Positions 1-64,000 of a stretch of DNA of 64,000 bases are shown one piece after another. Under the pieces are notes generated by a model, which did not search any database, had not been told where the DNA came from, and worked only from the letters and a program-made list of their open reading frames with translations. Within the stretch, counting starts at the first letter, position 1. Each line of letters starts with the position of its first letter. Position numbers and translations under genes: made by a program. The stretch is from Muribaculaceae bacterium Isolate-013 (NCI) (lineage in GTDB: Bacteria > Bacteroidota > Bacteroidia > Bacteroidales > Muribaculaceae). The DNA is taken from positions 1 through 64,000 of the forward strand of contig SCEJ01000002.1 of assembly GCA_004102785.1 (NCBI GenBank), in the 5' to 3' direction.

Positions 1-46
1 ACTACCGCCTCGCACGCAAGTGTTAAAGTAAAGTTAAAAAATCAGA

Positions 47-83
47 CGGTTGCCGTATAGCTACATTGCTATCGCGGCAACCG
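47..83. terminator. stem-loop upstream of the terminase gene
   Basis: A perfect 9-bp stem (47-55 with 75-83), extended inwards by TATAG/CTAT pairing, forms a strong hairpin. On the minus strand it is followed by an interrupted T-rich stretch, as in an intrinsic terminator. No minus-strand gene ends here, so it may instead end a plus-strand gene lying before the window. Confidence 0.4.
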
Positions 84-199
84 CCTGTGTATCTATGCGT
101 TACAAATCAAACTGTCAAACTCAGGAAGTTACGATTTTTTCGTCAAGCGCCAAAACTGCATCCGAAGTTTATGCCACACACCGGCGAAAAGTGTAGCCG

Positions 200-207
200 T
201 AATTTTG
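200..207 (+). promoter_or_regulatory. -7 box of the terminase gene
   Basis: TAATTTTG matches the Bacteroidetes -7 consensus TAnnTTTG. No good TTTG lies at the usual distance upstream. Transcription would begin near 211, directly at the ATG at 212, so the mRNA would be essentially leaderless. Confidence 0.45.
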
Positions 208-211
208 CGGC

Positions 212-2137
212 ATGGAAACACAGACAATTACAATCGAAGAAATATTATGTGAAAACACACGGCGCCGCCTGAAAGAGAAGGAGGCAGCCGCCTACGACCC
301 CGAGACGGGGCGCGGCTGCTCGTGCCCTCTGCGGCGAGTGGAGAAACTCAACCCCTTCACAGGTCACAAAGAGCATGTGCCCGAGGAAATGACAGCCGAC
401 CCCGACTGGCCGCTGATGCACACCGCCAACGACTGGCGCAGACTACGATGCCGCCACGATTTCGACTACTGGGCCTGGACCTGCGCGCGCATCAAAGACA
501 AGGTGCGCCCCGAAATCGTGCCTTTCCGCCTCAACCGAGGGCAGCGGCGCGTGGTGGAAGCCCTCGAAAGCGACCGCCTTGCCGGGCGCCCTATGCGTCT
601 GATTGTGCTCAAAGCCAGGCAGTGGGGGTGCACCACGGTGGTGGAGATGTATATCGCCTGGCTACAGTGCTGCCGCGTGCGAAACTGGCACTCGCTCCTG
701 TGCTCGCAGGTGCAGGGGGTGTCGGGCTCCATCCGCGGGATGCTCGAGACCATGCTGCGCCACTACCCCTCCGAACTTTGGGAGGGGGATGAGGCCCCGT
801 CCCTGCGCGCATACCAGGGGCAGAGCGGCATCCGCGAGCTTGCCGGCCGCGGATGCCACATCACAATAGCCACCTCGGAGAGCGTGAACTCCGTGCGCGG
901 CTCAGACTATGCCATGGCCCACCTCACCGAGGTGGCCTTCTGGAAAGACACCCCCACGGCCAAACCCACCGACTTTATCCGCACCATCTGCGGCGCCATA
1001 GCCCGCGAACCCCTCACGCTGATAGTGCTGGAGTCCACGGCCAACGGCGTGGGCAACTACTTCCACCGCGAATGGCTCAGGTCAGCGCGGGGGGAGAGCG
1101 ACAAGCAGGCGGTGTTCGTGCCCTGGTACGAGATAGAAATATATCAGGCTCCCGTAGCCGACCCCGAGGCTCTATGGCGCTCGATGGACGATTACGAACG
1201 CGACCTCTGGCACACCCGCGGACTGACACTCGAGCGGATACAGTGGTATCACGACAAACGCTCGGAGATGGCCGACCACACCGCTTTCATGGCCGAATAC
1301 CCTACCACCGCCGAGGAGGCTTTCGCCTGCACAGGGGCCGCGGTGTTCTCGCCCGAAGCCATAGAGCGGCTGCGCCCCGGCACTTCGGCCGGATGCCGCG
1401 CCGGCGAGATAGCGGCGGCTTCGGGAGCGCTCACCGGAGTGGAGTCGCTGCGCGGACTGCGCTTCACTCCCGACTCTGCCGGACACCTCCTGGTGTGGCG
1501 ACAGCCCGAAGCCGGAGCGGCCTATGTGGTGGCCGTGGATGTAGGCGGACGCACGGCAAAAGCCGACTGGAGCGTAATCGCCGTGCTCAAAAACGGGCCG
1601 CACCCCGAAATCGTGGCGCAGTGGCGAGGCCACACCGACCACGACCTCCTCACATGGAAAGCCGCACAAATCGCCGCGCACTACAACACGGCTCTCCTCG
1701 TGTTTGAATCGAACTCGCTGGAGCACAGCGCCCCCGCAGGCCACACCCCACCGGCCCAGGGAGCCTACATGCTTCACGAGCTCGCCCTCTCCTACCCCAA
1801 CCTATACTATCGCCAGTCGGCCGGCGAGGATGGAGGCCGTCTCCCGGGGTTCCACACCAACCGGGCCACGAAACAGATGATTATAACCGAGCTTATCGCC
1901 GCCGTGCGCGACGGCTCATACACCGAACGCGACCCTATGGCGCTCGACGAGCTGGCCTCCTACGAGCTGCAGCCCAACGGCTCGTATGCAGCCGCCGACG
2001 GCAACCACGACGATATACTGATGACCCGCGCCATAGCCCTCCACGTGTGCCGCCTCCCCCACCTGCGCGTGACCCTCGACTCCGACCCCGACCTCGCCTC
2101 ATTCATCGCCCCCTGGCAGCACGACCATCCCCTTTAA
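212..2137 (+). CDS. phage-type terminase large subunit, solitary
   Basis: The 641-residue protein has the layout of a DNA-packaging terminase large subunit. The N-terminal ATPase has a Walker A-like segment KARQWGCTT (residues 134-142), an acidic Walker B segment LTEVAFW (Glu240) and a coupling motif LESTANG. The C-terminal RNase H-like nuclease has Asp443 in VAVDVGG and the pair Asp600/Asp601 in NHDD. Length and motifs look intact. In the family this protein cuts and pumps phage DNA into proheads. No portal, capsid or small terminase gene follows; the next gene is mfd, convergent, 36 bases away. It may be a domesticated or stranded phage gene, or the edge of a prophage lying before the window. 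GC content resembles its neighbours, so there is no sign of recent arrival. Confidence 0.8.
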   Translation: METQTITIEEILCENTRRRLKEKEAAAYDPETGRGCSCPLRRVEKLNPFTGHKEHVPEEMTADPDWPLMHTANDWRRLRCRHDFDYWAWTCARIKDKVRPEIVPFRLNRGQRRVVEALESDRLAGRPMRLIVLKARQWGCTTVVEMYIAWLQCCRVRNWHSLLCSQVQGVSGSIRGMLETMLRHYPSELWEGDEAPSLRAYQGQSGIRELAGRGCHITIATSESVNSVRGSDYAMAHLTEVAFWKDTPTAKPTDFIRTICGAIAREPLTLIVLESTANGVGNYFHREWLRSARGESDKQAVFVPWYEIEIYQAPVADPEALWRSMDDYERDLWHTRGLTLERIQWYHDKRSEMADHTAFMAEYPTTAEEAFACTGAAVFSPEAIERLRPGTSAGCRAGEIAAASGALTGVESLRGLRFTPDSAGHLLVWRQPEAGAAYVVAVDVGGRTAKADWSVIAVLKNGPHPEIVAQWRGHTDHDLLTWKAAQIAAHYNTALLVFESNSLEHSAPAGHTPPAQGAYMLHELALSYPNLYYRQSAGEDGGRLPGFHTNRATKQMIITELIAAVRDGSYTERDPMALDELASYELQPNGSYAAADGNHDDILMTRAIALHVCRLPHLRVTLDSDPDLASFIAPWQHDHPL

Positions 2138-2173
2138 TGTTGCGGCCATGTAGCCAATTAGTCCACAATGCAG

Positions 2174-5100
2174 TCAGGAGGCCGGCAGAGCGCGCACCGA
2201 TGCCAGCAGAGCGGCGGCGGAGCTTACCGAAGGCACCGTGGCGATGGCGAAGGAGCGGCGCCCGGTGGCGGCGTTCTCGCGGATTTTCACCCGCGCCGGA
2301 TTCTGCTGAAGGAAGGTGACAAGGCGCCCAAAAGCCGCCGACTGATAGTAAGCCCTGTTGGAGTCGTCGACGAAATAGAGATACATCTTTCCACCTTTGA
2401 GCGCCACCTTCTCCACCCCGAGCTGACGTGCCAGCCTGCGCAGGCGCGGCACTCGCACCAGCTCGCGGGTAACCTCCGGCAGGGGGCCGAAACGGTCCTC
2501 AAGCCGCGAGCAGAAAGCATCGATGTCGGCATCCAGCTCCATGGAGTCGAGCTCGCGGTATAGCGCTATGCGCTCACTCTCCTGCGGCACATAGTCGGCC
2601 GGCAGAAGCAGCTCGAGGTCCGACTCGATAACGCAGTCGGCCACGAATTCCTCCTCGTCAGAGCCGTCACCGCCGGTTTTCTCCGCGGTCATCACGCCGG
2701 CGAACTCGGTGGTGCGCAGCTCCGTGACAGCCTCTTTGAGTATGCGCTGGTAGGTTTCATAGCCCAGGTCGGCAATGAAGCCGCTCTGCTCGGCGCCGAG
2801 AAGATTGCCGGCGCCGCGTATGTCGAGGTCCTGCATGGCGATATGTATTCCCGAGCCGAGGTCGGAGAAGCTCTCAATGGCCTGCAGGCGGCGGCGCGCC
2901 ACAGGCGAGACCGGAGCCCCCGGGGGCACCATAAGGTAGCAGAAAGCCTTGCGCGAGGAGCGCCCCACGCGGCCGCGTAGCTGATGCAGCTCGCTGAGGC
3001 CGAAATTCTGTGCGTTGTTTACGATGATGGTGTTGACGTTGGGCATATCGATACCCGACTCGATGATGGTGGTGGCCAGCAACACGTCATAGTCGTGGTT
3101 GGCGAAATCTATGATTGCCTGCTCAAGTTCGCCGGGGGGCATCTGCCCGTGGGCCACCAGGGTGCGGGCGTCGGGCACCACTCGCTTCACCATCTGCTCG
3201 AGCTGGTAAAGCCCCTCGATGCGGTTGTTGACGATGAACACCTGGCCGTTGCGAGCCATCTCGAAGTTGACGGCCTCGGCCAGGAGCTCGTCGGTGAGGG
3301 AGCTCACGGAGGTCAGCACCGGGTAGCGGTTGGGGGGCGGGGTGTTGATGTTGCTGAGGTCGCGGGCCCCCATGAGCGAGAACTGGAGGGTGCGCGGTAT
3401 GGGTGTGGCCGACATCGTGAGGGTGTCGACCGACGTTTTCATCTGCTTGAGTTTCTCCTTGACCGCCACGCCGAATTTCTGCTCCTCGTCGATGATGAGC
3501 AGCCCCAGGTCCTTGAATCTCACATCCTTCCCCACTATGCGGTGGGTGCCCACGATGATGTCGATTTTACCCTCGGCAAGGTCGGCCAGAATCTGGCGCA
3601 CCTGCTTCGGTGTGCGGGCGCGCGAAAGGTAGTCGACCCTCACGGGGAACCCCTTCAGTCGCCCGGCAAAGGTGCGGAAATGCTGGTAGGCCAGCACGGT
3701 GGTGGGCACCAGCACGGCCACCTGCTTTGAATCGGCGGCGGCTTTCAGGGCGGCGCGCACGGCAATCTCCGTCTTGCCGAAGCCCACATCGCCGCATATC
3801 AGGCGGTCCATCGGGCGCGGGCTCTCCATATCGTGCTTCACGGCCTGTGTGGCCGAGGTCTGGTCGGGGGTATCCTCGTAGATGAACGATGCCTCGAGTT
3901 CATGCTGGAGATAGGTGTCGGGCGAGAAGCTGAAACCCTGCTCGTCCTTGCGGGCGGCATAGAGGCGTATGAGGTCGCGGGCTATATCCTTGAGCTTGCT
4001 CTTTGTTTTCTCCTTCAGGCGGCTCCATGCCCCGGAGCCGAGTTTGTTGACGGCCGGCTCCACCCCCTCCTTTCCGCGGTACTTCGAGAGCTTGTGCAGA
4101 GCGTGAATCGACACAAAGATGCAGTCGTTGTTCTTGTAGACGAGCTTTATCATCTCCTGTGTGGTGCCGTTGACGTTGGTGCGCAGAAGGCCGCCGAAAC
4201 GCCCCACGCCATGATCGGCGTGCACAATGAAATCGCCCGGCTCAATGGCCGTCAGTTCCTTCAGCGAGAGGGCGAGCTTGCCCGAACGGGCGCGCTCGCT
4301 GCGGAGGGTATATTTATGGAAACGGTCGAAAATCTGGTGGTCGGTGAACACACACCGGCGGGTGTCGTGGTCCACGAATCCCTCGTGCACAGTGCCGCTC
4401 ACGTAGTCGAAGGCGATGTCGTCGCCACGCTCGGCGAAGATGGCGCGCAGGCGCTCGGCCTGCTTCTCCGAATCGGAGAGTATCATGATTGTGTAGCCCT
4501 TCTTTTTCAACTCGCGGAAAGAGTCGGCTATCAGGTCGAAATTCTTATGGTAGAGCCCCTGGGGAGTGCAGTTGAAAGCCATCGACGCCCCGGCGGTGTC
4601 AGCCGGAAGATAGGTGTCGGTGCTCAGGGAGTTCTGCGCGCCCGAGAAGTAGAGGCGCGGCATGGAGGCGAAGTCGGCGGCAAACGCGGCGGCATCTACC
4701 ACACGTGCGAGCGCCTGCTCGTCGGCGCTGCCGGCATATGCCGCCGAGGCCGAAAAGCTTTCGGAGGCGATGGCCTCCACGCGCTGAAGCAGGTGGCGTG
4801 CGTCGCGCACGGCCAGCAGCGAGCCGGCGGCAATGAAACGGAGCACCGATATACCCATGGCGTCGTCGCTGCCGGAGGCCATGTTGGCGGCCACGGCCAC
4901 ACGCTCCACCTTCTGCTCGGAAAGCTGGGTCTCTATGCTGAAGGTGCGGATGGAGTCGACCTCGTCGCCGAAGAGGTCGATGCGGTAGGGAAGCTCGTTG
5001 GAATAGCCGAACACATCGATTATGGAGCCGCGCACGGCGAACTGCCCGGGCTCATACACATAGTCCTGGCGCACGAATCCGTTGTCGAACATCCAGCGCG

Positions 5101-5581
5101 TGAACTCGTCGAGGCGCAGCTCGCCACCCACGGCAATCTGCAGGGTGTGGTCGCGCACAGCCTCGCGCGGGGCCACACGCTCGGCCACGGCCTCGGGGTA
5201 GGTCACCACGAAGCGCAGCGCCGGGTCGTCGTTCCAGTGCGAGAGGGTCTCGGTGCGGAGCACCTGCGAGGGAGGGTCCTCCTGGCCGTATTTTATATCG
5301 CGTTTGTAGCCCGAGGGGAAGAACATCACCGCCTGCTGTCCGCAGAGGGCGCAGAGGTCCTGGTAGAGGTATCCGGCATCGTCGGCCGTATCGGCCACGA
5401 CAGTGACCGGGGCGCCGCCGGGGCGCTCCAGCCCGGCAAGGGCCATGGCGGCAGCCGACCCTGCGACTCCGGTCACGGCCACCGGAGCCGACGGCGAGGC
5501 TATGGCTGCGCCCACAAGCTCCCTCAGCCCGTCGCGCCTGGCGCGGGAAAGGAATTCATCAGCAAGCTCTCTGGTATCCAT
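2174..5581 (-). CDS. mfd: transcription-repair coupling factor Mfd
   Basis: The 1135-residue protein is close to the usual Mfd length (about 1150). An N-terminal UvrB-like damage-recognition part is followed by an RNA-polymerase-interaction domain around residue 450, then a RecG-type translocase. Walker A is GDVGFGKT (residues 597-604) and the DEEQ box is at residues 698-701. The TRG-like segment and C-terminal domain are also present. Mfd removes RNA polymerase stalled at DNA lesions, using ATP, and recruits UvrA. The gene begins 7 bases after the gldE-like gene ends and is probably the last gene of the coaX operon. No frameshift is seen. Confidence 0.97.
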   Translation of the reverse strand: MDTRELADEFLSRARRDGLRELVGAAIASPSAPVAVTGVAGSAAAMALAGLERPGGAPVTVVADTADDAGYLYQDLCALCGQQAVMFFPSGYKRDIKYGQEDPPSQVLRTETLSHWNDDPALRFVVTYPEAVAERVAPREAVRDHTLQIAVGGELRLDEFTRWMFDNGFVRQDYVYEPGQFAVRGSIIDVFGYSNELPYRIDLFGDEVDSIRTFSIETQLSEQKVERVAVAANMASGSDDAMGISVLRFIAAGSLLAVRDARHLLQRVEAIASESFSASAAYAGSADEQALARVVDAAAFAADFASMPRLYFSGAQNSLSTDTYLPADTAGASMAFNCTPQGLYHKNFDLIADSFRELKKKGYTIMILSDSEKQAERLRAIFAERGDDIAFDYVSGTVHEGFVDHDTRRCVFTDHQIFDRFHKYTLRSERARSGKLALSLKELTAIEPGDFIVHADHGVGRFGGLLRTNVNGTTQEMIKLVYKNNDCIFVSIHALHKLSKYRGKEGVEPAVNKLGSGAWSRLKEKTKSKLKDIARDLIRLYAARKDEQGFSFSPDTYLQHELEASFIYEDTPDQTSATQAVKHDMESPRPMDRLICGDVGFGKTEIAVRAALKAAADSKQVAVLVPTTVLAYQHFRTFAGRLKGFPVRVDYLSRARTPKQVRQILADLAEGKIDIIVGTHRIVGKDVRFKDLGLLIIDEEQKFGVAVKEKLKQMKTSVDTLTMSATPIPRTLQFSLMGARDLSNINTPPPNRYPVLTSVSSLTDELLAEAVNFEMARNGQVFIVNNRIEGLYQLEQMVKRVVPDARTLVAHGQMPPGELEQAIIDFANHDYDVLLATTIIESGIDMPNVNTIIVNNAQNFGLSELHQLRGRVGRSSRKAFCYLMVPPGAPVSPVARRRLQAIESFSDLGSGIHIAMQDLDIRGAGNLLGAEQSGFIADLGYETYQRILKEAVTELRTTEFAGVMTAEKTGGDGSDEEEFVADCVIESDLELLLPADYVPQESERIALYRELDSMELDADIDAFCSRLEDRFGPLPEVTRELVRVPRLRRLARQLGVEKVALKGGKMYLYFVDDSNRAYYQSAAFGRLVTFLQQNPARVKIRENAATGRRSFAIATVPSVSSAAALLASVRALPAS

Positions 5582-5588
5582 CGCATTA

Positions 5589-6857
5589 TTAGTTTCTTAT
5601 CACCCTGATGAGCTCCAGGCGGGTGGCCGAGCGGCTGGTCACCTCCAGGCGCAGCCCCTCCAGCTCCACGGCCTCCCCTTCCTGGGGAATGGTGCCGGTG
5701 GCATGGAGTATGTATCCGGCCAAAGTCTGGTATTCGTCATCCTCGGGTATGTCGAAATGATATTTCTCGTTGAGATATTCGATTTCGGTGCGTCCGGAGA
5801 ATTCGTAGACCCCCGGCGCCAGCTCCCGCTCCACAAGGTCGGTGGAGTCGTGCTCATCCTGTATGTCGCCGAAAATCTCCTCCACAAGGTCCTCGAGGGT
5901 AACCATGCCGGCGGTGCCGCCGAATTCATCAACGATTATCGCGATGGAGCGCTTCTCAGAGAGGAGGCGACGCATCATCTTGTTGGCCAGCAGGGTTTCG
6001 GGAGCGAACACCACCGGCTTTATCTGTTCGCGCCAGTCGCGGCCCGGGGTGAAAAGCTCCGACACGTGGATATAGCCCAGCACATTGTCGATATCCTCGC
6101 GGAACACTATGATTTTCGAGCGCCCCGACTCGGTGAAGAGCGCCGACAGCTCGCAGCGCGAGGTGGTGTCGATGTTTACGGCCACAATCTCGTTGCGCGG
6201 CATCATGCAGTCGCGCAGGTGTATGGTTGAGAAATCGAGGGCGTTGTGGAATATCTTCACCTCGTTCTCCACCTTCTGATGCTCCACGGCCTGCTCGTCG
6301 ATGCTCTGTTCAAGATATTCGTTGAGGTCGCCCAGCGACAGCGCGCCGAGCTTGGCCTGGCCGTTCTTTATGCCGAAGAGCTTCATCAGCATCTTCGAGA
6401 GCCATGTGGCGAAGAGCGACACCGGATAAAGGCAGATGTAGATCAGCGCCACAAGCGGCGCCAGCAGCGACATGGAGCGGTTGGGGTTGATGCGGAACAC
6501 CGTCTTAGGGAAAAACTCGCCCGTAATGAGGATTATGCCGGTCGATATAAGTGTCTGCGCCACAAGGATGAACCCCTCGTGAGGCCATATCTGCGCCAGC
6601 CACGGCTCGATGAACTTGGCCGCGCCCATGCCGTAGATTACCAGCATTATGTTGTTGCCGACAAGGATGGTGGAGATGAAAAAGTCGGGATTGTTGTAGA
6701 ACAGACTGAGGCTGCGCCCCATCAGGCCGCCTTTCTTGATGTCGAGCTCAACGCGCACGCGGTCGGAGGTCACGAACGCTATCTCCATCCCCGAGAAGAG
6801 CGCGGAGAAGGCAAGTGCCACAATGGTGAGTATCAGCCAGGAGTAATCGAATTCCAT
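5589..6857 (-). CDS. GldE-like CNNM/CBS membrane protein (HlyC/CorC family)
   Basis: The 422-residue protein has an N-terminal CNNM (DUF21) domain with about four membrane segments over roughly residues 1-190, two cytoplasmic CBS repeats (about 200-335, including the conserved IVDEFGGTAGMVTLEDLVEE) and a C-terminal CorC_HlyC domain. This is the layout of Bacteroidetes GldE and of CorC-type ion-transport proteins. GldE is tied to gliding in flavobacteria, but gut Bacteroidales keep homologs without gliding, so a role in divalent cation or envelope homeostasis is as likely. It lies between lptC and mfd on the same strand. Confidence 0.85.
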   Translation of the reverse strand: MEFDYSWLILTIVALAFSALFSGMEIAFVTSDRVRVELDIKKGGLMGRSLSLFYNNPDFFISTILVGNNIMLVIYGMGAAKFIEPWLAQIWPHEGFILVAQTLISTGIILITGEFFPKTVFRINPNRSMSLLAPLVALIYICLYPVSLFATWLSKMLMKLFGIKNGQAKLGALSLGDLNEYLEQSIDEQAVEHQKVENEVKIFHNALDFSTIHLRDCMMPRNEIVAVNIDTTSRCELSALFTESGRSKIIVFREDIDNVLGYIHVSELFTPGRDWREQIKPVVFAPETLLANKMMRRLLSEKRSIAIIVDEFGGTAGMVTLEDLVEEIFGDIQDEHDSTDLVERELAPGVYEFSGRTEIEYLNEKYHFDIPEDDEYQTLAGYILHATGTIPQEGEAVELEGLRLEVTSRSATRLELIRVIRN

Positions 6858-6908
6858 TTAAATGAAAAAACTTGTATCTTGTGTATTGTCAACAAAAACA
6901 GCCTTTGT

Positions 6909-7577
6909 TCAGTTCTGAGCCTGTGGAGCCTGCGCCGCCGCGGCAGGCAGCGGAGCTGTTGCCGGAGGGGGTGTCGGGCCGGCGGCAGGAGACGCGTGGC
7001 GGTCTCCCCCCACGAAGTCGCTGGTGGGGAAGATGCCGGTGGGACGGCGTATGATATATTCCGTCATATCCTGGTTCGACTCGAAACCGTAGCCCTCTAT
7101 AATGCGGTCGGCGCGCTCTATGTGGATAAACGAATCAGAGTAGAGCTTCGCCTGGGCCTGGTCCCAGAATAGCTGCTGGGTAAGGAACTTGTCGCCGTCG
7201 ACATTGAGCATCCTCACGTTGCGGTCGAAGCGCCATATCCTCTTCTTGCTCAGGTAGGTGGCCGAATCGGCGGTGAAGGAGCCGTTCTCGTTCATCGAGT
7301 TGTCGAAACGCAGGGCATACAGCCCCTCGGGGAAGGACCAGTAGGGGTCCTTGGCCTCCTCGAATATCAGCCATACCGGCGCTGTGATACGGTAGCGCGT
7401 ATATGAGGAGTCGGAGATGTAGGAGTCGACATCGAGGGTTTTAAGCGTGGGGAATTTCTCCGGGTCGGCTCCGATGCGGATGCTCTCCTGTTTCGATTCC
7501 GAACAGGCGCAAAAGGCCACGGCCGCCACAACGACGGCCGCAGGCAGTAATTTCATTCCGGTCAACGGGCGCGCCAT
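6909..7577 (-). CDS. lptC: LptC-like LPS export lipoprotein
   Basis: The 222-residue protein begins with a lipoprotein signal peptide; cleavage is expected before the second Cys in AFCACS. A single LptC-type beta domain follows, with the typical segments on target, pseudo-substrate and reaction-like 'YSDSFI' near residue 150. LptC links the inner-membrane LptBFG transporter to the periplasmic LPS bridge. The C-terminal ~35 residues are rich in Pro and Ala and probably disordered. An internal ATG at 7556 gives a more conventional signal peptide and may be the true start. The gene lies 4 bases after the barrel gene. Confidence 0.8.
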   Translation of the reverse strand: MARPLTGMKLLPAAVVVAAVAFCACSESKQESIRIGADPEKFPTLKTLDVDSYISDSSYTRYRITAPVWLIFEEAKDPYWSFPEGLYALRFDNSMNENGSFTADSATYLSKKRIWRFDRNVRMLNVDGDKFLTQQLFWDQAQAKLYSDSFIHIERADRIIEGYGFESNQDMTEYIIRRPTGIFPTSDFVGGDRHASPAAGPTPPPATAPLPAAAAQAPQAQN

Positions 7578-7581
7578 CGCA

Positions 7582-8868
7582 TCAACGTATCTTGTTGCGC
7601 CAGAACCACAGCTCGTTGACGTTGACGCCGACAGTGACCATAAAATAGTTTTCCTTTACCAGAGGCGCCGGGGTGGCCTGGCGGTGGCGGTACTCGAAAG
7701 CGAGGTTGACCATCGTCTTGGCCGACGGAGCGGGGAGCCCCAGACCGAACGACACGCCATACTCGCGGAGCGAGTTGTCGCCAACCTTCACGTAGTCGTT
7801 GGAGTAATAGCCGCCCACACGGTAGTTCACACGCTTGAACCACGATCCGCGCGGATTAGGCATATAGCTGAAACCCAGCGCGGCGCGCCAGCGGTTGTCG
7901 AACTGCTGGCCGTCGGAGTTTTCGGCATCGAAGCCCTCTATCGCGCCGAAGCGGGCATCCTTCCAGGGCTGATAAGTGAAGTCGGCCTCAAGCGAGATGC
8001 GTTTCTCGAAGGTCCAGGCTATGCCGGCGCCCCAGGTCTCGGCTTTCTGATAGTTGCCGTTGAGTTTCGAGAATCCGATAGTGTCGGGGGCGGCCGCAGA
8101 GCTGTTCACTTCATAATTCACCAGGCCGTAGGCGTGGCCGTGGAAGTTCATCTTCGGTGAATACACCACGCCGAGACCTATGGTGTTGTCGGCGTTGAGG
8201 TTGAATTCATACTGGGCGCCCACGCTGACGTTGAAGTCGCGCACCTCGAACACGCGCTCGAAGAGCGACACATTGCCGGCCTCGGTGTAGACGTAGGTAT
8301 CGTTCAGGAGGGTGCCGAAAAGATAGCTGAAGTTGGCGCCCACCGTGAAGTTCTTGAACGGACGGGCTGCAACGCCTAAAAACAGCTCGCTGAGGTTGCC
8401 CGAGCCTTCGCGCGAGTTGTGGCCGTTGACAATCTCGCTGCCGAAGTTGTAGCCCACGCCGGAGTAGGGCTTGAGCCCCACGGCGCCGCCGCCATAGCGG
8501 GTTATGGGGAACTGGAGGGTCACATAGTCGAGTCCGCCGGTGAAGTTCTTGCCGGTCTCATCGCCATCGGTGGTGGAGAGCCCTTTGGCGTTGACGGCCA
8601 TGTCGAACAGGAATGTGAGGGAGTCGATGGCGGCATACGATGCCGGGTTCATGAAGTTTATGGCGCGCCCTGAACGCTGGGCATATCCCACACCGCCCAT
8701 CGAGCGCTGGGCCGCGTTGGCGTTATCCGAGAGGATGCCATAGCCGAAGCGTGAATAGGGCGTTACGGTGGAGTTCTGCGCCGACACCTCCAGGGTGCCC
8801 GACGCCAGAAGCGCCACGAATGCAAGAACCGTGACCTTCAGACTGTTATATATCTTATTGCTTTTCAT
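7582..8868 (-). CDS. outer-membrane beta-barrel protein
   Basis: The 428-residue protein has a signal peptide ending near EVSAQ (about residue 31), followed by repeated amphipathic strands with many aromatic and Gly residues. The mature N terminus (STVTPYSRFGYG) and the motif RSMGGVGYA are typical of a Bacteroidetes family of FadL-like barrels found next to lptC and coaX. Its substrate is unknown. The ATG overlaps the end of coaX by 14 bases, so translation is probably coupled. Porin, lipid transport or an LPS-linked role are all possible. Confidence 0.75.
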   Translation of the reverse strand: MKSNKIYNSLKVTVLAFVALLASGTLEVSAQNSTVTPYSRFGYGILSDNANAAQRSMGGVGYAQRSGRAINFMNPASYAAIDSLTFLFDMAVNAKGLSTTDGDETGKNFTGGLDYVTLQFPITRYGGGAVGLKPYSGVGYNFGSEIVNGHNSREGSGNLSELFLGVAARPFKNFTVGANFSYLFGTLLNDTYVYTEAGNVSLFERVFEVRDFNVSVGAQYEFNLNADNTIGLGVVYSPKMNFHGHAYGLVNYEVNSSAAAPDTIGFSKLNGNYQKAETWGAGIAWTFEKRISLEADFTYQPWKDARFGAIEGFDAENSDGQQFDNRWRAALGFSYMPNPRGSWFKRVNYRVGGYYSNDYVKVGDNSLREYGVSFGLGLPAPSAKTMVNLAFEYRHRQATPAPLVKENYFMVTVGVNVNELWFWRNKIR

Positions 8869-9580
8869 TATACAAGAGAATGCTAAGAAGCCCCTTTGTG
8901 ACCAGGCAGGAGTCGGTGGTCACGGGGAAATCAAGGAAATCGCTGAGGCGTTTCGACCAACCGCCGGTGAGCACCACCTCGGTGTCGGGGCTGAGCAGCG
9001 AGCGGTAATAGGCTATCTCGGCGGCCACGCCGCGCACGGCGCCGGCACGCATGGCCGTCACGGTGTCGAATCCGAACTGCGGGGTCTCGCCATAGCCGCT
9101 GACCTCCGGCAGGCGCGCGGTGAAGCTGCGCAACGCCCTCAGACGCATACCTACGCCGGGAGCTATGTTGCCGCCGGCATACACGCCGCCGGCCGTAACC
9201 ACATCGTAGGTCACAGCCGTGCCCATGTCGACAACCAGGAGGTTACGCCCCGGCAGAAGGCTCCAGGCCCCTACCGCGGCGGCTATGCGGTCCTCGCCGA
9301 GGGTCTCGGGGGTGGCATAACCGATTGACAGCGGCATCGGAGTGTCGTGGCGCACTTCTATTGCCTCGACCCCCAGCTCCCTGAGCCATGATATGATTTC
9401 AGGCCCGGAGCCCGTGACCGAACAGCACACGCCGCGGCGCGGGTGGTAATCCTGCACCACATCGGCCAACGCGCTCTGCGTCAGCTTGCTGATGGTAACT
9501 TGGTCAACCAGCTCGGAGGCGTTCCATACCGCCACTTTGGCCGAACTGTTGCCCTGGTCAATGGTGATGTTCAGACTCAT
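8855..9580 (-). CDS. coaX: type III pantothenate kinase
   Basis: The 241-residue protein is a CoaX-type kinase catalysing the first step of coenzyme A synthesis, phosphorylation of pantothenate. The N-terminal phosphate loop DQGNSSAK (residues 8-15) and the second phosphate motif VDMGTAVTYD (Asp118) are present, as is GEDRIAA. The frame stays open upstream to 9658, but the start at 9580 (MSLNITIDQG) fits the family and lies downstream of the -7 box at 9620-9627, which rules out the longer form. It is the first gene of the five-gene minus-strand operon. Confidence 0.93.
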   Translation of the reverse strand: MSLNITIDQGNSSAKVAVWNASELVDQVTISKLTQSALADVVQDYHPRRGVCCSVTGSGPEIISWLRELGVEAIEVRHDTPMPLSIGYATPETLGEDRIAAAVGAWSLLPGRNLLVVDMGTAVTYDVVTAGGVYAGGNIAPGVGMRLRALRSFTARLPEVSGYGETPQFGFDTVTAMRAGAVRGVAAEIAYYRSLLSPDTEVVLTGGWSKRLSDFLDFPVTTDSCLVTKGLLSILLYNEKQ

Positions 9581-9619
9581 TGTCAGAGTGTTTCGCAGCG
9601 ATGCCGCGTTTTGTGGGGG

Positions 9620-9627
9620 CAAATTTA
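9620..9627 (-). promoter_or_regulatory. -7 box of the coaX operon
   Basis: On the minus strand this reads TAAATTTG, a match to TAnnTTTG. No clear TTTG is seen 19-21 bases upstream. Transcription would start near 9616, about 35 bases before the coaX ATG. Confidence 0.5.
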
Positions 9628-9720
9628 CGAAATCCCCGTTAAATAACCGCCTCCCCAAACCTTTAAAAATTAAAAAAAAGAGGTTAGAGGTGAGAGGCTG
9701 GGGGTGAGAAGTTGGAGGCG

Positions 9721-10475
9721 AGGGGTGGGAAGTTGGGAGGCGTTGCTACAACCGTGACATTTTTCATTCCGTTTCATCCGCAGGCCGTCGACGGCCATCC
9801 GAAGTCAATTCCCCGCGGGTTATCCGTAAATCCGTTTGATCTGCGAGAGCCTTTGCGAGAGTAGAGTAGCCACCAGGGGGGAGGGAATGGCGAGCCTACA
9901 GCAACAACCCATAGAGGGGACCGCTCATTGCATTCGCGGCACGATAAGGGAGCGATGATGAGGGGGAGGCGAGGGGTGGGAAGTTGGGAGGCGTTGCTGC
10001 AACCGTGACATTTTTCATTCCGTTTCATCCGTAGGCCGTCGACGGCCATCCGAAGTCAATTCCCCGCGGGTTATCCGTAAATCCGTTTGATCTGCGAGAG
10101 CCTTTGCGAGAGTAGAGTAGCCACCCGGGGGGAGGGAAGGGCGAGCCTACAGCAACAACGCATGGAGGGGACCGCTCATTGCATTCGCGGCACGATAAGG
10201 GAGCGTTGATGAAGGGGGGAGCGAGGGGTGGGAAGTTGGGAGGCGTTGCTACAACCGTGACATTTTTCATTCCGTTTCATCCGCAGGCCGTCGACGGCCA
10301 TCCGAAGTCAATTCCCCGCGGGTTATCCGTAAATCCGATTGATCTGCGAGAGCCTTTGCGAGAGTAGAGTAGCCACCAGGGAGGAGGGAATGGCGAGCCT
10401 ACAGCAACAACCCATGGAGGGGACCGCTCATTGCATTCGCGGCACGATAAGGGAGCGATGATGAGGGGGAGGGCG
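9721..10475. repeat. three tandem copies of a ~251 bp repeat
   Basis: Units begin at 9721, 9972 and 10224 (periods 251 and 252) and differ by only a few substitutions and single-base indels. Each contains the palindrome GCCGTCGACGGC, a CCCCGCGGGG-like segment, and two GCGAGAG motifs. Minus-strand frames of 81-91 codons exist in each copy, but the differences change residues freely and the frames have no known homology, so they are probably not genes. The array fills the space between the coaX promoter and the end of the pyruvate:ferredoxin oxidoreductase gene. Nothing else was seen between 9660 and 10576. Confidence 0.9.
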
Positions 10476-10576
10476 AGGCGCGGAGGGGCGAAAACAGCGG
10501 TGCCGGAGACCGCGGGAGCGGCTTCCGGCACCGGAGTATAACAAGGGTTTATATATCAGATGTTGTGCAGGCGGGA

Positions 10577-13500
10577 TTAATCCTTGTTGGCGGCCTCGGT
10601 TTCGGCTACGCCGGGATCAACACCCCACTGAGTCTGCGACAGGCGCAGGTAGTTGTTGTAGCGCCAGCGGGCGTTGGCCTTGGCTGCGGCGAAGAGCTCG
10701 GCGGCCTCTGCGGGATACTGCTTGAATACGGAAGCGTAGCGCACCTCGCCCTTGAGGAAGTCCTCGAACTTGTCCCAGTCCGGGGTCTTGCTGTCGAGAG
10801 TGAAGGGGTTCTTTCCTTCCTCCTCCACGGCGGGGTTGTAACGCCACAGGTGCCAGTAACCGCACTCGACGGCGCGCTGCTCCTCGGCCTGCGAACGTCC
10901 CATGCCCGACTTCAGGCCATGGTTGATACAGGGAGAGTAGGCGATGATGATCGACGGACCGTCGTAAGCCTCGGCCTCGCGGAATGCCTTGAGGGTCTGG
11001 GCCTGGTCGGCACCCATGGCAACCTGTGCGGCGTAAACATAGCCGTAAGTGGTGGCGATGAGGCCGAGGTCCTTCTTGCGCACGCGCTTGCCGGCAGCGG
11101 CGAATTTGGCGATGGCGCCCACGGGGGTAGCCTTGGAGGCCTGGCCGCCGGTGTTGGAGTAAACCTCGGTGTCGAGCACCAGCACGTTTACATTCTTGCC
11201 CGAAGCGAGCACGTGGTCGAGACCGCCGAAACCGATGTCGTAGGCGGCGCCGTCGCCGGCGATAATCCACTGCGAGCGCTTCACGATGTAGCCCTTGAGC
11301 TCTACGAGGCCCTTGCATACATCGCAGGTGCAGGCAGCGCAGAGGGGCACGATGGTCTCGTAAACCTCGCGGGTGGCCACGGCGTCGTCGCGGTTGTCGA
11401 GCCACTTCTGAGCCTGAGCCTTGATTTCGTCGGAGCAGCAGTCGCATGTGAGGGCCTTCTGCATGAGGTCGGCCACGCGGGCGCGCATCTTCTCGTCGGC
11501 GATGGTCATACCGAGGCCGAATTCAGCGAAGTCCTCGAAGAGCGAGTTGCCCCAGGCCGGACCGTGGCCGCGGAAGTTGGTGGTATAGGGGGTGGAGGGC
11601 ACGGAGCCGGAATAGATGGAGGAGCAGCCGGTGGCGTTGGCAACCATCTCATGGTCGCCGAAGAGCTGGCTGACGAGCTTCACGTAGGGGGTCTCGCCGC
11701 AGCCCGAGCATGCGCCGGAGAACTCGAAGAGCGGTGTAGCGAACTGCGAGTTCTTCACGTTGGCCTTGATGTCGACGAGGTCCTGCTTGGAGGAAACGGA
11801 CTTGATGCAGTAGTCCCATTCGGCCTGAACACCGAGCTGCGACTCCAGCGGTTTCATCTCGAGAGCCTTCACGCCCTTCTTGCCGGGGCATACGTCAACG
11901 CAGTTGCCGCAGCCGAGACAGTCGAGCACGTCGACGGCCTGCACGAAGCGCATGCCGGCGAAAGTCTTGCCGATGGCGGGGAGAGTCTGATCCTCGGCCA
12001 TGGGAGCGGCAGCCATCTCATCGGCGTCGAGAACGAAGGGACGGATAGCGGCGTGGGGGCAGACATAGGCGCACTTATTACACTGGATACAGTTCTCTTC
12101 CTTCCACTCGGGCACGAAAGCGGCCACACCGCGCTTCTCGTAGGCGGCTGTGCCGTTCTGCCATACGCCGTCGGCGATATCCTTGAAGTCGGAAACCTTG
12201 AGGAGGTCGCCGTCCTGGGCGTTGATGGGGCGCACGATGCGGTTGATGAATTCGGGATCGTCGTTGGCCTGTGCAGTCTCGGGTTCGAGATTGCTCCACG
12301 CGGGATCGACGTCGAGACGGAAGTATTCGCCACCGCGGTCGACTGCGGCATAGTTTTTGTCGACAACGTCCTGACCCTTCTTGCCGTAGCTCTTGACGAT
12401 GAATTTCTTCATCTGCTCCACAGCCAGGTCAACGGGGATAACCTCGGTGATGCGGAAGAAGGCGCTCTGGAGAATGGTGTTGGTGCGGTTGCCGAGACCG
12501 ATCTCCTGGGCGATGCGGGTTGCGTCGATGTAATAGACGGTGATGTTGTGGTCGGCGAAATATTTCTTCACCTTGTTGGGAAGGTTCTTTGCCAGCTCCT
12601 CGCCGCTCCAGATGGTGTTGAGCAGGAAAGTGCCGTTGTCGCGCAGACCGCGGGTCACGTCATACATGTGCAGGTAGGCCTGTACATGGCATGCCACGAA
12701 GTTGGGGGTGTTCACCAGGTAGGTCGAGCGGATGGGCGCGTCGCCGAAACGGAGGTGCGAGCAGGTAAAGCCGCCCGATTTCTTCGAGTCGTAGGCGAAG
12801 TATGCCTGGCAGTATTTATTGGTGTTCTCGCCGATGATTTTCACCGAGTTCTTGTTGGCGCCCACGGTGCCGTCGGCACCGAGGCCGTAGAACTTGGCTT
12901 CGTAGGTCGACTTGTCGCCCAGGGCGATCTCCTCGGGGAGGGGGAGCGAGGTGAAAGTCACATCGTCAACGATACCCACGGTGAAGTGGTTCTTGGGCAT
13001 GGGGAGGGCGAGGTTCTCGAACACGCCGATAATCTGGGCGGGGGTGGTGTCTTTCGACGCCAGGCCGTAGCGGCCGCCTACGATAACGGGGGCGTTCTCC
13101 TTGCCGTAGAAGCATTCCTTCACATCGAGGTAGAGGGGTTCGCCGTTGGCGCCAGGCTCCTTGGTGCGGTCGAGCACAGCGATGCGCTTGGCGGTTGCGG
13201 GCACGGCGGCAAGGAAGTGCTTGGCGGAGAAGGGACGGTAGAGGTGCACCGAAACGAGGCCGACTTTCTCACCTTTCTCAACGAGATAGTCGATAGCCTC
13301 CTGGGCGGCCTGTGTCACCGAACCCATGGCGATAATCACGCGCTCGGCATCCTCTGCGCCATAGTAGTTGAAGAGGGAGTATTTGCGGCCGGTGATTTCG
13401 GATATTTTGTTCATGTATTCCTCAACAACCTCGGCAACGCCCTCGTAGGCGGGGTTGCAGGCTTCGCGGTGCTGGAAGAACACGTCGCCGTTCTCGGCCA

Positions 13501-14158
13501 TGCCGCGCGACTGGGGTGCCTGCGGGGTGAGGGCGCGCGAGCGGAATCTGGCCAGAGCCTCGCGGTCGAGCAGCGGCTCGAGCTGGTCCTGTTCGAGCAT
13601 CTCGATTTTCTGGATTTCATGCGAGGTGCGGAAACCGTCGAAGAAGTTCAGGAAGGGAATCGACGACTTGATGGTGGCCAGGTGGGCTACACCCGAGAGG
13701 TCCATAACCTCCTGCACGGAGCCTTCGGCCAGCATGGCGAAGCCGGTCTGGCGGCAGGCCATCACATCCTGGTGGTCACCGAAGATGCTCAGGGCGTGCG
13801 AGGCAATGGTGCGCGCCGACACGTGGAACACCGTGGGGAGCTGCTCGCCGGCGATTTTGTACATATTGGGAATCATCAGCAGCAGACCCTGCGATGCAGT
13901 GTAGGTTGTGGTGAGAGCACCTGCCATCAGAGAGCCGTGCACGGCGCCTGCGGCACCGCCCTCCGACTGCATTTCCTGCACCAGTACGGTCTCGCCGAAG
14001 ATGTTCTTGCGTCCTGCGGCGGCCCATTCGTCCACGAACTCGGCCATTGTCGAGGAGGGGGTGATGGGATAGATTGCGGCAACCTCCGAGAACATGTAGG
14101 AGATGTGGGCCGCAGCCTGGTTTCCGTCACAGGTCAGAAACTTTTTTTCTTTGCTCAT
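10577..14158 (-). CDS. nifJ: pyruvate:ferredoxin (flavodoxin) oxidoreductase
   Basis: The 1193-residue single-chain enzyme decarboxylates pyruvate to acetyl-CoA and CO2 and passes electrons to ferredoxin or flavodoxin, a central step in anaerobic fermentation. Visible parts are the N-terminal pyrimidine-binding domain, the gamma domain in the middle, two 4Fe-4S motifs (CIQCNKCAYVCP from residue 690; CLGCGNCVDVCP from residue 747), a further CSGCGE cluster ligand segment, and the thiamine diphosphate motif starting GDGAAYDIG at residues 968-976. Length is normal for the family (about 1180). The gene stands alone, with a -7 box at 14246-14253. Strong codon bias leaves long antisense frames. Confidence 0.97.
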   Translation of the reverse strand: MSKEKKFLTCDGNQAAAHISYMFSEVAAIYPITPSSTMAEFVDEWAAAGRKNIFGETVLVQEMQSEGGAAGAVHGSLMAGALTTTYTASQGLLLMIPNMYKIAGEQLPTVFHVSARTIASHALSIFGDHQDVMACRQTGFAMLAEGSVQEVMDLSGVAHLATIKSSIPFLNFFDGFRTSHEIQKIEMLEQDQLEPLLDREALARFRSRALTPQAPQSRGMAENGDVFFQHREACNPAYEGVAEVVEEYMNKISEITGRKYSLFNYYGAEDAERVIIAMGSVTQAAQEAIDYLVEKGEKVGLVSVHLYRPFSAKHFLAAVPATAKRIAVLDRTKEPGANGEPLYLDVKECFYGKENAPVIVGGRYGLASKDTTPAQIIGVFENLALPMPKNHFTVGIVDDVTFTSLPLPEEIALGDKSTYEAKFYGLGADGTVGANKNSVKIIGENTNKYCQAYFAYDSKKSGGFTCSHLRFGDAPIRSTYLVNTPNFVACHVQAYLHMYDVTRGLRDNGTFLLNTIWSGEELAKNLPNKVKKYFADHNITVYYIDATRIAQEIGLGNRTNTILQSAFFRITEVIPVDLAVEQMKKFIVKSYGKKGQDVVDKNYAAVDRGGEYFRLDVDPAWSNLEPETAQANDDPEFINRIVRPINAQDGDLLKVSDFKDIADGVWQNGTAAYEKRGVAAFVPEWKEENCIQCNKCAYVCPHAAIRPFVLDADEMAAAPMAEDQTLPAIGKTFAGMRFVQAVDVLDCLGCGNCVDVCPGKKGVKALEMKPLESQLGVQAEWDYCIKSVSSKQDLVDIKANVKNSQFATPLFEFSGACSGCGETPYVKLVSQLFGDHEMVANATGCSSIYSGSVPSTPYTTNFRGHGPAWGNSLFEDFAEFGLGMTIADEKMRARVADLMQKALTCDCCSDEIKAQAQKWLDNRDDAVATREVYETIVPLCAACTCDVCKGLVELKGYIVKRSQWIIAGDGAAYDIGFGGLDHVLASGKNVNVLVLDTEVYSNTGGQASKATPVGAIAKFAAAGKRVRKKDLGLIATTYGYVYAAQVAMGADQAQTLKAFREAEAYDGPSIIIAYSPCINHGLKSGMGRSQAEEQRAVECGYWHLWRYNPAVEEEGKNPFTLDSKTPDWDKFEDFLKGEVRYASVFKQYPAEAAELFAAAKANARWRYNNYLRLSQTQWGVDPGVAETEAANKD

Positions 14159-14245
14159 AATTGACTTGTGAAAAGTATGTAGTATTAAGAATTTGTATCA
14201 ATCGCTCATATCGGCGCCCCTGCGGGCACCTTGGAAATCAACGTG

Positions 14246-14253
14246 CAAATTTA
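14246..14253 (-). promoter_or_regulatory. -7 box of the pyruvate:ferredoxin oxidoreductase gene
   Basis: The minus strand reads TAAATTTG, matching TAnnTTTG. No good -33 TTTG is seen at the usual spacing. The leader would be about 85 bases. Confidence 0.5.
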
Positions 14254-14402
14254 CGACTTTTCTGCAAAAAATGCCCTATAATTTCCACATTAATTCCCTA
14301 TCCCACCTTAATTAACAATAAAATCTCTTTCATTACGCTAAACGCAACCCGCCCCGCAACTCATCACCTCACACTCCGGCCACAGCAACACGCGCACTGA
14401 AA

Positions 14403-14433
14403 CAGAAAAGGGCGTCCCTGCACGGGGCGCCCT
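14403..14433 (-). terminator. terminator after the secreted-protein gene
   Basis: A GC-rich stem (14409-14418 with 14424-14433, one wobble pair) is followed on the minus strand by TTTTCTGTTT. It lies about 100 bases beyond the stop of the gene at 14530-15765. Confidence 0.75.
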
Positions 14434-14529
14434 GCGAGCAAAGTAAAGGATGTCGTTTATTATTTAACGAGATGCTTTACAAGAAATTGCTGAATCTGTG
14501 GCGGAGAGAGCGGCAGCGGGTTGCCGTTA

Positions 14530-15765
14530 TCAGAGGATAACCTTGGCAACCTTCGAGCCCTGGCGCATGATGTAGAGGCCGTTGGCGGGGTTCTCTACGC
14601 GCACGCCCTGGAGGTTGAAGTATTCAACGGGGGCGTTGAGGTCGGCTTCAACACCGGCGATGCCGGCGGCAGCCTTGATCTCGATGGGGTAGATGGAAGC
14701 GGAGGGAGCGTCGGCACCCTTGGCCTGATAGTAGTTTACAACACCGATAACGTCCTTGAGCTCAGTGGTCTCGGGCAGGTCGATACCAAACTTGTTGTAA
14801 CCGGAGATTTTGTCGTTGCCGGCAACGATTTCAAAGTTCTTCTCAACGATGTTGGCGAGGTCGCAGTTGCGGATAACGATGTATTTGTTGCCCATGGTGG
14901 CGCCGTCGATGTCGGCGATGGCTACCTCTGCGGGCTGTACGGGCTCGCCGTCAACGCCGGCCTTGTACGACGCCTTGCTGGAACCGTCCTTCGGGAGCGA
15001 AAGCTCGATGGTCGAGTAGTAGTTCACATAGTTGCCGGTGAAGCCTGCGGGGATAGTCTGGCCGGGGGTGTAGGTCTGGTCGGTGGAGCCGTAGATGAAC
15101 ATCGAGCCGGTCTCATCCTGAACGTAGAGGTTAAGGCCGTTCTGGTAAACAACCTTCACAGGGTTCTCGAACTCATAGAGAACATCGGTTTTGGCATCGG
15201 CAAGCCATGCTGCGATGTTGGCTACCTTGACGGTCTCACCGGGAGTGGGTGTAGGCACAACGGGGGTGGAACCTACCTCGTCGGAGATAACGAGCTGGCT
15301 GAAGCGGATCTGACCTGCATCGGCGGTAGCTACGAAAGGATTCATACCGTCGGCATACTGCCAGGTGATGATTGATGTACCGTCTGTGACAGCACCCTTG
15401 TTGTCCTGCGGTGTGAAGCTTGCGTGCTTCTCGTTGGCTACGGTGAAGACAATCTGCTTCATGGCGCCTACATTGGCGGAGGCGGTGATTATCAGCTCAT
15501 AGTCTTTGTACCAGCGGCACTGGTCGCTCTGACCGACAATGTTTGTGGGTGCGGTGTTTGAAGCCTGCTGCTTCATAACGACATTGAACACTGTGCCGTC
15601 CTCGGCGCTCCATGTGCCGGCGATCTGCTTTTTTTCCTTGTTATCGTAGGTGTAGGTACTTTCGGTGAACTGGGTCATATCCACTTTGGAGATGACATAG
15701 TCCTTTGCGGAGACTGCGGAGGCCATAATGGCCACACAGCCGGCTGCGAGTAAAAATTTCTTCAT
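14530..15765 (-). CDS. secreted protein with sorting-type C-terminal tail
   Basis: The 411-residue protein has an N-terminal signal peptide (MKKFLLAAGCVAIMASAVSA) and two domains joined by a Pro/Thr linker near residue 175. The first looks like a beta-sandwich; the second (about 185-340) resembles an OB-fold-like repeat seen in Bacteroidales surface proteins. The last ~30 residues (EYFNLQGVRVENP, then GLYIMRQGSKVAKVIL) match the tail used by type IX secretion or by surface attachment in Muribaculaceae and Prevotella. No catalytic motif was recognised. It starts 41 bases after the small gene at 15807-16133 and is probably cotranscribed with it. Confidence 0.7.
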   Translation of the reverse strand: MKKFLLAAGCVAIMASAVSAKDYVISKVDMTQFTESTYTYDNKEKKQIAGTWSAEDGTVFNVVMKQQASNTAPTNIVGQSDQCRWYKDYELIITASANVGAMKQIVFTVANEKHASFTPQDNKGAVTDGTSIITWQYADGMNPFVATADAGQIRFSQLVISDEVGSTPVVPTPTPGETVKVANIAAWLADAKTDVLYEFENPVKVVYQNGLNLYVQDETGSMFIYGSTDQTYTPGQTIPAGFTGNYVNYYSTIELSLPKDGSSKASYKAGVDGEPVQPAEVAIADIDGATMGNKYIVIRNCDLANIVEKNFEIVAGNDKISGYNKFGIDLPETTELKDVIGVVNYYQAKGADAPSASIYPIEIKAAAGIAGVEADLNAPVEYFNLQGVRVENPANGLYIMRQGSKVAKVIL

Positions 15766-15806
15766 AGAAACGTGCTTTTGAGTTTGTATTAAGGTTAAAA
15801 ATATTT

Positions 15807-16133
15807 TCAGAGGGTGATGCGGCGGGTGATACTGCCGGCACGGAGGATGTAGATGCCGCGGGCGGCCAGCTTAAGGCGGTGGAAGCCGGGCTGGAGCGTC
15901 TCCGAGGCGATAGGCTGCCCAAGCAGCGAGATGAGCTTCACCGGAGTGGGACGCGACACATAGACGTAGACATATCCCTCGGCCACAACCACTTCGGTGG
16001 CACTCTCGGGCGTGACAATCTCCACTATCTGCACCGGAGGCGCCTGCACATGCTCCCACGACGGCGGAGCAGCCATCGACATCAAAGCCGCAGCCGCCAC
16101 AAACACCATGGATACAATCAGTTTCCTTATCAT
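15807..16133 (-). CDS. small secreted protein, signal peptide plus sorting-like tail
   Basis: The 108-residue product has a signal peptide (MIRKLIVSMVFVAAAALM, cleaved near SMAA) and an ~80-residue remainder. Its second half (VYVYVSRPTPVKLISLLGQPI, ending GIYILRAGSITRRITL in total about 50 residues) resembles the C-terminal sorting domain of type IX cargo proteins, with almost no cargo in front. An ATG at 16142 would add three residues. A well-matched promoter lies at 16192-16223. Function is unknown; it may be a small surface protein or the remnant of a larger cargo. Confidence 0.65.
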   Translation of the reverse strand: MIRKLIVSMVFVAAAALMSMAAPPSWEHVQAPPVQIVEIVTPESATEVVVAEGYVYVYVSRPTPVKLISLLGQPIASETLQPGFHRLKLAARGIYILRAGSITRRITL

Positions 16134-16191
16134 CCGATGCAATAATCCGGTTTTAATTCCTAAGGATGGCGCATACCGCCACTCCAGTCTA

Positions 16192-16223
16192 CAAAATTAC
16201 TGATTAACTGCGAACCCTCCAAA
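16192..16223 (-). promoter_or_regulatory. promoter of the small secreted protein gene
   Basis: On the minus strand TTTG (16220-16223), a 20-base spacer and TAATTTTG (16192-16199) give a full Bacteroidetes promoter. Transcription would start near 16188, about 55 bases before the ATG at 16133. Confidence 0.75.
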
Positions 16224-16266
16224 CATTTAACATAAAAACTTTTCACACACTCCTCCCCCGCCCCGC

Positions 16267-17793
16267 TCAGAGCAGCGGATGCTCGCCGAAAAAATAGCGG
16301 GGAGACACCAGGCGATACAAAGTGCGCCCCGCCTGGGTACGCACCGGGATGCACATCACCGGCCGGTCGTAGCACACAGCCCCGGGGAGCGCCGGGAGAT
16401 ACAGGTACGCCTCCCCCTCCATGCGGAAATCGCGCATCGGAGGGAGGGAGCTCACGAGCACCGAGCCGTCGGGAAGGGGATACGAACTGCCGGCAGAGAG
16501 CGCCGAGGCCACTGAATCGAGCGGCACGCGGCTCATGGCTGACGGCAGCACCGTCAGCGACTCCTTGCCGTAATATTCGGCTATCTGCTTGAGCGTAAAG
16601 GCATCGGCATCCTCAAGAGCGCGCACACGCCCCAGGCGCCACAGCGGCTGTCGGTGTTCGTCGCAGAGGTCGCGGTAAAGTATGGGGTGCTTCCCTGAGC
16701 CGTACGAAGACAGGAGCCGGCCGATAGCCTCCACATCTCCGGCAGAGGCATGAAGCCCGCCCACCGGAGCCACCACGGCAACCAAAGCCGTCAACGAGGC
16801 CGCGGCGGTGGCTGCCGCGGCGGCACCACGCCGCAGCCTAACACCCGAGAGCGCCCCCATGCGCAGCAACGCAACCAGGGCATAAAGCTGTGCGAACCAC
16901 CCGGAACGACCCGTGACACCGCTCACGGCACAGAACACCAGCGCCACAACGCAGGCCACCGCCGCTCCACTCCACATGCGGTCGGCCATAACGCTCGCCA
17001 TCCACCGGCGCCCCCTCCCTCCGCACATGGCAGCGGCAACTACCGCGGCAGCCACAAAAGCCAGCGGTGCCGAATAGAGAAGCTGCAGCGGCAGCGGGTG
17101 GTCAGCGCCGCCGGGCGAGGCGCCCAGACGCCCCCACACCCCCGGCGAGGAGGCAACCAAAACGCACCCCGCGGCGAAAGCCCACAATGCGCCGCGCGCT
17201 GCACGCCCGGGCCTGCATCCGTCACCACGCCACCAGAGCCACATCATGGCCGCGGCCACCGGCAGCGAGGCAGCCTCGTGCATCGCTCCGGCAAGGAATC
17301 CCAGCGGACATAGCAGCCAGGGGGTGACACGCACGCCACGCCACAGCAGCCACACGAACGACAGGAGCACGGCCGACGAAAGCGCATAGTTGAAGTTGAC
17401 ATCAATCGAAAAGAGGTAATTCCACCACGGAAACAGGAGCACCACCGCCGCCATAGCCACACAGCAGAGCGCCACACGGCCACGCCGGCGCCACACCCCG
17501 CCGAGACGCAGCACCATAACAGACATCCACGCCGCTGCCGCGCCGGCCACTCCAGACACCAGCCACTTCGGCAGAAATCCCAAAGCAAAGGCGGCCATAA
17601 AGTTGGCTGCGCGCCCGTTGGTGTGAAGCCAGTGGAACGGCACCCATCGCCAGGCCTTGTCAGGCGGCCATATCCCCTCCCCCACAGCGTGGGCCGACCG
17701 GAATGTGGAGATATACCCCCAGTCGTCGGCGAAATAAGGCGCGGCCTCATAGACCGCCACCCAGGCCGCCGCCAGCAGCCACGCCAGAGCCAC
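16267..17793 (-). CDS. polytopic membrane protein, DUF6056-like
   Basis: The 508-residue protein has about ten hydrophobic segments. An acidic pair in the first outer loop (APYFADDWGY, near residue 22) and a later HTNGR segment are typical of the DUF6056 group, whose members look like GT-C-fold glycosyltransferases. A soluble C-terminal part of ~140 residues follows. Such proteins are thought to transfer sugars from lipid carriers outside the inner membrane, but no substrate can be named. It starts 95 bases after the deacetylase gene ends and may share its transcript. The family name is a judgement from motif layout. Confidence 0.6.
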   Translation of the reverse strand: MALAWLLAAAWVAVYEAAPYFADDWGYISTFRSAHAVGEGIWPPDKAWRWVPFHWLHTNGRAANFMAAFALGFLPKWLVSGVAGAAAAWMSVMVLRLGGVWRRRGRVALCCVAMAAVVLLFPWWNYLFSIDVNFNYALSSAVLLSFVWLLWRGVRVTPWLLCPLGFLAGAMHEAASLPVAAAMMWLWWRGDGCRPGRAARGALWAFAAGCVLVASSPGVWGRLGASPGGADHPLPLQLLYSAPLAFVAAAVVAAAMCGGRGRRWMASVMADRMWSGAAVACVVALVFCAVSGVTGRSGWFAQLYALVALLRMGALSGVRLRRGAAAAATAAASLTALVAVVAPVGGLHASAGDVEAIGRLLSSYGSGKHPILYRDLCDEHRQPLWRLGRVRALEDADAFTLKQIAEYYGKESLTVLPSAMSRVPLDSVASALSAGSSYPLPDGSVLVSSLPPMRDFRMEGEAYLYLPALPGAVCYDRPVMCIPVRTQAGRTLYRLVSPRYFFGEHPLL

Positions 17794-17887
17794 CGGCCAC
17801 CATGCCGCTATATTTTCTCGCCGCTCGATAATATATAAGAATTACAAAATTTATAAGATTTATAAACCTGATTCGATTCATGAGATT

Positions 17888-18508
17888 TCACATCGGAATC
17901 GCCTCGAACTCATAGCCGCGGGCAAGCAGATACTCGATAGCCCGCGGAAGCGCCGCCTTCATGTTTTTCTCGGCCTTCAGCGAATCATGAAACACGATTA
18001 TAGAGCCGTTGCGTGCATAGCGCCTGACGTTGTTGAACACCCTTTCGGGAGTGAGCTTGCGCGAGTAGTCGCGCGTCACGAGGTCGTAGAGGATTATGTT
18101 GTAGTGATCCTTGATGGCACGGGCCTGCTTCCAGCGTATCAGCCCGTGAGGGGGGCGGAAAAGCGGCGAGCCTATCAGGGAGTTGGCCTCGGAGATGTCA
18201 TGCATATAGCGGTAAGTCGACACCAGGCGCCCCTGAAGGTGATGCATCGTGTGGTTGCCCCAGGAGTGGCCGCGGCGCTTGATTTCCTCGAAGAGGCCGG
18301 GGTTGCGGGCCACATTGTCGCCCACGAGGAAGAAAGTGGCCTTGATGCCGTAGCGGTCGAGGGTGTCGAGCACCCAGGGTGTGACCTCCGGCACCGGGCC
18401 GTCGTCGAAAGTGAGATACACCACCCTACGGCCGCCGCCGCGCTTTATGCGCCATATCCCTTCGGGAAACAGCAGTCGATAAAGCAGCGGCGGGCGTTCG
18501 ATAAGCAT
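17888..18508 (-). CDS. polysaccharide deacetylase (NodB homology domain)
   Basis: The 206-residue protein is almost entirely a NodB-type deacetylase domain. It shows motif 1 TFDDGP (residues 33-38, Asp35/Asp36), the metal-binding pair in NHTMHH (His86, His90), the RPPHG motif, and the terminal HDS motif. Such enzymes remove N- or O-acetyl groups from peptidoglycan, chitin-like or surface polysaccharides in a metal-dependent reaction. No clear signal peptide is seen; a short hydrophobic stretch at residues 8-18 could attach it to the membrane. It follows the DUF2723 gene by 14 bases and is likely cotranscribed with it. Confidence 0.9.
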   Translation of the reverse strand: MLIERPPLLYRLLFPEGIWRIKRGGGRRVVYLTFDDGPVPEVTPWVLDTLDRYGIKATFFLVGDNVARNPGLFEEIKRRGHSWGNHTMHHLQGRLVSTYRYMHDISEANSLIGSPLFRPPHGLIRWKQARAIKDHYNIILYDLVTRDYSRKLTPERVFNNVRRYARNGSIIVFHDSLKAEKNMKAALPRAIEYLLARGYEFEAIPM

Positions 18509-18522
18509 GGTGCGGGGGCGTG

Positions 18523-21500
18523 TCAGTTGCGCAGATAATCCTCCAGGTCGTTGAGGTTCACACCTTTGGCGGCAAGCTCCTTCTGGAGGGCGTCGGTATC
18601 GCCTCCGGCCTGCACATAATCGTCAAGGAGGTAATAGAGGTAGGAGGGCACAAAGCGGTCAACACCGCTCAGGCCGCCGAAGCCGCTGGCAGGCAGGGTT
18701 TTGCGCAGTTCCTTGAAATAGGGAAGATAGGCGCCGTAGCGGAGAATCTCGCCGTGGAGTATGTCAAGCCCTTTGAGGCGGAGTGCGTCCTTGCCGGTGG
18801 CGTCGGCCAACTGGATGTAGCAGCGGGCTATCTGCTCGCCGATCTGAATGGAGTATGGCGCCACGGAGGTGGGGAGTTTCTCGCCGATAAGGTCGAGCAC
18901 GGTCTCGGCCTTCTTGTAGCGGTCGGCGGCGAAAGCGCGGTCGGCCTCGGTCACGGTGCCTCCGTTGCCGAGCGAGTCGGCGCGGTGAGTGGCGTCGTAC
19001 CCCTCGAGGTAGAGGGCGGCGGCGAGGTCGGCCATAGCCGAGCGATGGGTGGTGACCATGCGCCTCACGGTCTCGTCGAGGTAGATGTCGCCGCTGCCGG
19101 CCTTGTCAAGACCGCCCCAGCGGAATTTCCCGGTGACGTTGCGGTACATCTTGTCGGTGGCCGTCCACGGATGGTTGCCGGCATCGCCCTGCTCGGGGTT
19201 GCGCAGCGGCGTCACCTGGTAGGCCAGGCCGGTGTTGCGCATGTAGGGGCCCATTGAGAGATAGAATTCGTCGGGCACGGTCATGGCGAAATAGGCCGGA
19301 CGGTTCCAGCCGTTCTGCACCTGGGTGTTGATCATGTCGAGCGAAAGCGCCTGGCTCAGGGTCACGCCTCCGGAGGTGTTGTAGGGGTCGTTGGGCAGGT
19401 CAATGCGTATGGCCTCCTCGGCGGCGGGAAGCTCGCGCTCCTCTATCACACCGGCGCGGGCGGCGGCCCCGGCGTTGGCGGGGATATACATCATGGGGTA
19501 GCGCATCACACGGGAACCGTTGTAGGTGGCCTGCGGGCTGTGATATAGGTCATCAAGCGATGTGGCGGCGCTGACCTCCTCGCTGCTCATGTTCTCGGGG
19601 TCGAAGAAGGAGTATTGCAGACGGTCGTAGGCATAATCGGCGGGAGAGGCCGACACGGGTATGCCCGAGGCGCCGTCGGTGGCCACACGCATCTGATGGG
19701 CGTACCAGTCGGTGGTGAGGTAGGAGAGGTTCACCACACGCACGTCGGTGCGGAATCCCTCCACCTCCTGCGCGTACCACAGGGGGAAGGTGTCGTTGTC
19801 GCCGTTGGTGAAGATTATACCGTTGGGGTCGACCGACGACAGATAGTTCATACCGAAATCGCGGGTGGTATAGCGGCCCGAGCGGTCGTGGTCATCCCAT
19901 GTCTGCGACACCATCTGGAGCGGCACGAGCACGCCTGCGGCGGCGGCCACTCCGGCTGCGAGCAACGCTTTTCCGCGTCCGTCGGAGGGAGCGGCAGCTC
20001 CGGCTTCTTTCTTCTTATCCTTCAGCAGGTGGTGCAGGATGGCGCTGATGGCAGCCACACCCATTCCTACCCATATTGCGAAGGCATAGAACGAGCCGGC
20101 GAAGGCGTAGTCGCGCTCGCGAGGCTGCAGCGGCGGCTGGTTGAGGTAGAGCACGATGGCGATACCCGTCATGAAGAAGAAGAAAAATATCACCCAGAAC
20201 TGCTCTATGCCCCGCTTCGAGTGGAACGACTGCCAGCAGAGACCGAGGACACCCATCAGCAGCGGAAGCATATAGAACACGTTGTGGCCCTTGTTACCCT
20301 TGCCGTATTCGTCGGGGAGGAGGCTCTGGTCGCCCAGACGGGGATTGTCGATGAAGGGTATGCCCGAAATCCAGTTTCCGCGGTTTGCCTCACCCTGGCC
20401 GGCATAGTCATTCTGGCGGCCGGCGAAGTTCCACATGAAGTAACGCCAGTACATGTAGTTGAGCTGATAATTGAGGAAGTAGCTCATATTCTGTGCGAAA
20501 GTGGGGCGGGCAAGCTCGGTTTCCTGGATGGTGTTGCCGTCGGAGTCCACCACCAGTGGCACGGTCACGCGGTCGAGGTCGCTCTCGTCGGCGTTGATCC
20601 ATTCCATGTAGGTTTTGGGATGCGACCCGGCGGTGGAATACATGCGCGGGAAGAGCATTTTGGGCACCATCTCGTAAGAACTCTGCTGACGGGCAACCAC
20701 ATAGCGGTCGGGCTCGTCGGGGGAGTTTTTCACAACTTTGGTGTAGATATCCTTGCCGAGTTTCTTGCGGTAGGTGTATTCGCCGGCGTCGGTGAGCTCG
20801 CGCTGCACGGTCGAGGCAAAGGTGTGGCCATAGAGCAGCGGCGTGTCGCCGTACTGCTCGCGCGATAGATAGGAGGCAAGGTCAAACACATTGTCGGGGG
20901 CGTTCTGGTTCATCGGCGGGTTGGCGGCCGAGCGAATCAGCAGCAACGCGTACGAGGAGTATCCGGCAAATATCACCATTATGCTCAGAGCCGAGAGGGT
21001 GAGCCAGCGCACGGGGAGCTTCCGGGCGGTCCACAGCCAGAAAGCAAGCGCGGCGGTTAGCACTACCGGAATCCAAAGCGACGAGCCGATGAAGGGGATG
21101 CCGCTGAGGAGCACCGAAAGCAGGAACGACCACCGTATGGCCGACACCGAGCGCTGACGGTAGAGCGAACGCACACACCAGATTATCACGCCCACGAAGA
21201 GGAGGGCATAGAAGAGCACACCTATATTATAGGGAGTGCCGAGGGTGTTCACGAAGAAAATCTCGAAATAACCGGCAACCTCGATAAATCCGGGCACCAG
21301 TCCGTAGAGTATCAGAGCCACGATGGCGGCGGAGATGGCCAGGGCTATCAGCGAACCCTTGGCGTTGGTATCCTTGAACTTGCGGTAATATATCACCAGC
21401 ACTATGGCCGGGATGCAGAGCAGGTTGAGCAGGTGCACGGCAATTGACACGCCTATCACATAGGCTATCAGCACCAGGTAGCGGTCGGCATGAGGCCGGT

Positions 21501-22011
21501 CGGCGCGGTTCTCCCATTTCAATATCAGCCAGAACACCAGCGCAGTGCAGAACGACGAGAAGGCGTAGACCTCACCCTCCACGGCCGAGAACCAGAAGGT
21601 GTCGCTCCAGGTGTAGGCCAGCGCGCCGCAAAGACCCGAGCCGAAAATGGTAATCATCTTCGGGAGTGACACCACGGTGGCGTCATCCCTCACTATGAGA
21701 CGTTTCACCAGGTGGGTTATAGTCCAGAACAGCAGCAGGATGGTGCCGGCCGAAAGGAGCGCCGACATGGAGTTGACCATCAGGGCAGCCTTCGACATAT
21801 CGCCCCCGGCGAAGTTCACGAAGAAACGCGCCGCAAGCATAAAGATAGGGTTGCCCGGCGGATGCCCAACCTCGAGTTTGGTACCCTGGGCTATGAATTC
21901 AGGACAGTCCCAGAAGCTGGCCGTAGGCTCCACTGTGAGCAGATAGGTCACTGCCGCCACAAAGAAGCAGAACCAGCCCAGCGAATTGTTTATGATGTTG
22001 TATTTTTTCAT
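18523..22011 (-). CDS. DUF2723 (GT117-type) membrane protein
   Basis: The 1162-residue protein has about twelve membrane segments in its N-terminal half and a long soluble, TPR-like C-terminal part. The N terminus carries the DUF2723 hallmark TASFWDCPEFIAQG followed by VGHPPGNP, an acidic loop like that of protein O-mannosyltransferases. The C-terminal part repeats the motif NGDNDTFPLWYAQEVEG, common in the family. Bacteroidetes members are assigned to glycosyltransferase family 117 and proposed to act in envelope glycosylation; the donor here is unknown. A perfect promoter lies at 22032-22063, and the deacetylase gene follows directly. Confidence 0.85.
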   Translation of the reverse strand: MKKYNIINNSLGWFCFFVAAVTYLLTVEPTASFWDCPEFIAQGTKLEVGHPPGNPIFMLAARFFVNFAGGDMSKAALMVNSMSALLSAGTILLLFWTITHLVKRLIVRDDATVVSLPKMITIFGSGLCGALAYTWSDTFWFSAVEGEVYAFSSFCTALVFWLILKWENRADRPHADRYLVLIAYVIGVSIAVHLLNLLCIPAIVLVIYYRKFKDTNAKGSLIALAISAAIVALILYGLVPGFIEVAGYFEIFFVNTLGTPYNIGVLFYALLFVGVIIWCVRSLYRQRSVSAIRWSFLLSVLLSGIPFIGSSLWIPVVLTAALAFWLWTARKLPVRWLTLSALSIMVIFAGYSSYALLLIRSAANPPMNQNAPDNVFDLASYLSREQYGDTPLLYGHTFASTVQRELTDAGEYTYRKKLGKDIYTKVVKNSPDEPDRYVVARQQSSYEMVPKMLFPRMYSTAGSHPKTYMEWINADESDLDRVTVPLVVDSDGNTIQETELARPTFAQNMSYFLNYQLNYMYWRYFMWNFAGRQNDYAGQGEANRGNWISGIPFIDNPRLGDQSLLPDEYGKGNKGHNVFYMLPLLMGVLGLCWQSFHSKRGIEQFWVIFFFFFMTGIAIVLYLNQPPLQPRERDYAFAGSFYAFAIWVGMGVAAISAILHHLLKDKKKEAGAAAPSDGRGKALLAAGVAAAAGVLVPLQMVSQTWDDHDRSGRYTTRDFGMNYLSSVDPNGIIFTNGDNDTFPLWYAQEVEGFRTDVRVVNLSYLTTDWYAHQMRVATDGASGIPVSASPADYAYDRLQYSFFDPENMSSEEVSAATSLDDLYHSPQATYNGSRVMRYPMMYIPANAGAAARAGVIEERELPAAEEAIRIDLPNDPYNTSGGVTLSQALSLDMINTQVQNGWNRPAYFAMTVPDEFYLSMGPYMRNTGLAYQVTPLRNPEQGDAGNHPWTATDKMYRNVTGKFRWGGLDKAGSGDIYLDETVRRMVTTHRSAMADLAAALYLEGYDATHRADSLGNGGTVTEADRAFAADRYKKAETVLDLIGEKLPTSVAPYSIQIGEQIARCYIQLADATGKDALRLKGLDILHGEILRYGAYLPYFKELRKTLPASGFGGLSGVDRFVPSYLYYLLDDYVQAGGDTDALQKELAAKGVNLNDLEDYLRN

Positions 22012-22031
22012 GTTTACATCTTTTCAATCTG

Positions 22032-22063
22032 CAAAATTAACTTAACGCCCCCGCCCCCGCAAA
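22032..22063 (-). promoter_or_regulatory. promoter of the DUF2723 gene
   Basis: The minus strand has TTTG (22060-22063), 20 bases, then TAATTTTG (22032-22039), a complete Bacteroidetes consensus. Transcription would start near 22028, giving a leader of about 17 bases. Confidence 0.8.
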
Positions 22064-22122
22064 TTTTTATGTTTTTTTATCAATAGCATGGAGGTGAGCG
22101 GGAGCTGGGAGCTGGGTGGTGC

Positions 22123-22293
22123 GGTGGGACCAGTAGGACCAGTAGGACTTGTGGGACTTGTAGGACTTGTGGGAGACTGCCTCCACATCAAATTGCTCCT
22201 ACAAGTCCCACAAGTCCCACAAGTCCTACTGGTCCTACAAGTCCTACTGGTCCCACTGGTCCCACTGGTCCTACTGCTCCCACCAGTCCCACC
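22123..22293. repeat. inverted low-complexity repeat of 9-base units, copy 1
   Basis: The left arm is built of 9-base units of the form GGACTTGTA/GGACCAGTA, and the right arm of their complements (AAGTCCTAC, GGTCCCACT). A ~20-base spacer separates them, so the region can fold into a long imperfect hairpin in either strand. Frames through it encode only Gly-Pro-Val-Leu strings and are not genes. A second copy lies at 43583-43693. Confidence 0.85.
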
Positions 22294-22313
22294 TCAAAAA
22301 AATCCCCTGAAAA

Positions 22314-22344
22314 TTTGGATTGAATGAAAAAAGTCGTACCTTTG
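22314..22344 (+). promoter_or_regulatory. promoter of the micro-ORF/ABC/GntR operon
   Basis: TTTG (22314-22317), 19 bases, then TACCTTTG (22337-22344) match the Bacteroidetes promoter exactly. The start would be near 22348, about 64 bases before the micro-ORF and 131 before the ABC gene. Confidence 0.8.
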
Positions 22345-22411
22345 CAGTGTTGCACACATCTACAACACCAAAACAACCATTCCCGAAACCACAAAACCGA
22401 CATTCACCACC

Positions 22412-22468
22412 ATGGCCGAACCAATCATCGTTTGCCTGCTTACTATCCTGGTAATCATCCTCATCTAA
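22412..22468 (+). CDS. 18-residue hydrophobic micro-ORF
   Basis: The ATG at 22412 opens an 18-codon frame ending in TAA at 22466-22468. Its product, MAEPIIVCLLTILVIILI, is a single hydrophobic segment after a four-residue head, like known small bitopic membrane peptides such as KdpF. It lies between a full promoter and the ABC gene, with 10 bases between its stop and the next ATG. It could be a small subunit or regulator of the transporter, or a leader peptide setting its translation. No homology evidence is available from the sequence alone. Confidence 0.45.
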   Translation: MAEPIIVCLLTILVIILI

Positions 22469-22478
22469 CCGACCGACA

Positions 22479-24116
22479 ATGTTAAATCTCAACCATCTTT
22501 CATTCACATACAAAAAAGGACCGGAGGCGCTGGCCGATGTCACCGGCACACTTAAGCCGGGCATCCACCTGCTGCTGGGCGAGAACGGCGCCGGGAAAAC
22601 CACCCTGCTCAAGGTAATGGCCGGCCTGCTGCGCCCCGCAAAGGGGGAAGTATTGCTCGACGGCCTCAGTGTAGGCCTCCGCTCGCCTCAAGTGATGCGC
22701 TCGCTCTTCTTCCTGCCGGAAACGATGGAGGTGCCTTTCGCCACCTTCGGCGAACTGGCGCGCTACCACGCCACGATGTATCCGGCCTTCTCCGCCGCCG
22801 ACTTCTCGGAAAACCTGGCGGCATTCGGGCTCGACGGCTCGGAGAGAATCGCCGACTGCTCGCTCGGCACACGCCGCAAGGGGCTGGCGGCCTACGCCCT
22901 GGCGCTGCACACGCCGCTGCTGATGATGGACGAGCCGGCCAACGGCCTCGACATAAACTCGCGCAAAGCGCTGCGCGCAATCATGGCCCGGTGCGTGGCG
23001 CCTGAGCAGACCGTTATAGTGTCGACCCACAACATCGCCGACCTGCGCGACCTCTACGACGGCCTGATGATGCTGCACCGCGGACGCCTCGAGATATGCC
23101 GCCCGACCGATGCCCTGGCCTGCAGCCTGGAGAGCGTGGCCGGCGCCGCTCCCGCCGACGGAGCGCTCTACTGGGAACAGACCGCCGGACGATACCACTC
23201 GCTGGTGGCCAACACCTCGGGCGAACCCGGCGCGCTCGATTATGCGCTGCTGTATTCGGCCCTGATGTCGACCGCCGCCCCTCAGGTGCTCGCCACCGCC
23301 AACCGATACCCCCCCAAAAAAAACTCGGAAATGACTGACTCCACCGCCATATACACCGCCATCCCTGAAGCGCTCCCCCGCTTCTCCTGGCGCCGCATCA
23401 TGCAGCTCGCCACACTCTACCGCCGCGCGCTGCGCACACAATGGACAATCTACGCCATAGCCATCCCGGCCATATACCTCGGCATGGTGTTCCTGCCGCA
23501 ATGGTTCCACTCGATTTTCACCCTGCTGATAGCCCTGCTCACAATGGGTGCCCCGCTGGCATTCTGCCGCCACGGCGACAACATCCTGGTGCGCCTCGCC
23601 CCGGTCACGGGTGCCGAACGTCTCACTTTCTACCTGCTCTACACCTTCGTAATCGTGCCGGTAGTTCTGGAACTATATTTCCAGCTCATACAGGGGGCAG
23701 GCACACTTATCTCCCCCGCCGGACATGTGCTCCCGGCCTCCTACGACTTCGTGGCGCGCGCGGCATCGGCCGAGCTCACGCTGAAGCAGTGCGTGATACT
23801 CACCGCAGGCTCCTGCGGCATCTCGGTACTGGTTATCGGCACAATCCTCTACGGAGCACTGTGCGGCCGCAATCCGGTGAAAGCAGCCATACTCTACGGA
23901 GCCGGCACATATGCCGCAGTCATGGCGGTGATTGTAATCTTTTCGGCCATACTCGGTTTTCTTGCCGCAAAAGAGACGGACATCGCCGGCGACGACATCG
24001 AACAATTCGCCTCCGATTTCATGGGCCTCATGCCGGGGATGATGCTCGCTATCGGCATAGCGGCGACAGCCTTGTTCATCGTGCTGTGCATCAAACTATA
24101 CCGCCGACTCCGCTGA
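22479..24116 (+). CDS. ABC transporter ATPase-permease, read as one fused frame
   Basis: Residues 1-~240 are an ABC ATPase: Walker A GENGAGKT (34-41), Walker B LLMMDEPANGLD, and His in VSTHN. The signature is unusual, CSLGTRRK in place of LSGGQ. From Met285 (23331) begins an ABC-2-like permease of about 260 residues with six hydrophobic segments. Related transporters are commonly encoded as two genes. The join is a run of seven C and eight A (23309-23323); one base more or less would end the ATPase at TGA 23336-23338 or TGA 23332-23334, both overlapping the permease ATG. The fused state may thus reflect a sequence error, slippage or phase variation. Substrate unknown; a GntR gene follows. Confidence 0.75.
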   Translation: MLNLNHLSFTYKKGPEALADVTGTLKPGIHLLLGENGAGKTTLLKVMAGLLRPAKGEVLLDGLSVGLRSPQVMRSLFFLPETMEVPFATFGELARYHATMYPAFSAADFSENLAAFGLDGSERIADCSLGTRRKGLAAYALALHTPLLMMDEPANGLDINSRKALRAIMARCVAPEQTVIVSTHNIADLRDLYDGLMMLHRGRLEICRPTDALACSLESVAGAAPADGALYWEQTAGRYHSLVANTSGEPGALDYALLYSALMSTAAPQVLATANRYPPKKNSEMTDSTAIYTAIPEALPRFSWRRIMQLATLYRRALRTQWTIYAIAIPAIYLGMVFLPQWFHSIFTLLIALLTMGAPLAFCRHGDNILVRLAPVTGAERLTFYLLYTFVIVPVVLELYFQLIQGAGTLISPAGHVLPASYDFVARAASAELTLKQCVILTAGSCGISVLVIGTILYGALCGRNPVKAAILYGAGTYAAVMAVIVIFSAILGFLAAKETDIAGDDIEQFASDFMGLMPGMMLAIGIAATALFIVLCIKLYRRLR

Positions 24117-24126
24117 TTTCTGCTTT

Positions 24127-24489
24127 ATGGATTTCGCAACCGACAAACCTATATACCGGCAGATTGTAGACTACTGCCACGCACGGATTCTGGCCCGCGA
24201 ATGGCCGGCCGGCGAACGCATCCCCTCGGTGCGCGAGCTGGCTGTGACCCTCCAGGTCAACACCCACACCGTGCTCAAAGCCCTCGAAACCCTCCAGGCC
24301 GAGGAGATTATCGTCCCCAGGCGCGGCATGGGATATTTTCTGGCGCCCGACGCACCGGAGAAAACCGCCCGCGCCCGCCGGCAGGAATTCTTCATCAACA
24401 CCCTGCCGGCCCTGCGCCGCCAGATGGAGATGCTCGGAATCACCCCCGAAGAACTCCTCGAGCGCCTCACAGCCCCCGACGGCGACTGA
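24127..24489 (+). CDS. GntR-family regulator (YtrA type)
   Basis: The 120-residue protein is a short GntR regulator. Its winged helix occupies residues 1-72, with the typical PIYRQI opening, GERIPSVRELA and VNTHTVLKALETL recognition helices, and the wing RRGMGYF. Only a ~45-residue tail follows, as in the YtrA subgroup, which lacks a large ligand domain and usually controls an adjacent ABC transporter. It starts 10 bases after that transporter gene, so it probably represses the same operon. Confidence 0.88.
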   Translation: MDFATDKPIYRQIVDYCHARILAREWPAGERIPSVRELAVTLQVNTHTVLKALETLQAEEIIVPRRGMGYFLAPDAPEKTARARRQEFFINTLPALRRQMEMLGITPEELLERLTAPDGD

Positions 24490-24553
24490 GCCGCCGAAAC
24501 ATCCTCACGCGAATCGCCGCATAACGCAGTTTTTCAAAAAAATTGAAATTTTC

Positions 24554-24584
24554 TTGCGTATTAAAAAAAAAGAGTGTAATTTTG
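24554..24584 (+). promoter_or_regulatory. promoter of the tRNA-Asn pair
   Basis: TTG (24554-24556), 20 bases and TAATTTTG (24577-24584) form a good Bacteroidetes promoter. Transcription would begin near 24588, about 80 bases before the first tRNA. Confidence 0.7.
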
Positions 24585-24669
24585 CATCGCAATTAAGGAA
24601 AGCGCACCGTAGATTAGCGTTTCCGGCCGGAAAGTGATAGAGTTCGCCACCATGCCGGCAAGATGCAAT

Positions 24670-24743
24670 GCTTCAGTAGCTCAGTTGGTTAGAGCACCTG
24701 ACTGTTAATCAGGGGGTCGTTGGTTCAAGCCCATCCTGAAGCG
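24670..24743 (+). tRNA. tRNA-Asn (GTT), copy 1
   Basis: A 74-base cloverleaf is visible. The acceptor GCTTCAG pairs with CTGAAGC; the D arm is AGCTC...GAGC; the anticodon stem CTGAC/GTTAA loop carries GTT; the T arm has GGTTCAAGCCC. CCA is not encoded. It is identical to copy 2. Confidence 0.96.
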
Positions 24744-24769
24744 CGACTTCAAAAACACTTCTTTTTTTT

Positions 24770-24843
24770 GCTTCAGTAGCTCAGTTGGTTAGAGCACCTG
24801 ACTGTTAATCAGGGGGTCGTTGGTTCAAGCCCATCCTGAAGCG
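24770..24843 (+). tRNA. tRNA-Asn (GTT), copy 2
   Basis: It is identical to the tRNA exactly 100 bases upstream, pointing to a recent tandem duplication. The 26-base spacer includes a T8 run. A strong terminator follows immediately. Confidence 0.96.
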
Positions 24844-24845
24844 CG

Positions 24846-24879
24846 AAAGGCGATTCCCCGAAAAGGGAAGCGCCTTTTT
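24846..24879 (+). terminator. terminator of the tRNA-Asn pair
   Basis: The stem AAAGGCG-TTCCC/GGGAA-GCGCCTTT closes a CGAAAA loop and runs into TTTTT. Confidence 0.85.
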
Positions 24880-24922
24880 CGTATTCATCACCACATCAAC
24901 AACCCATAATTCAACACTCATA

Positions 24923-25555
24923 ATGGACAATCAATTCGACCCATCACGCCAGGGCCCGCAACAGCAGCAATGGCAACAGCAACAGTGGCAGCAGCAGCAA
25001 CAGCAGCAGGGCCACTACGACCAAAACGGCCAGTGGCACCCCAATCCGCAATACCCCGGCCCAGTTGAAATCGGCTTTGCCGACGCCATAAGAATCTGCT
25101 TTAACAAGTATGCCGACTTCAAAGGACGCGCTCCCCGCGCCGAATACTGGTGGTGGGTGCTGTTCACATTCGTTGTAAGCATGGCCACCGGCTGGATTCC
25201 ATTCCTGGGCCACATCGCCACGATAGCCCTCTTCATACCCGGCCTGGCCGTTTCGTGGCGCCGCCTCCACGACATCGGCAAGAGCGGCGCATGGTACTTC
25301 CTGCCCGTAGTGCCTGCGATATTATTCTGCAGCACATTAGTATTCATCTTTGCCGACGCCCTGCTTTCCGGCCACAGCGGATTCGTGAGCTCCGTAGGCC
25401 TCCCCATATGGATTTTATTCGGCGCATCCGGCATAATAACCCTGGTATGCGAGATTCTGCTGATCGTATGGCTGGCACGCGAAGGCGAACCCCACCCCAA
25501 CCGCTTCGGACCCAACCCCTACGGCTACGACGACGGAGCCGCTCCCTGGCAATAA
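24923..25555 (+). CDS. DUF805 membrane protein with Gln-rich N terminus
   Basis: The 210-residue protein begins with ~50 residues rich in Gln, Pro and Trp (runs such as WQQQQWQQQQQQQ), followed by a DUF805 domain. The domain shows FKGRAPRAEYWWW near residue 67 and RRLHDIGKSGAWYF near residue 113, plus about four membrane segments. DUF805 proteins are small inner-membrane proteins of unknown function. The C-terminal tail (NPYGYDDGAAPWQ) is polar. It stands alone between the tRNA terminator and a strong terminator at 25572-25617. The codon repeats in the Gln run could vary in length between strains. Confidence 0.85.
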   Translation: MDNQFDPSRQGPQQQQWQQQQWQQQQQQQGHYDQNGQWHPNPQYPGPVEIGFADAIRICFNKYADFKGRAPRAEYWWWVLFTFVVSMATGWIPFLGHIATIALFIPGLAVSWRRLHDIGKSGAWYFLPVVPAILFCSTLVFIFADALLSGHSGFVSSVGLPIWILFGASGIITLVCEILLIVWLAREGEPHPNRFGPNPYGYDDGAAPWQ

Positions 25556-25571
25556 ACCATCCATCCCCCAT

Positions 25572-25617
25572 AAAAAGGCGGCACGCTTCCTTCCACCGGA
25601 AAAGCGTGCCGCCTTTT
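25572..25617 (+). terminator. terminator of the DUF805 gene
   Basis: A perfect 15-bp stem, AAAGGCGGCACGCTT with its complement at 25602-25616, is followed by a short T run. Confidence 0.88.
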
Positions 25618-25697
25618 CCGCACACTTTTCGGCCTTGTATTGATTGTTTCTCATCAACTTTTTTCACGGAAATTGCGCCATTGTGGAAAATTATCGC

Positions 25698-25705
25698 TAT
25701 ATTTG
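25698..25705 (+). promoter_or_regulatory. -7 box of the DUF349 gene
   Basis: TATATTTG matches TAnnTTTG. A TTG lies at 25673-25675, a slightly long 22-base spacing. The leader would be about 64 bases. Confidence 0.5.
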
Positions 25706-25772
25706 GCCGAAATTTTGTGTTGCGCCTCAAAAGCGCATATAAGCCCCTGAATTCTAACTATAAAAAACTCTT

Positions 25773-27737
25773 ATGGAAATGCGTGAAAAGGGCCTTGATG
25801 CCGAAATGCACATTGATGCCCCCACCCCTGCCCCCACCCCTGCCGCCGACGCCGAGGTGACCCTTGACAACAACACACAGGCCGCCGACGCGTGCGCCGA
25901 AACCTCCGACCCCTCTCTCGACATGGCCGGGGTGGCCGATGCCGCTGCCGAAATGGCCGACGGCGCCGACGCCGAAATGGAGGTTGAAAACGAGGAGGCC
26001 GCCGCCGAAGAGGCTGCAGAGCGCCCCGACCTCCGCACTAAAGAGGAGGTGATGGCCGCCGTGACCGAACTGGCCGCCCGCGATGCCGCCGACATCACCC
26101 GTGAAGAGATTGCAAGGATGAAACAGCGCTTTTACGCTATCCGTAAAACCGAACTCGATGCCGAACTGGAGGCATACATAGCGGAAGGAAATCCCGCCGA
26201 AGAGTTCAAACCCGCTCTCGACCCCGCCGAAGAGGAGTTCAAGACACTCCTTAATAATATAAAAGAGAAGAAAGCCGTGCTTGCCGCCAAAGAGGATGCC
26301 GAGCGCCAGGCTAATCTCGAGCGCAAACGCGCCCTCATCGCCGAACTGCGCACCATATCGGAGGATACCGACAACGTAAACCGCGCCTTCCCCCGCGTGA
26401 AGGAAATCCAGGCCGAATTCAAGGCCACCGGCGAGGTGCCCCCCACCGAAGCCACCGAGATATGGAAAGAGTATAAAGCCGTGGAAGAGCAGTTCTACGA
26501 CCAGCTCAAAGTCAACAAGGACCTCCGCGACTACGATTTCCGCAAAAACCTCGAGCTGAAGACCCTCCTCTGCGAAGAAGCCGCCAAGCTCGCCGACGAG
26601 AACGACATAGTGCTCGCATTCAAACGCCTGCAGAACCTCCACGACGAATGGCGCGAGGTTGGCCCCGTGGCTAAGGAGGTGCGCGAGGAAATCTGGGCCC
26701 GCTTCAAGGAAGCCTCGGCCGTGATAAACAAAAAATACCAGGCATTCTTCGAGGAGCGCAAGGCCCGCGAAGCCGAGAACGAGCGCGCCAAGACCGAGAT
26801 ATGCGAGCGCGTAGAAGCACTTGACTTCTCGGGGATAACCACCTACACCGCATGGGACGAGATGACCGCCACCATACTTCAGGCGCAGGCCGACTGGAAA
26901 AAACTCGGATTCGCCTCGCGTAAGGCCAACAACGCCCTCTTTGCCCGTTTCCGCGCCGTGTGCGACAAATTCTTCACCCTCAAGGCCGAGCACTACCGCG
27001 CCATGAAGGATGAACTGGCCGGGAACCTCGAGAAGAAAATCGCTCTCTGCGAGAAAGCCGAAGCCCTGAGCACCTCCACCGACTGGCGCAAGACCGCCGA
27101 CGCCCTCGTGGCGCTCCAGAAAGAGTGGAAAACAATCGGAGCCGTGGCCAAGAAGCACTCCGACAACGTGTGGCGCCGCTTCCAGAAAGCATGCGACACC
27201 TTCTTTGAGAACCGCAAGAAAAACTACAACGAAGGACGCGCCGGCGAGCAGGCCAACCTCCAGGCAAAAAAACAGGTTATCGAAGAACTGAAAGCAATAT
27301 CGCTCGACACCCCCCGCGCCGAGGCCATGCCCAAAGTGAAGGCTCTCCAGGCCAAATGGCAGGAAATCGGCCACGTGCCCTTCCGCGAGAAAGACACAGT
27401 CTACAACGAATACCGCGCCGTGTGCGACAACCTCTACAACAACCTCGGCGGACGCCCCGGCGACCGCGCACGCTCACGTTTCGAGGATGTGATAAAGGAG
27501 ATCGGCTCCGACCAGCAGCAGCTCTACCGCGAGCGCGAGCGCATCCTGCGCCAGTGCGACATCAAGCGCAACGAGCTCAAGACCTATGAGAACAACCTCG
27601 GCTTCCTCTCGTCGAAATCGAAGTCGGGCGACTCTATGGTGCGAGAGATGGAACGCCGCATACAGCGCATAAAAGACGACCTTGCCGCCACCGAAGCAAA
27701 AGTAAAGCTCATCGATGACAAAATCGCCGGAAAATAA
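25773..27737 (+). CDS. DUF349 repeat protein
   Basis: The 654-residue protein is very rich in Glu, Lys and Ala. After an acidic, Pro/Ala-rich N terminus of ~90 residues it consists of repeated helical DUF349 units of ~75 residues (each with a W-x-x-[IL]-G pattern, for example LQKEWKTIGAV and LQAKWQEIGHV), ending in a coiled coil. Members are cytoplasmic and predicted to form long helical rods; their role is unknown in Bacteroidetes. It appears to be monocistronic, with its own -7 box and a GC-rich terminator. Confidence 0.88.
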   Translation: MEMREKGLDAEMHIDAPTPAPTPAADAEVTLDNNTQAADACAETSDPSLDMAGVADAAAEMADGADAEMEVENEEAAAEEAAERPDLRTKEEVMAAVTELAARDAADITREEIARMKQRFYAIRKTELDAELEAYIAEGNPAEEFKPALDPAEEEFKTLLNNIKEKKAVLAAKEDAERQANLERKRALIAELRTISEDTDNVNRAFPRVKEIQAEFKATGEVPPTEATEIWKEYKAVEEQFYDQLKVNKDLRDYDFRKNLELKTLLCEEAAKLADENDIVLAFKRLQNLHDEWREVGPVAKEVREEIWARFKEASAVINKKYQAFFEERKAREAENERAKTEICERVEALDFSGITTYTAWDEMTATILQAQADWKKLGFASRKANNALFARFRAVCDKFFTLKAEHYRAMKDELAGNLEKKIALCEKAEALSTSTDWRKTADALVALQKEWKTIGAVAKKHSDNVWRRFQKACDTFFENRKKNYNEGRAGEQANLQAKKQVIEELKAISLDTPRAEAMPKVKALQAKWQEIGHVPFREKDTVYNEYRAVCDNLYNNLGGRPGDRARSRFEDVIKEIGSDQQQLYRERERILRQCDIKRNELKTYENNLGFLSSKSKSGDSMVREMERRIQRIKDDLAATEAKVKLIDDKIAGK

Positions 27738-27748
27738 CCCTACACAAC

Positions 27749-27810
27749 GCCGCGGGCCGGCCGGAACCACGCAACAACGCGTGCTCCCGGCCCCCGCGGC
27801 CTTTCCTTTT
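27749..27810 (+). terminator. terminator of the DUF349 gene
   Basis: A long GC stem (27749-27760 with 27787-27800, CCGCGGGCCGG type) is followed by CTTTCCTTTT. Confidence 0.75.
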
Positions 27811-27862
27811 CAAACCGCCACCCCCCCGGCGAACCCCACGCCCATTATCACCCTTCCACAAA

Positions 27863-28246
27863 ATGATAGCCGACGACATAATGAAATCCCTCGCCGCCGA
27901 CCCCGACGGCCTTCTCACCTACGAATACATCGCCAACCATATCAACGTACTCTCGCCCGACGACATGACCGCCCTGGCCGACAACATGATACAGGTCGAC
28001 CGCAACGGCCAGTTCGTGGTTTCGGCCGCACGCTACCTCTCGGCCACCGACCGGGAACTGTTCGCCGAACCGATAGCCAGGCTCATCGCCGCCGCGATTG
28101 ACAAAGACCGCGAGCGCCGATACCTGGGCGACCTCCTCCAGGCCATTTACGGACCCGACTATGCCGAGCGCGCAGGGGAGCTCTCCGCTGCCGACGACAA
28201 CTTCCGGCGCATATACAAACGCCTCTACTCCAACTCCCCTCTCTGA
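27863..28246 (+). CDS. conserved-looking small protein of unknown function
   Basis: The 127-residue protein is acidic, predicted mostly helical and cytoplasmic, with no signal peptide or membrane segment. I recognise no motif. Its N-terminal half (YIANHINVLSPDDMTALADN) resembles a helical bundle. It lies 12 bases before the cyclophilin gene and is probably cotranslated with it. Codon use matches the neighbours, and the frame is clean, so it is very likely a real gene. Confidence 0.7.
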   Translation: MIADDIMKSLAADPDGLLTYEYIANHINVLSPDDMTALADNMIQVDRNGQFVVSAARYLSATDRELFAEPIARLIAAAIDKDRERRYLGDLLQAIYGPDYAERAGELSAADDNFRRIYKRLYSNSPL

Positions 28247-28258
28247 CCCATCAGCCCG

Positions 28259-29152
28259 ATGAAACGAAAACCGCTTGCCATACTCCTCACCGCCCTGGCA
28301 GCCGCCATACTCACCGCCGGCGCCCTGGCCATAACACGCAAAAAAGCACGTAAACGCAATATGAACACTACCACCGAGCAGACCGCACAGCTCAAACCAG
28401 GCGAAGCCCTCGTGGAAATCAACACCACCGAAGGCCCCGTGACCGTACTCCTCTTCGCCGATACCCCCGCCCACCGCGACAACTTCATAAAACTCGCCGA
28501 AGAGGGCTACTACGACGGCGTACTTTTCCACCGCGTAATCAACCAGTTCATGATACAGACCGGCGACCCCGACTCAAAAGACGCCCCCGCCGGCAAGCAC
28601 CTCGGCTCCGGAGGCCCGGGCTACACACTCCCCGCCGAAATCCACTTCCCCGCCCACATACACAGCCGCGGCGCTCTCGCCGCAGCACGCCAGGGCGACC
28701 AGGTCAACCCCGAGCGCCGCTCGTCAGGCTCACAGTTCTACATCGTCACCGGCAAAACCTTCGCCGACTCGGCTCTCATACAGATGGAGCGCCAGATACA
28801 GATGTTGCGCACACGCGAAATCTTCGACTCACTGGCCCGCGAAAACCGCGACAAAATCATGGAACTGCGCCGCAACCGCGACCAGGACGGCCTATCCTCG
28901 CTTCAGGACGCCCTCATAGCCGAAGCCGGACGCCAGGCAGCGCTCACTCCCGCAGGCTATAACGCCGAACAGCGCCAGACATACGCCACACAGGGAGGCT
29001 CGCCCCACCTCGACGGCCAGTACACCGTGTTCGGCCAGGTAGTCAGCGGAATGGACGTCGTTGACAAAATCGAAAAAACCGAAACCGACCGCAACGACCG
29101 CCCCGTGGCCGACATAAAAATACTCTCTACCCGCGTCATCGCCCGCAAATAA
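28259..29152 (+). CDS. cyclophilin-type peptidyl-prolyl isomerase, membrane-anchored or secreted
   Basis: The 297-residue protein has an N-terminal hydrophobic segment (residues 5-25, after KRK) and then a cyclophilin domain. Catalytic-site motifs are FHRVINQFMIQTGDP (Arg and Phe/Met/Gln of the active site) and GSQFYIVTG. An extra ~75 residues rich in Arg and Gln split the domain between GKTFADS and the final GQVVSGMDVVDKIE motif, as in several Bacteroidetes homologs. It probably helps fold envelope proteins in the periplasm by cis-trans isomerisation of Xaa-Pro bonds. Confidence 0.9.
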   Translation: MKRKPLAILLTALAAAILTAGALAITRKKARKRNMNTTTEQTAQLKPGEALVEINTTEGPVTVLLFADTPAHRDNFIKLAEEGYYDGVLFHRVINQFMIQTGDPDSKDAPAGKHLGSGGPGYTLPAEIHFPAHIHSRGALAAARQGDQVNPERRSSGSQFYIVTGKTFADSALIQMERQIQMLRTREIFDSLARENRDKIMELRRNRDQDGLSSLQDALIAEAGRQAALTPAGYNAEQRQTYATQGGSPHLDGQYTVFGQVVSGMDVVDKIEKTETDRNDRPVADIKILSTRVIARK

Positions 29153-29171
29153 CCCCGCATACTCCATCATA

Positions 29172-29216
29172 CCCCTCCCCGGCAACGCGGCAAAAACCGC
29201 CCATGCCGGGGAGGGG
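29172..29216 (+). terminator. strong hairpin after the cyclophilin gene
   Basis: A perfect 13-bp stem (29172-29184 with 29204-29216) encloses a second small stem GCGG/CCGC. No T run follows, but the position 20 bases after the stop fits a terminator or an mRNA-stabilising hairpin. Confidence 0.6.
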
Positions 29217-29410
29217 ATGTATCAAAATTATGGAAACAGTCTCGCAGTAGGGACACTCCGCGGAGCGTCCGGAGAATCGATTGAATTCCAAATATTTGCA
29301 CGGACGCCCCACGAAGCGCCAATACTGTCTGATGAAATTTGACACCACCCCCTTTGCATAAAAAGTCGCAAAAAAAATCCGAAAAATTTCACCAATTCAA
29401 GAAAAAGCAT

Positions 29411-29418
29411 TACCTTTG
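29411..29418 (+). promoter_or_regulatory. -7 box of tRNA-Ser (CGA)
   Basis: TACCTTTG matches TAnnTTTG. No clear -33 element is seen. The start would be near 29422, 25 bases before the tRNA. Confidence 0.55.
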
Positions 29419-29446
29419 TGCCCGTAAAAGGGCTATAACCCGATAT

Positions 29447-29533
29447 GGAAAGATGCCGGAGTGGTCGATCGGGACGGTCTCGAAAACCGTTGTACCCTTA
29501 CGGGTACCCAGGGTTCGAATCCCTGTCTTTCCG
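29447..29533 (+). tRNA. tRNA-Ser (CGA)
   Basis: An 87-base class II tRNA: acceptor GGAAAGA/TCTTTCC, anticodon loop CTCGAAA (CGA), a long variable arm (TACCC...GGGTA) and T arm GGGTTCGAATCCC. It reads UCG codons. CCA is not encoded. Confidence 0.96.
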
Positions 29534-29534
29534 C

Positions 29535-29568
29535 AAAGCCCCTGCCCCGCCGGGCACAGGGCTTTTTT
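29535..29568 (+). terminator. terminator of tRNA-Ser (CGA)
   Basis: The stem AAAGCCC-TG/CA-GGGCTTT, with a GC-rich loop, ends in T6. Confidence 0.8.
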
Positions 29569-29590
29569 CATAACATATCACACAACATCA

Positions 29591-29675
29591 GGAAAGATGG
29601 CAGAGTGGTCGATTGCGGCGGTCTTGAAAACCGTTGAGGGTCACACCTCCGGGGGTTCGAATCCCTCTCTTTCCG
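29591..29675 (+). tRNA. tRNA-Ser (TGA)
   Basis: An 85-base class II tRNA with acceptor GGAAAGA/TCTTTCC, anticodon loop CTTGAAA (TGA), variable arm GAGGGTCACACCTCC-like and T arm GGGTTCGAATCCC. Its 3' end belongs to a 58-bp sequence repeated downstream. Confidence 0.95.
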
Positions 29676-29834
29676 CAGAAAAAGCAGCCTCAACGAGGTT
29701 GCTTTTTTTGTTGGAAAGGAGGGATGAGAACCCAAGGTTCGTTATCGCGAAGCGCTTTCGGAGCGCAGCGGAGAAAGAATCCCTCTCTTTCCGCAGAAAA
29801 AGCAGCCTCAACGAGGTTGCTTTTTTTGTTGGAA
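29659..29834. repeat. 58-bp perfect direct repeat of a tRNA-Ser 3' end plus terminator
   Basis: Bases 29659-29716 and 29777-29834 are identical. The repeated part holds the last 17 bases of the tRNA-Ser (TGA) gene and its whole terminator. The 60 bases between contain no gene. Duplication of a tRNA 3' end is what site-specific integration leaves behind; a simple segmental duplication is also possible. Confidence 0.85.
29678..29709 (+). terminator. terminator of tRNA-Ser (TGA)
   Basis: Stem AAAAAGCAGCCTC/GAGGTTGCTTTTT with an AAC loop, followed by T7. The same structure recurs at 29796-29827 inside the 58-bp repeat. Confidence 0.85.
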
Positions 29835-29910
29835 TCACATCAATACATATACACAATAAAGCAGTGGAGCACAACGTTATCAATATGGCAGACTATGCCA
29901 TAAACCAATT

Positions 29911-32900
29911 ATGACTATATTCAAGGTTCTACATAGATTTTTCGAGACTTTCGCCGGCAACATGCGCCGCCGCGCACAAACCGCAGCCATACTGCTGCCG
30001 GCGCTGATATGCGCCGCCGCGGCCCATGCCCTCCCCACATCGCACTACGCCACACAGTCGCGCCTGGCGTCAGGCCAATGGGTGAAAATCGCGGTGACCG
30101 ACGACGGCATACACCTCATCTCCGAGCAGACCCTGCGCTCATGCGGCTTCCGCGACTATGAAAAAGTAAAAGTCTACGGCTACGGCGGACGCCGCCTGCC
30201 GGAGATTATGGACGCCTCAACCTACCTCGACGACCTGCCTCAGACCCCCTCGGTATATGTGGCAGGCCGCGGCATCGTGTTCTACGCCCAGGGAGTGCAG
30301 AACGCCGAAACCTCCATCGGGCAATGGATACATCCGGCCATAAATCCCTTCAGCACAGCAGGCTACTACTTTATCAGCGACAGCGGCGAAGAGCCGCGCC
30401 TGGAGCCCGGCACCACAGCCCAGCCTGGAGCGACACCCGAAGCCGACCCGCAGCGTCCGGGCACCGACGATGTGGCACGCGGCTACTGGCACGGCGTATG
30501 GCACAAAAGCGAGCTCACCTCGCCCGGACAATGCGGCCACCTGCTCGTAGGAGAAGATTTCCGTTACACTCCCAAACGCGACTTCAGAATCGACATGCCC
30601 GGCATGATGCCCGACACCGTGGCATACCTCGAAACTTCGTTCGTGGCCAACGGCACCCAGGCTACCACCGTGGCATACTCGGCCAACGGCTCCGAACTCG
30701 AATACCAGGCATCCGACCGCCTTTATGCCAACAACGACGAGCACACCCACGGCACCGAATCACTCTCGCGCCGCGAACTGCGCGACCTCACCAAAGAGCA
30801 GCTCACCATCGGAGTGAACTATACCAACGGCTCCACCGTAAGCCTGGCCAACCTCAACTACATAGCCGTGAACTACCTGCGCGCGCTTGATGCCACCGCC
30901 CTGGCAGGCAAGCCCTTCACCCTTCAGAGCAACCGACGCAAAGCAGCCCTTTCAGGCGCCGGCGCCGAGACCGTGGTGTGGGACGTGACCGACCCCATGG
31001 CCGTGGCCCGCGTCAACGCATCACTCTCGGGGAGCACACTGAGCTGGACCTCCGACTACTACTCCGACCGCACCTACGCAGCATGGACGCCGCAGATGGC
31101 TATGCCCTCACCCACAGTGGCAGGCACGGTGAGCGCGCAGAACCTGCACGCCCTCCCCGTCACCGACATGGTGATAATCACCGCCCCCGACTGGCGCGAC
31201 CAGGCCGAGCGGCTGGCCGAATTCCACCGTCGCCCCGGGCCCGACTCGCTGAGCGTGACGGTGCTCACCCCCGAAGCCATCTACAACGAATTCTCATCAG
31301 GTCAGCCCGACGTGATGGCATTCCGTAAATTCTTCAAAATGATGTACGACCGCGGCACCGAAGCAGGCCACCCGCTGCGCTACGCCGTGATAATGAGCCG
31401 CGTCACCTTCGACAACCGCCGTATCACCCCGCAGATCAAAGCACTCAGCTACCCCACCCTCCCGGCATGGTTCACCGACGCCGGGCTCAGCGACAACTCC
31501 GCCTACACCACCGACGACGTGATGGCATTCCTCGAGGACGGCTCCGGACGCGACAAAGGGCGCGACCGCCTGTCAATCGCCATCGGCCGCCTCCCGGTGA
31601 CCTCCGCCACCAGCGCCCGCGACGCCGTCGACAAAATCATAAACTACTCCACCTCGTCGCCCAAAGGTAACTGGCGCAACCACGTGCTGTTCCTTGCCGA
31701 CGACCAGGACAGCAACATCCACTCGCAGCAGAGCGAGCGCCAGCAGCGCTACATGAAAGCCTCCGACGGCGGTCCCGAGCTCTTCTACAAAAAAGTGTAC
31801 GTTGACCAGTACGACCTCATCTCCAACCAGTGCGTGCAGGGACGCGCCGACTTCTACCGCTACCTCGACGAAGGGGTGATGTGGTGGAGCTACATAGGCC
31901 ACGCCTCCCCCACCGCCCTCACCGCCGAGGGCATCGTGACCTACACCGACCTCAACGGCCTCTACATGCGCCACTGGCCCGTGATATACGCCGCCACATG
32001 CAACTTCCTCCGCTGGGACGCCCCCGACATCTCCGGCGCCGAACTCCTGTTCTTCAACCCCAACGGCGGTGTGTCGGCCGCCATCTCCGCCACACGTCCG
32101 GTGTACATCTCCGACAACGGCTATCTCTCCGACGCCATCGGACGCAACGCATTCGAGCGCGGAGCCGACGGCCGCATACGCACCATCGGCGAAATCTACA
32201 CCGGGGCGAAAAACAACTTCCTGGTAAACGGCGCAGTTGCATCCAACACCAACAAACTGCGCTACGTGCTCCTGGGCGACCCCGCCATGCGCCTGGCCAT
32301 CCCCTCGGCGCGTGTGGTGCTCGACACCGTCAACGACGCTCCTTTCGTAGGGCTTGACGACGACCCCGACGAACCCACCACCCTCATGGCCCGCCAGAAA
32401 GTGACCATCACCGGGCACATCGAAAACCCCGCGGGCGAACTCATGACCGGCTTCAACGGACGCCTCAACTCAACCCTCTACGACGCCGAGACCTCCTACA
32501 CAACCCAAGGGCACGGAGGCGCCGACCCACAGACCTACGACCAGCAGGGGGGACGCCTCTTCATCGGCACCGACTCCGTGGCCGCAGGCAAGTTCACAAT
32601 CAACATCACAATGCCCGCCGAAGTTGCCGACAACTACCGTGCCGCAGCCCTCAACCTCTTCGCCTCGGCCGACGACGGCACCGAAGCCGTGGGTGTCAAC
32701 CGCTCGTTTGTGGTCTACGGCATGGACCCCGACGCCGAGCCCGACGATGTGCCCCCCTCCATCGACGCCTTCTATCTCAACCACCCCACATTCCGCGACG
32801 GCAACACCGTAAACCCCTCGCCGATGCTAATCGCAACCGTAACCGACGACCGCGCCATCAACCTCTCCACAGCCGGAATCGGCCACCAGATGCTCCTGAC

Positions 32901-33417
32901 CCTCGACGAGGGCGCCACACAGTACACCGACGTGGCTCTCTACTATACCCCCCTTTCCGACGGAACACCGGGCGGCACAATAGCCTATCCCCTCGAAAAC
33001 CTCACCGAGGGGGAACACACCCTGCGCCTGCGCGTGTGGGACACCGGGCCAAACTCGGCCGAGGCCACCCTCTCCTTCCGTGTGGCCAAAGAGGTTGCTC
33101 CGGTAATCTACGATGTCTACACCGACACCAACCCCGCCTCAGTGCAGGCCAACTTCTATGTGTCGCACGACCGTCCGGACCGTCAGCTCAACGTCACCAT
33201 CGAGGTGTTCGACCTTATGGGGCGGCGAGTGTGGGAGGGGAGCCAGACGGCCCGCAGCGACATGTTCTCATCCGTGCCTCTGGTGTGGAACCTCACCGAC
33301 GGAGCCGGACGCCGTGTGCAGCGCGGCATATATCTCTACCGTGCCACCGTTTCCGACGACACATCAGGCGACAAGACGGCCACCGCCACACGCAAACTGG
33401 CAGTCACAGCCGAATAA
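29911..33417 (+). CDS. porU: type IX secretion sortase PorU
   Basis: The 1168-residue protein is a gingipain-like (C25) cysteine protease of the PorU type. The catalytic dyad is His664 in SYIGHASP and Cys697 in AATCNF, in the usual order and spacing. A signal peptide starts at Met18 (RRRAQTAAILLPALICAAAAHA follows), so the true start may be 29962. The C terminus has an Ig-like, FlgD-type fold (GRRVQRGIYLYRATV). PorU sits at the cell surface with PorV, removes the sorting tail from cargo and attaches anionic LPS. It opens a tightly packed run ending with recO. No TAnnTTTG box was found directly upstream. Confidence 0.93.
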   Translation: MTIFKVLHRFFETFAGNMRRRAQTAAILLPALICAAAAHALPTSHYATQSRLASGQWVKIAVTDDGIHLISEQTLRSCGFRDYEKVKVYGYGGRRLPEIMDASTYLDDLPQTPSVYVAGRGIVFYAQGVQNAETSIGQWIHPAINPFSTAGYYFISDSGEEPRLEPGTTAQPGATPEADPQRPGTDDVARGYWHGVWHKSELTSPGQCGHLLVGEDFRYTPKRDFRIDMPGMMPDTVAYLETSFVANGTQATTVAYSANGSELEYQASDRLYANNDEHTHGTESLSRRELRDLTKEQLTIGVNYTNGSTVSLANLNYIAVNYLRALDATALAGKPFTLQSNRRKAALSGAGAETVVWDVTDPMAVARVNASLSGSTLSWTSDYYSDRTYAAWTPQMAMPSPTVAGTVSAQNLHALPVTDMVIITAPDWRDQAERLAEFHRRPGPDSLSVTVLTPEAIYNEFSSGQPDVMAFRKFFKMMYDRGTEAGHPLRYAVIMSRVTFDNRRITPQIKALSYPTLPAWFTDAGLSDNSAYTTDDVMAFLEDGSGRDKGRDRLSIAIGRLPVTSATSARDAVDKIINYSTSSPKGNWRNHVLFLADDQDSNIHSQQSERQQRYMKASDGGPELFYKKVYVDQYDLISNQCVQGRADFYRYLDEGVMWWSYIGHASPTALTAEGIVTYTDLNGLYMRHWPVIYAATCNFLRWDAPDISGAELLFFNPNGGVSAAISATRPVYISDNGYLSDAIGRNAFERGADGRIRTIGEIYTGAKNNFLVNGAVASNTNKLRYVLLGDPAMRLAIPSARVVLDTVNDAPFVGLDDDPDEPTTLMARQKVTITGHIENPAGELMTGFNGRLNSTLYDAETSYTTQGHGGADPQTYDQQGGRLFIGTDSVAAGKFTINITMPAEVADNYRAAALNLFASADDGTEAVGVNRSFVVYGMDPDAEPDDVPPSIDAFYLNHPTFRDGNTVNPSPMLIATVTDDRAINLSTAGIGHQMLLTLDEGATQYTDVALYYTPLSDGTPGGTIAYPLENLTEGEHTLRLRVWDTGPNSAEATLSFRVAKEVAPVIYDVYTDTNPASVQANFYVSHDRPDRQLNVTIEVFDLMGRRVWEGSQTARSDMFSSVPLVWNLTDGAGRRVQRGIYLYRATVSDDTSGDKTATATRKLAVTAE

Positions 33418-33442
33418 ACACCTAAATCCATCACGCAGCACC

Positions 33443-35083
33443 ATGCCATCGCCAGAAGCGAAAAACAAGCATACCACCACGGCCATCCAGGCGTATCTGC
33501 GCCGGGGTGGCTGCCTGCTTATGCTGGCCGTCGCCGTGGCTGCTCCACTGGCAGGGGTACAGTTCGGCGCCCTTGACCCCTGCGACGAAAGCTACCAGGC
33601 GCTGTGCGTCGGCTCCTACTCATGCCAGCCCTCAGCCCCGGCCATATTCGCCGCAGGGCATCTGTGGCAATGGTTGTTCGGACACGACGCACTGACCCTC
33701 CGCTACTTAGGCGTGATATGCGTGCTGGCGGCGATAGCCATCGGCGCGCTGTGGTATTACCGCCGCCGAGGCAACGCCCTGGAGGCCTGCGCCCTCATGG
33801 CCGCGGCATCGCTCACGGCCACCCCCGCAATATTCCGCATCTACAACTGGGATACAGGCGCATACCCCGTCGAAGCGCTCTCGCTCGTGGCCGCACTATC
33901 GCTGTGGCTCAGACCCCGCATGTGGAAAACAGCCCTGCTCGGCGCACTCTGCGCCCTGGCATTCCTGAGCCGCGTGCAACTTGCCATATACCTCCCGCTG
34001 GCGCTATGGCTGGCGGCTGCCGCTCTTCCGCGCCGCCGAAGAGCGGCAGCCGCACTCACTCTCGGAGCTTTCACCGCCGTGTGGGCCGCGGGCGCCCTGG
34101 TGATTTTCGGCAGCCCCCTCGGCCATGCCGAGGCTATCATCTCCGGCAACTTCATCAGCGGCCACACCCTTGACAACTGGCGCTACTTACTGCGCCGCGC
34201 CCGGCTCGACACCATCGACCTCCCCCTCGCCTGGCTGCCGCTGGGAGCGGCTGCCGCCGCTGCCGCGGTGTTCCACCGCTACCGCTCCCCCCGGCCCTGG
34301 CTCCGGCCGGCTCTGGCTGCACTGCTTTGCGGGTGGATATTCCTGGCCGCGGCCATCACCGTCACCTTCTACGACGGCATCATCTTCGCCGCCGACCTCC
34401 CCCTGTTCATCATCGTGGCGATCCTGCCGGCCGCCATGCACTGCCGGCCGATGCCGGCAGCGGCGATATGGATATGTGTTATTTCCGTAGCCCTCACGGC
34501 TTTCGGCTCCGACGCCATAGCCGAACGCTACTTCTCATCCTACGCCCTGGCTCCCCTTGTGGCTGTGGTGCTTCCCGCGCTCCGACGCGGCGGCCGCAGG
34601 CTGCTTTGGACCCTGATAGCGTTTGCGGCGACGGCCGGCGCCTGCACCTCGGCCATGCGCCATATTGCGCTGGCACGCGTCTACACACACGCCATGGACC
34701 GGTTCCCCCTCCAGCGCGGCCTGCTCGGAAGCCGGCGCGACCTCATGAGCTGGAGCGCCATGCAGGCTGAAACAGATATGCGTGCCGGAAAACGCATAAA
34801 ATTCGTATGCCGCCCCTACGGGCTGCTGCTCAGCTACGGCAAAGAGTCATATGACTGGGCTGAATTACAGAACTTTCACTTTAAAGACGGGGATGCCACG
34901 CCGGAATACGACAATGCCGGCGCCCCCCTCTACGATGCATATATATTCACACTGGCCACACCTGAGAACATGCCACTGACCATGCGGCAATTCTCAGAGG
35001 CCGGATACACCCTCGCCCCCCAAAGCGAGGCATCGCTCAACGGCGAATATTTCATTCTGGAATCACATGAAGCCAACAACTGA
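33443..35083 (+). CDS. polytopic membrane protein, paralog 1 of 4 (possible GT-C glycosyltransferase)
   Basis: The 546-residue protein has about eleven membrane segments and a soluble C-terminal part of ~110 residues. The first outer loop carries CDESYQALCV (Asp48, Glu49), an acidic pair in the place where GT-C glycosyltransferases (ArnT, PMT) have their catalytic acid. Other family marks are YNWDTGAYP, FGSDAIAERY and DRFPLQRGLLG. The frame is open upstream into porU, but the ATG at 33443 gives the proper N terminus. It shares motifs in order with the next three genes. I do not recognise a named family, and the sugar-transfer role is inferred from topology and motif position. Confidence 0.8.
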   Translation: MPSPEAKNKHTTTAIQAYLRRGGCLLMLAVAVAAPLAGVQFGALDPCDESYQALCVGSYSCQPSAPAIFAAGHLWQWLFGHDALTLRYLGVICVLAAIAIGALWYYRRRGNALEACALMAAASLTATPAIFRIYNWDTGAYPVEALSLVAALSLWLRPRMWKTALLGALCALAFLSRVQLAIYLPLALWLAAAALPRRRRAAAALTLGAFTAVWAAGALVIFGSPLGHAEAIISGNFISGHTLDNWRYLLRRARLDTIDLPLAWLPLGAAAAAAAVFHRYRSPRPWLRPALAALLCGWIFLAAAITVTFYDGIIFAADLPLFIIVAILPAAMHCRPMPAAAIWICVISVALTAFGSDAIAERYFSSYALAPLVAVVLPALRRGGRRLLWTLIAFAATAGACTSAMRHIALARVYTHAMDRFPLQRGLLGSRRDLMSWSAMQAETDMRAGKRIKFVCRPYGLLLSYGKESYDWAELQNFHFKDGDATPEYDNAGAPLYDAYIFTLATPENMPLTMRQFSEAGYTLAPQSEASLNGEYFILESHEANN

Positions 35084-36749
35084 CAACCAACCAAATACCG
35101 GCCGAAGCCATACACTCCTCACCATCCTGACCATCTGCGCCGGGTGCGTGATCGGTTTCTCGGGCGTGAACCTCGGCCTCCCCGGCCCCGGCGACGAGAG
35201 CTACCAGGCCCTGTGCGTGGCCGACTACCGCAACAATCCCCTGGGGATGCTCGCCTTCTTCATCGGCCACCTGTGGCAGAATCTCTGGGGCGATACAGTG
35301 CTGTCGCTCCGCTGCCTGGCCTCGCTTGAGATGCTTATGGCCGTGGGGATTGCGGGCCTCTACCTCTGGCGCCGCACCGGCCGGGCACTAATGTCGGCGG
35401 CGGTGTTCACATTCTGCATCCTTGTGGCGCGCGCCACCGCATTCCAGCTCTACAACTGGGACAGCGGCTCATATCTCTTTGATGCCGTGGCCCTTGTGGC
35501 CGTAGCATCATTTCTGCGCGGTGGCGACCCACGCAAAGCCATTGTAGCCGGCGTGGCCGTGGCGTGCATGGCGCTGGCCCGGGTGCCGTCGGCTGTTTTC
35601 GCACCCGTTGTCTTCGGCTTCATATGGGCCGGATGCCGCCGACACGGCTTCAGCACCCGCCACACATCGCTGGTGCTCGGCGCATACACCGCGGCCGTAC
35701 TGGCCTCGGCCCTGATTCTTGTCACACTCATGTGCGGCTCGCCGGCGGAATACATTGCCAGCTTCCGGCCCGAAAACCTTGTGGGGGGGCACTCCCCCTC
35801 CGACCTCCCCGACTGGATAAAGCGCATCGGCGAACTGGGTTATAACCAAATGGTGTGGATCACACCGTCGGCCGTGGCAGTGGCTGCCGGGCTTCTTCTC
35901 CACCGCCTGCAGTCCGGCCACCGGTGGCTGCGCGCCATGGCCGTAATCTTCACCGTGGCCCTGACCTTCGTGGTCTACCGCCACCGCGAGGCATGGTGCG
36001 ACTTCGAGTGGAACTCCCTCGGAGCCGACCTCCCGCTGACGGCATTCCTGCTCCTGCTCTTCCCGGTGTGGAATCTCACCCACACCCGGCGCGCGGACGC
36101 TCCCGGCGCGGAGCTGTGGTGGTGCGCCGCCATGGTGGTGCTCATGTCGTTCGGTTCCGACACCTTTTTCGAGCGGATGTGCGGCGCCTTCACCCTGCCG
36201 GTAATCATCGCCGCGATATGGCCGCAGGCACCCGGGGCGATGCTGCGCCTGGTGCGGAGCGTGCTCATGGTGTCAGCGGCGGTGTTCGCCACCGTTGTCG
36301 CCGAGCAGTGGGTGATGAAAGCCCGCCACAACACCGCCGCGCCACCCGAGCGATATGAAGCCCTGCGCGGACTGCGGGTGAGTCCCGCCGACCTCCGCTG
36401 GCTTGAAATCAACGAGACCGCCGCACGCACCGCCCGCGCCACCGGCATGCGCTACGTGACCTGCGTAAACCGCTTTACCCCGCAACTTATATTCGGCCGC
36501 GACAACGGTCCGCGCCTCTCCATATTCCACATCGACTCCACCGACCCCTCGCAGTGGCCGCCGGAGCAGACCGGGGCAGTGGCCGCCGCACAGATGATAA
36601 TCTATAACGAGACGATGGCGGCCGACGCCCCGGTGTTCGCACATCTGCGCGCCCTCGGCTTCACCGACGTGCTTCACCGCGACGATGTGCACATCTTCGC
36701 CCGCCATGCCGACACGGCGGCGATAACCCCTGAAACCGACAGCCTATGA
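35067..36749 (+). CDS. polytopic membrane protein, paralog 2 of 4
   Basis: The 560-residue protein repeats the layout of the preceding gene. It has GDESYQALCV in the first outer loop (Asp43, Glu44), GHLWQNLWGDTVLSLRCL, YNWDSGSYLFDA, and FGSDTFFERMCG before the last membrane segments. The start overlaps the end of paralog 1 by 17 bases, so translation is probably coupled. The C-terminal soluble part (VNRFTPQLIFGRDNG) probably faces the periplasm. It is closest to paralog 3 by motif identity. Confidence 0.8.
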   Translation: MKPTTDNQPNTGRSHTLLTILTICAGCVIGFSGVNLGLPGPGDESYQALCVADYRNNPLGMLAFFIGHLWQNLWGDTVLSLRCLASLEMLMAVGIAGLYLWRRTGRALMSAAVFTFCILVARATAFQLYNWDSGSYLFDAVALVAVASFLRGGDPRKAIVAGVAVACMALARVPSAVFAPVVFGFIWAGCRRHGFSTRHTSLVLGAYTAAVLASALILVTLMCGSPAEYIASFRPENLVGGHSPSDLPDWIKRIGELGYNQMVWITPSAVAVAAGLLLHRLQSGHRWLRAMAVIFTVALTFVVYRHREAWCDFEWNSLGADLPLTAFLLLLFPVWNLTHTRRADAPGAELWWCAAMVVLMSFGSDTFFERMCGAFTLPVIIAAIWPQAPGAMLRLVRSVLMVSAAVFATVVAEQWVMKARHNTAAPPERYEALRGLRVSPADLRWLEINETAARTARATGMRYVTCVNRFTPQLIFGRDNGPRLSIFHIDSTDPSQWPPEQTGAVAAAQMIIYNETMAADAPVFAHLRALGFTDVLHRDDVHIFARHADTAAITPETDSL

Positions 36750-38494
36750 CTCTGCAATCGCTCATACCCACGGGCCGCGCCATGCGCGCGGCGCTCTCGC
36801 TGCTGTTCGTGGCGGCGGGCACGGCTCTGATATTCAGCTCCATCGAATTAGGCGGAGTAGGCGAAGGCGACGAGGGCTACCAGCTCATGTGCGTGGAGAA
36901 TTACTCCACGTCGCCCCTCGGCATGTTCTCCTACTGGACGGGACATATCTGGATGAACCTCTTCGGAGGAGAGGTGCTCGCACTCCGGGCCCTGGTGTCG
37001 CTGACAATGCTTCTGGCCATCTTCATCGGATGCTTCTACTGCTGGCGACGCACCGGCAACATGCTTCTGGCAGCGGCCCTGGTGCCGGTCTGCGCAATGG
37101 GCAACCGCTTAGGCGATTTCCCGATATTCAACTGGGACACCGGCACATACCTATACGATGCCATCGCCCTTGTGGCGTTGCTGTCGTTCACAGAGCGGCC
37201 ACGGAGATGGAAAGCCGCTGTGGCCGGGGCGGCAATCGCCCTGATGACCCTCGGACGCCTCCCGCTCGGCATCGAGCTGCTCCTGGCCATGGCCGTGGTG
37301 TGGGCTTCATGCCGTGCCGCAGGCCTGGGCTGGTCGCGGATACTGACATTCTGGGGCATCGGCCTGGGAGCCTTCACAGTCTGCGCCCTGCTGGCGATGA
37401 CGGCGATGTGCGGCTCGCCCGCAGCCTATGCCGCCTCGTTCGTACCCGAGAATTTCATCACCGGCCACGGCGCCGGCGATCTCTCGGCCATAGTGCGCCG
37501 TCTGTGGTATCTCCTCCCCCGCCAGATATGGTATCTGGCCATCGGAATGCTGGCTCTGGCAGCCGCCGTGGCCGTATGCCTGGCTAGACGGCACAAAGCC
37601 GCCGTTGCCGTAACCGCCACATGCGCCCTGATATATTATTCCACCCTGATGATTATCGAGGGGCAATACGGCTCGGTGTGGTCGTGGCTTTTCCTGGGGA
37701 GTTTCCTGTCGGTGTTTCTCATCGTGCTGTTCTGGTATCCGATGGCGCGCATGATGCGCCCGGCCGACAACCCCGGCGCCCCGGTGCCATGGCTGCAACT
37801 GCTCACCATCCTGGGGTTCATCACCCTGATTTCGTTCGGCTCCGACACCTTTTTCGAGCGGATGTGCGGCGTGTTCGCCCTCCCGATGGCCGTTGGCGTG
37901 ACCTGGCCGCTGATGCGCGGCGGCGAACGTCACATGCTTAAAGTGTATCTCATTTTCTTCATGGTTGCCTTCGGCTCGATATGGACAACCAGGCAATATC
38001 ACCAGTACCGGCTCTACCGGGTGCCTATGGATGAATTCCCACACCATCGCGGACTCCTGGCTCACCCCGTGCAATATGGCGGCTATAAGGTGAACCGGGC
38101 CGCAATCGAATCCTGCCGGCGCAACGGCAAAAGCTACATGGTTTTCGGAGCACGGCTCAACCTACTCTACACATTCGGCCCGGATGACGGCTACCCCTAC
38201 CACTGGTTCGACAGCCACCTGTTCCGCTATCCCGGAGGCTACATAGAGGCGATAAAGCCTTATGCCGAACGCACCGACGCCGTAATCTACGCCGGCGAGA
38301 TGGGGATATCATACGACGAACTCGTGGAAAACCTCGCGCCGATGGGGTATGTGCCGCTGTGGCGCCACCTGCGTTGCTCCATATTCGTGAAAAAAGAGTC
38401 GGCGGCGGCAGTGGGCCGCACTCTGCGCGAGATTCTCGACACAGACCCCTTCCTCCGCCGGCACATAATCAGAAAACCCCGCAAACAGGCATGA
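36746..38494 (+). CDS. polytopic membrane protein, paralog 3 of 4
   Basis: The 582-residue protein has GDEGYQLMCV (Asp42, Glu43), GHIWMNLFGGEVLALRAL, FNWDTGTYLYDA, FGSDTFFERMCG and DEFPHHRGLLAHP in the same order as paralogs 1 and 2. About eleven membrane segments are visible, then a basic C-terminal tail (RRHIIRKPRKQA). The start overlaps the previous stop as ATGA. As for the others, a GT-C-type role outside the inner membrane is inferred. Confidence 0.8.
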   Translation: MTLQSLIPTGRAMRAALSLLFVAAGTALIFSSIELGGVGEGDEGYQLMCVENYSTSPLGMFSYWTGHIWMNLFGGEVLALRALVSLTMLLAIFIGCFYCWRRTGNMLLAAALVPVCAMGNRLGDFPIFNWDTGTYLYDAIALVALLSFTERPRRWKAAVAGAAIALMTLGRLPLGIELLLAMAVVWASCRAAGLGWSRILTFWGIGLGAFTVCALLAMTAMCGSPAAYAASFVPENFITGHGAGDLSAIVRRLWYLLPRQIWYLAIGMLALAAAVAVCLARRHKAAVAVTATCALIYYSTLMIIEGQYGSVWSWLFLGSFLSVFLIVLFWYPMARMMRPADNPGAPVPWLQLLTILGFITLISFGSDTFFERMCGVFALPMAVGVTWPLMRGGERHMLKVYLIFFMVAFGSIWTTRQYHQYRLYRVPMDEFPHHRGLLAHPVQYGGYKVNRAAIESCRRNGKSYMVFGARLNLLYTFGPDDGYPYHWFDSHLFRYPGGYIEAIKPYAERTDAVIYAGEMGISYDELVENLAPMGYVPLWRHLRCSIFVKKESAAAVGRTLREILDTDPFLRRHIIRKPRKQA

Positions 38495-40005
38495 AAACCT
38501 CCACAATCCGCATAATCATAACCCTGGCAACGGTGGCCGCAGGCATCGCGGCGGCATTCATCGGCCTGACCGCCGGAGCGGCCGGATACTCCACCGAGTC
38601 GTACTCCATGCTGATGACTCGCAACCCTATGGCACACATCGCCGGGCTCCCCGTCTGGCTTGCCGGATCAGGGTGGGCGGCGGTTTTCGGCCACAGCGTC
38701 ACCTCCATGCGCGCCCTTGTCAGCGTATGCGTGGCAGCGGCTGCGGCCATAGGCGCCATATATTACCGCCGGAACACGGGCAACACCCCGGCGGCCGCCA
38801 TGATTTTCCTGCTGTCGGTGCTATGCGCCCGCGCCGGGGAGGTGTTTGAATACAACTATTTCACAGTAGGATTCCCAGCTTACGCGCTTGCTACCGTGGC
38901 ACTTATATCCGCTGCGAGGCGCCGCACGCCAGTGCGGTGGCTCGCAGCAGCCCTGTGCACAGGGCTGGCCGCCTGGTGCGTCTCGGCGCGCTTCATTGGT
39001 TCGCCGGCCGCCGCATATGGTGCCAACATCGTCGAGACCCTCACCTACTATCCCATCGTGAATATGGAACTTGTGCTCTACTGGTCGCCGATGGTGGCGG
39101 CGCTCCTTGCCGCGCTGGCCATGACGCGGCGGCGGCTCCGACGGCCGCGGACGGCGGCGCTGTGGTTCATTGTGATTGTCACGGCATACACAGCCATAAT
39201 ATCGCACGCCCTGATGAGCGACTACTTCCTGGAGCGCGGACTCATCGGCGCCGCACAGCCTCTGGTGCTGGCACTGTTGCTGCTGATTCCGGCACGCAAT
39301 CTGCTGCTGGCCCGCACTCCGGAGGAAAAGATACCGGTGCCGGCCGCCCCTCTCTGGTGTGTGGCGGCACTGTTGCTGCTGCTCCCTGCCGGTGTGGCAG
39401 CCGACGGCTCCCGCTGCTCGATAGCCGTGTTCTTCGCCATAGGACCGGTGGCGGCGGTGATACGCCCCTGCCTCACCCCCGCGCTCTCACGCTTCGTGAA
39501 AAGGTCGCTGGCGCTCGCCGCCATTGTGGCCGCCACCATCCTCATCACTCTCACCGCCTACCGTCACAAGCATTTCGTATATCCGCTTGACGAATTCCCG
39601 CTGCACGCCGGCCGCACCACCCACGCCTGGGAGTACAACACCGTAAAAGCACAGGCCGACTCGCTGGCAGCCTACCGCGCCAGGGGGATAAACACCCTGG
39701 TACCCTACGGCCACTGCCGTCTGCGCATGATGTACGGCCCGCAGCTCACCGACAGCCGCGACTCCTTCACCGATGAGATGATAACCCCGGTGCAACCCCC
39801 TCTGCTGCGCACCTACGGGCACTATACAGCCCGGGTGCTCCCCGCACTCGACCGGGCCGATGCTGTGATATACGAGGGATACGACAGGCAGGAGGACTGG
39901 CTGATACCACGCATGATGGAGGAACGCGGCTTCGACCTCGCGGCCGGTCTGCGTTACAGCGCCATATACCGCCGCGCCGAACAATCCGGCGCCCATACGC
40001 ATTAA
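38491..40005 (+). CDS. polytopic membrane protein, paralog 4 of 4, divergent
   Basis: The 504-residue protein keeps the overall layout and several motifs (YNYFTVGFPAYA in place of NWDTG, SDYFLERGLIGAA, LDEFPLHAGRTTHAWEYN). The first outer loop reads YSTESYSML: the Asp of the DE pair is replaced by Thr, and the Gln after Tyr by Ser. It is also the shortest member. If the pair is catalytic, this copy may be inactive or use another acceptor. The start overlaps the previous stop as ATGA; the frame is open upstream, but only this ATG gives a membrane-type N terminus. Confidence 0.78.
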   Translation: MKTSTIRIIITLATVAAGIAAAFIGLTAGAAGYSTESYSMLMTRNPMAHIAGLPVWLAGSGWAAVFGHSVTSMRALVSVCVAAAAAIGAIYYRRNTGNTPAAAMIFLLSVLCARAGEVFEYNYFTVGFPAYALATVALISAARRRTPVRWLAAALCTGLAAWCVSARFIGSPAAAYGANIVETLTYYPIVNMELVLYWSPMVAALLAALAMTRRRLRRPRTAALWFIVIVTAYTAIISHALMSDYFLERGLIGAAQPLVLALLLLIPARNLLLARTPEEKIPVPAAPLWCVAALLLLLPAGVAADGSRCSIAVFFAIGPVAAVIRPCLTPALSRFVKRSLALAAIVAATILITLTAYRHKHFVYPLDEFPLHAGRTTHAWEYNTVKAQADSLAAYRARGINTLVPYGHCRLRMMYGPQLTDSRDSFTDEMITPVQPPLLRTYGHYTARVLPALDRADAVIYEGYDRQEDWLIPRMMEERGFDLAAGLRYSAIYRRAEQSGAHTH

Positions 40006-40025
40006 TCAATTATGAACATCTGACT

Positions 40026-41264
40026 ATGGAAAAGTTACGACTCACTCTGATATACATCGCCTTGCTGCTGCCGTCCCTCGCCATGGCCGTAAGCCCCGGC
40101 GAAGTGGAGAACGTGCAGTTGCGCGATTCGCGGCGCTACGTCTCCGACATGGCCGGCGTGCTCTCGCCGCAGGCGCTGGAACGCGCCGACTCAATACTTG
40201 CCGACATCCGTTCCCGGACTTCGGCCGAGGTGGTGATGGTGATTGTCGACAACCTCTCGGGCCAGGATATCGACGACTGGGCCACAGAACTTTTCACCCT
40301 ATGGGGCATCGGCAAGAAGGACCGCGACAACGGTGTGCTCCTTGTAACCTCCGTAGGCGACCGCGAGAATGTTATCCGCACCGGCTACGGCGCCGAACCG
40401 GTGCTCCCCGACCTGGTGTGCTGGAACATCATACAGAAAAAGATGAACCCGCGGTTCCGCGACGGCGACTTCGACGGGGGCGTGATTGACGCCCTCGATG
40501 CCGTGCGCGCCTCCATGACCTCGGAGGAGGCCCGCAATGAACTCGCATCGCAGCAGCCCGACGGCGCCGGCAGCGACGACTCCGCGGAACTGTTCGCCGG
40601 ATATATCACCCTGGGGGTAATCAGCTCGCTGGCTCTGCTGCTGCTCGTGGCCGGACTGTGGGTGAAGACCCGGCGGCTCCCCACAGTAGAGGCATATGCC
40701 CGATGGGACCGCTGGAAACTCCCGGCAATAATGATTACGGTGCTGTTTATCGGTATGCCGCTGCCCTGGCTTGTGGTGATGCTGCTGAGAATGCGCCACA
40801 TACGCCTACACAAACACCCGTGCCCCAACTGCGGCACACTGATGCAGCGGCTCGACGAGGATACCGACAACAAATACCTCACCCCCTCGCAGGACCTTGA
40901 GGAACAGCTCAAATCGGTGGACTACGACGTGTGGCTCTGCCCCAAATGCAACGAGCGCGACATAATACCCTACATCAACCCACGCTCCACCTACAAGCAG
41001 TGCCCCGCCTGCGGCACACGCGCCGAGCAGATGGTGGCCGACCGCGTGGTGCGGCAGCCCTCCGAACTGCGCGACGGCCTCGCCATAAGGCAGTTCCGCT
41101 GCTCCAACTGCGGCCACACCCGCGCCGTGCAGACCACCCTGCCCAAGCTCCCGCCGGTTATCATCGGCGGATTCGGAGGCCGCGGAGGGGGTGGAGGAGG
41201 CTTCTCCGGCGGCTCGTTCGGAGGAGGCATGACCGGCGGAGGGGGAGGCCGCGGAGGCTGGTGA
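40026..41264 (+). CDS. TPM-domain protein with zinc ribbons and Gly-rich tail
   Basis: The 412-residue protein has a signal peptide (ends near LAMA), a TPM domain (about residues 30-175, with GIGKKDRDNGVLL and RTGYGAEP), two membrane segments (about 190-212 and 238-262), and four CxxC motifs (CPNC, CPKC, CPAC, CSNC) that could bind two zinc ions. It ends with a Gly-rich tail (GGFGGRGGGGGG...RGGW) like YgcG proteins. TPM domains occur in a plant photosystem phosphatase and in bacterial envelope proteins of unclear function. It lies 20 bases after paralog 4. Confidence 0.85.
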   Translation: MEKLRLTLIYIALLLPSLAMAVSPGEVENVQLRDSRRYVSDMAGVLSPQALERADSILADIRSRTSAEVVMVIVDNLSGQDIDDWATELFTLWGIGKKDRDNGVLLVTSVGDRENVIRTGYGAEPVLPDLVCWNIIQKKMNPRFRDGDFDGGVIDALDAVRASMTSEEARNELASQQPDGAGSDDSAELFAGYITLGVISSLALLLLVAGLWVKTRRLPTVEAYARWDRWKLPAIMITVLFIGMPLPWLVVMLLRMRHIRLHKHPCPNCGTLMQRLDEDTDNKYLTPSQDLEEQLKSVDYDVWLCPKCNERDIIPYINPRSTYKQCPACGTRAEQMVADRVVRQPSELRDGLAIRQFRCSNCGHTRAVQTTLPKLPPVIIGGFGGRGGGGGGFSGGSFGGGMTGGGGGRGGW

Positions 41265-41283
41265 CAGCCTGCTGCATACGCCG

Positions 41284-42030
41284 ATGACAACACTGACCTG
41301 CATAGCGCTGCGCACGGTGAAATACTCCGACCGCGCATCGATACTGAGCGTCTACACCGCCCAGCGCGGCCGCATGTCGCTTGCCGTGCCTGCCGGAAAA
41401 GGGAAAAGCGCCGCGCGCTTCCGCGCCCTGACCATGCCGATGGCCGTGTTCGAATGCCAGGCCGACGTGCGCCCCGGCCGTGAGATTGCCACCGCCCGCG
41501 ATGTGCGCGGCATAGTCCTTCCCCCCTCGGGCTCCCCTGTGGCCATAGTGCAGGCGCTCTTCCTGGCCGACCTGCTGGGGGGGCTCCTGCGCGAGCCTCA
41601 GGCCGACGCCCCCCTCTTCGCCTGTCTGCTCCACACCTCGGAGTCGCTCGCAATGGCCGCCGGGCCTTCCGGCGCCGGCGGCCGCGCCTCGCTTATGCTC
41701 CCCAACTTCCACCTGGCCTTCATGCTGAGGCTGCAGCGGTTCATGGGTATTGAACCTGACTGGAGCACATACCGCCGGGGGAGCGTGTTCGACATGGCCG
41801 CCGGGGTGTTTCGCGCGCTCCCCCCGCCCCATCCGCACTATCTGCCGCCGGCCGAAGCGGAAGCGGCCTTCAGCCTCTCCCGCATGACGCCGGCCAACTG
41901 TCACCGCTTCAGGCTTTCGCGCCTCGACCGCAACACCATCCTCGACCGCCTGCTGAGCTACTACCGCCTGCATTTCCCCACCCTCCCCGCCATCACGTCA
42001 ACCGACATCCTGCACCAGCTTTTCTCCTGA
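41284..42030 (+). CDS. recO: DNA repair protein RecO
   Basis: The 248-residue protein has an N-terminal OB fold (VKYSDRASILSVYTAQRGRMSL) and a helical C-terminal domain (FHLAFMLRLQRFMGIEPD). Both are typical of Bacteroidetes RecO, though the zinc-binding cysteines of other RecO proteins are absent, as is common in this phylum. RecO, with RecR, loads RecA at gaps and anneals single strands. It begins 19 bases after the TPM gene and ends the porU run. Confidence 0.9.
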   Translation: MTTLTCIALRTVKYSDRASILSVYTAQRGRMSLAVPAGKGKSAARFRALTMPMAVFECQADVRPGREIATARDVRGIVLPPSGSPVAIVQALFLADLLGGLLREPQADAPLFACLLHTSESLAMAAGPSGAGGRASLMLPNFHLAFMLRLQRFMGIEPDWSTYRRGSVFDMAAGVFRALPPPHPHYLPPAEAEAAFSLSRMTPANCHRFRLSRLDRNTILDRLLSYYRLHFPTLPAITSTDILHQLFS

Positions 42031-42086
42031 CCCTCCTGGCCATTTTTTAAAAATCAAGCATCAGAGCCAACTTTATGCCGAAATAT

Positions 42087-42117
42087 TTTGCCAAACAAAA
42101 GCATTGTATTAATTTTG
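42087..42117 (+). promoter_or_regulatory. promoter of the ammonium transporter gene
   Basis: TTTG (42087-42090), 19 bases and TAATTTTG (42110-42117) match the Bacteroidetes promoter exactly. The start would be near 42121, with a ~28-base leader. Confidence 0.82.
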
Positions 42118-42148
42118 TACGCGTTTTTAGGTTTTATTAATATTCAAT

Positions 42149-43573
42149 ATGGTACTAAAGAAACGCAAAATCAGCACCGGATGGCTCCTGGTGCTCGTCG
42201 CTCTTTTGGTGACAGGAGCGCTCGGACTCAACTCCGACTCACATGCAGCTAACTTCAACCTGGCCGGCAACCATCTATGGGCTAACATAGCCTGGATGAT
42301 TACGGCCACAATTTTTGTGCTGATGATGACTCCCGGGCTATCATTCTTCTATGGCGGCATGGTGCGCCCCAAGAATGTGATTTCGACTATGCTCCAGAGC
42401 TTTATCGTTATGGGATTCGTGAGCGTGATATGGGTGGTGTTCGGATTCGGGCTGGCTTTCGGCAACGACATATGCCACATTATCGGCAACCCGATGGATT
42501 TCTTCATGATGAACAACGCCGGGGTGACAAACGTCACCGCTCCGGAGGCAGAGACATCGCAGATAGGCCTGGCCACCACCACCATACCGCTGGCGCTCTT
42601 CGCGTTATTTCAGATGAAATTCGCCATCATCACCCCCTCGCTTATCACCGGGGCCTTCGCCGAGCGTGTGCACTTTTCCGGCTACCTACTCTTCATGGGC
42701 TTATGGACAATCGTGGTCTACTGCCCGCTGGCACACTGCACATGGCATCCCGACGGACTGTTCGGTATGCTCCATGTGCATGATTTTGCCGGCGGCATAG
42801 TGGTGCACGCAGCCTCGGGCGTGGCCGCCCTTGCCGGAGCGATGTTCCTCGGACGCCGCCAGACAGCAGCCGGCGAATCATCTAAACCGGCCAATGTGCC
42901 TTTCGTGCTCCTCGGCGCGGCGCTCCTGTGGCTCGGATGGTTCGGATTCAACGGCGGCAGCTCTCTGGCAGCCGACGGCATAGCCATCTCGGCATTCCTC
43001 AACACCAACACCGCCGCCGCCACTGCCATGGTGACATGGATAACCCTCGACACCCTGCGCGGCCGCAAACCCTCGGCCATGGGTGCCGCAATAGGCGCCG
43101 TAGTGGGACTGGTGGCCATCACTCCCTGCGCCGGATGGGTTACCGTGGGCGAGAGCATCTTCATCTCGATTTTCATCACTGTATGCTGCAACATGGCGGT
43201 GTGCTGGAAAGGATACAGCCGTATGCTTGACGACGCGCTCGACGTATTTCCCACCCACGGACTCGGCGGCATACTCGGCACCCTTCTGACCGGTATATTC
43301 GCCTACGACTATTTCGCCGCCGGTGACCCCGCAATGATTTCGCGCGGCGAATTCTTCCTCAACCATGTGCTGGTGCTGGCCGGGGTATTCATCTACACTT
43401 TTGCCATGAGCTACCTGCTCTACTGGCTCACCGACCTTATCGTGCCGATGCGCGTATCGCGCCAGAACGAGCGTCGCGGACTCGACGCATCACAGCACGG
43501 CGAGGAATACGGCGCCGAAGGCGCCGAAGTGCCCTCGCCGCTGGAATGGTTCCAGAGCGTGGAGGAAAACTGA
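42149..43573 (+). CDS. amt: ammonium transporter
   Basis: The 474-residue protein is a typical Amt/Rh channel with about eleven membrane segments plus a signal-like N-terminal segment. The two pore histidines are in VHDFAGGIVVHAASG and FPTHGLGGILG. The Amt signature around FFYGGMVRPKNV and the GAFAERVHFSG segment are clear. The C-terminal cytoplasmic tail (PMRVSRQNERRGLDASQHGEEYG) is the usual GlnK-binding region, but no glnK gene is adjacent. It imports ammonium under nitrogen limitation. It appears monocistronic. Confidence 0.96.
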   Translation: MVLKKRKISTGWLLVLVALLVTGALGLNSDSHAANFNLAGNHLWANIAWMITATIFVLMMTPGLSFFYGGMVRPKNVISTMLQSFIVMGFVSVIWVVFGFGLAFGNDICHIIGNPMDFFMMNNAGVTNVTAPEAETSQIGLATTTIPLALFALFQMKFAIITPSLITGAFAERVHFSGYLLFMGLWTIVVYCPLAHCTWHPDGLFGMLHVHDFAGGIVVHAASGVAALAGAMFLGRRQTAAGESSKPANVPFVLLGAALLWLGWFGFNGGSSLAADGIAISAFLNTNTAAATAMVTWITLDTLRGRKPSAMGAAIGAVVGLVAITPCAGWVTVGESIFISIFITVCCNMAVCWKGYSRMLDDALDVFPTHGLGGILGTLLTGIFAYDYFAAGDPAMISRGEFFLNHVLVLAGVFIYTFAMSYLLYWLTDLIVPMRVSRQNERRGLDASQHGEEYGAEGAEVPSPLEWFQSVEEN

Positions 43574-43582
43574 CCCCGGAGC

Positions 43583-43693
43583 GGTGGGACTGGTAGGACT
43601 TGTAGGACTTGTAGGAGCAGTAGAAGCTTCTCCCACTGGTCCCACTGGTCCCACTGGTCCCACCAGTCCCACCAGTCCCACCGGTCCCACCAC
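43583..43693. repeat. inverted low-complexity repeat of 9-base units, copy 2
   Basis: It has the same design as 22123-22293 and begins with the same GCGGTGGGAC. The left arm is GGACTTGTA-type units; the right arm is CCCACTGGT/CCCACCAGT units. It fills the space between two convergent genes, where a hairpin could stop transcription from both sides. Confidence 0.85.
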
Positions 43694-43698
43694 TGCTG

Positions 43699-45372
43699 TC
43701 AGCGCTTTGCGGCGGCGGCATCCGCCTGGCGGATTGCCACATGGCGGATTTTGCCGGAGATTGTCTTGGGCAGTTCCCTGACGAACTCTATGATGCGCGG
43801 ATACTTGTAGGGGGCGGTGATGCGCTTGACATGGTTCTGTATCTCCTTGACAAGATCGGCTCCGGCACGCGAAATGTAATCTTTTGCCAGAACGATGGTG
43901 GCTTTCACCACCTGGCCGCGCACCTCGTCGGGCACGGCGGTGACGGCACACTCCACCACGGCCGGGTGGGTGAGGCAGGCGCTCTCCACCTCGAACGGCC
44001 CGATGCGGTAGCCCGACGACTTTATCACATCGTCCTTGCGCCCTACAAACCAGAAATATCCGTCCTCGTCGCGCCAGGCAATGTCGCCGGTGTGATAATA
44101 TCCGTCGTGCCAGGCCATAGCCGTGAGCTCAGGGTCGTCAAGATACTCCTTGAAGAGTCCGGCAGGCTTCTGCGCGCCCCGTGGCACATGAATCACAATC
44201 TCCCCCTCCTCGCCGGGAGCAACCTCCTCCATGCGGTTGCTCATCACCTTTATATCATACTGCGGATTGGGGAGCCCCATCGAGCCGGGGCGCGGCTCCA
44301 TCCACGGGAATGTGCCCACGGTGAGGGTGGTCTCCGTCTGCCCGAACCCCTCGCGCAGAGGAATACCGGTAAGCTCAAGCCACCGGTCGGCCACCGACGG
44401 GTTGAGCGCCTCGCCGGCGGTGGTGCACCATTCGAGAGCCGAGAGGTCGTAGGCCTTGACATCCTCGCGGATAAGGAAACGGTAGACCGTGGGAGGGGCG
44501 CAGAACGATGTGATGCGGTAGCGCTCCATCTGCCGCAGCAGGTCGGCGGGCACAAACTTTCCGAAATCGTACACAAAAACCTCCGCCCCGGCCAGCCACT
44601 GCCCGTAGAGCTTGCCCCACACGGCCTTGCCCCAGCCGGTATCGGCCACGGTGAGGTGGAGCGACCCCGGGTGAAGGTTATGCCAGTAGGATGCGGTGAC
44701 GATATGCCCCAGCGGATAGGTGAAATCGTGCGCCACCATCTTGGGCTCGCCCGAAGTGCCGGAGGTGAAATAGAGGAGCATCGTGTCGGAATTCTCATTG
44801 GCCACGGCGGGGCGGCGGAAAGCCGGAGCCTTCTCCACCGAGCGGTCGAGGTCGAGCCATCCGCGCGGCACCACAGGACCGGTCGACACCAGCCACCGCA
44901 CCGACGGGCAGCGCGGCATGGCGGCGCTTACATGCGAGGTTATATCCTCGTCGCCGGCAGCCACAATCATCTTTATATCAGCTTTCTCGCAGCGGTACAC
45001 AATATCCTTGGGCGTAAGCAGATGAGTGGCAGGAATGGCCACCGCGCCGAGTTTGTGGAGCGCCATCATCGAGGTCCAGAACTGCCAGTGGCGCTTGAGA
45101 ATGAGCATCACACGGTCGCCGTGGCCGATGCCGAGACTTTGGAAGAAGGCCGCAGTGCGGTCGGAGAGCGCCGACATCTCGCCGAAAGTGAAACGCCGTT
45201 CGGCGCCGGTCTCGTCGGTCCACAGCAGGGCCGGGCGGCCGGGCTCGCCGGCAGCCATACGGTCAACCACATCGTAGGCGAAGTTGAAACGCTCCGGAAT
45301 ATTTATATGCAGATTCTTACAGAAATCATCGTAAGAAGTGAACTGTGTCTGAGTCAAGTACCTTTCAATCAT
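43699..45372 (-). CDS. AMP-forming acyl-CoA ligase (acetyl/medium-chain type)
   Basis: The 557-residue protein belongs to the adenylate-forming superfamily. The phosphate-binding loop is YFTSGTSGEPKMV; the motifs GEALNP, GFGQTE, YHTGDIAWRDEDGYFWFVGRKDDVIKSSGYRIGP-type (about 33 residues, hinge Asp included) and PKTISGKIRH (catalytic Lys) are all present. It activates a carboxylic acid with ATP to acyl-AMP and then acyl-CoA. Overall it looks like the Bacteroidetes acetyl-CoA synthetase/medium-chain ligase group; the substrate cannot be set from sequence. The gene is monocistronic and convergent with amt. Confidence 0.9.
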   Translation of the reverse strand: MIERYLTQTQFTSYDDFCKNLHINIPERFNFAYDVVDRMAAGEPGRPALLWTDETGAERRFTFGEMSALSDRTAAFFQSLGIGHGDRVMLILKRHWQFWTSMMALHKLGAVAIPATHLLTPKDIVYRCEKADIKMIVAAGDEDITSHVSAAMPRCPSVRWLVSTGPVVPRGWLDLDRSVEKAPAFRRPAVANENSDTMLLYFTSGTSGEPKMVAHDFTYPLGHIVTASYWHNLHPGSLHLTVADTGWGKAVWGKLYGQWLAGAEVFVYDFGKFVPADLLRQMERYRITSFCAPPTVYRFLIREDVKAYDLSALEWCTTAGEALNPSVADRWLELTGIPLREGFGQTETTLTVGTFPWMEPRPGSMGLPNPQYDIKVMSNRMEEVAPGEEGEIVIHVPRGAQKPAGLFKEYLDDPELTAMAWHDGYYHTGDIAWRDEDGYFWFVGRKDDVIKSSGYRIGPFEVESACLTHPAVVECAVTAVPDEVRGQVVKATIVLAKDYISRAGADLVKEIQNHVKRITAPYKYPRIIEFVRELPKTISGKIRHVAIRQADAAAAKR

Positions 45373-45694
45373 AGTGGAAACGCATTATGCTCCGGCCGAG
45401 AATGGTGATTGGAACCGCACGATATAATCGCTGTCGCCGAAGACGTGTTATAATCAAAACAATAGCTTTTTCTTCAAAAGCCTAAACCTAAAACGTCCGC
45501 AATTTACAAAAAGATTTCAAGACGCATACTGATATGACAAACTTTAATTTTCAGCACAGACGCTGTTAATATCTGTTAATATGTGCAACTCTACCCCCTT
45601 TCACCATAAAATCGCAGTATTTGAAAATTATAGAAAGCTTACATCCATGCAGCATTATAAATGCGTAAAAGATTTTTCGTAACTTTGCATGGAT
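45373..45694. other. 322-base divergent intergenic region
   Basis: The region between the acyl-CoA ligase and neuC is A/T-rich. It contains two adjacent copies of CTGTTAATAT (45563-45582), a possible operator, and the neuC -7 box. No convincing minus-strand promoter or other gene was found. Confidence 0.6.
45680..45687 (+). promoter_or_regulatory. -7 box of the neuC operon
   Basis: TAACTTTG matches TAnnTTTG. The predicted start near 45691 lies after the ATG at 45689 and 4 bases before that at 45695, so the second is the likely start and the mRNA nearly leaderless. The -33 region is weak. Confidence 0.5.
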
Positions 45695-46855
45695 ATGGAA
45701 AAGAGAAAGATATGCATAGTGACTTCGGCGAGGGCCGACTGGGGGCTGCTCCAGCCGGTGGCCGCCGAGCTGCGCCGTGCGCCGGAGGTGGAACTGCAGA
45801 TTGTGGCTACCAACATGCACCTGATGCCGCAGTATGGCATGACCGTCAACGAGATAGAAGCCGACGGCTTCAAAGTTGACGAGCGCGTGTCAATGGAAGC
45901 CGACGGCGACGCTCCTCTCGACAAGGCACTGGCCACATCGCGATGCATGGCCGGAATGGCCGAGGCCTTAGCGAGGCTGCGGCCCGACATAGTGCTCCTA
46001 CTTGGCGATCGCTACGAGATGCTTGCCGTGGCCTCCGCCGCGACCATTCTCGGCATTCCGATAGCCCACATATCAGGAGGGGAAATCACCGAAGGGGCCA
46101 TCGATGACAACATACGCCACGCCCTTACCAAGCTTTCCTCGCTCCATTTCACCGCCACGGAGACCTACCGCCGCCGTGTGATACAGATGGGCGAAGACCC
46201 TGAAAGGGTGTGGAACGCCGGCGCCCCCGGAGTTTACAACATAGTGCACACCAGGCTGATGCCGAAGAACGAGCTTGAGGAGTCGATAGGCTTCAGGCTT
46301 GACCGCGACACATTGCTGGTGACACTCCATCCGGTGACGCGCGACACCGAGCCCGCCGCCGAACGATGCGCGGCCATGCTCCGGGCAATCGACCGCTTCC
46401 CCCGGTGCCGCATGCTGTTCACCTACCCCAACAACGATGCCGACGGCAGCGTGATAATATCGATGATCGAAGAGTATGCCGCCCGCAATCCGGAGCGCTG
46501 CCTGGCGGTGCCATCGCTCGGCCGGCTGCGCTACCTGTCGGCGCTGAAATGCGTGGGAGCCGTGGTTGGCAACTCCTCGTCGGGTGTGGTTGAAGTGCCG
46601 TCGGCCGGAATCCCCACCGTCGACATCGGTCCGCGCCAGCGCGGCCGCATAGCCGCCGGGTCAGTGATACACTGCCGGCCCGACACCGACTCGATAGCCG
46701 CCGCCATAGCCGAGGCCCTCTCCCAGGCGTCACGCGCCCGCGCCGCGGCGTGCCACAATCCCTATTACCGGCCCGACACCCCGGCCACAATAGCCCGCGC
46801 GCTTGCCGGCACACCCCTCGACACCCTCAACATAAAGCATTTCCACGACCTATGA
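45695..46855 (+). CDS. neuC: UDP-GlcNAc 2-epimerase (hydrolysing), NeuC/LegG type
   Basis: The 386-residue protein has the full NeuC-type GT-B fold. The marks are TSARADWGLL at the N terminus, LLLGDRYEMLA, HISGGEITEGAIDDNIRHALTK-type segment (catalytic Asp, Glu and His), and GNSSSGVVEVPS near the C terminus. It converts UDP-GlcNAc to ManNAc, or an analogous nucleotide sugar to the legionaminic acid precursor; the two activities cannot be told apart here. The ATG at 45695 is preferred over 45689 because of the -7 box. It overlaps neuA by 4 bases. Confidence 0.9.
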   Translation: MEKRKICIVTSARADWGLLQPVAAELRRAPEVELQIVATNMHLMPQYGMTVNEIEADGFKVDERVSMEADGDAPLDKALATSRCMAGMAEALARLRPDIVLLLGDRYEMLAVASAATILGIPIAHISGGEITEGAIDDNIRHALTKLSSLHFTATETYRRRVIQMGEDPERVWNAGAPGVYNIVHTRLMPKNELEESIGFRLDRDTLLVTLHPVTRDTEPAAERCAAMLRAIDRFPRCRMLFTYPNNDADGSVIISMIEEYAARNPERCLAVPSLGRLRYLSALKCVGAVVGNSSSGVVEVPSAGIPTVDIGPRQRGRIAAGSVIHCRPDTDSIAAAIAEALSQASRARAAACHNPYYRPDTPATIARALAGTPLDTLNIKHFHDL

Positions 46856-47565
46856 GCCTCAACCCGCTATATATCATCCCGGCCCGCGGAGGCAGCAAGG
46901 GGATTCCCGGCAAAAACATCAAGCTCCTTGCAGGCAAGCCTCTGATAGCCTATACCATAGAGGCCGCGATTGCCGCCGGGGCCACACCCGGAAGAATCAT
47001 ACTCTCCACCGACTCCGACAGCATCGCCGCCGTAGCCGCCGCGCTGGGACTGCCTGTGCCCTACCGGCGCCCCGAGGCACTGGGAAGCGACACCACAGGC
47101 TCGCGCGAAGTGATTCTCGATGTGATGGACTGGGCCGACTCGCAAGGCATAGCCTACGACTGCGTGGTGCTGCTGCAGCCCACCTCGCCGCTGCGCACCC
47201 CCTCCGACATCACCGAATGCATGGCAAGGTTCATACCCGGCGAGACCGACATGGCCGTGACCGTGACCGAAGCCGCCGCCAACCCTTACTACGACTGCTT
47301 CGAGACAGATGACCGCGGACTGCTGCACGTGAGCAAGGGCGCCGGCGACATCACCCGCCGCCAGGACGCCCCGCAGGCTTGGCAGATGAACGGCGCCGTA
47401 TATGTAATCGACCCCGCGGCACTGCGCCGCCAACCGCTGGGGGCACTCCCACGCCGCGTGCCCTCGCCAATGCCGCGCTCACGCTCGATTGACCTCGACA
47501 CCCCCCTCGACTGGCAGATAGCCGAACTTATCATGGCGCAAAACAACACTCTCGAAAATGACTGA
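46852..47565 (+). CDS. neuA: CMP-sialic/legionaminic acid synthetase (NeuA/LegF type)
   Basis: The 237-residue protein is a cytidylyltransferase that activates a nonulosonic acid with CTP. Visible are IPARGGSKGIPGKNI at the N terminus (nucleotide-binding loop), LQPTSPLR, and the metal-binding end IDLDTPLDW. The frame is open upstream, but the ATG at 46852, overlapping the neuC stop as ATGA, is the natural start. It also overlaps the next gene by 8 bases. Whether its substrate is Neu5Ac or a legionaminic acid relative is not clear. Confidence 0.88.
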   Translation: MSLNPLYIIPARGGSKGIPGKNIKLLAGKPLIAYTIEAAIAAGATPGRIILSTDSDSIAAVAAALGLPVPYRRPEALGSDTTGSREVILDVMDWADSQGIAYDCVVLLQPTSPLRTPSDITECMARFIPGETDMAVTVTEAAANPYYDCFETDDRGLLHVSKGAGDITRRQDAPQAWQMNGAVYVIDPAALRRQPLGALPRRVPSPMPRSRSIDLDTPLDWQIAELIMAQNNTLEND

Positions 47566-48610
47566 CAAGCATATAATCCACATAACAGCCTCGGTGACCG
47601 ACGCCCTCGCCAAGCTCAACGCCCTTTCGGGCGGAGTGATGACCCTGGTGGTAGAGGACGGCCGGGGACGTGTGGCCGGAACGGTGACCGACGGCGACAT
47701 ACGCCGCGCACTCATCGCCGGCCGCTCGCTTGACGACGATGTGACGGCGGTGATGAACCGCTCCTTCCGCTCGCTGCGCCCGGGAGCCACACCGCAGGAG
47801 ATTGCCCTGATACGCGCCGCGGGGATAAAGCTCCTCCCCGAAGTTGACAACGACGGACGCCTGACGGGGCTCTTCGACTTCACCGCCTGTACAAACCGCC
47901 TGCCGGTGAGCGCGCTCCTCATGGCCGGAGGCAAAGGGGAACGCCTGCGCCCCCTCACGCTCCACACCCCCAAGCCGCTGCTCCCCGTGGGCGGACGCCC
48001 GATTATCGACCACAACATCGAGCGGCTGGCACGTGCCGGAATCACCGACATCACCGTGTCGGTGCGCTACATGGCCGACCAGATAAAAGGGCATTTCGCA
48101 AAACCTTGTCATGGCATAAACGTTAAAACTATACAGGAATCAGAGCCGCTGGGCACAATAGGAGCGGCATCGCTGATGAAGCGCAATCCCGACGGATGCA
48201 CCCTGGTGATGAACTCCGACCTGCTCACCGACCTCCCGCTCGAAGAGTTTTACTTCAGGCACACGGCAGAGGAGGCCGATGTGACCATAGCGGCGATTCC
48301 CTACACGGTTTCAGTGCCTTACGCCGTGCTCGACATTGCGGATGACTCCGGCCGCGTGGCCGGAATGGCGGAAAAGCCAGTCTACTCCTATTTCGCCAAC
48401 GCCGGCATATATCTCTTCGCCAACCGGGTGCTCGACACCCTCGCACGCGGAGAGCATAAGGACGCCCCCGACCTAATCGCAGAGGTGATTGACAACGGTG
48501 GCAAGGTGGTGTACCACCCAATCAACGGCACATGGATCGACATCGGCACCCCGGCCGACTACCGCCACGCCTGCGAGATGATGAATTTCCACCGCCTGGC
48601 AGCCCTCTGA
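47558..48610 (+). CDS. CBS-domain sugar nucleotidyltransferase, PtmE-like
   Basis: The 350-residue protein joins two CBS repeats (about residues 1-115) to a nucleotidyltransferase domain (about 118-350). The latter has LLMAGGKGERLRPLT, TPKPLLPVGGRPI, and NSDLLTDL. This layout matches PtmE of the Campylobacter legionaminic acid pathway, which makes GDP-glucosamine. With NeuC- and NeuA-type genes upstream it suggests nonulosonic acid synthesis from a GDP-linked precursor. The CBS part may sense adenine nucleotides. It overlaps neuA by 8 bases and ends 31 bases before obgE. Confidence 0.85.
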   Translation: MTDKHIIHITASVTDALAKLNALSGGVMTLVVEDGRGRVAGTVTDGDIRRALIAGRSLDDDVTAVMNRSFRSLRPGATPQEIALIRAAGIKLLPEVDNDGRLTGLFDFTACTNRLPVSALLMAGGKGERLRPLTLHTPKPLLPVGGRPIIDHNIERLARAGITDITVSVRYMADQIKGHFAKPCHGINVKTIQESEPLGTIGAASLMKRNPDGCTLVMNSDLLTDLPLEEFYFRHTAEEADVTIAAIPYTVSVPYAVLDIADDSGRVAGMAEKPVYSYFANAGIYLFANRVLDTLARGEHKDAPDLIAEVIDNGGKVVYHPINGTWIDIGTPADYRHACEMMNFHRLAAL

Positions 48611-48641
48611 CACTCAGAACGAACACTAACAACCTGACTAT

Positions 48642-49850
48642 ATGGACTCCAACTTCATAGACTATGTGAAAATCCTTTGCCGCTCGGGCAAGGGGGGCGC
48701 CGGCTCGCGCCATTTCTACCGGGCAAAATACATTCCAAAAGGGGGACCCGACGGAGGCGACGGGGGCCGTGGCGGCCACGTGATACTCCGAGGCAACAAG
48801 AACATGTGGACCCTCCTTCCGCTCAAATACCGCCGGCACGTGTTTGCCGGCAACGGACAGTCGGGCTCCGGAGGGCGCTCGTTCGGCAAGGACGGAGATG
48901 ACCAGATTATCGAAGTGCCCTGCGGCACTGTGGTGTTCGACGCCGACTCCGGCGAGTTTCTCTGCGAGGTGACCGACGACGGCCAGGAGGTGAAGCTTCT
49001 CCGCGGCGGCAAAGGCGGCCTGGGCAACTGGCACTTCAAATCGCCCACAAACCGCACACCGCGCTATGCCCAGCCCGGGCAGCCCGCAATAGAGAAGGCC
49101 GTGGTGCTTGAGCTGAAATTGCTGGCCGATGTAGGTCTTGTCGGCTTTCCCAACGCCGGGAAATCCACCCTCCTATCGGCTGTGTCGGCCGCCCGCCCCA
49201 AAATCGCCGACTATCCCTTCACCACAATGGAGCCACAGCTCGGCATTGTGGAATACCGCGGCAACCGCTCCTTTGTGATGGCTGACATACCCGGCATCAT
49301 CGAAGGCGCCAGCGAGGGACGCGGCCTGGGTCTGCGCTTCCTGCGCCACATCGAGCGCAACGCCGTGCTGCTCTTCATGGTGCCGGCCGACGCCGACGAC
49401 ATCGCCGAACAATATAACATCCTGCTCGAGGAGCTGCGCCGGTTCAATCCGCAGCTCATGGATAAGGAGCGCGTGCTGGCCATATCGAAGAGCGACATGC
49501 TCGACGACGAGCTCAAGGCCGAAATCGAGCCTACCCTCCCCTCCGACCTTCCGCACGTGTTCATCTCAGCCGTGACAGGCGAAGGCATCACCCAGCTCAA
49601 GGACGTGCTCTGGAGCGCCATAACCGACGACCGCAACCGCATAGAGGTCAACCCGATAACCCACCGTCCGCTCGACGGTCACCACCGCGTGCGCGAGGAG
49701 GATGAATTCATCTTCGAGCAGGCTCCCGCCGGCGACGACGACGACGAAATCTATGACGAAGGATTCGACGACGACGGATTCATTGACGAGGACCTCCCCG
49801 ACGATTTCGACTATGACACCTCAGGCGAGGAATACGAACATCTCAAATAA
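48642..49850 (+). CDS. obgE: ribosome-assembly GTPase ObgE/CgtA
   Basis: The 402-residue protein has the Gly-rich Obg fold (residues 1-158), then a GTPase domain with G1 [10 protein letters not shown]3 [10 protein letters not shown], and G4-like SKSD. An acidic C-terminal tail ([15 protein letters not shown]) takes the place of the usual OCT domain. Obg binds the 50S subunit and links its assembly to (p)ppGpp level. The gene follows the nonulosonic acid genes in the same direction and is probably read from the same transcript at least in part. Confidence 0.96.
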
Positions 49851-49870
49851 CCAAAAACAATCGTAAAGCT

Positions 49871-50077
49871 ATGAAAGCAAAAGCAATTCTCGCCATAGCG
49901 GCAGTGGCTGCCACCATGACCGCCTGCTCTCCCTCCCAGACTAAAGTAGAGGAAGTTGCTCCTGAAAACAACCCGGATATGGGCGTTATCGACAAAGGCG
50001 ACTCCCTCGTGGTGACCGATGTCGCTCCTTCCGACTCGGCCCAGATTGCCGCAGACACCGCCGCCGTGGCCCGCTGA
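49871..50077 (+). CDS. small lipoprotein
   Basis: The 68-residue product has a lipoprotein signal peptide with lipobox TMTAC (Cys19), then an acidic, Ser/Asp/Ala-rich mature part of 50 residues with no recognised domain. It lies 20 bases after obgE and before a strong hairpin. Small lipoproteins of this sort are common in Bacteroidales; function unknown. Confidence 0.7.
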   Translation: MKAKAILAIAAVAATMTACSPSQTKVEEVAPENNPDMGVIDKGDSLVVTDVAPSDSAQIAADTAAVAR

Positions 50078-50112
50078 CCGCCCCGGCCCATTCCCACAAC
50101 GGAACACCAGAA

Positions 50113-50174
50113 AGGGTGTGTCAAAACCGCCGAAAAAACAACATTGACAAGATTCGGCAATTTTGACACACCCT
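50113..50174 (+). terminator. terminator after the small lipoprotein gene
   Basis: A perfect 14-bp stem (AGGGTGTGTCAAAA, 50113-50126, with 50161-50174) encloses a second stem GCCGAA/TTCGGC. Long stems of this type end many transcripts in Bacteroidales. Confidence 0.8.
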
Positions 50175-50278
50175 CTTTGAATCTGCCGAAGATGAACAAC
50201 CGCCGAAAAAAACACGTTCTTACTGAATATCCCTGATTTCAGGACTCTCTGAAGAATAAAACGTAAAAAAATAAGATT

Positions 50279-51727
50279 ATGAAAAACGGCGTGATGATGC
50301 AGTATTTTGAATGGAACCTGCCTAACGACGGGCAGCTATGGAAGCAACTCAAAGAGGATGCGCCACACCTTGCCGAACGAGGAATAACTGCCGTGTGGAT
50401 TCCACCAGCCTATAAAGCCGACGAACAGGCCGACGAAGGATATGCCACATACGACCTCTACGACTTCGGTGAATTCGACCAAAAGGGCTCCGTACGCACT
50501 AAATACGGCACACGCGCCCAGCTTCACGAGGCTATCGAAGCACTGCATGCCAATGGCGTGCAGGTGCTGCTCGACGCAGTGCTCAACCATAAGGCCGGAG
50601 GCGACTATGCCGAACAGTTCAATGCCATAGAGGTAAAGGGCGACAACCGAAACGAAATCATCGGGAAGCAACGCCGGATAGAGGCAATGACCGGATACAG
50701 CTTTCCGGGCCGAGGCGACAAATATTCCTCTTACAAATGGCACTGGAGCGACTTCTCGGGTGTTGACTATGACTCACTGACCGATACACATGCCATATTC
50801 AGAATTACCGGCAAGGGGAAGGGATGGAGCCAGGGGGTCGACTCCGAAAACGGCAACTATGACTATCTGCTGGCCAACGACATTGATCTCGACAGGCCCC
50901 AGGTGCGCCGTGAACTGTTCAGATGGGGACGGTGGGCAACAGAGCAGTTCGGCTTCGACGGCTTCAGGATGGACGCCATAAAGCACATGGACTACAACTT
51001 CACACGTGACTTTGTGGCCGACGTGCGGGCCGCCTGCGGCGAGCAATTCTACGTTGTTGGAGAATACTGGAGCGGCGACATCGACACCCTTGAAGATTTC
51101 ATCGAACACACCGGCGGCACTCTTGATATCTTCGACGCACCGTTGCACTACAACTTCCATGGAGCATCGGAAGAGGGCAGTAGCTTTGACATGGCCACAC
51201 TGCTTGACGGCACCCTCGTGGAACGCCATCCCGAACTGGCCGTAACGCTGGTCGACAACCACGACTCCCAGCCGGGAAGCTCGCTGGAATCAAGCGTAGC
51301 CGACTGGTTCAAGCCCATGGCCTATGCCCTCATTCTGCTTATGAGCGAAGGCTATCCGGTGATTTTCTACGGCGACTACTACTCCGAAAACCGAGTGGCC
51401 TCGCCCCACCGCCACATCATTGATCTGCTCCTTGACCTGCGGCGCAGCCACGCGCTTGGTGAACAGACTCTATATTTCGACCACCCATCATGCGTGGGCC
51501 TGGTGCGTCACGGCGTGGCCAACGTGCCCGGTTCAGGGTTGGTGCTTCTCATGAGCAACGATCTGGCAGGAAACAAAGAGATGTCGCTCGGACCGCTGCG
51601 TGCCGGCGAAACATGGCATGAGGTCACCGGCGCGGTAAACGAGGATGTAGTGCTTGATGCCGAAGGGACTGCTACATTCACCGTACCTGCGCGCTCCCTG
51701 GCCGTATGGATAAGAAAACAGCTATAA
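50279..51727 (+). CDS. cytoplasmic alpha-amylase, GH13
   Basis: The 482-residue enzyme is a GH13 alpha-amylase like the liquefying amylases of bacilli (subfamily 5). Catalytic residues are Asp232 in GFRMDAIKH, Glu262 in GEYW and Asp329 in VDNHDS. It opens with MQYFEWNLPNDGQLW and ends with a beta-sandwich domain C. No signal peptide is present, so it probably acts on internal glycogen or imported maltodextrin. The gene is alone; no consensus promoter was seen in the 104 bases upstream. GC content is a little lower than in the genes before it. Confidence 0.93.
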   Translation: MKNGVMMQYFEWNLPNDGQLWKQLKEDAPHLAERGITAVWIPPAYKADEQADEGYATYDLYDFGEFDQKGSVRTKYGTRAQLHEAIEALHANGVQVLLDAVLNHKAGGDYAEQFNAIEVKGDNRNEIIGKQRRIEAMTGYSFPGRGDKYSSYKWHWSDFSGVDYDSLTDTHAIFRITGKGKGWSQGVDSENGNYDYLLANDIDLDRPQVRRELFRWGRWATEQFGFDGFRMDAIKHMDYNFTRDFVADVRAACGEQFYVVGEYWSGDIDTLEDFIEHTGGTLDIFDAPLHYNFHGASEEGSSFDMATLLDGTLVERHPELAVTLVDNHDSQPGSSLESSVADWFKPMAYALILLMSEGYPVIFYGDYYSENRVASPHRHIIDLLLDLRRSHALGEQTLYFDHPSCVGLVRHGVANVPGSGLVLLMSNDLAGNKEMSLGPLRAGETWHEVTGAVNEDVVLDAEGTATFTVPARSLAVWIRKQL

Positions 51728-51748
51728 ATAACCGGTCGAAACTATTTT

Positions 51749-51774
51749 AGAGGTCGTACATTTGTACGACCTCT
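51749..51774 (+). terminator. terminator of the alpha-amylase gene
   Basis: A perfect 11-bp stem, AGAGGTCGTAC with its complement, closes a four-base loop 22 bases after the stop. The T run is poor. Confidence 0.7.
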
Positions 51775-51847
51775 AAGTAACCGTTCAGTATAAAATGATT
51801 TTGAGCGTGTACTTACAACACATTACTTATATCATAATCGAGGCCAT

Positions 51848-51886
51848 AAAAAAACCGGGATCTTGTCCTCGCGGATTCGTTCCCGG
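51848..51886 (-). terminator. intrinsic terminator of the minus-strand island
   Basis: CCGGGA (51855-51860) pairs with TCCCGG (51881-51886), with an inner TCC-GCGA-GGA tetraloop hairpin. On the minus strand T7 follows directly. It lies ~280 bases beyond the last protein gene of the island. Confidence 0.85.
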
Positions 51887-52065
51887 CAAAACTTCTTAAC
51901 TTCTTTCAAATGCTATGTCTGTTCGCGTAAACAAGCTATGTAAGTACCTTAACTATGAAAAGTCGCTTTCATTATCCGGGTGGAACCCGTCCGCCCGGCT
52001 CTTGCTGTGCGCTTGTACATATTAGACGTTCTGCGCGCCGAAAAGTTGCATCCCCTCCGGTTAAA
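51848..52065 (-). ncRNA. candidate structured RNA downstream of the DUF262 operon
   Basis: On the minus strand several stems nest: GAAA-AAGTT with AACTT-TTTC (51898-51907/52040-52047), AGAC/GTCT (51917-51920/52024-52027), and GCTTGT/ACAAGC (51931-51936/52011-52016), enclosing hairpins at 51955-51972 and 51976-51998. It ends with an intrinsic terminator (51848-51886). This is a rod with internal loops. It could be an independent small RNA, a 6S-like RNA, or the 3' end of the operon transcript. No clear promoter was found and homology could not be tested. Confidence 0.3.
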
Positions 52066-52166
52066 GAACCTCAAAAGAGGTTAATATTCTATTATTCAAA
52101 TAATTAACGACTCCAGCCACCCAAAGACGCTAAAACGCAATACTAAAACGCAATAATGGTGTTTGT

Positions 52167-53045
52167 TTATCCAAGATCGCTCAGCCGGTGGTCGAGGTCA
52201 ATGCGCCATACATAGAAAATATCACCTTCCCGATGGCCGAAGCAGCGTATTTCCTTGTCGATACGAAATTTGTACACCCCTTTGCGCCATTGCTCCGTGG
52301 AGAAGAAACGCCTCGTCTTCCTGTTATTTGAAAATGGTTTGTAATCCAATCCTTTATCAGTGAGAATCTGCTGCCAGTCCTTTTCCTCGAAATTTCTGAA
52401 GGAATCAATAAACACCGCACTGTTTACATTGTCAATCAGATTAAGCCCGTGCGAGGCGTCAGTCTCAGAGAAATCAAGCTTTGTGCGGAATTTCCCGGGT
52501 ATATACTCATCGATGCCGATAACCCCGCTTTTGAACAAGACATCCGGCAACATACCGGCCCGATGCAGATTATGGATAACATGCGGCTCGTCCTCCTCTT
52601 TATCATCCGAGCACTTTATGCCGATTGTATCCACCTCATAATCTGACAAACCGAATGACACGGTGCATCCTCCGCGGGCAAACGCCTCGGCCACGCCGGA
52701 ACTTGATATGTCAGCCTCGAGACCCTCATCCACCCGACGATATACGACAGCACTGTCCTGACATGAATTCTCATCCCAATAAGGACGTTTCTGCAACGCC
52801 CCCAGAGTTACCTTCATCCGCCGGATGGAATCGTTTATACGGGCACCTTCATTGTACAAAATCTGATATAACTGAACGCCGGGCATTACCTCGCGACCAT
52901 AGAAATCACTCTTCTTCAATAACAGCGCATTGCTTATCCGGATTTCATTCAGTATATTATTAATATGCGACAGCCCTGATGTATAAAACTCCTCGATTCC
53001 GGGATACTGGCCGTTTAACGACAGTTCATTCAGAATATATTCCAT
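52167..53045 (-). CDS. unknown protein, third gene of the DUF262-ATPase operon
   Basis: The 292-residue protein is soluble and mixed alpha/beta, with no signal peptide, membrane segment, HNH or other nuclease motif that I can see. It opens with YILNELSLNGQY and contains an acidic middle (CSDDKEEDEP) and a basic stretch (SNNRKTRRFFSTEQWRKG) near the C terminus, ending RIDLDHRLSDLG. The gene lies 13 bases after the ATPase gene. Codon use and GC content are unlike the chromosome around it but like its two partners. It is probably the effector or a sensor of the system; this is inference from context. Confidence 0.75.
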   Translation of the reverse strand: MEYILNELSLNGQYPGIEEFYTSGLSHINNILNEIRISNALLLKKSDFYGREVMPGVQLYQILYNEGARINDSIRRMKVTLGALQKRPYWDENSCQDSAVVYRRVDEGLEADISSSGVAEAFARGGCTVSFGLSDYEVDTIGIKCSDDKEEDEPHVIHNLHRAGMLPDVLFKSGVIGIDEYIPGKFRTKLDFSETDASHGLNLIDNVNSAVFIDSFRNFEEKDWQQILTDKGLDYKPFSNNRKTRRFFSTEQWRKGVYKFRIDKEIRCFGHREGDIFYVWRIDLDHRLSDLG

Positions 53046-53058
53046 TTTTAAAACGGCA

Positions 53059-54108
53059 TTACATCAGAATCTCGTCAAGGTCCCTGTCAAACTGGTCAAA
53101 CATTCCGGGCACATAATTCTCTATGCCACCGAACCGGCTCAACTGCACCGGCAGGGCTTCTGTAAGACCGGCTTTCTTTGTGAAATTGTATACCGATACT
53201 TTTTCAATCGAAATAGCACCTGTCTTTAGCGAACGGCGGATACCATTGAAAATATGGTCGCTGTGGCTCTCTATTATAATCTGTACGCCGGCATTAGCCA
53301 CCTTAACCAGGAAATCCAGCATACGCGCCTGTGCTCCCGGATGCAAGTGAATTTCCGGATTCTCCACAATCACTGTACTGCCAATTCCGGCTCCGAGGCA
53401 GACTATCAGTGTCTGACAGATGAAGTTCACGCCTGTACCGACATTATAGGGATGGAGCGACTTCCCTTCGGGTGAGATATAACGCACCACATATTCCGTG
53501 CCGTTGAAAGTCACTTCAACCGTATAGTCGGTCAGTTGCTTCAACCAATAATTAACCTGCCCTTCAAGCGTGCGTACACCATTGTTGTTCACCAGTACGT
53601 CAGGGAGTATATCCTTGAGGTGGCCGTAATAATAATCTATTATATATTCCCCGTTGACTCCAAGCGGATTGGTATCCGCATCAGGATTAATCCTCGGACT
53701 GCCAAGGTCGGCCGACCTCATTGCGGCCAGATGAAACAGGCTTTTGACGCCGTCTAATACGTCGGCCGGCACGGCATCTTTCTGGGTCACCGCGGTTGCG
53801 ATATAATTGTCGTTAAGGGGAGTGAACAGGAGCCCGGCTGTATGATTCCGGCATTCAAGGCCTACACTATACTCCTTTGCGTTGGTAATATAGTTGCGTG
53901 ACTCGTTGAAGGATATGGCCGGAAAGAATGTTGAACGCATCTTGCGCACACCCCCTGTCTGTTCAATATTGTCGGAAGCCAGCAGGAGAGCTTGAATCGC
54001 CGAAGATTTCCCGGAAGAATTGGTTCCTGAGAAAAGTGTTACATCAGTCAGGCCGAAAGATGCCTCCTTTATGGATTTGAAATTTTTTACGGTGAGCCGG
54101 GAAATCAT
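53059..54108 (-). CDS. AAA-family (SMC/OLD-like) ATPase
   Basis: The 349-residue protein starts with the pattern of RecF/OLD-like ATPases, SRLTVKNFKSIKEASF, then Walker A SGTNSSGKSS (Lys34). Walker B is VIVENPEIHLHP (Glu249, Glu252) and the D-loop/His segment is ESHSDHIFNG. There is no C-terminal TOPRIM nuclease, and the protein ends soon after the ATPase core, as in ATPases annotated AAA_21 or DUF3696. Such ATPases in defence operons sense phage or DNA state and drive a partner effector. The ATG overlaps the DUF262 stop as ATGA. Confidence 0.85.
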   Translation of the reverse strand: MISRLTVKNFKSIKEASFGLTDVTLFSGTNSSGKSSAIQALLLASDNIEQTGGVRKMRSTFFPAISFNESRNYITNAKEYSVGLECRNHTAGLLFTPLNDNYIATAVTQKDAVPADVLDGVKSLFHLAAMRSADLGSPRINPDADTNPLGVNGEYIIDYYYGHLKDILPDVLVNNNGVRTLEGQVNYWLKQLTDYTVEVTFNGTEYVVRYISPEGKSLHPYNVGTGVNFICQTLIVCLGAGIGSTVIVENPEIHLHPGAQARMLDFLVKVANAGVQIIIESHSDHIFNGIRRSLKTGAISIEKVSVYNFTKKAGLTEALPVQLSRFGGIENYVPGMFDQFDRDLDEILM

Positions 54109-55244
54109 ACCTTTTTAATTTTATCAAAAATTTCAGCCACGCAATCGAAGCGCATGTTTATCTGGTTGATACTGTCAATCGATTTTGTTATCGAGAGAAG
54201 ATATTTCGGATCAGAAAGGAGTTTGTTGTACAGCCTGGCCGCGGCTTTCTCTGAACGCATGGGATGTATGGCCATCAGATAGCCGAGGCTCTCGAAGAAC
54301 GACATATTCAGCGGCCTGCGCTTCTTGTCGGACGTCGACGGCAGACGAAAGCCGCCAAGGGGAAGTATATAACGGACGGCATCGGCCATAGTGCGGTCGA
54401 ACATCTTCTCAAGCGATGCCAGCAACGGATCGTTTTCATCCAGACTGTTGAGGTATGCCATTGTCTTGCCGAGAAAATCATCGATATTGCTGCGGTACTG
54501 AAGTATCGTACCTGTCTCCAGGTCATATGAAAGGCCTTCCCGCCACATATAGAACGCAATGAATCTCAGAACCATAAGCCTGTCCTTCATGTGGCGCGGG
54601 CGTGCCGCCTTCTCAGTAGCCTCAATAAAAAGGGGCTTTACTGCCAGACGGTCGATCAGCCGTGTGGCATTTCCCTGATATAGTGCGTTGCGCATCTCCT
54701 GATTGTTAAGTCGCGTGCCGCCGCGGTTCACGCGGTCGAAAAGGTCAAACGTCACCCGGTCACTGGTCGGAGGCTTTATCACGTTGATTGTCAGCGTACA
54801 GTCCTCAATCTTATTCTGATCGAGAGGGGAGAGGGAGTCGAATGTAACATTCTCGTACTCAGTCAGTATCGAGAGGTTGCGGAGGGCGAACTTATTGTCG
54901 ATGAAATCGAAAAGAGTAGTCAGACGCTGTTTCCCGTCAACAACCACGTAAACTCCATCGTTACGCTCCTTGACGTAAAAAACCGGAATAGGAATCCCCA
55001 TGATGATTGACTCGATCAGTTCATTCTTCTGCTTTTGCGACCACACCTTCTCACGTTGAAACGGAGGGGTGAGATCAAGCATCGATGGTGTTCTCTCATA
55101 CTTGCGTTTGAGCTGGAACACCGAAGCCATGTCCTTGCTTATATTAAGCACAGCGCCGGGATATACCTCACGGATACTGTCATTTACAGGCCTTGAAGGC
55201 CTACCGGCTGCATATGCTTTTGGGCTGTGGCTGTCAGTCATCAT
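54105..55244 (-). CDS. DUF262 protein (ParB/GmrS-like)
   Basis: The 379-residue protein has the DUF262 fold: PPFQREKVWS (residues 60-69) followed by VVVDGKQRLTTLFDFI, whose DGKQR (103-107) is the ParB-like nucleotide-binding motif DGxQR. The remaining helical part (DRVNRGGTRLNNQEMRNALY) is also typical. The DUF1524 (HNH) partner domain found in GmrSD type IV restriction enzymes is missing from this protein and its neighbours. DUF262 proteins take part in recognition or cleavage of phage DNA. An alternative ATG lies one codon on. It is the first gene of a three-gene operon with a perfect promoter. Confidence 0.88.
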   Translation of the reverse strand: MMTDSHSPKAYAAGRPSRPVNDSIREVYPGAVLNISKDMASVFQLKRKYERTPSMLDLTPPFQREKVWSQKQKNELIESIIMGIPIPVFYVKERNDGVYVVVDGKQRLTTLFDFIDNKFALRNLSILTEYENVTFDSLSPLDQNKIEDCTLTINVIKPPTSDRVTFDLFDRVNRGGTRLNNQEMRNALYQGNATRLIDRLAVKPLFIEATEKAARPRHMKDRLMVLRFIAFYMWREGLSYDLETGTILQYRSNIDDFLGKTMAYLNSLDENDPLLASLEKMFDRTMADAVRYILPLGGFRLPSTSDKKRRPLNMSFFESLGYLMAIHPMRSEKAAARLYNKLLSDPKYLLSITKSIDSINQINMRFDCVAEIFDKIKKV

Positions 55245-55273
55245 CAGTGGATTATTCTTGTGATTCTATGCTA

Positions 55274-55304
55274 CAAAAGTAACGATTTTTCTCTATTTGT
55301 CAAA
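55274..55304 (-). promoter_or_regulatory. promoter of the DUF262 operon
   Basis: The minus strand reads TTTG (55301-55304), 19 bases, TACTTTTG (55274-55281), a perfect Bacteroidetes promoter. The start near 55270 gives a leader of about 26 bases. Confidence 0.85.
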
Positions 55305-55330
55305 AAAATATGAATTATGTAGAGGAGGGA

Positions 55331-55381
55331 TATAAAAAAACAAGCGGTGAGCCGAGGCCTGAACGGACCGTGGCTCACCGC
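55331..55381 (-). terminator. terminator of rpsA
   Basis: GCGGTGAGCC (55344-55353) pairs with GGCTCACCGC (55372-55381); the minus strand then reads TTGTTTTTTTAT. It lies 30 bases after the rpsA stop. Confidence 0.88.
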
Positions 55382-55411
55382 CTATGTTATGCGGATAGGA
55401 ATCAGCGCGGA

Positions 55412-57202
55412 TTATGCCTTGCCGGAGAGTTTCTCCTTGAGGGCAGCGAGGGCCTCGATGTCACCAAGGGTTGTTTTCTCAACCGGGGTGGTGAGCATGG
55501 GAGCCTCTTCGCGGGCGGGACGGCTGGCGGCACGCTTGGCCTTGCGGGCCTCGGTGCGCTCTGCCTTGCCGGCATCCTCGAAGATGCGGCTGTGCGAGAG
55601 GATGATGCGCTTGGAGTCCTTGTTGAACTCTATAACCTTGAAGTCGAGCTTCTCGTCAACCTTGGCCTGCGAGCCGTCTTCCTTCACGAGGTGCTTGGGA
55701 GTGGCGAAGCCTTCAACTCCGTAGGGGAGCTGTACAACGGCGCCCTTGTCGAGCATCTCCACGATGGTGCCCTGGTGTACGGAGCCTACGGTGAAGATTG
55801 TCTCGAACACATCCCAGGGATTCTCTTCGAGCTGCTTGTGGCCCAGGGAGAGACGACGGTTGTCCTTGTCGATTTCGAGAACCATCACTTCGATGTCGGC
55901 ACCGATCTGTGTGAATTCCGAAGGATGTTTCACTTTCTTGGTCCAGGAAAGGTCGGAGATGTGGATCAGGCCGTCTACGCCCTCTTCAATCTCAACGAAT
56001 ACGCCGAAGTTGGTGAAGTTGCGCACTTTGGCGGTGTGCTTCGAGCCGACGGGATAGCGTACTTCGATATCTTCCCAGGGATCTTTCTTAAGCTGCTTGA
56101 TGCCGAGGCTCATCTTGCGGTCCTCGCGGTCGAGGGTGAGGATCACGGCCTCTACCTCGTCGCCTACCTTCATGAAGTCCTGAGCCGAACGGAGGTGCTG
56201 GCTCCACGACATTTCGCTTACGTGGATGAGACCCTCTACGCCGGTAGCGACTTCAACGAATGCGCCGTAGTCAGCCATAACGACAACTTTGCCTTTAACC
56301 TTGTCGCCAACCTTGAGGGTATCGGCGATGGCATCCCAGGGATGGGGCTGGAGCTGCTTGAGACCGAGAGCGATGCGCTTCTTCTCGTCGTCGAAATCGA
56401 GGATAACGACGTTGAGCTTCTGGTCGAGCTGCACAACTTCCTCGGGGTGGCTTACGCGGCCCCAGGAGAGGTCGGTGATGTGGATCAGACCGTCTACGCC
56501 GCCCAGGTCGATGAACACGCCGTAGGAGGTGATGTTCTTGACGGTACCCTCGAGCACCTGGCCTTTTTCGAGCTTGGCGATGATTTCGCGCTTCTGCTGC
56601 TCGAGCTCGGCCTCGATGAGGGCTTTGTGCGATACGACCACGTTCTTGAATTCGGGGTTGATTTTAACAACCTTGAATTCCATGGTCTTGCCTACGAACA
56701 TATCGTAGTCGCGGATGGGCTTGACGTCGATCTGCGAGCCGGGGAGGAAAGCCTCGATGCCGAACACATCGACAATCATGCCGCCTTTGGTGCGGCATTT
56801 GATGAAACCCTTGATGATTTCGTCGTTTTCGAGGGCCTGGTTGATGCGGTCCCAAGAGCGGGCTGCGCGGGCCTTGCGGTGCGAGAGCACGAGCTGGCCT
56901 TTTTTGTCCTCGGGGTTTTCCACGAATACTTCCACGGTGTCGCCCACTTTGATGTCGGGGTTGTAGCGGAATTCATTCATGGGGATGATGCCGTCCGACT
57001 TGTAGCCGATGTTAACCACAGCCTCACGCTTGTTGAGGGCTATGATGGTACCTTCGATTACCTCTTTGTCCTTGACGGTGTTGAGCGACTCGTCGTAGGT
57101 GCGGGTGAGTTCCTCGCGCGATTTGGCGCTCTGAGTTTCGCCGTTTTCGTAGGCGTCCCAATCGAAATCAGCGATCGGGGTGTTTTTGAGTTCTTCAGTC
57201 AT
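55412..57202 (-). CDS. rpsA: 30S ribosomal protein S1
   Basis: The 596-residue protein contains six S1 RNA-binding domains in tandem, beginning near residues 43, 130, 213, 300, 385 and 472. The later repeats show the classic pattern, for example SYGVFIDLGGVDGLIHITDLSW and NFGVFVEIEEGVDGLIHISDLSW. S1 binds mRNA on the 30S subunit and helps translation start. Bacteroidetes mRNAs mostly lack Shine-Dalgarno sequences, so S1 and A-rich leaders are thought to matter more. The ~160-base leader has GC-rich hairpins and could support autoregulation. It is monocistronic. Confidence 0.97.
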   Translation of the reverse strand: MTEELKNTPIADFDWDAYENGETQSAKSREELTRTYDESLNTVKDKEVIEGTIIALNKREAVVNIGYKSDGIIPMNEFRYNPDIKVGDTVEVFVENPEDKKGQLVLSHRKARAARSWDRINQALENDEIIKGFIKCRTKGGMIVDVFGIEAFLPGSQIDVKPIRDYDMFVGKTMEFKVVKINPEFKNVVVSHKALIEAELEQQKREIIAKLEKGQVLEGTVKNITSYGVFIDLGGVDGLIHITDLSWGRVSHPEEVVQLDQKLNVVILDFDDEKKRIALGLKQLQPHPWDAIADTLKVGDKVKGKVVVMADYGAFVEVATGVEGLIHVSEMSWSQHLRSAQDFMKVGDEVEAVILTLDREDRKMSLGIKQLKKDPWEDIEVRYPVGSKHTAKVRNFTNFGVFVEIEEGVDGLIHISDLSWTKKVKHPSEFTQIGADIEVMVLEIDKDNRRLSLGHKQLEENPWDVFETIFTVGSVHQGTIVEMLDKGAVVQLPYGVEGFATPKHLVKEDGSQAKVDEKLDFKVIEFNKDSKRIILSHSRIFEDAGKAERTEARKAKRAASRPAREEAPMLTTPVEKTTLGDIEALAALKEKLSGKA

Positions 57203-57367
57203 TTACTGACGTTGGGATTGGTTGCGCACTCGTCGCCGCATCAAAATGAGCGGCAGCCGCGCGTGCGCGCTAAGTGATTAATAATTAATTATATAAATTT
57301 CTCGCAGCATACTCCGGAGCTGTTCCTGACGGGCACTCCGGCGCATACCGGGCTTCAAAAGCCGGCG

Positions 57368-57399
57368 CAAAGATAGCGCATTTGTCGCTAATACACAAA
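57368..57399 (-). promoter_or_regulatory. promoter of rpsA
   Basis: The minus strand has TTTG (57396-57399), 20 bases, then TATCTTTG (57368-57375), a full consensus. The leader from about 57364 to 57202 is ~160 bases and can form stems around CTCCGG/CCGGAG. Confidence 0.82.
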
Positions 57400-57439
57400 T
57401 TTTCAACGCGTAAGAATCAATTTATTTGCGCGATTTTTG

Positions 57440-57447
57440 TAATTTTG
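57440..57447 (+). promoter_or_regulatory. -7 box of the Sel1-repeat gene
   Basis: TAATTTTG matches TAnnTTTG; a TTTG at 57425-57428 is too close to act as the -33 element. The start near 57451 lies 18 bases before the ATG at 57469. Confidence 0.55.
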
Positions 57448-57468
57448 CGTTATAAACACATTTCTGCG

Positions 57469-59271
57469 ATGAAAAAATTACTCACGATCTTTGCGGCCGC
57501 GCTACTCTCGCTGAGCGCGGCCGCCGAAAAATATTCGGCCGAACTGGAAGCGAAAGCCGCCGGAGGCGATGCCAAAGCGCAGTTCTGGATGGGACTCAGT
57601 CTGCATAATGGCGACGGAGTCGCCCGCGATGACGCCCGGGCTTTCATGTGGATGGAAAAATCCGCCGCCGCAGGCAATGCCTCGGCGATGAACTGGATGG
57701 GCTACTTCTGTGAAAATGGGATAGGCACAGACGCCGACCTCGACAAAGCGATAGAATACTACCGCAGCGCCGCCGACAATGATGACAATTCAGCCATGTG
57801 CACTCTCGGCGTCAAATACTTCAACGGCGACGGCGTGGAGCGCGACCGAATCAAGGCGTTCCGGCTGTTCGACAGGGCTGCCAACAAAGACAACAACACA
57901 GCGCGGCAGTGGCTGGGCCACTGCTATGAGCATGGCTATGGCTGCCCCGGCAGCTATTCCATGGCATTGAAGTGGTATCACATCGGAGCAAACCGTCTGC
58001 ACAAGGGGTGCACCGAGGCGCGCGACGCGCTCATAGACCGCCTTAAAAAGATTGCCGACAACGACCCCGAGGCGGCCGAAGGGCTTGCCACGGCCTTTGC
58101 CCAGGGATGGTGTGATGTCAACCAGAAGAGCGACTACCTGGCTTTCCGCTACTGGAGGATAGCTGCCGAGGGGGGCCGCTCCGAGAGCAAAACCAACTTA
58201 GGAGAGTTCTATTACTGCGGCAAAGGCACCGATACCGACTATGGCGAGGCCCTGCGATGGTTCAGGAGCGCCGCCGCCGACGGCGAGGCAACGGCAATGT
58301 ACTGTCTCGGCCTGATGTACGTCAACGGCGAAGGCACCGCGCCCGACCCCGCCGAAGGCGCCCGATGGTACACACGCGCAGCCGGCCTGGGCAACCGCTA
58401 CGCCATGAACAACCTCGGCGTGCTCTACATGCAGGGCAACGGTGTGGAGCGCGACCTTCTCAAAGCCATTGACTGTTACGAAAAAGCCAAGGCCGCCGGC
58501 AACAATGTGGCCGGCGAGAATCTCACAGCGTTGGTGCAGCGACTGATGAGCCGCCAGTCCGACCATCACGAGCGCGCCGTGGCCGGCTACATGTTCGTAG
58601 CCGCAAAAGAAACAAAGAAAGGACTGAAAATGCTCGAGAAAGCCACTGCCGCCGAGCCGCAGGCATTCGGTATGCTGGCGAGCCTGTGGGGCAACGGCAT
58701 TTTCATGGAGCCGGACTACAACAAATGCGTGCACTACGCCCGCCAGGGCGCCGAAAGGGGCGATATAATGTCGCATCTGATTATGGGCACACTCTACTAC
58801 CTTGGAAAAGGTGTGCCGGTTGACTACCGCAAGGCCGCCGAGCACTGGTCAGCGGCCGCAGCCGGAGGCGACGTGCAGTCAATCTACAACCTCTCCGTGC
58901 TCTATTGCGAGGGCACAGGCGTTGACAAAAACCCCGCCAAAGCGCTTGAGCTTCTCAACGACGCCATTGACCGTGGAAGTATCCAGGCTCTGGTATCCCT
59001 GGCAACGCTATCCTACAACGGCGACGGCATCCCCCGCGACTACCCTCTGGCATTCAAGCTGATGCAGCGCAGCATACACCTCAGGGCCTCGATATCGAAA
59101 GAAGAATATTCAGAAATCGCGCGCAACCTATCGGCCTGCTACCGCTTCGGCCGCGGCACAGAGCCAAATGAGGAGCTTGCCGACTACTGGATGGAAATCT
59201 CGGCTCTTACAGGCAACACCGATGCCGCCGGCGTGCGTTCCATGTTCGGCATCAGCACCAAAATCCTCTGA
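57469..59271 (+). CDS. secreted Sel1-repeat protein
   Basis: The 600-residue protein has a signal peptide (MKKLLTIFAAALLSLSAAA) and then Sel1-like repeats through nearly its whole length, each ~36 residues with patterns such as AMYCLGLMYVNGEG and AMNNLGVLYMQGNG. At least eleven units can be counted. Sel1 repeats form a helical solenoid for protein binding; in the periplasm they often support envelope assemblies or signalling. The frame is open upstream, but the -7 box at 57440 and the signal peptide set the start at 57469. It is divergent from rpsA. Confidence 0.88.
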   Translation: MKKLLTIFAAALLSLSAAAEKYSAELEAKAAGGDAKAQFWMGLSLHNGDGVARDDARAFMWMEKSAAAGNASAMNWMGYFCENGIGTDADLDKAIEYYRSAADNDDNSAMCTLGVKYFNGDGVERDRIKAFRLFDRAANKDNNTARQWLGHCYEHGYGCPGSYSMALKWYHIGANRLHKGCTEARDALIDRLKKIADNDPEAAEGLATAFAQGWCDVNQKSDYLAFRYWRIAAEGGRSESKTNLGEFYYCGKGTDTDYGEALRWFRSAAADGEATAMYCLGLMYVNGEGTAPDPAEGARWYTRAAGLGNRYAMNNLGVLYMQGNGVERDLLKAIDCYEKAKAAGNNVAGENLTALVQRLMSRQSDHHERAVAGYMFVAAKETKKGLKMLEKATAAEPQAFGMLASLWGNGIFMEPDYNKCVHYARQGAERGDIMSHLIMGTLYYLGKGVPVDYRKAAEHWSAAAAGGDVQSIYNLSVLYCEGTGVDKNPAKALELLNDAIDRGSIQALVSLATLSYNGDGIPRDYPLAFKLMQRSIHLRASISKEEYSEIARNLSACYRFGRGTEPNEELADYWMEISALTGNTDAAGVRSMFGISTKIL

Positions 59272-59324
59272 TTCCATTCTCATCCCAAGCCAGGCTTAGA
59301 CCTAACGCCAAAAAGGTTGATTAT

Positions 59325-59372
59325 TGGCGCATTTTGCCACATCAAAACAAAATAATGTGGCAAAATGCGCCA
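59325..59372. repeat. perfect 18-bp inverted repeat
   Basis: Bases 59325-59342 and 59355-59372 are exact complements around a 12-base A-rich loop. The position, 53 bases after the Sel1 gene and before the promoter of the next, allows a terminator, but no T run follows. It could also be a binding site or a mobile-element remnant. Confidence 0.85.
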
Positions 59373-59390
59373 TATATAGATTATTTATAT

Positions 59391-59398
59391 TACATTTG
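59391..59398 (+). promoter_or_regulatory. -7 box of the first large secreted protein gene
   Basis: TACATTTG matches TAnnTTTG, with no clear -33 element. The start near 59402 gives a leader of about 114 bases before the ATG at 59516. Confidence 0.5.
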
Positions 59399-59515
59399 CA
59401 AAGACCCAGCAGCACGTGCCAACCTGCAATGCAAGCACTTGGCGCCATTATGCTACGAATTTTGCTATCCGGATTCAAATCCAGATTTATATTAATAATC
59501 AACCAACAATCTTCG

Positions 59516-62500
59516 ATGAGGAATCTATTTATTTGGCTCGCGTGCGCAAGCTCCGTCCTGGCGGCAGACGCCGGACGTCCGGCCAGGCTGCCCGGCGACG
59601 GAAGATTATTCTCCGGACCGTCAACGGCACGGGTATTGAACATCCATGACACTGAAAGCCGGCCAGTGGCAAGAAGCCGTGCAGCCCGGGTATCGCAGGC
59701 CGTGCTGTCGGAGGATTTCAGCAAAATGACTCTCGGCTCCGAAAGCACGCCGTGGAGCGGCGGCATCGTGGGGGATGTACCCGCCACCCTCACCGGCTCT
59801 GCCGGATGGTATGGCGCGACAGTGAGACAGGCGGGCGGATGTGTGTTCATCGATGATTACAGCTCCGCGCAGGGGGCAATACGGTTTATCGACACTCCCG
59901 GACTCGAATTCGACTCCAGGCAGGATCTGCTCGTTAAATTCCGTTGCCGCTCGAACTCTTCGGCCGACGAGGTGTATGTGCTTGATGTGGAACCCGCCGG
60001 CGAGACGGTGAGCTACACCGGAAGCAAGATCACCGGCCTGTGGAGCGAATATTCGCTTGTGCTCCGCTCCGTGGAACCGGGACATTACGTTGAATTCCAG
60101 TCATCTGAGCATCCGTTCTATCTCGACGACATCGAAATATCGGTGCTCACCGACCTTACCGCCCCCAAGGTGCGGCCCGCCACCGATATCACAGCCGACG
60201 GATTCACGGCCAACTGGGACGCCGTGGCCGGCGCCACCGGTTACAGCGTGCGCGTCAACACAATCCGTGTGAGCGACGGCCTTGAACCGGTAACATACAT
60301 CGACACAGACTTCTCAGGCATCACCGAAGGCTCAATTGAAAACCCCGTGTCTCCGCAATACCTCGTGGAGTCGCTCAACGACTACATCGACGAAAAAGGA
60401 TGGCGCGTACGCCTGCCATTCATGGCCGCCGGCTACCTGGGGCTCTCCAACCGTATGCTGGCCACCCTCGGCCGCTCATATCTCCAGTCGCCGGTGCTTG
60501 ACCTCAGCAAGGATAACGGACGGATAACCATCGACATATCCTACCTCACACCCGATGTGGATATGTTCCAGGCCATGATCTATGCAGTAAATGCCCAGGG
60601 CGACCTAACACTGCGCTCGCAGAAAATGCTCTTCACATCCGACCGCTACGGCAGCACAATCGACGAAAGCTTCACACTCAGCGGCGGCACCTCATCGTGC
60701 GTAGTAATCATAATGCTTCCGGAGACAACCGACGGCACACTTTTCATCGACAGGCTCCGCGTAGCGCAGCATCTTGAAGAAGGCGACCGCTATATCGTAC
60801 CTCTGCCCACGGTCGACACTGCGGTCAACAGCGCGCGCATCTCCACAGCCGGCTCCCGTCAGAACGACCGTTTCAGCTACTATGTCACTGCATATGCCTC
60901 CTATGGCGGCAGCTATGTGTATTCGCCGGAGTCGAACGGCATCATCGTAGGCGAGGACTCCGACGAAGTGCCTGAGCACCTCTCCGTGCCCGGCGGGATA
61001 TCGGCATCAGTGACAGGCTCGCGCGTGAGCGCTTCCTGGACCCCGGTGGACGGCGCCAACAGCTATGAGACCCGCGTGATACGGCGCCACGACTCCGACG
61101 GCAACGAGCGCGTCACCGTGATACACGAAGACTTCGACGCCATACAGGTAAACACTACCAACCTCGACGCCCCCCGCGCCCTGGGCGAGGACGGCCATGA
61201 TGTGCTCGACGACTACACCAACGTGCCGGGCTGGGAGGTATTCCAGGGCTGGTATGTCGATGGCGCCGTGGGCATCCTGGGCTACTACAACATGATGGGC
61301 ATAGGCTGCTACATGATCTCACCTCCCTACGACCTCTCGGCCGACGGCGGAAAGATGGTGATGAACATCTCCGTAGGCTCCGACAGCTACGGCCAGGGCG
61401 CCACCATCTACCTGGCTCACAACGACCCGGAAACCGGGGTGATGATCTACGACGAAATGTTCCCCATGGACACGATGTACGGCTGGAACGACTTCACCAT
61501 CCCATTCACCAAAGGCACGGAGGCAAGCTACTTCGTATTCTTCCCCTACGGCTACGGGCTTTCATACTTTGACAACATCACTGTGACACAAGCTATTCCG
61601 GCCGGTATCTCCGAAACCGCCATCGCCACGGTACGCACCTCCTCGGCCCGTGCGGAAGTCAACGTGCCGCAGGTCAACAATGCCGACGAATATCATCTCA
61701 CCGTGCGGGCACTGTGGACTGACGCATCCGACGTTGAAAAAACATCCTCCGACTGGTCAGACCGCATACTCCTTACCGGACTGGTGCCGACAACCTCCTA
61801 CTCCGGCTACGTGCGCGACACCGACGGCAACGGAATCGCGGGCGCCACAGTCACTCTGACAGAAAACGCCACCGGAGCGTCATACAGCACAGTGACAAAC
61901 ACATGGGGGATGTTCCGCATCGCCAACATATCCGAGCTTGACGGCTCCTTCAACGTAACAGCGTCAGCTCCCGGCCATTACCCCGCCACCATCACCGGAG
62001 TTACTTTCGATGGAGGTGCGGTGGCCGATGCCGACCTTCGCCTGCGCAGCACACCGTCGGAAAACGACCTCCAGCTCGGAGCATACACCGGCACAGCCCT
62101 CGCCGGGTCTCTTTATCTTTCCTACCCCAACTCCGACTCGCAGACAATCTATCCGGCCGAAGTGATACCCTTCCCCGCCGACACAGAAATCAAGACCGTG
62201 GCTGTCGACGGCTATTGCAACAGCACATCGGCCTCCACAATCTCAGTAGACCTGTATATGGCACAGACCGACGACTGCGGTTTCAGCACCGACGAACCGG
62301 AGCCATATCCCACCGACGAAATGGAACCCGCAGCCTCCGCCTCTGTCACAGTAAACACCGCCGGCTCCGCCGATATGCCTGAAGAGCTCTTTGCCATAGC
62401 ATGCGACGGCAACGGATACACCTATACCGGAGGGAACCTGCTGGTGGCATTCAAGGCGCGCAGCAAGAGCTACACAGATGTCTATATGGCAGTCGACGCA

Positions 62501-62827
62501 TCGCGTCCAGGCACATCCATACACCGCTACTGGACCTCGCGCGAGACCGACCGCTGGCGCATTAATCCGGCCGGCATGCCAGTAATCCGGGTAACCTACC
62601 GCACACCGTCGGGAATAGGCGAGAGCGCCATTACCCCCATACTCTCTGTGACGGGAGGCAACGGCACAATCGAAATACGCAGCACACAGACACGCACCAT
62701 CACAGTGTACCGCGCAGACGGCACAGCAGCCGCGCATACAGCAGTCACAGCCGGACACCCCGCCACCGCAGGGCCGCTCGCTCCCGGCATCTACATTGTG
62801 GAAGGGATAAAAGTATGCGTACGCTAA
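59516..62827 (+). CDS. large secreted type IX-type cargo with fibronectin-like domains
   Basis: The 1103-residue protein has a signal peptide (MRNLFIWLACASSVLA), two or three lamin/MAM-like beta-sandwich segments, fibronectin III-like units (DGFTANWDAVAGATGYSVRV near residue 240; SASWTPVDGANSYETRV near residue 510), and a carboxypeptidase-regulatory-like domain (GYVRDTDGNGIAGATVTL near residue 765). It ends with a sorting-type tail (ITVYRADGTAAA ... APGIYIVEGIKVCVR). No catalytic residues were recognised. The frame is open to 59324, but the upstream part crosses the inverted repeat and the -7 box, so 59516 is the start. Adhesion or binding at the cell surface is likely. Confidence 0.8.
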   Translation: MRNLFIWLACASSVLAADAGRPARLPGDGRLFSGPSTARVLNIHDTESRPVARSRAARVSQAVLSEDFSKMTLGSESTPWSGGIVGDVPATLTGSAGWYGATVRQAGGCVFIDDYSSAQGAIRFIDTPGLEFDSRQDLLVKFRCRSNSSADEVYVLDVEPAGETVSYTGSKITGLWSEYSLVLRSVEPGHYVEFQSSEHPFYLDDIEISVLTDLTAPKVRPATDITADGFTANWDAVAGATGYSVRVNTIRVSDGLEPVTYIDTDFSGITEGSIENPVSPQYLVESLNDYIDEKGWRVRLPFMAAGYLGLSNRMLATLGRSYLQSPVLDLSKDNGRITIDISYLTPDVDMFQAMIYAVNAQGDLTLRSQKMLFTSDRYGSTIDESFTLSGGTSSCVVIIMLPETTDGTLFIDRLRVAQHLEEGDRYIVPLPTVDTAVNSARISTAGSRQNDRFSYYVTAYASYGGSYVYSPESNGIIVGEDSDEVPEHLSVPGGISASVTGSRVSASWTPVDGANSYETRVIRRHDSDGNERVTVIHEDFDAIQVNTTNLDAPRALGEDGHDVLDDYTNVPGWEVFQGWYVDGAVGILGYYNMMGIGCYMISPPYDLSADGGKMVMNISVGSDSYGQGATIYLAHNDPETGVMIYDEMFPMDTMYGWNDFTIPFTKGTEASYFVFFPYGYGLSYFDNITVTQAIPAGISETAIATVRTSSARAEVNVPQVNNADEYHLTVRALWTDASDVEKTSSDWSDRILLTGLVPTTSYSGYVRDTDGNGIAGATVTLTENATGASYSTVTNTWGMFRIANISELDGSFNVTASAPGHYPATITGVTFDGGAVADADLRLRSTPSENDLQLGAYTGTALAGSLYLSYPNSDSQTIYPAEVIPFPADTEIKTVAVDGYCNSTSASTISVDLYMAQTDDCGFSTDEPEPYPTDEMEPAASASVTVNTAGSADMPEELFAIACDGNGYTYTGGNLLVAFKARSKSYTDVYMAVDASRPGTSIHRYWTSRETDRWRINPAGMPVIRVTYRTPSGIGESAITPILSVTGGNGTIEIRSTQTRTITVYRADGTAAAHTAVTAGHPATAGPLAPGIYIVEGIKVCVR

Positions 62828-62856
62828 CACAGTCAAATCTCAAAATTCAATCCGAC

Positions 62857-64000
62857 ATGAAAAAACTTCTTTCGCTTTTAGCAGCGCTGATCACGCTCGC
62901 GGCAACGCCGGCGCATGCCCAGGACGGCGACACAAACTACCTCCAGATAGGCACACTGAAAACCGGCGACTACAACTACCATACCGGCAACATGCCATTC
63001 TACACCATGGATAAATATGCCCAGGGCATCACCATGTACAAGGCCGAAGCCATGGATAACATAACCACCGGCATAAACATCACCGAGCTGGCCTACTTCG
63101 GCTACTCCTCGAAGAGTGTTTCCGGCACAGCCAAAGTCTACGTGGCCACCACCGACGAGACCACCGTGGCCGGATTCATAAAGGAAGGTCCGAAGGAGGG
63201 CAACAGCAACACCACCGTGGCCGATACCGACCGGATGACCCTCTTCTACGACGGCCCTATAACAATCAACGCCGAAGGCTCCAGCAGCAGTGCCGCCCAA
63301 CTGATTACCTTCACCTCTGACGAAGGATTCACATACGACGGCGGAAACCTGGTGGTCTACATCAGCGTGTCATTCCCTTCGGGCTACTCCTCGGCCTCCA
63401 TATTCACAGCCAACAACGGCGTTAAACTCAGAGGCTCATCGGCTCTGTCGCGCTACCGCAGCAGCGGATACACACAGACCGGATACAGTGTCGACACCAA
63501 ATCGTGGACGGACTACACCAGCTACCTCCCGGTGCTCCGCATAGGCTACGGCGGCAGCCGCGTGGCGGTCACAGCCACAGTCAAAGGAAAAGTCACCAGC
63601 TCACACACCCGCATAGGTCTCGAAGGCGCTACCGTGAAGTTCGACGGCCAGGAGATGACCACCCCCTCCAGCGGCATGTACTCCTTCGACATCGACGACG
63701 TTGACGACAAAGCCACATACACACTCGAAATTTCCCGGGAAGGCTACGACACCTACTCGCAGACCCTTGACATAAAGGCAGGCGGCGAATTCACCCACGA
63801 CGTAACCCTGGTGAAACAGCCCGTGCCCGCCACATTCACTCCACGCATAACCGACAAGGACTCCAAACAGCCCGTGGAAGGCGCGCTCATAACCTTCGAC
63901 GGCATGAACGGCACCTCCGGAGCCGACGGCCGCCATATGTTCAACATCGCCAACATTGACGACATGCCCACCGGCGGCTATCCGCTGTCGGTGTCGGCCC
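62857..64000 (+). CDS. secreted protein with repeated carboxypeptidase-like domains (partial, runs off the window)
   Basis: The frame is open from the ATG at 62857 to the window end (381 codons). A signal peptide (MKKLLSLLAALITLAATPAHA) is followed by a ~200-residue beta domain like that near the end of the preceding protein, and by at least two carboxypeptidase-regulatory-like units (VKGKVTSSHTRIGLEGATVKF; ITDKDSKQPVEGALITFDGM). It starts 29 bases after the preceding gene, so the two are probably cotranscribed and made for the same surface structure. The C terminus is not seen. Confidence 0.8.
   Translation, partial: MKKLLSLLAALITLAATPAHAQDGDTNYLQIGTLKTGDYNYHTGNMPFYTMDKYAQGITMYKAEAMDNITTGINITELAYFGYSSKSVSGTAKVYVATTDETTVAGFIKEGPKEGNSNTTVADTDRMTLFYDGPITINAEGSSSSAAQLITFTSDEGFTYDGGNLVVYISVSFPSGYSSASIFTANNGVKLRGSSALSRYRSSGYTQTGYSVDTKSWTDYTSYLPVLRIGYGGSRVAVTATVKGKVTSSHTRIGLEGATVKFDGQEMTTPSSGMYSFDIDDVDDKATYTLEISREGYDTYSQTLDIKAGGEFTHDVTLVKQPVPATFTPRITDKDSKQPVEGALITFDGMNGTSGADGRHMFNIANIDDMPTGGYPLSVSA

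Follow-up and report, generated by a model that had tools for sequence, protein, structure and literature searches.

We analysed a window of 64,000 nucleotides (the whole stretch of DNA under study), in which a run of four adjacent genes, here called g1 to g4, followed the sortase gene porU. The genes and their neighbours were located as follows:

29911-33417, + strand: porU, type IX secretion sortase, upstream neighbour of g1 (NCBIfam NF033707, 877 bits)
33443-35083, + strand: g1, putative GT-C paralogue of 546 aa (ORF, codon bias, phmmer matches to g2 and g3)
35067-36749, + strand: g2, putative GT-C paralogue of 560 aa, modelled with AlphaFold (Foldseek and VIA-align matches to GT-C structures)
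36746-38494, + strand: g3, putative GT-C paralogue of 582 aa (conserved residues kept)
38491-40005, + strand: g4, diverged paralogue of 504 aa (residue losses, long branch, poorer model)
40026-41264: TPM-domain protein, between g4 and recO

The overlaps were 17 bp (g1/g2), 4 bp (g2/g3) and 4 bp (g3/g4), all genes being on the + strand; the coordinates, the lengths of 504-582 codons and the overlaps of 4-17 bases agreed with the original prediction. Its placement of the genes between porU and recO was right as to position, except that one extra gene, encoding the TPM-domain protein, comes before recO, whose name we take over from that prediction as an assumption. Third-position GC was 0.75-0.81 in g1-g4, the codon index was 0.48-0.56 compared with 0.27-0.37 in four overlapping shadow ORFs, and we read g1-g4 as genes. 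Invertible or promoter elements were looked for at the array and none convincing was found.

Through phmmer comparison among the ORFs of the window, g3 matched g2 at ~1e-85, g1 at ~1e-49 and g4 at ~1e-23. The E-values among g1-g4 overall, from ~1e-87 to ~1e-17, bear out the predicted paralogy and indicate diverged paralogues with a similarity beyond chance; identity was ~31% between g2 and g3, and 24-25% between g4 and g1-g3. One DNA tract around the FGSD motif was identical at 39/40 bases in g2 and g3 (36141-36225 and 37826-37910). Gene conversion between the two genes was considered and rejected, the run of identical codons being not significant (P 0.086). Elsewhere in the window, the - strand encoded a TMEM260-like protein (18523-22011; PF11028, DUF2723, 1.7e-72), a putative protein O-mannosyltransferase, adjoined by a gene for a DUF6056 protein (16267-17793, - strand; PF19528, 7.8e-9).

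Four motifs, DESYQ, NWDTG, FGSDxxxER and DEFPxxRG, had been predicted to occur in the same order in all genes. This held for g1 (DESYQ, NWDTG, FGSDAIAER and DRFPLQRG) and g3 (DEGYQ, NWDTG, FGSDTFFER and DEFPHHRG), in which all four were full or nearly so. In g2 (DESYQ, NWDSG and FGSDTFFER) the DEFP motif was replaced by PERYEALRG, and g4 (TESYS, NYFTV and DEFPLHAG), without FGSDxxxER, had lost most of them and retained only a form of the last. Two sites of g2 are proposed to take part in catalysis:

35193-35204, + strand: DESY of g2, candidate catalytic acid; D43-E44 starts the helix that follows TM1 (residues 43-52)
35457-35462, + strand: W131-D132 of g2, candidate second acid, located in periplasmic loop 2

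In an alignment of 33 family members (A2), Y46 was found in 33/33, D43, E44 and W131 in 32/33 each, and D132 in 27/33, its position being N in G025-type members. The D43-E44 pair was the same in g1 and g3, and was T-E in g4. Ten polar columns were conserved at 80% or more (g2 numbering: D43, E44, Y46, R82, W131, D132, R172, N237, H242 and S364); nine of them lay in predicted periplasmic loops or at most 3 residues away, and R82 lay in TM2. Mean pair identity was 25.9% in TM1-7, 15.4% in TM8-13 and 16.0% in the C-terminal domain.

NCBIfam revealed no family for g1-g4 up to an E-value of 5, including the ArnT equivalog NF009784. Pfam PMT_2 (PF13231) matched nine of 21 members (best 2.1e-7), and no other Pfam family was found in the 21. 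As single proteins, g1 (18.9 bits), g2 (23.1 bits) and g4 (16.4 bits) all scored below the PMT_2 gathering threshold of 26.1 bits, and g3 had no Pfam match; in a six-frame search g2 reached 26.8 bits against this cut-off of 26.1, compared with its 23.1 as a single protein. None of the 21 members matched the TMEM260-like/DUF2723 domain PF11028, the MIR domain or the PMT domain (which we take to be PF02366), and no STT3/PglB-type domain was found by Pfam in the 21 members or by NCBIfam in g1-g4. A sequence search against PDB gave no match for g3 alone and only chance rows for the profile A1. Profile comparison with the DUF6056 and TMEM260-like proteins of the window and the ArnT-like protein of its genome, using a single sequence on one side, gave no convincing match.

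The AlphaFold model of g2, built on 8 sequences, had a pLDDT of 85.1 and a pTM of 0.87; 13 TM helices were counted in it by hand, followed by a C-terminal periplasmic domain of ~140 residues. K and R made up 23% of the cytoplasmic loop residues and 5% of the periplasmic ones, with the same sign of difference in 33/33 members. Foldseek with this model returned three rows at E<=1e-3, namely ArnT 5f15 (2.1e-5), ArnT 5ezm and one OST; the best GT-C rows had a probability of 1.00 and TM-scores of 0.43-0.48, with modest E-values. The best 50 rows of VIA-align comprised two GPI transamidase entries and 48 entries for GT-C enzymes or for subunits of OST; the PIG-U subunit of GPI transamidase is described as having the GT-C fold too in the available part of PMC12041525. 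The best values, Pmt1 with Z 18.3 (362 residues, 4.4 A) and ArnT with Z 16.5 (427 residues, 5.2 A), were above the level of Z ~13-14 at which VIA-align warns of helical bundles. The predicted GT-C resemblance was thus recovered with g2, whose structural matches also included Pmt4, OST, ALG and Emb; for g1 and g3 it is expected from their homology to g2, and for g4 it is weaker (ArnT Z 11.1).

A transporter fold had been named beforehand as the outcome that would speak against GT-C enzymes, and it did not occur in the g2 structure comparison. That the array proteins are transporters or flippases for envelope lipids is extremely unlikely: they are indeed polytopic membrane proteins, and transporter rows appeared low in the Foldseek list, but with a probability below 0.5 and TM-scores of ~0.1-0.15, compared with 1.00 and 0.43-0.48 for the best GT-C rows, and conserved acids at the JM1 tip suit catalysis.

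In the g2 model, helix 43-52 begins at D43, and it is from this helix boundary that the catalytic placement of D43 was read. According to the text seen of PMC12041525, the catalytic base of PimE, D58, is at the JM1 apex, with equivalents in ALG6, ArnT and PglB, and PMC12705809 describes the DE motif of PMTs at this place. In the g2 model the acidic pair, which g1 and g3 share, opens the juxtamembrane helix; this is the position of the catalytic acid in GT-C enzymes, just as had been predicted. The fold match of g2, the position of the DE pair and the predicted periplasmic location of nearly all conserved polar residues together support the GT-C idea.

The same comparison bears on which kind of GT-C enzyme is present. 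The array proteins could be protein O-glycosyltransferases with a PMT- or TMEM260-like function, acting on exported proteins instead of glycans or lipids, because the top VIA-align row was Pmt1 (Z 18.3), followed by Pmt4, and the DE pair corresponds to the DE motif of PMTs. We regard this as possible, though on the unlikely side: with PMT_2 as the sole Pfam match in 21 members there is no PMT, MIR or TMEM260-like domain, the Z gaps among GT-C families are small and the fold does not give the acceptor, and a TMEM260-like protein is already encoded in the same genome (18523-22011). Many catalytic subunits of OST were also among the fold matches (Z 14-17), which would suit oligosaccharyltransferases or ligases moving whole glycans off diphosphate lipids; this is very unlikely, given the lack of any STT3/PglB-type Pfam or NCBIfam match and a C-terminal domain of only ~140 residues.

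The fourth gene had lost five of the ten conserved polar residues (D43->T, W131->Y, D132->F, H242->L and S364->A), and had a deletion around TM5-TM7 in a stretch present in g1-g3. Its branch length in the tree was 1.81, with unsure placement, and its model, using the same eight sequences, was poorer than that of g2 (pLDDT 71.6). The first 30 VIA-align rows of g4 were GT-C, with the ArnT Z of 11.1 being within the helical-bundle background. The simplest reading of its sequence is that g4 is probably inactive and has lost catalysis; a role as a non-catalytic partner is possible.

Nine family members were found in the genome of the window: four here, three on contig C252 and one each on C11 and C71 (the genome search listed ten rows, two of which were pieces of g4). 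A search with g2 gave matches in four of 61 genomes in the sample of relatives, its own included. The 21-member profile matched 29/397 genomes of the family Muribaculaceae at 1e-8, and 22/222 among better assemblies; at most three candidates were scored per genome, so copy numbers across the family are lower bounds. Beyond it, weaker matches occurred in 9/393 genomes of the order sample and 2/395 of the phylum sample, its own genome being counted in both, and viral contigs were searched for relatives with none found. One named relative, a MAG contig titled Alistipes timonensis (JAMPHO010000001.1), agreed in length and match with contig C11 of G005, which is placed in the genus of the window; this label may be wrong. 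The assignment of the window to the Muribaculaceae was taken from its relatives.

The family is patchily distributed, and its genes recurrently stand in tandem, in arrays of 2-5. Same-strand arrays were found in the genome of the window (4 and 3 copies), G010 (2 and 4), G005 (2), G025 (5, one split), G091 (at least 4, at a contig end) and G341 (5), and a single copy in the stretches examined of G317, G308, G243, G313 and G188. The neighbours identified included rpoA and rplQ for G010 and, for G025, a gene encoding glutamate dehydrogenase; those flanking the G341 and G091 arrays are presumably hisS, trmH and glutamate dehydrogenase, named from ORF starts. Two members of the C252 array were separated by an acyl-ACP thioesterase gene (L009 6009-6806, - strand). 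The split member of G025 extended over two overlapping frames (L038 8427-10060, + strand), an apparent broken copy.

In the tree of 35 members, g1 grouped with C1a of G010 (100/100) and g2 with C1b (94/94), and g3 and g4 had no G010 partner; the locus therefore has two copies in G010 compared with four here. The C252 array and the C5 array of G010 also grouped (100/100). That these two arrays occupy the same locus was considered and set aside: rplQ of the genome of the window is on C355, with a 476-base tail without the start of a family member, and linkage was unsupported.

The original prediction also drew a function from the neighbouring PorU sortase, suggesting that the genes may build or vary the surface glycan to which it attaches cargo. 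We found porU in 14/14 genomes of the genus, and a family member in the flanks examined in only two, the genome of the window and G010; among named relatives, the one with this arrangement was CAMEPD010000001.1, a MAG of an uncultured Muribaculaceae bacterium. The flanks examined covered at most ~1.5 kb on each side, that of G004 being uninformative with 174 bases downstream. Seven of the 14 genomes had instead a gene encoding the peptide IPEPALRR, which we take to be Rex. With sister arrays beside rpoA-rplQ and glutamate dehydrogenase, that is, unrelated housekeeping genes, a conserved association with PorU was rejected and the functional inference is not supported: the porU neighbourhood is not conserved in the flanks examined, so the position of the array is a trait of the lineage from which no function can be argued. 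The genes may or may not act on surface LPS. The TPM gene was likewise rejected as a partner, its G010 copy being on the strand opposite to porU at a distance of ~7 kb, and elsewhere on other contigs. In several genomes of the genus (G011, G006, G007 and G002 among others; loci such as L085-L088), the PorU query also matched a second site, on the strand of porU and ~1.3-1.5 kb away from it.

The array may be largely a relic of duplication, with one or two important members and the others in decay. The loss of five of ten conserved polar residues in g4, the G025 copy split in two frames and the patchy presence of the family all point this way, but g1-g3 keep the conserved residues and the coding bias, and g1 and g2 have G010 partners at the same place, and we consider it unlikely. 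Judged by sequence, g1-g3 are apparently functional and g4 apparently worn down. We also consider it unlikely that the arrays are a birth-and-death family equipping each Muribaculaceae species with periplasmic sugar transferases of its own, alike in donor chemistry and diverging in their acceptor parts, in which degenerate members such as g4 are kept as non-catalytic partners in hetero-oligomers and the envelope glycan becomes species-specific.

From the model and the sequences, we consider it likely that g1-g3 are inner-membrane GT-C glycosyltransferases which arose by tandem duplication and diverged in their acceptor parts, with g4 probably a decayed, non-catalytic copy. By analogy with known GT-C enzymes, g1-g3 would most likely take a sugar from a polyprenyl phosphate and transfer it to acceptors in the periplasm. 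There, the two acidic residues at the start of the first juxtamembrane helix would activate an acceptor hydroxyl, and this hydroxyl would attack the sugar of the polyprenyl-phosphate donor, with D132 possibly acting as second acid and the donor phosphate held by R172 and H242, perhaps also R82. In Pmt4, the donor phosphate contacts are two His, one Lys and one Arg, as given in the available portion of PMC12705809, and R172 and H242 are candidates for a similar role. Tandem duplication would have kept the donor and catalytic half (TM1-7) and let TM8-13 and the C-terminal domain diverge; such a pattern of conservation points to a single donor chemistry and to acceptors that differ among the paralogues and may be envelope glycans, lipids or exported proteins.

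A donor is plausible, since two suitable GT2 proteins are encoded in the genome, one resembling dolichol-P-mannose synthase (best PDB match 5mlz, 2.4e-28) and one ArnC-like, both on contigs other than that of the window. Among those array neighbours that were scanned against Pfam, none was recognised as a donor synthase or a flippase, and three GT2 matches were found ~6-8 kb from the C252 array. Nine copies in one genome and the tandem arrays suggest that periplasmic glycosylation is fast-changing in Muribaculaceae.

Among the papers listed, we found no description of such arrays in the literature on glycosyltransferases or mannosyltransferases of Muribaculaceae, DUF2723, O-glycosylation in Bacteroidota or family 39 of Bacteroidales. 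Among known systems, ArnT (5ezm/5f15) was the top Foldseek match and shares the GT-C fold, the 13 TM helices with a periplasmic domain (the layout given for 5ezm in the accessible text of PMC7801869) and the acid at the JM1 tip; unlike ArnT, g1-g4 had no NCBIfam ArnT match, and the identity of g2 was 10-11% over the structural alignment. A separate ArnT-like protein is encoded on contig C141 of the genome. Pmt1 and Pmt4 (VIA-align Z 17-18) share the GT-C core and the DE motif between TM1 and TM2, whereas the array family has no MIR or PMT Pfam match and has a C-terminal domain instead. In the GT136 three-component systems, a donor synthase, a flippase and a GT-C enzyme form one pathway, as far as the text seen of PMC11127046 goes; by analogy, the array proteins would resemble their extracytoplasmic GT-C, which uses a polyprenyl-phosphate sugar, but no synthase or flippase partner was found beside the array among the genes scanned. 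We would class the family as an unnamed subfamily of GT-C enzymes, close to PMT_2 and ArnT-like in layout, a known kind of enzyme and not a new one. An unnamed, patchy membrane family of gut commensals is thereby placed among GT-C enzymes with predicted active-site residues; its function class is ordinary for the GT-C superfamily, and what is distinctive is the repeated tandem amplification together with the patchy distribution.
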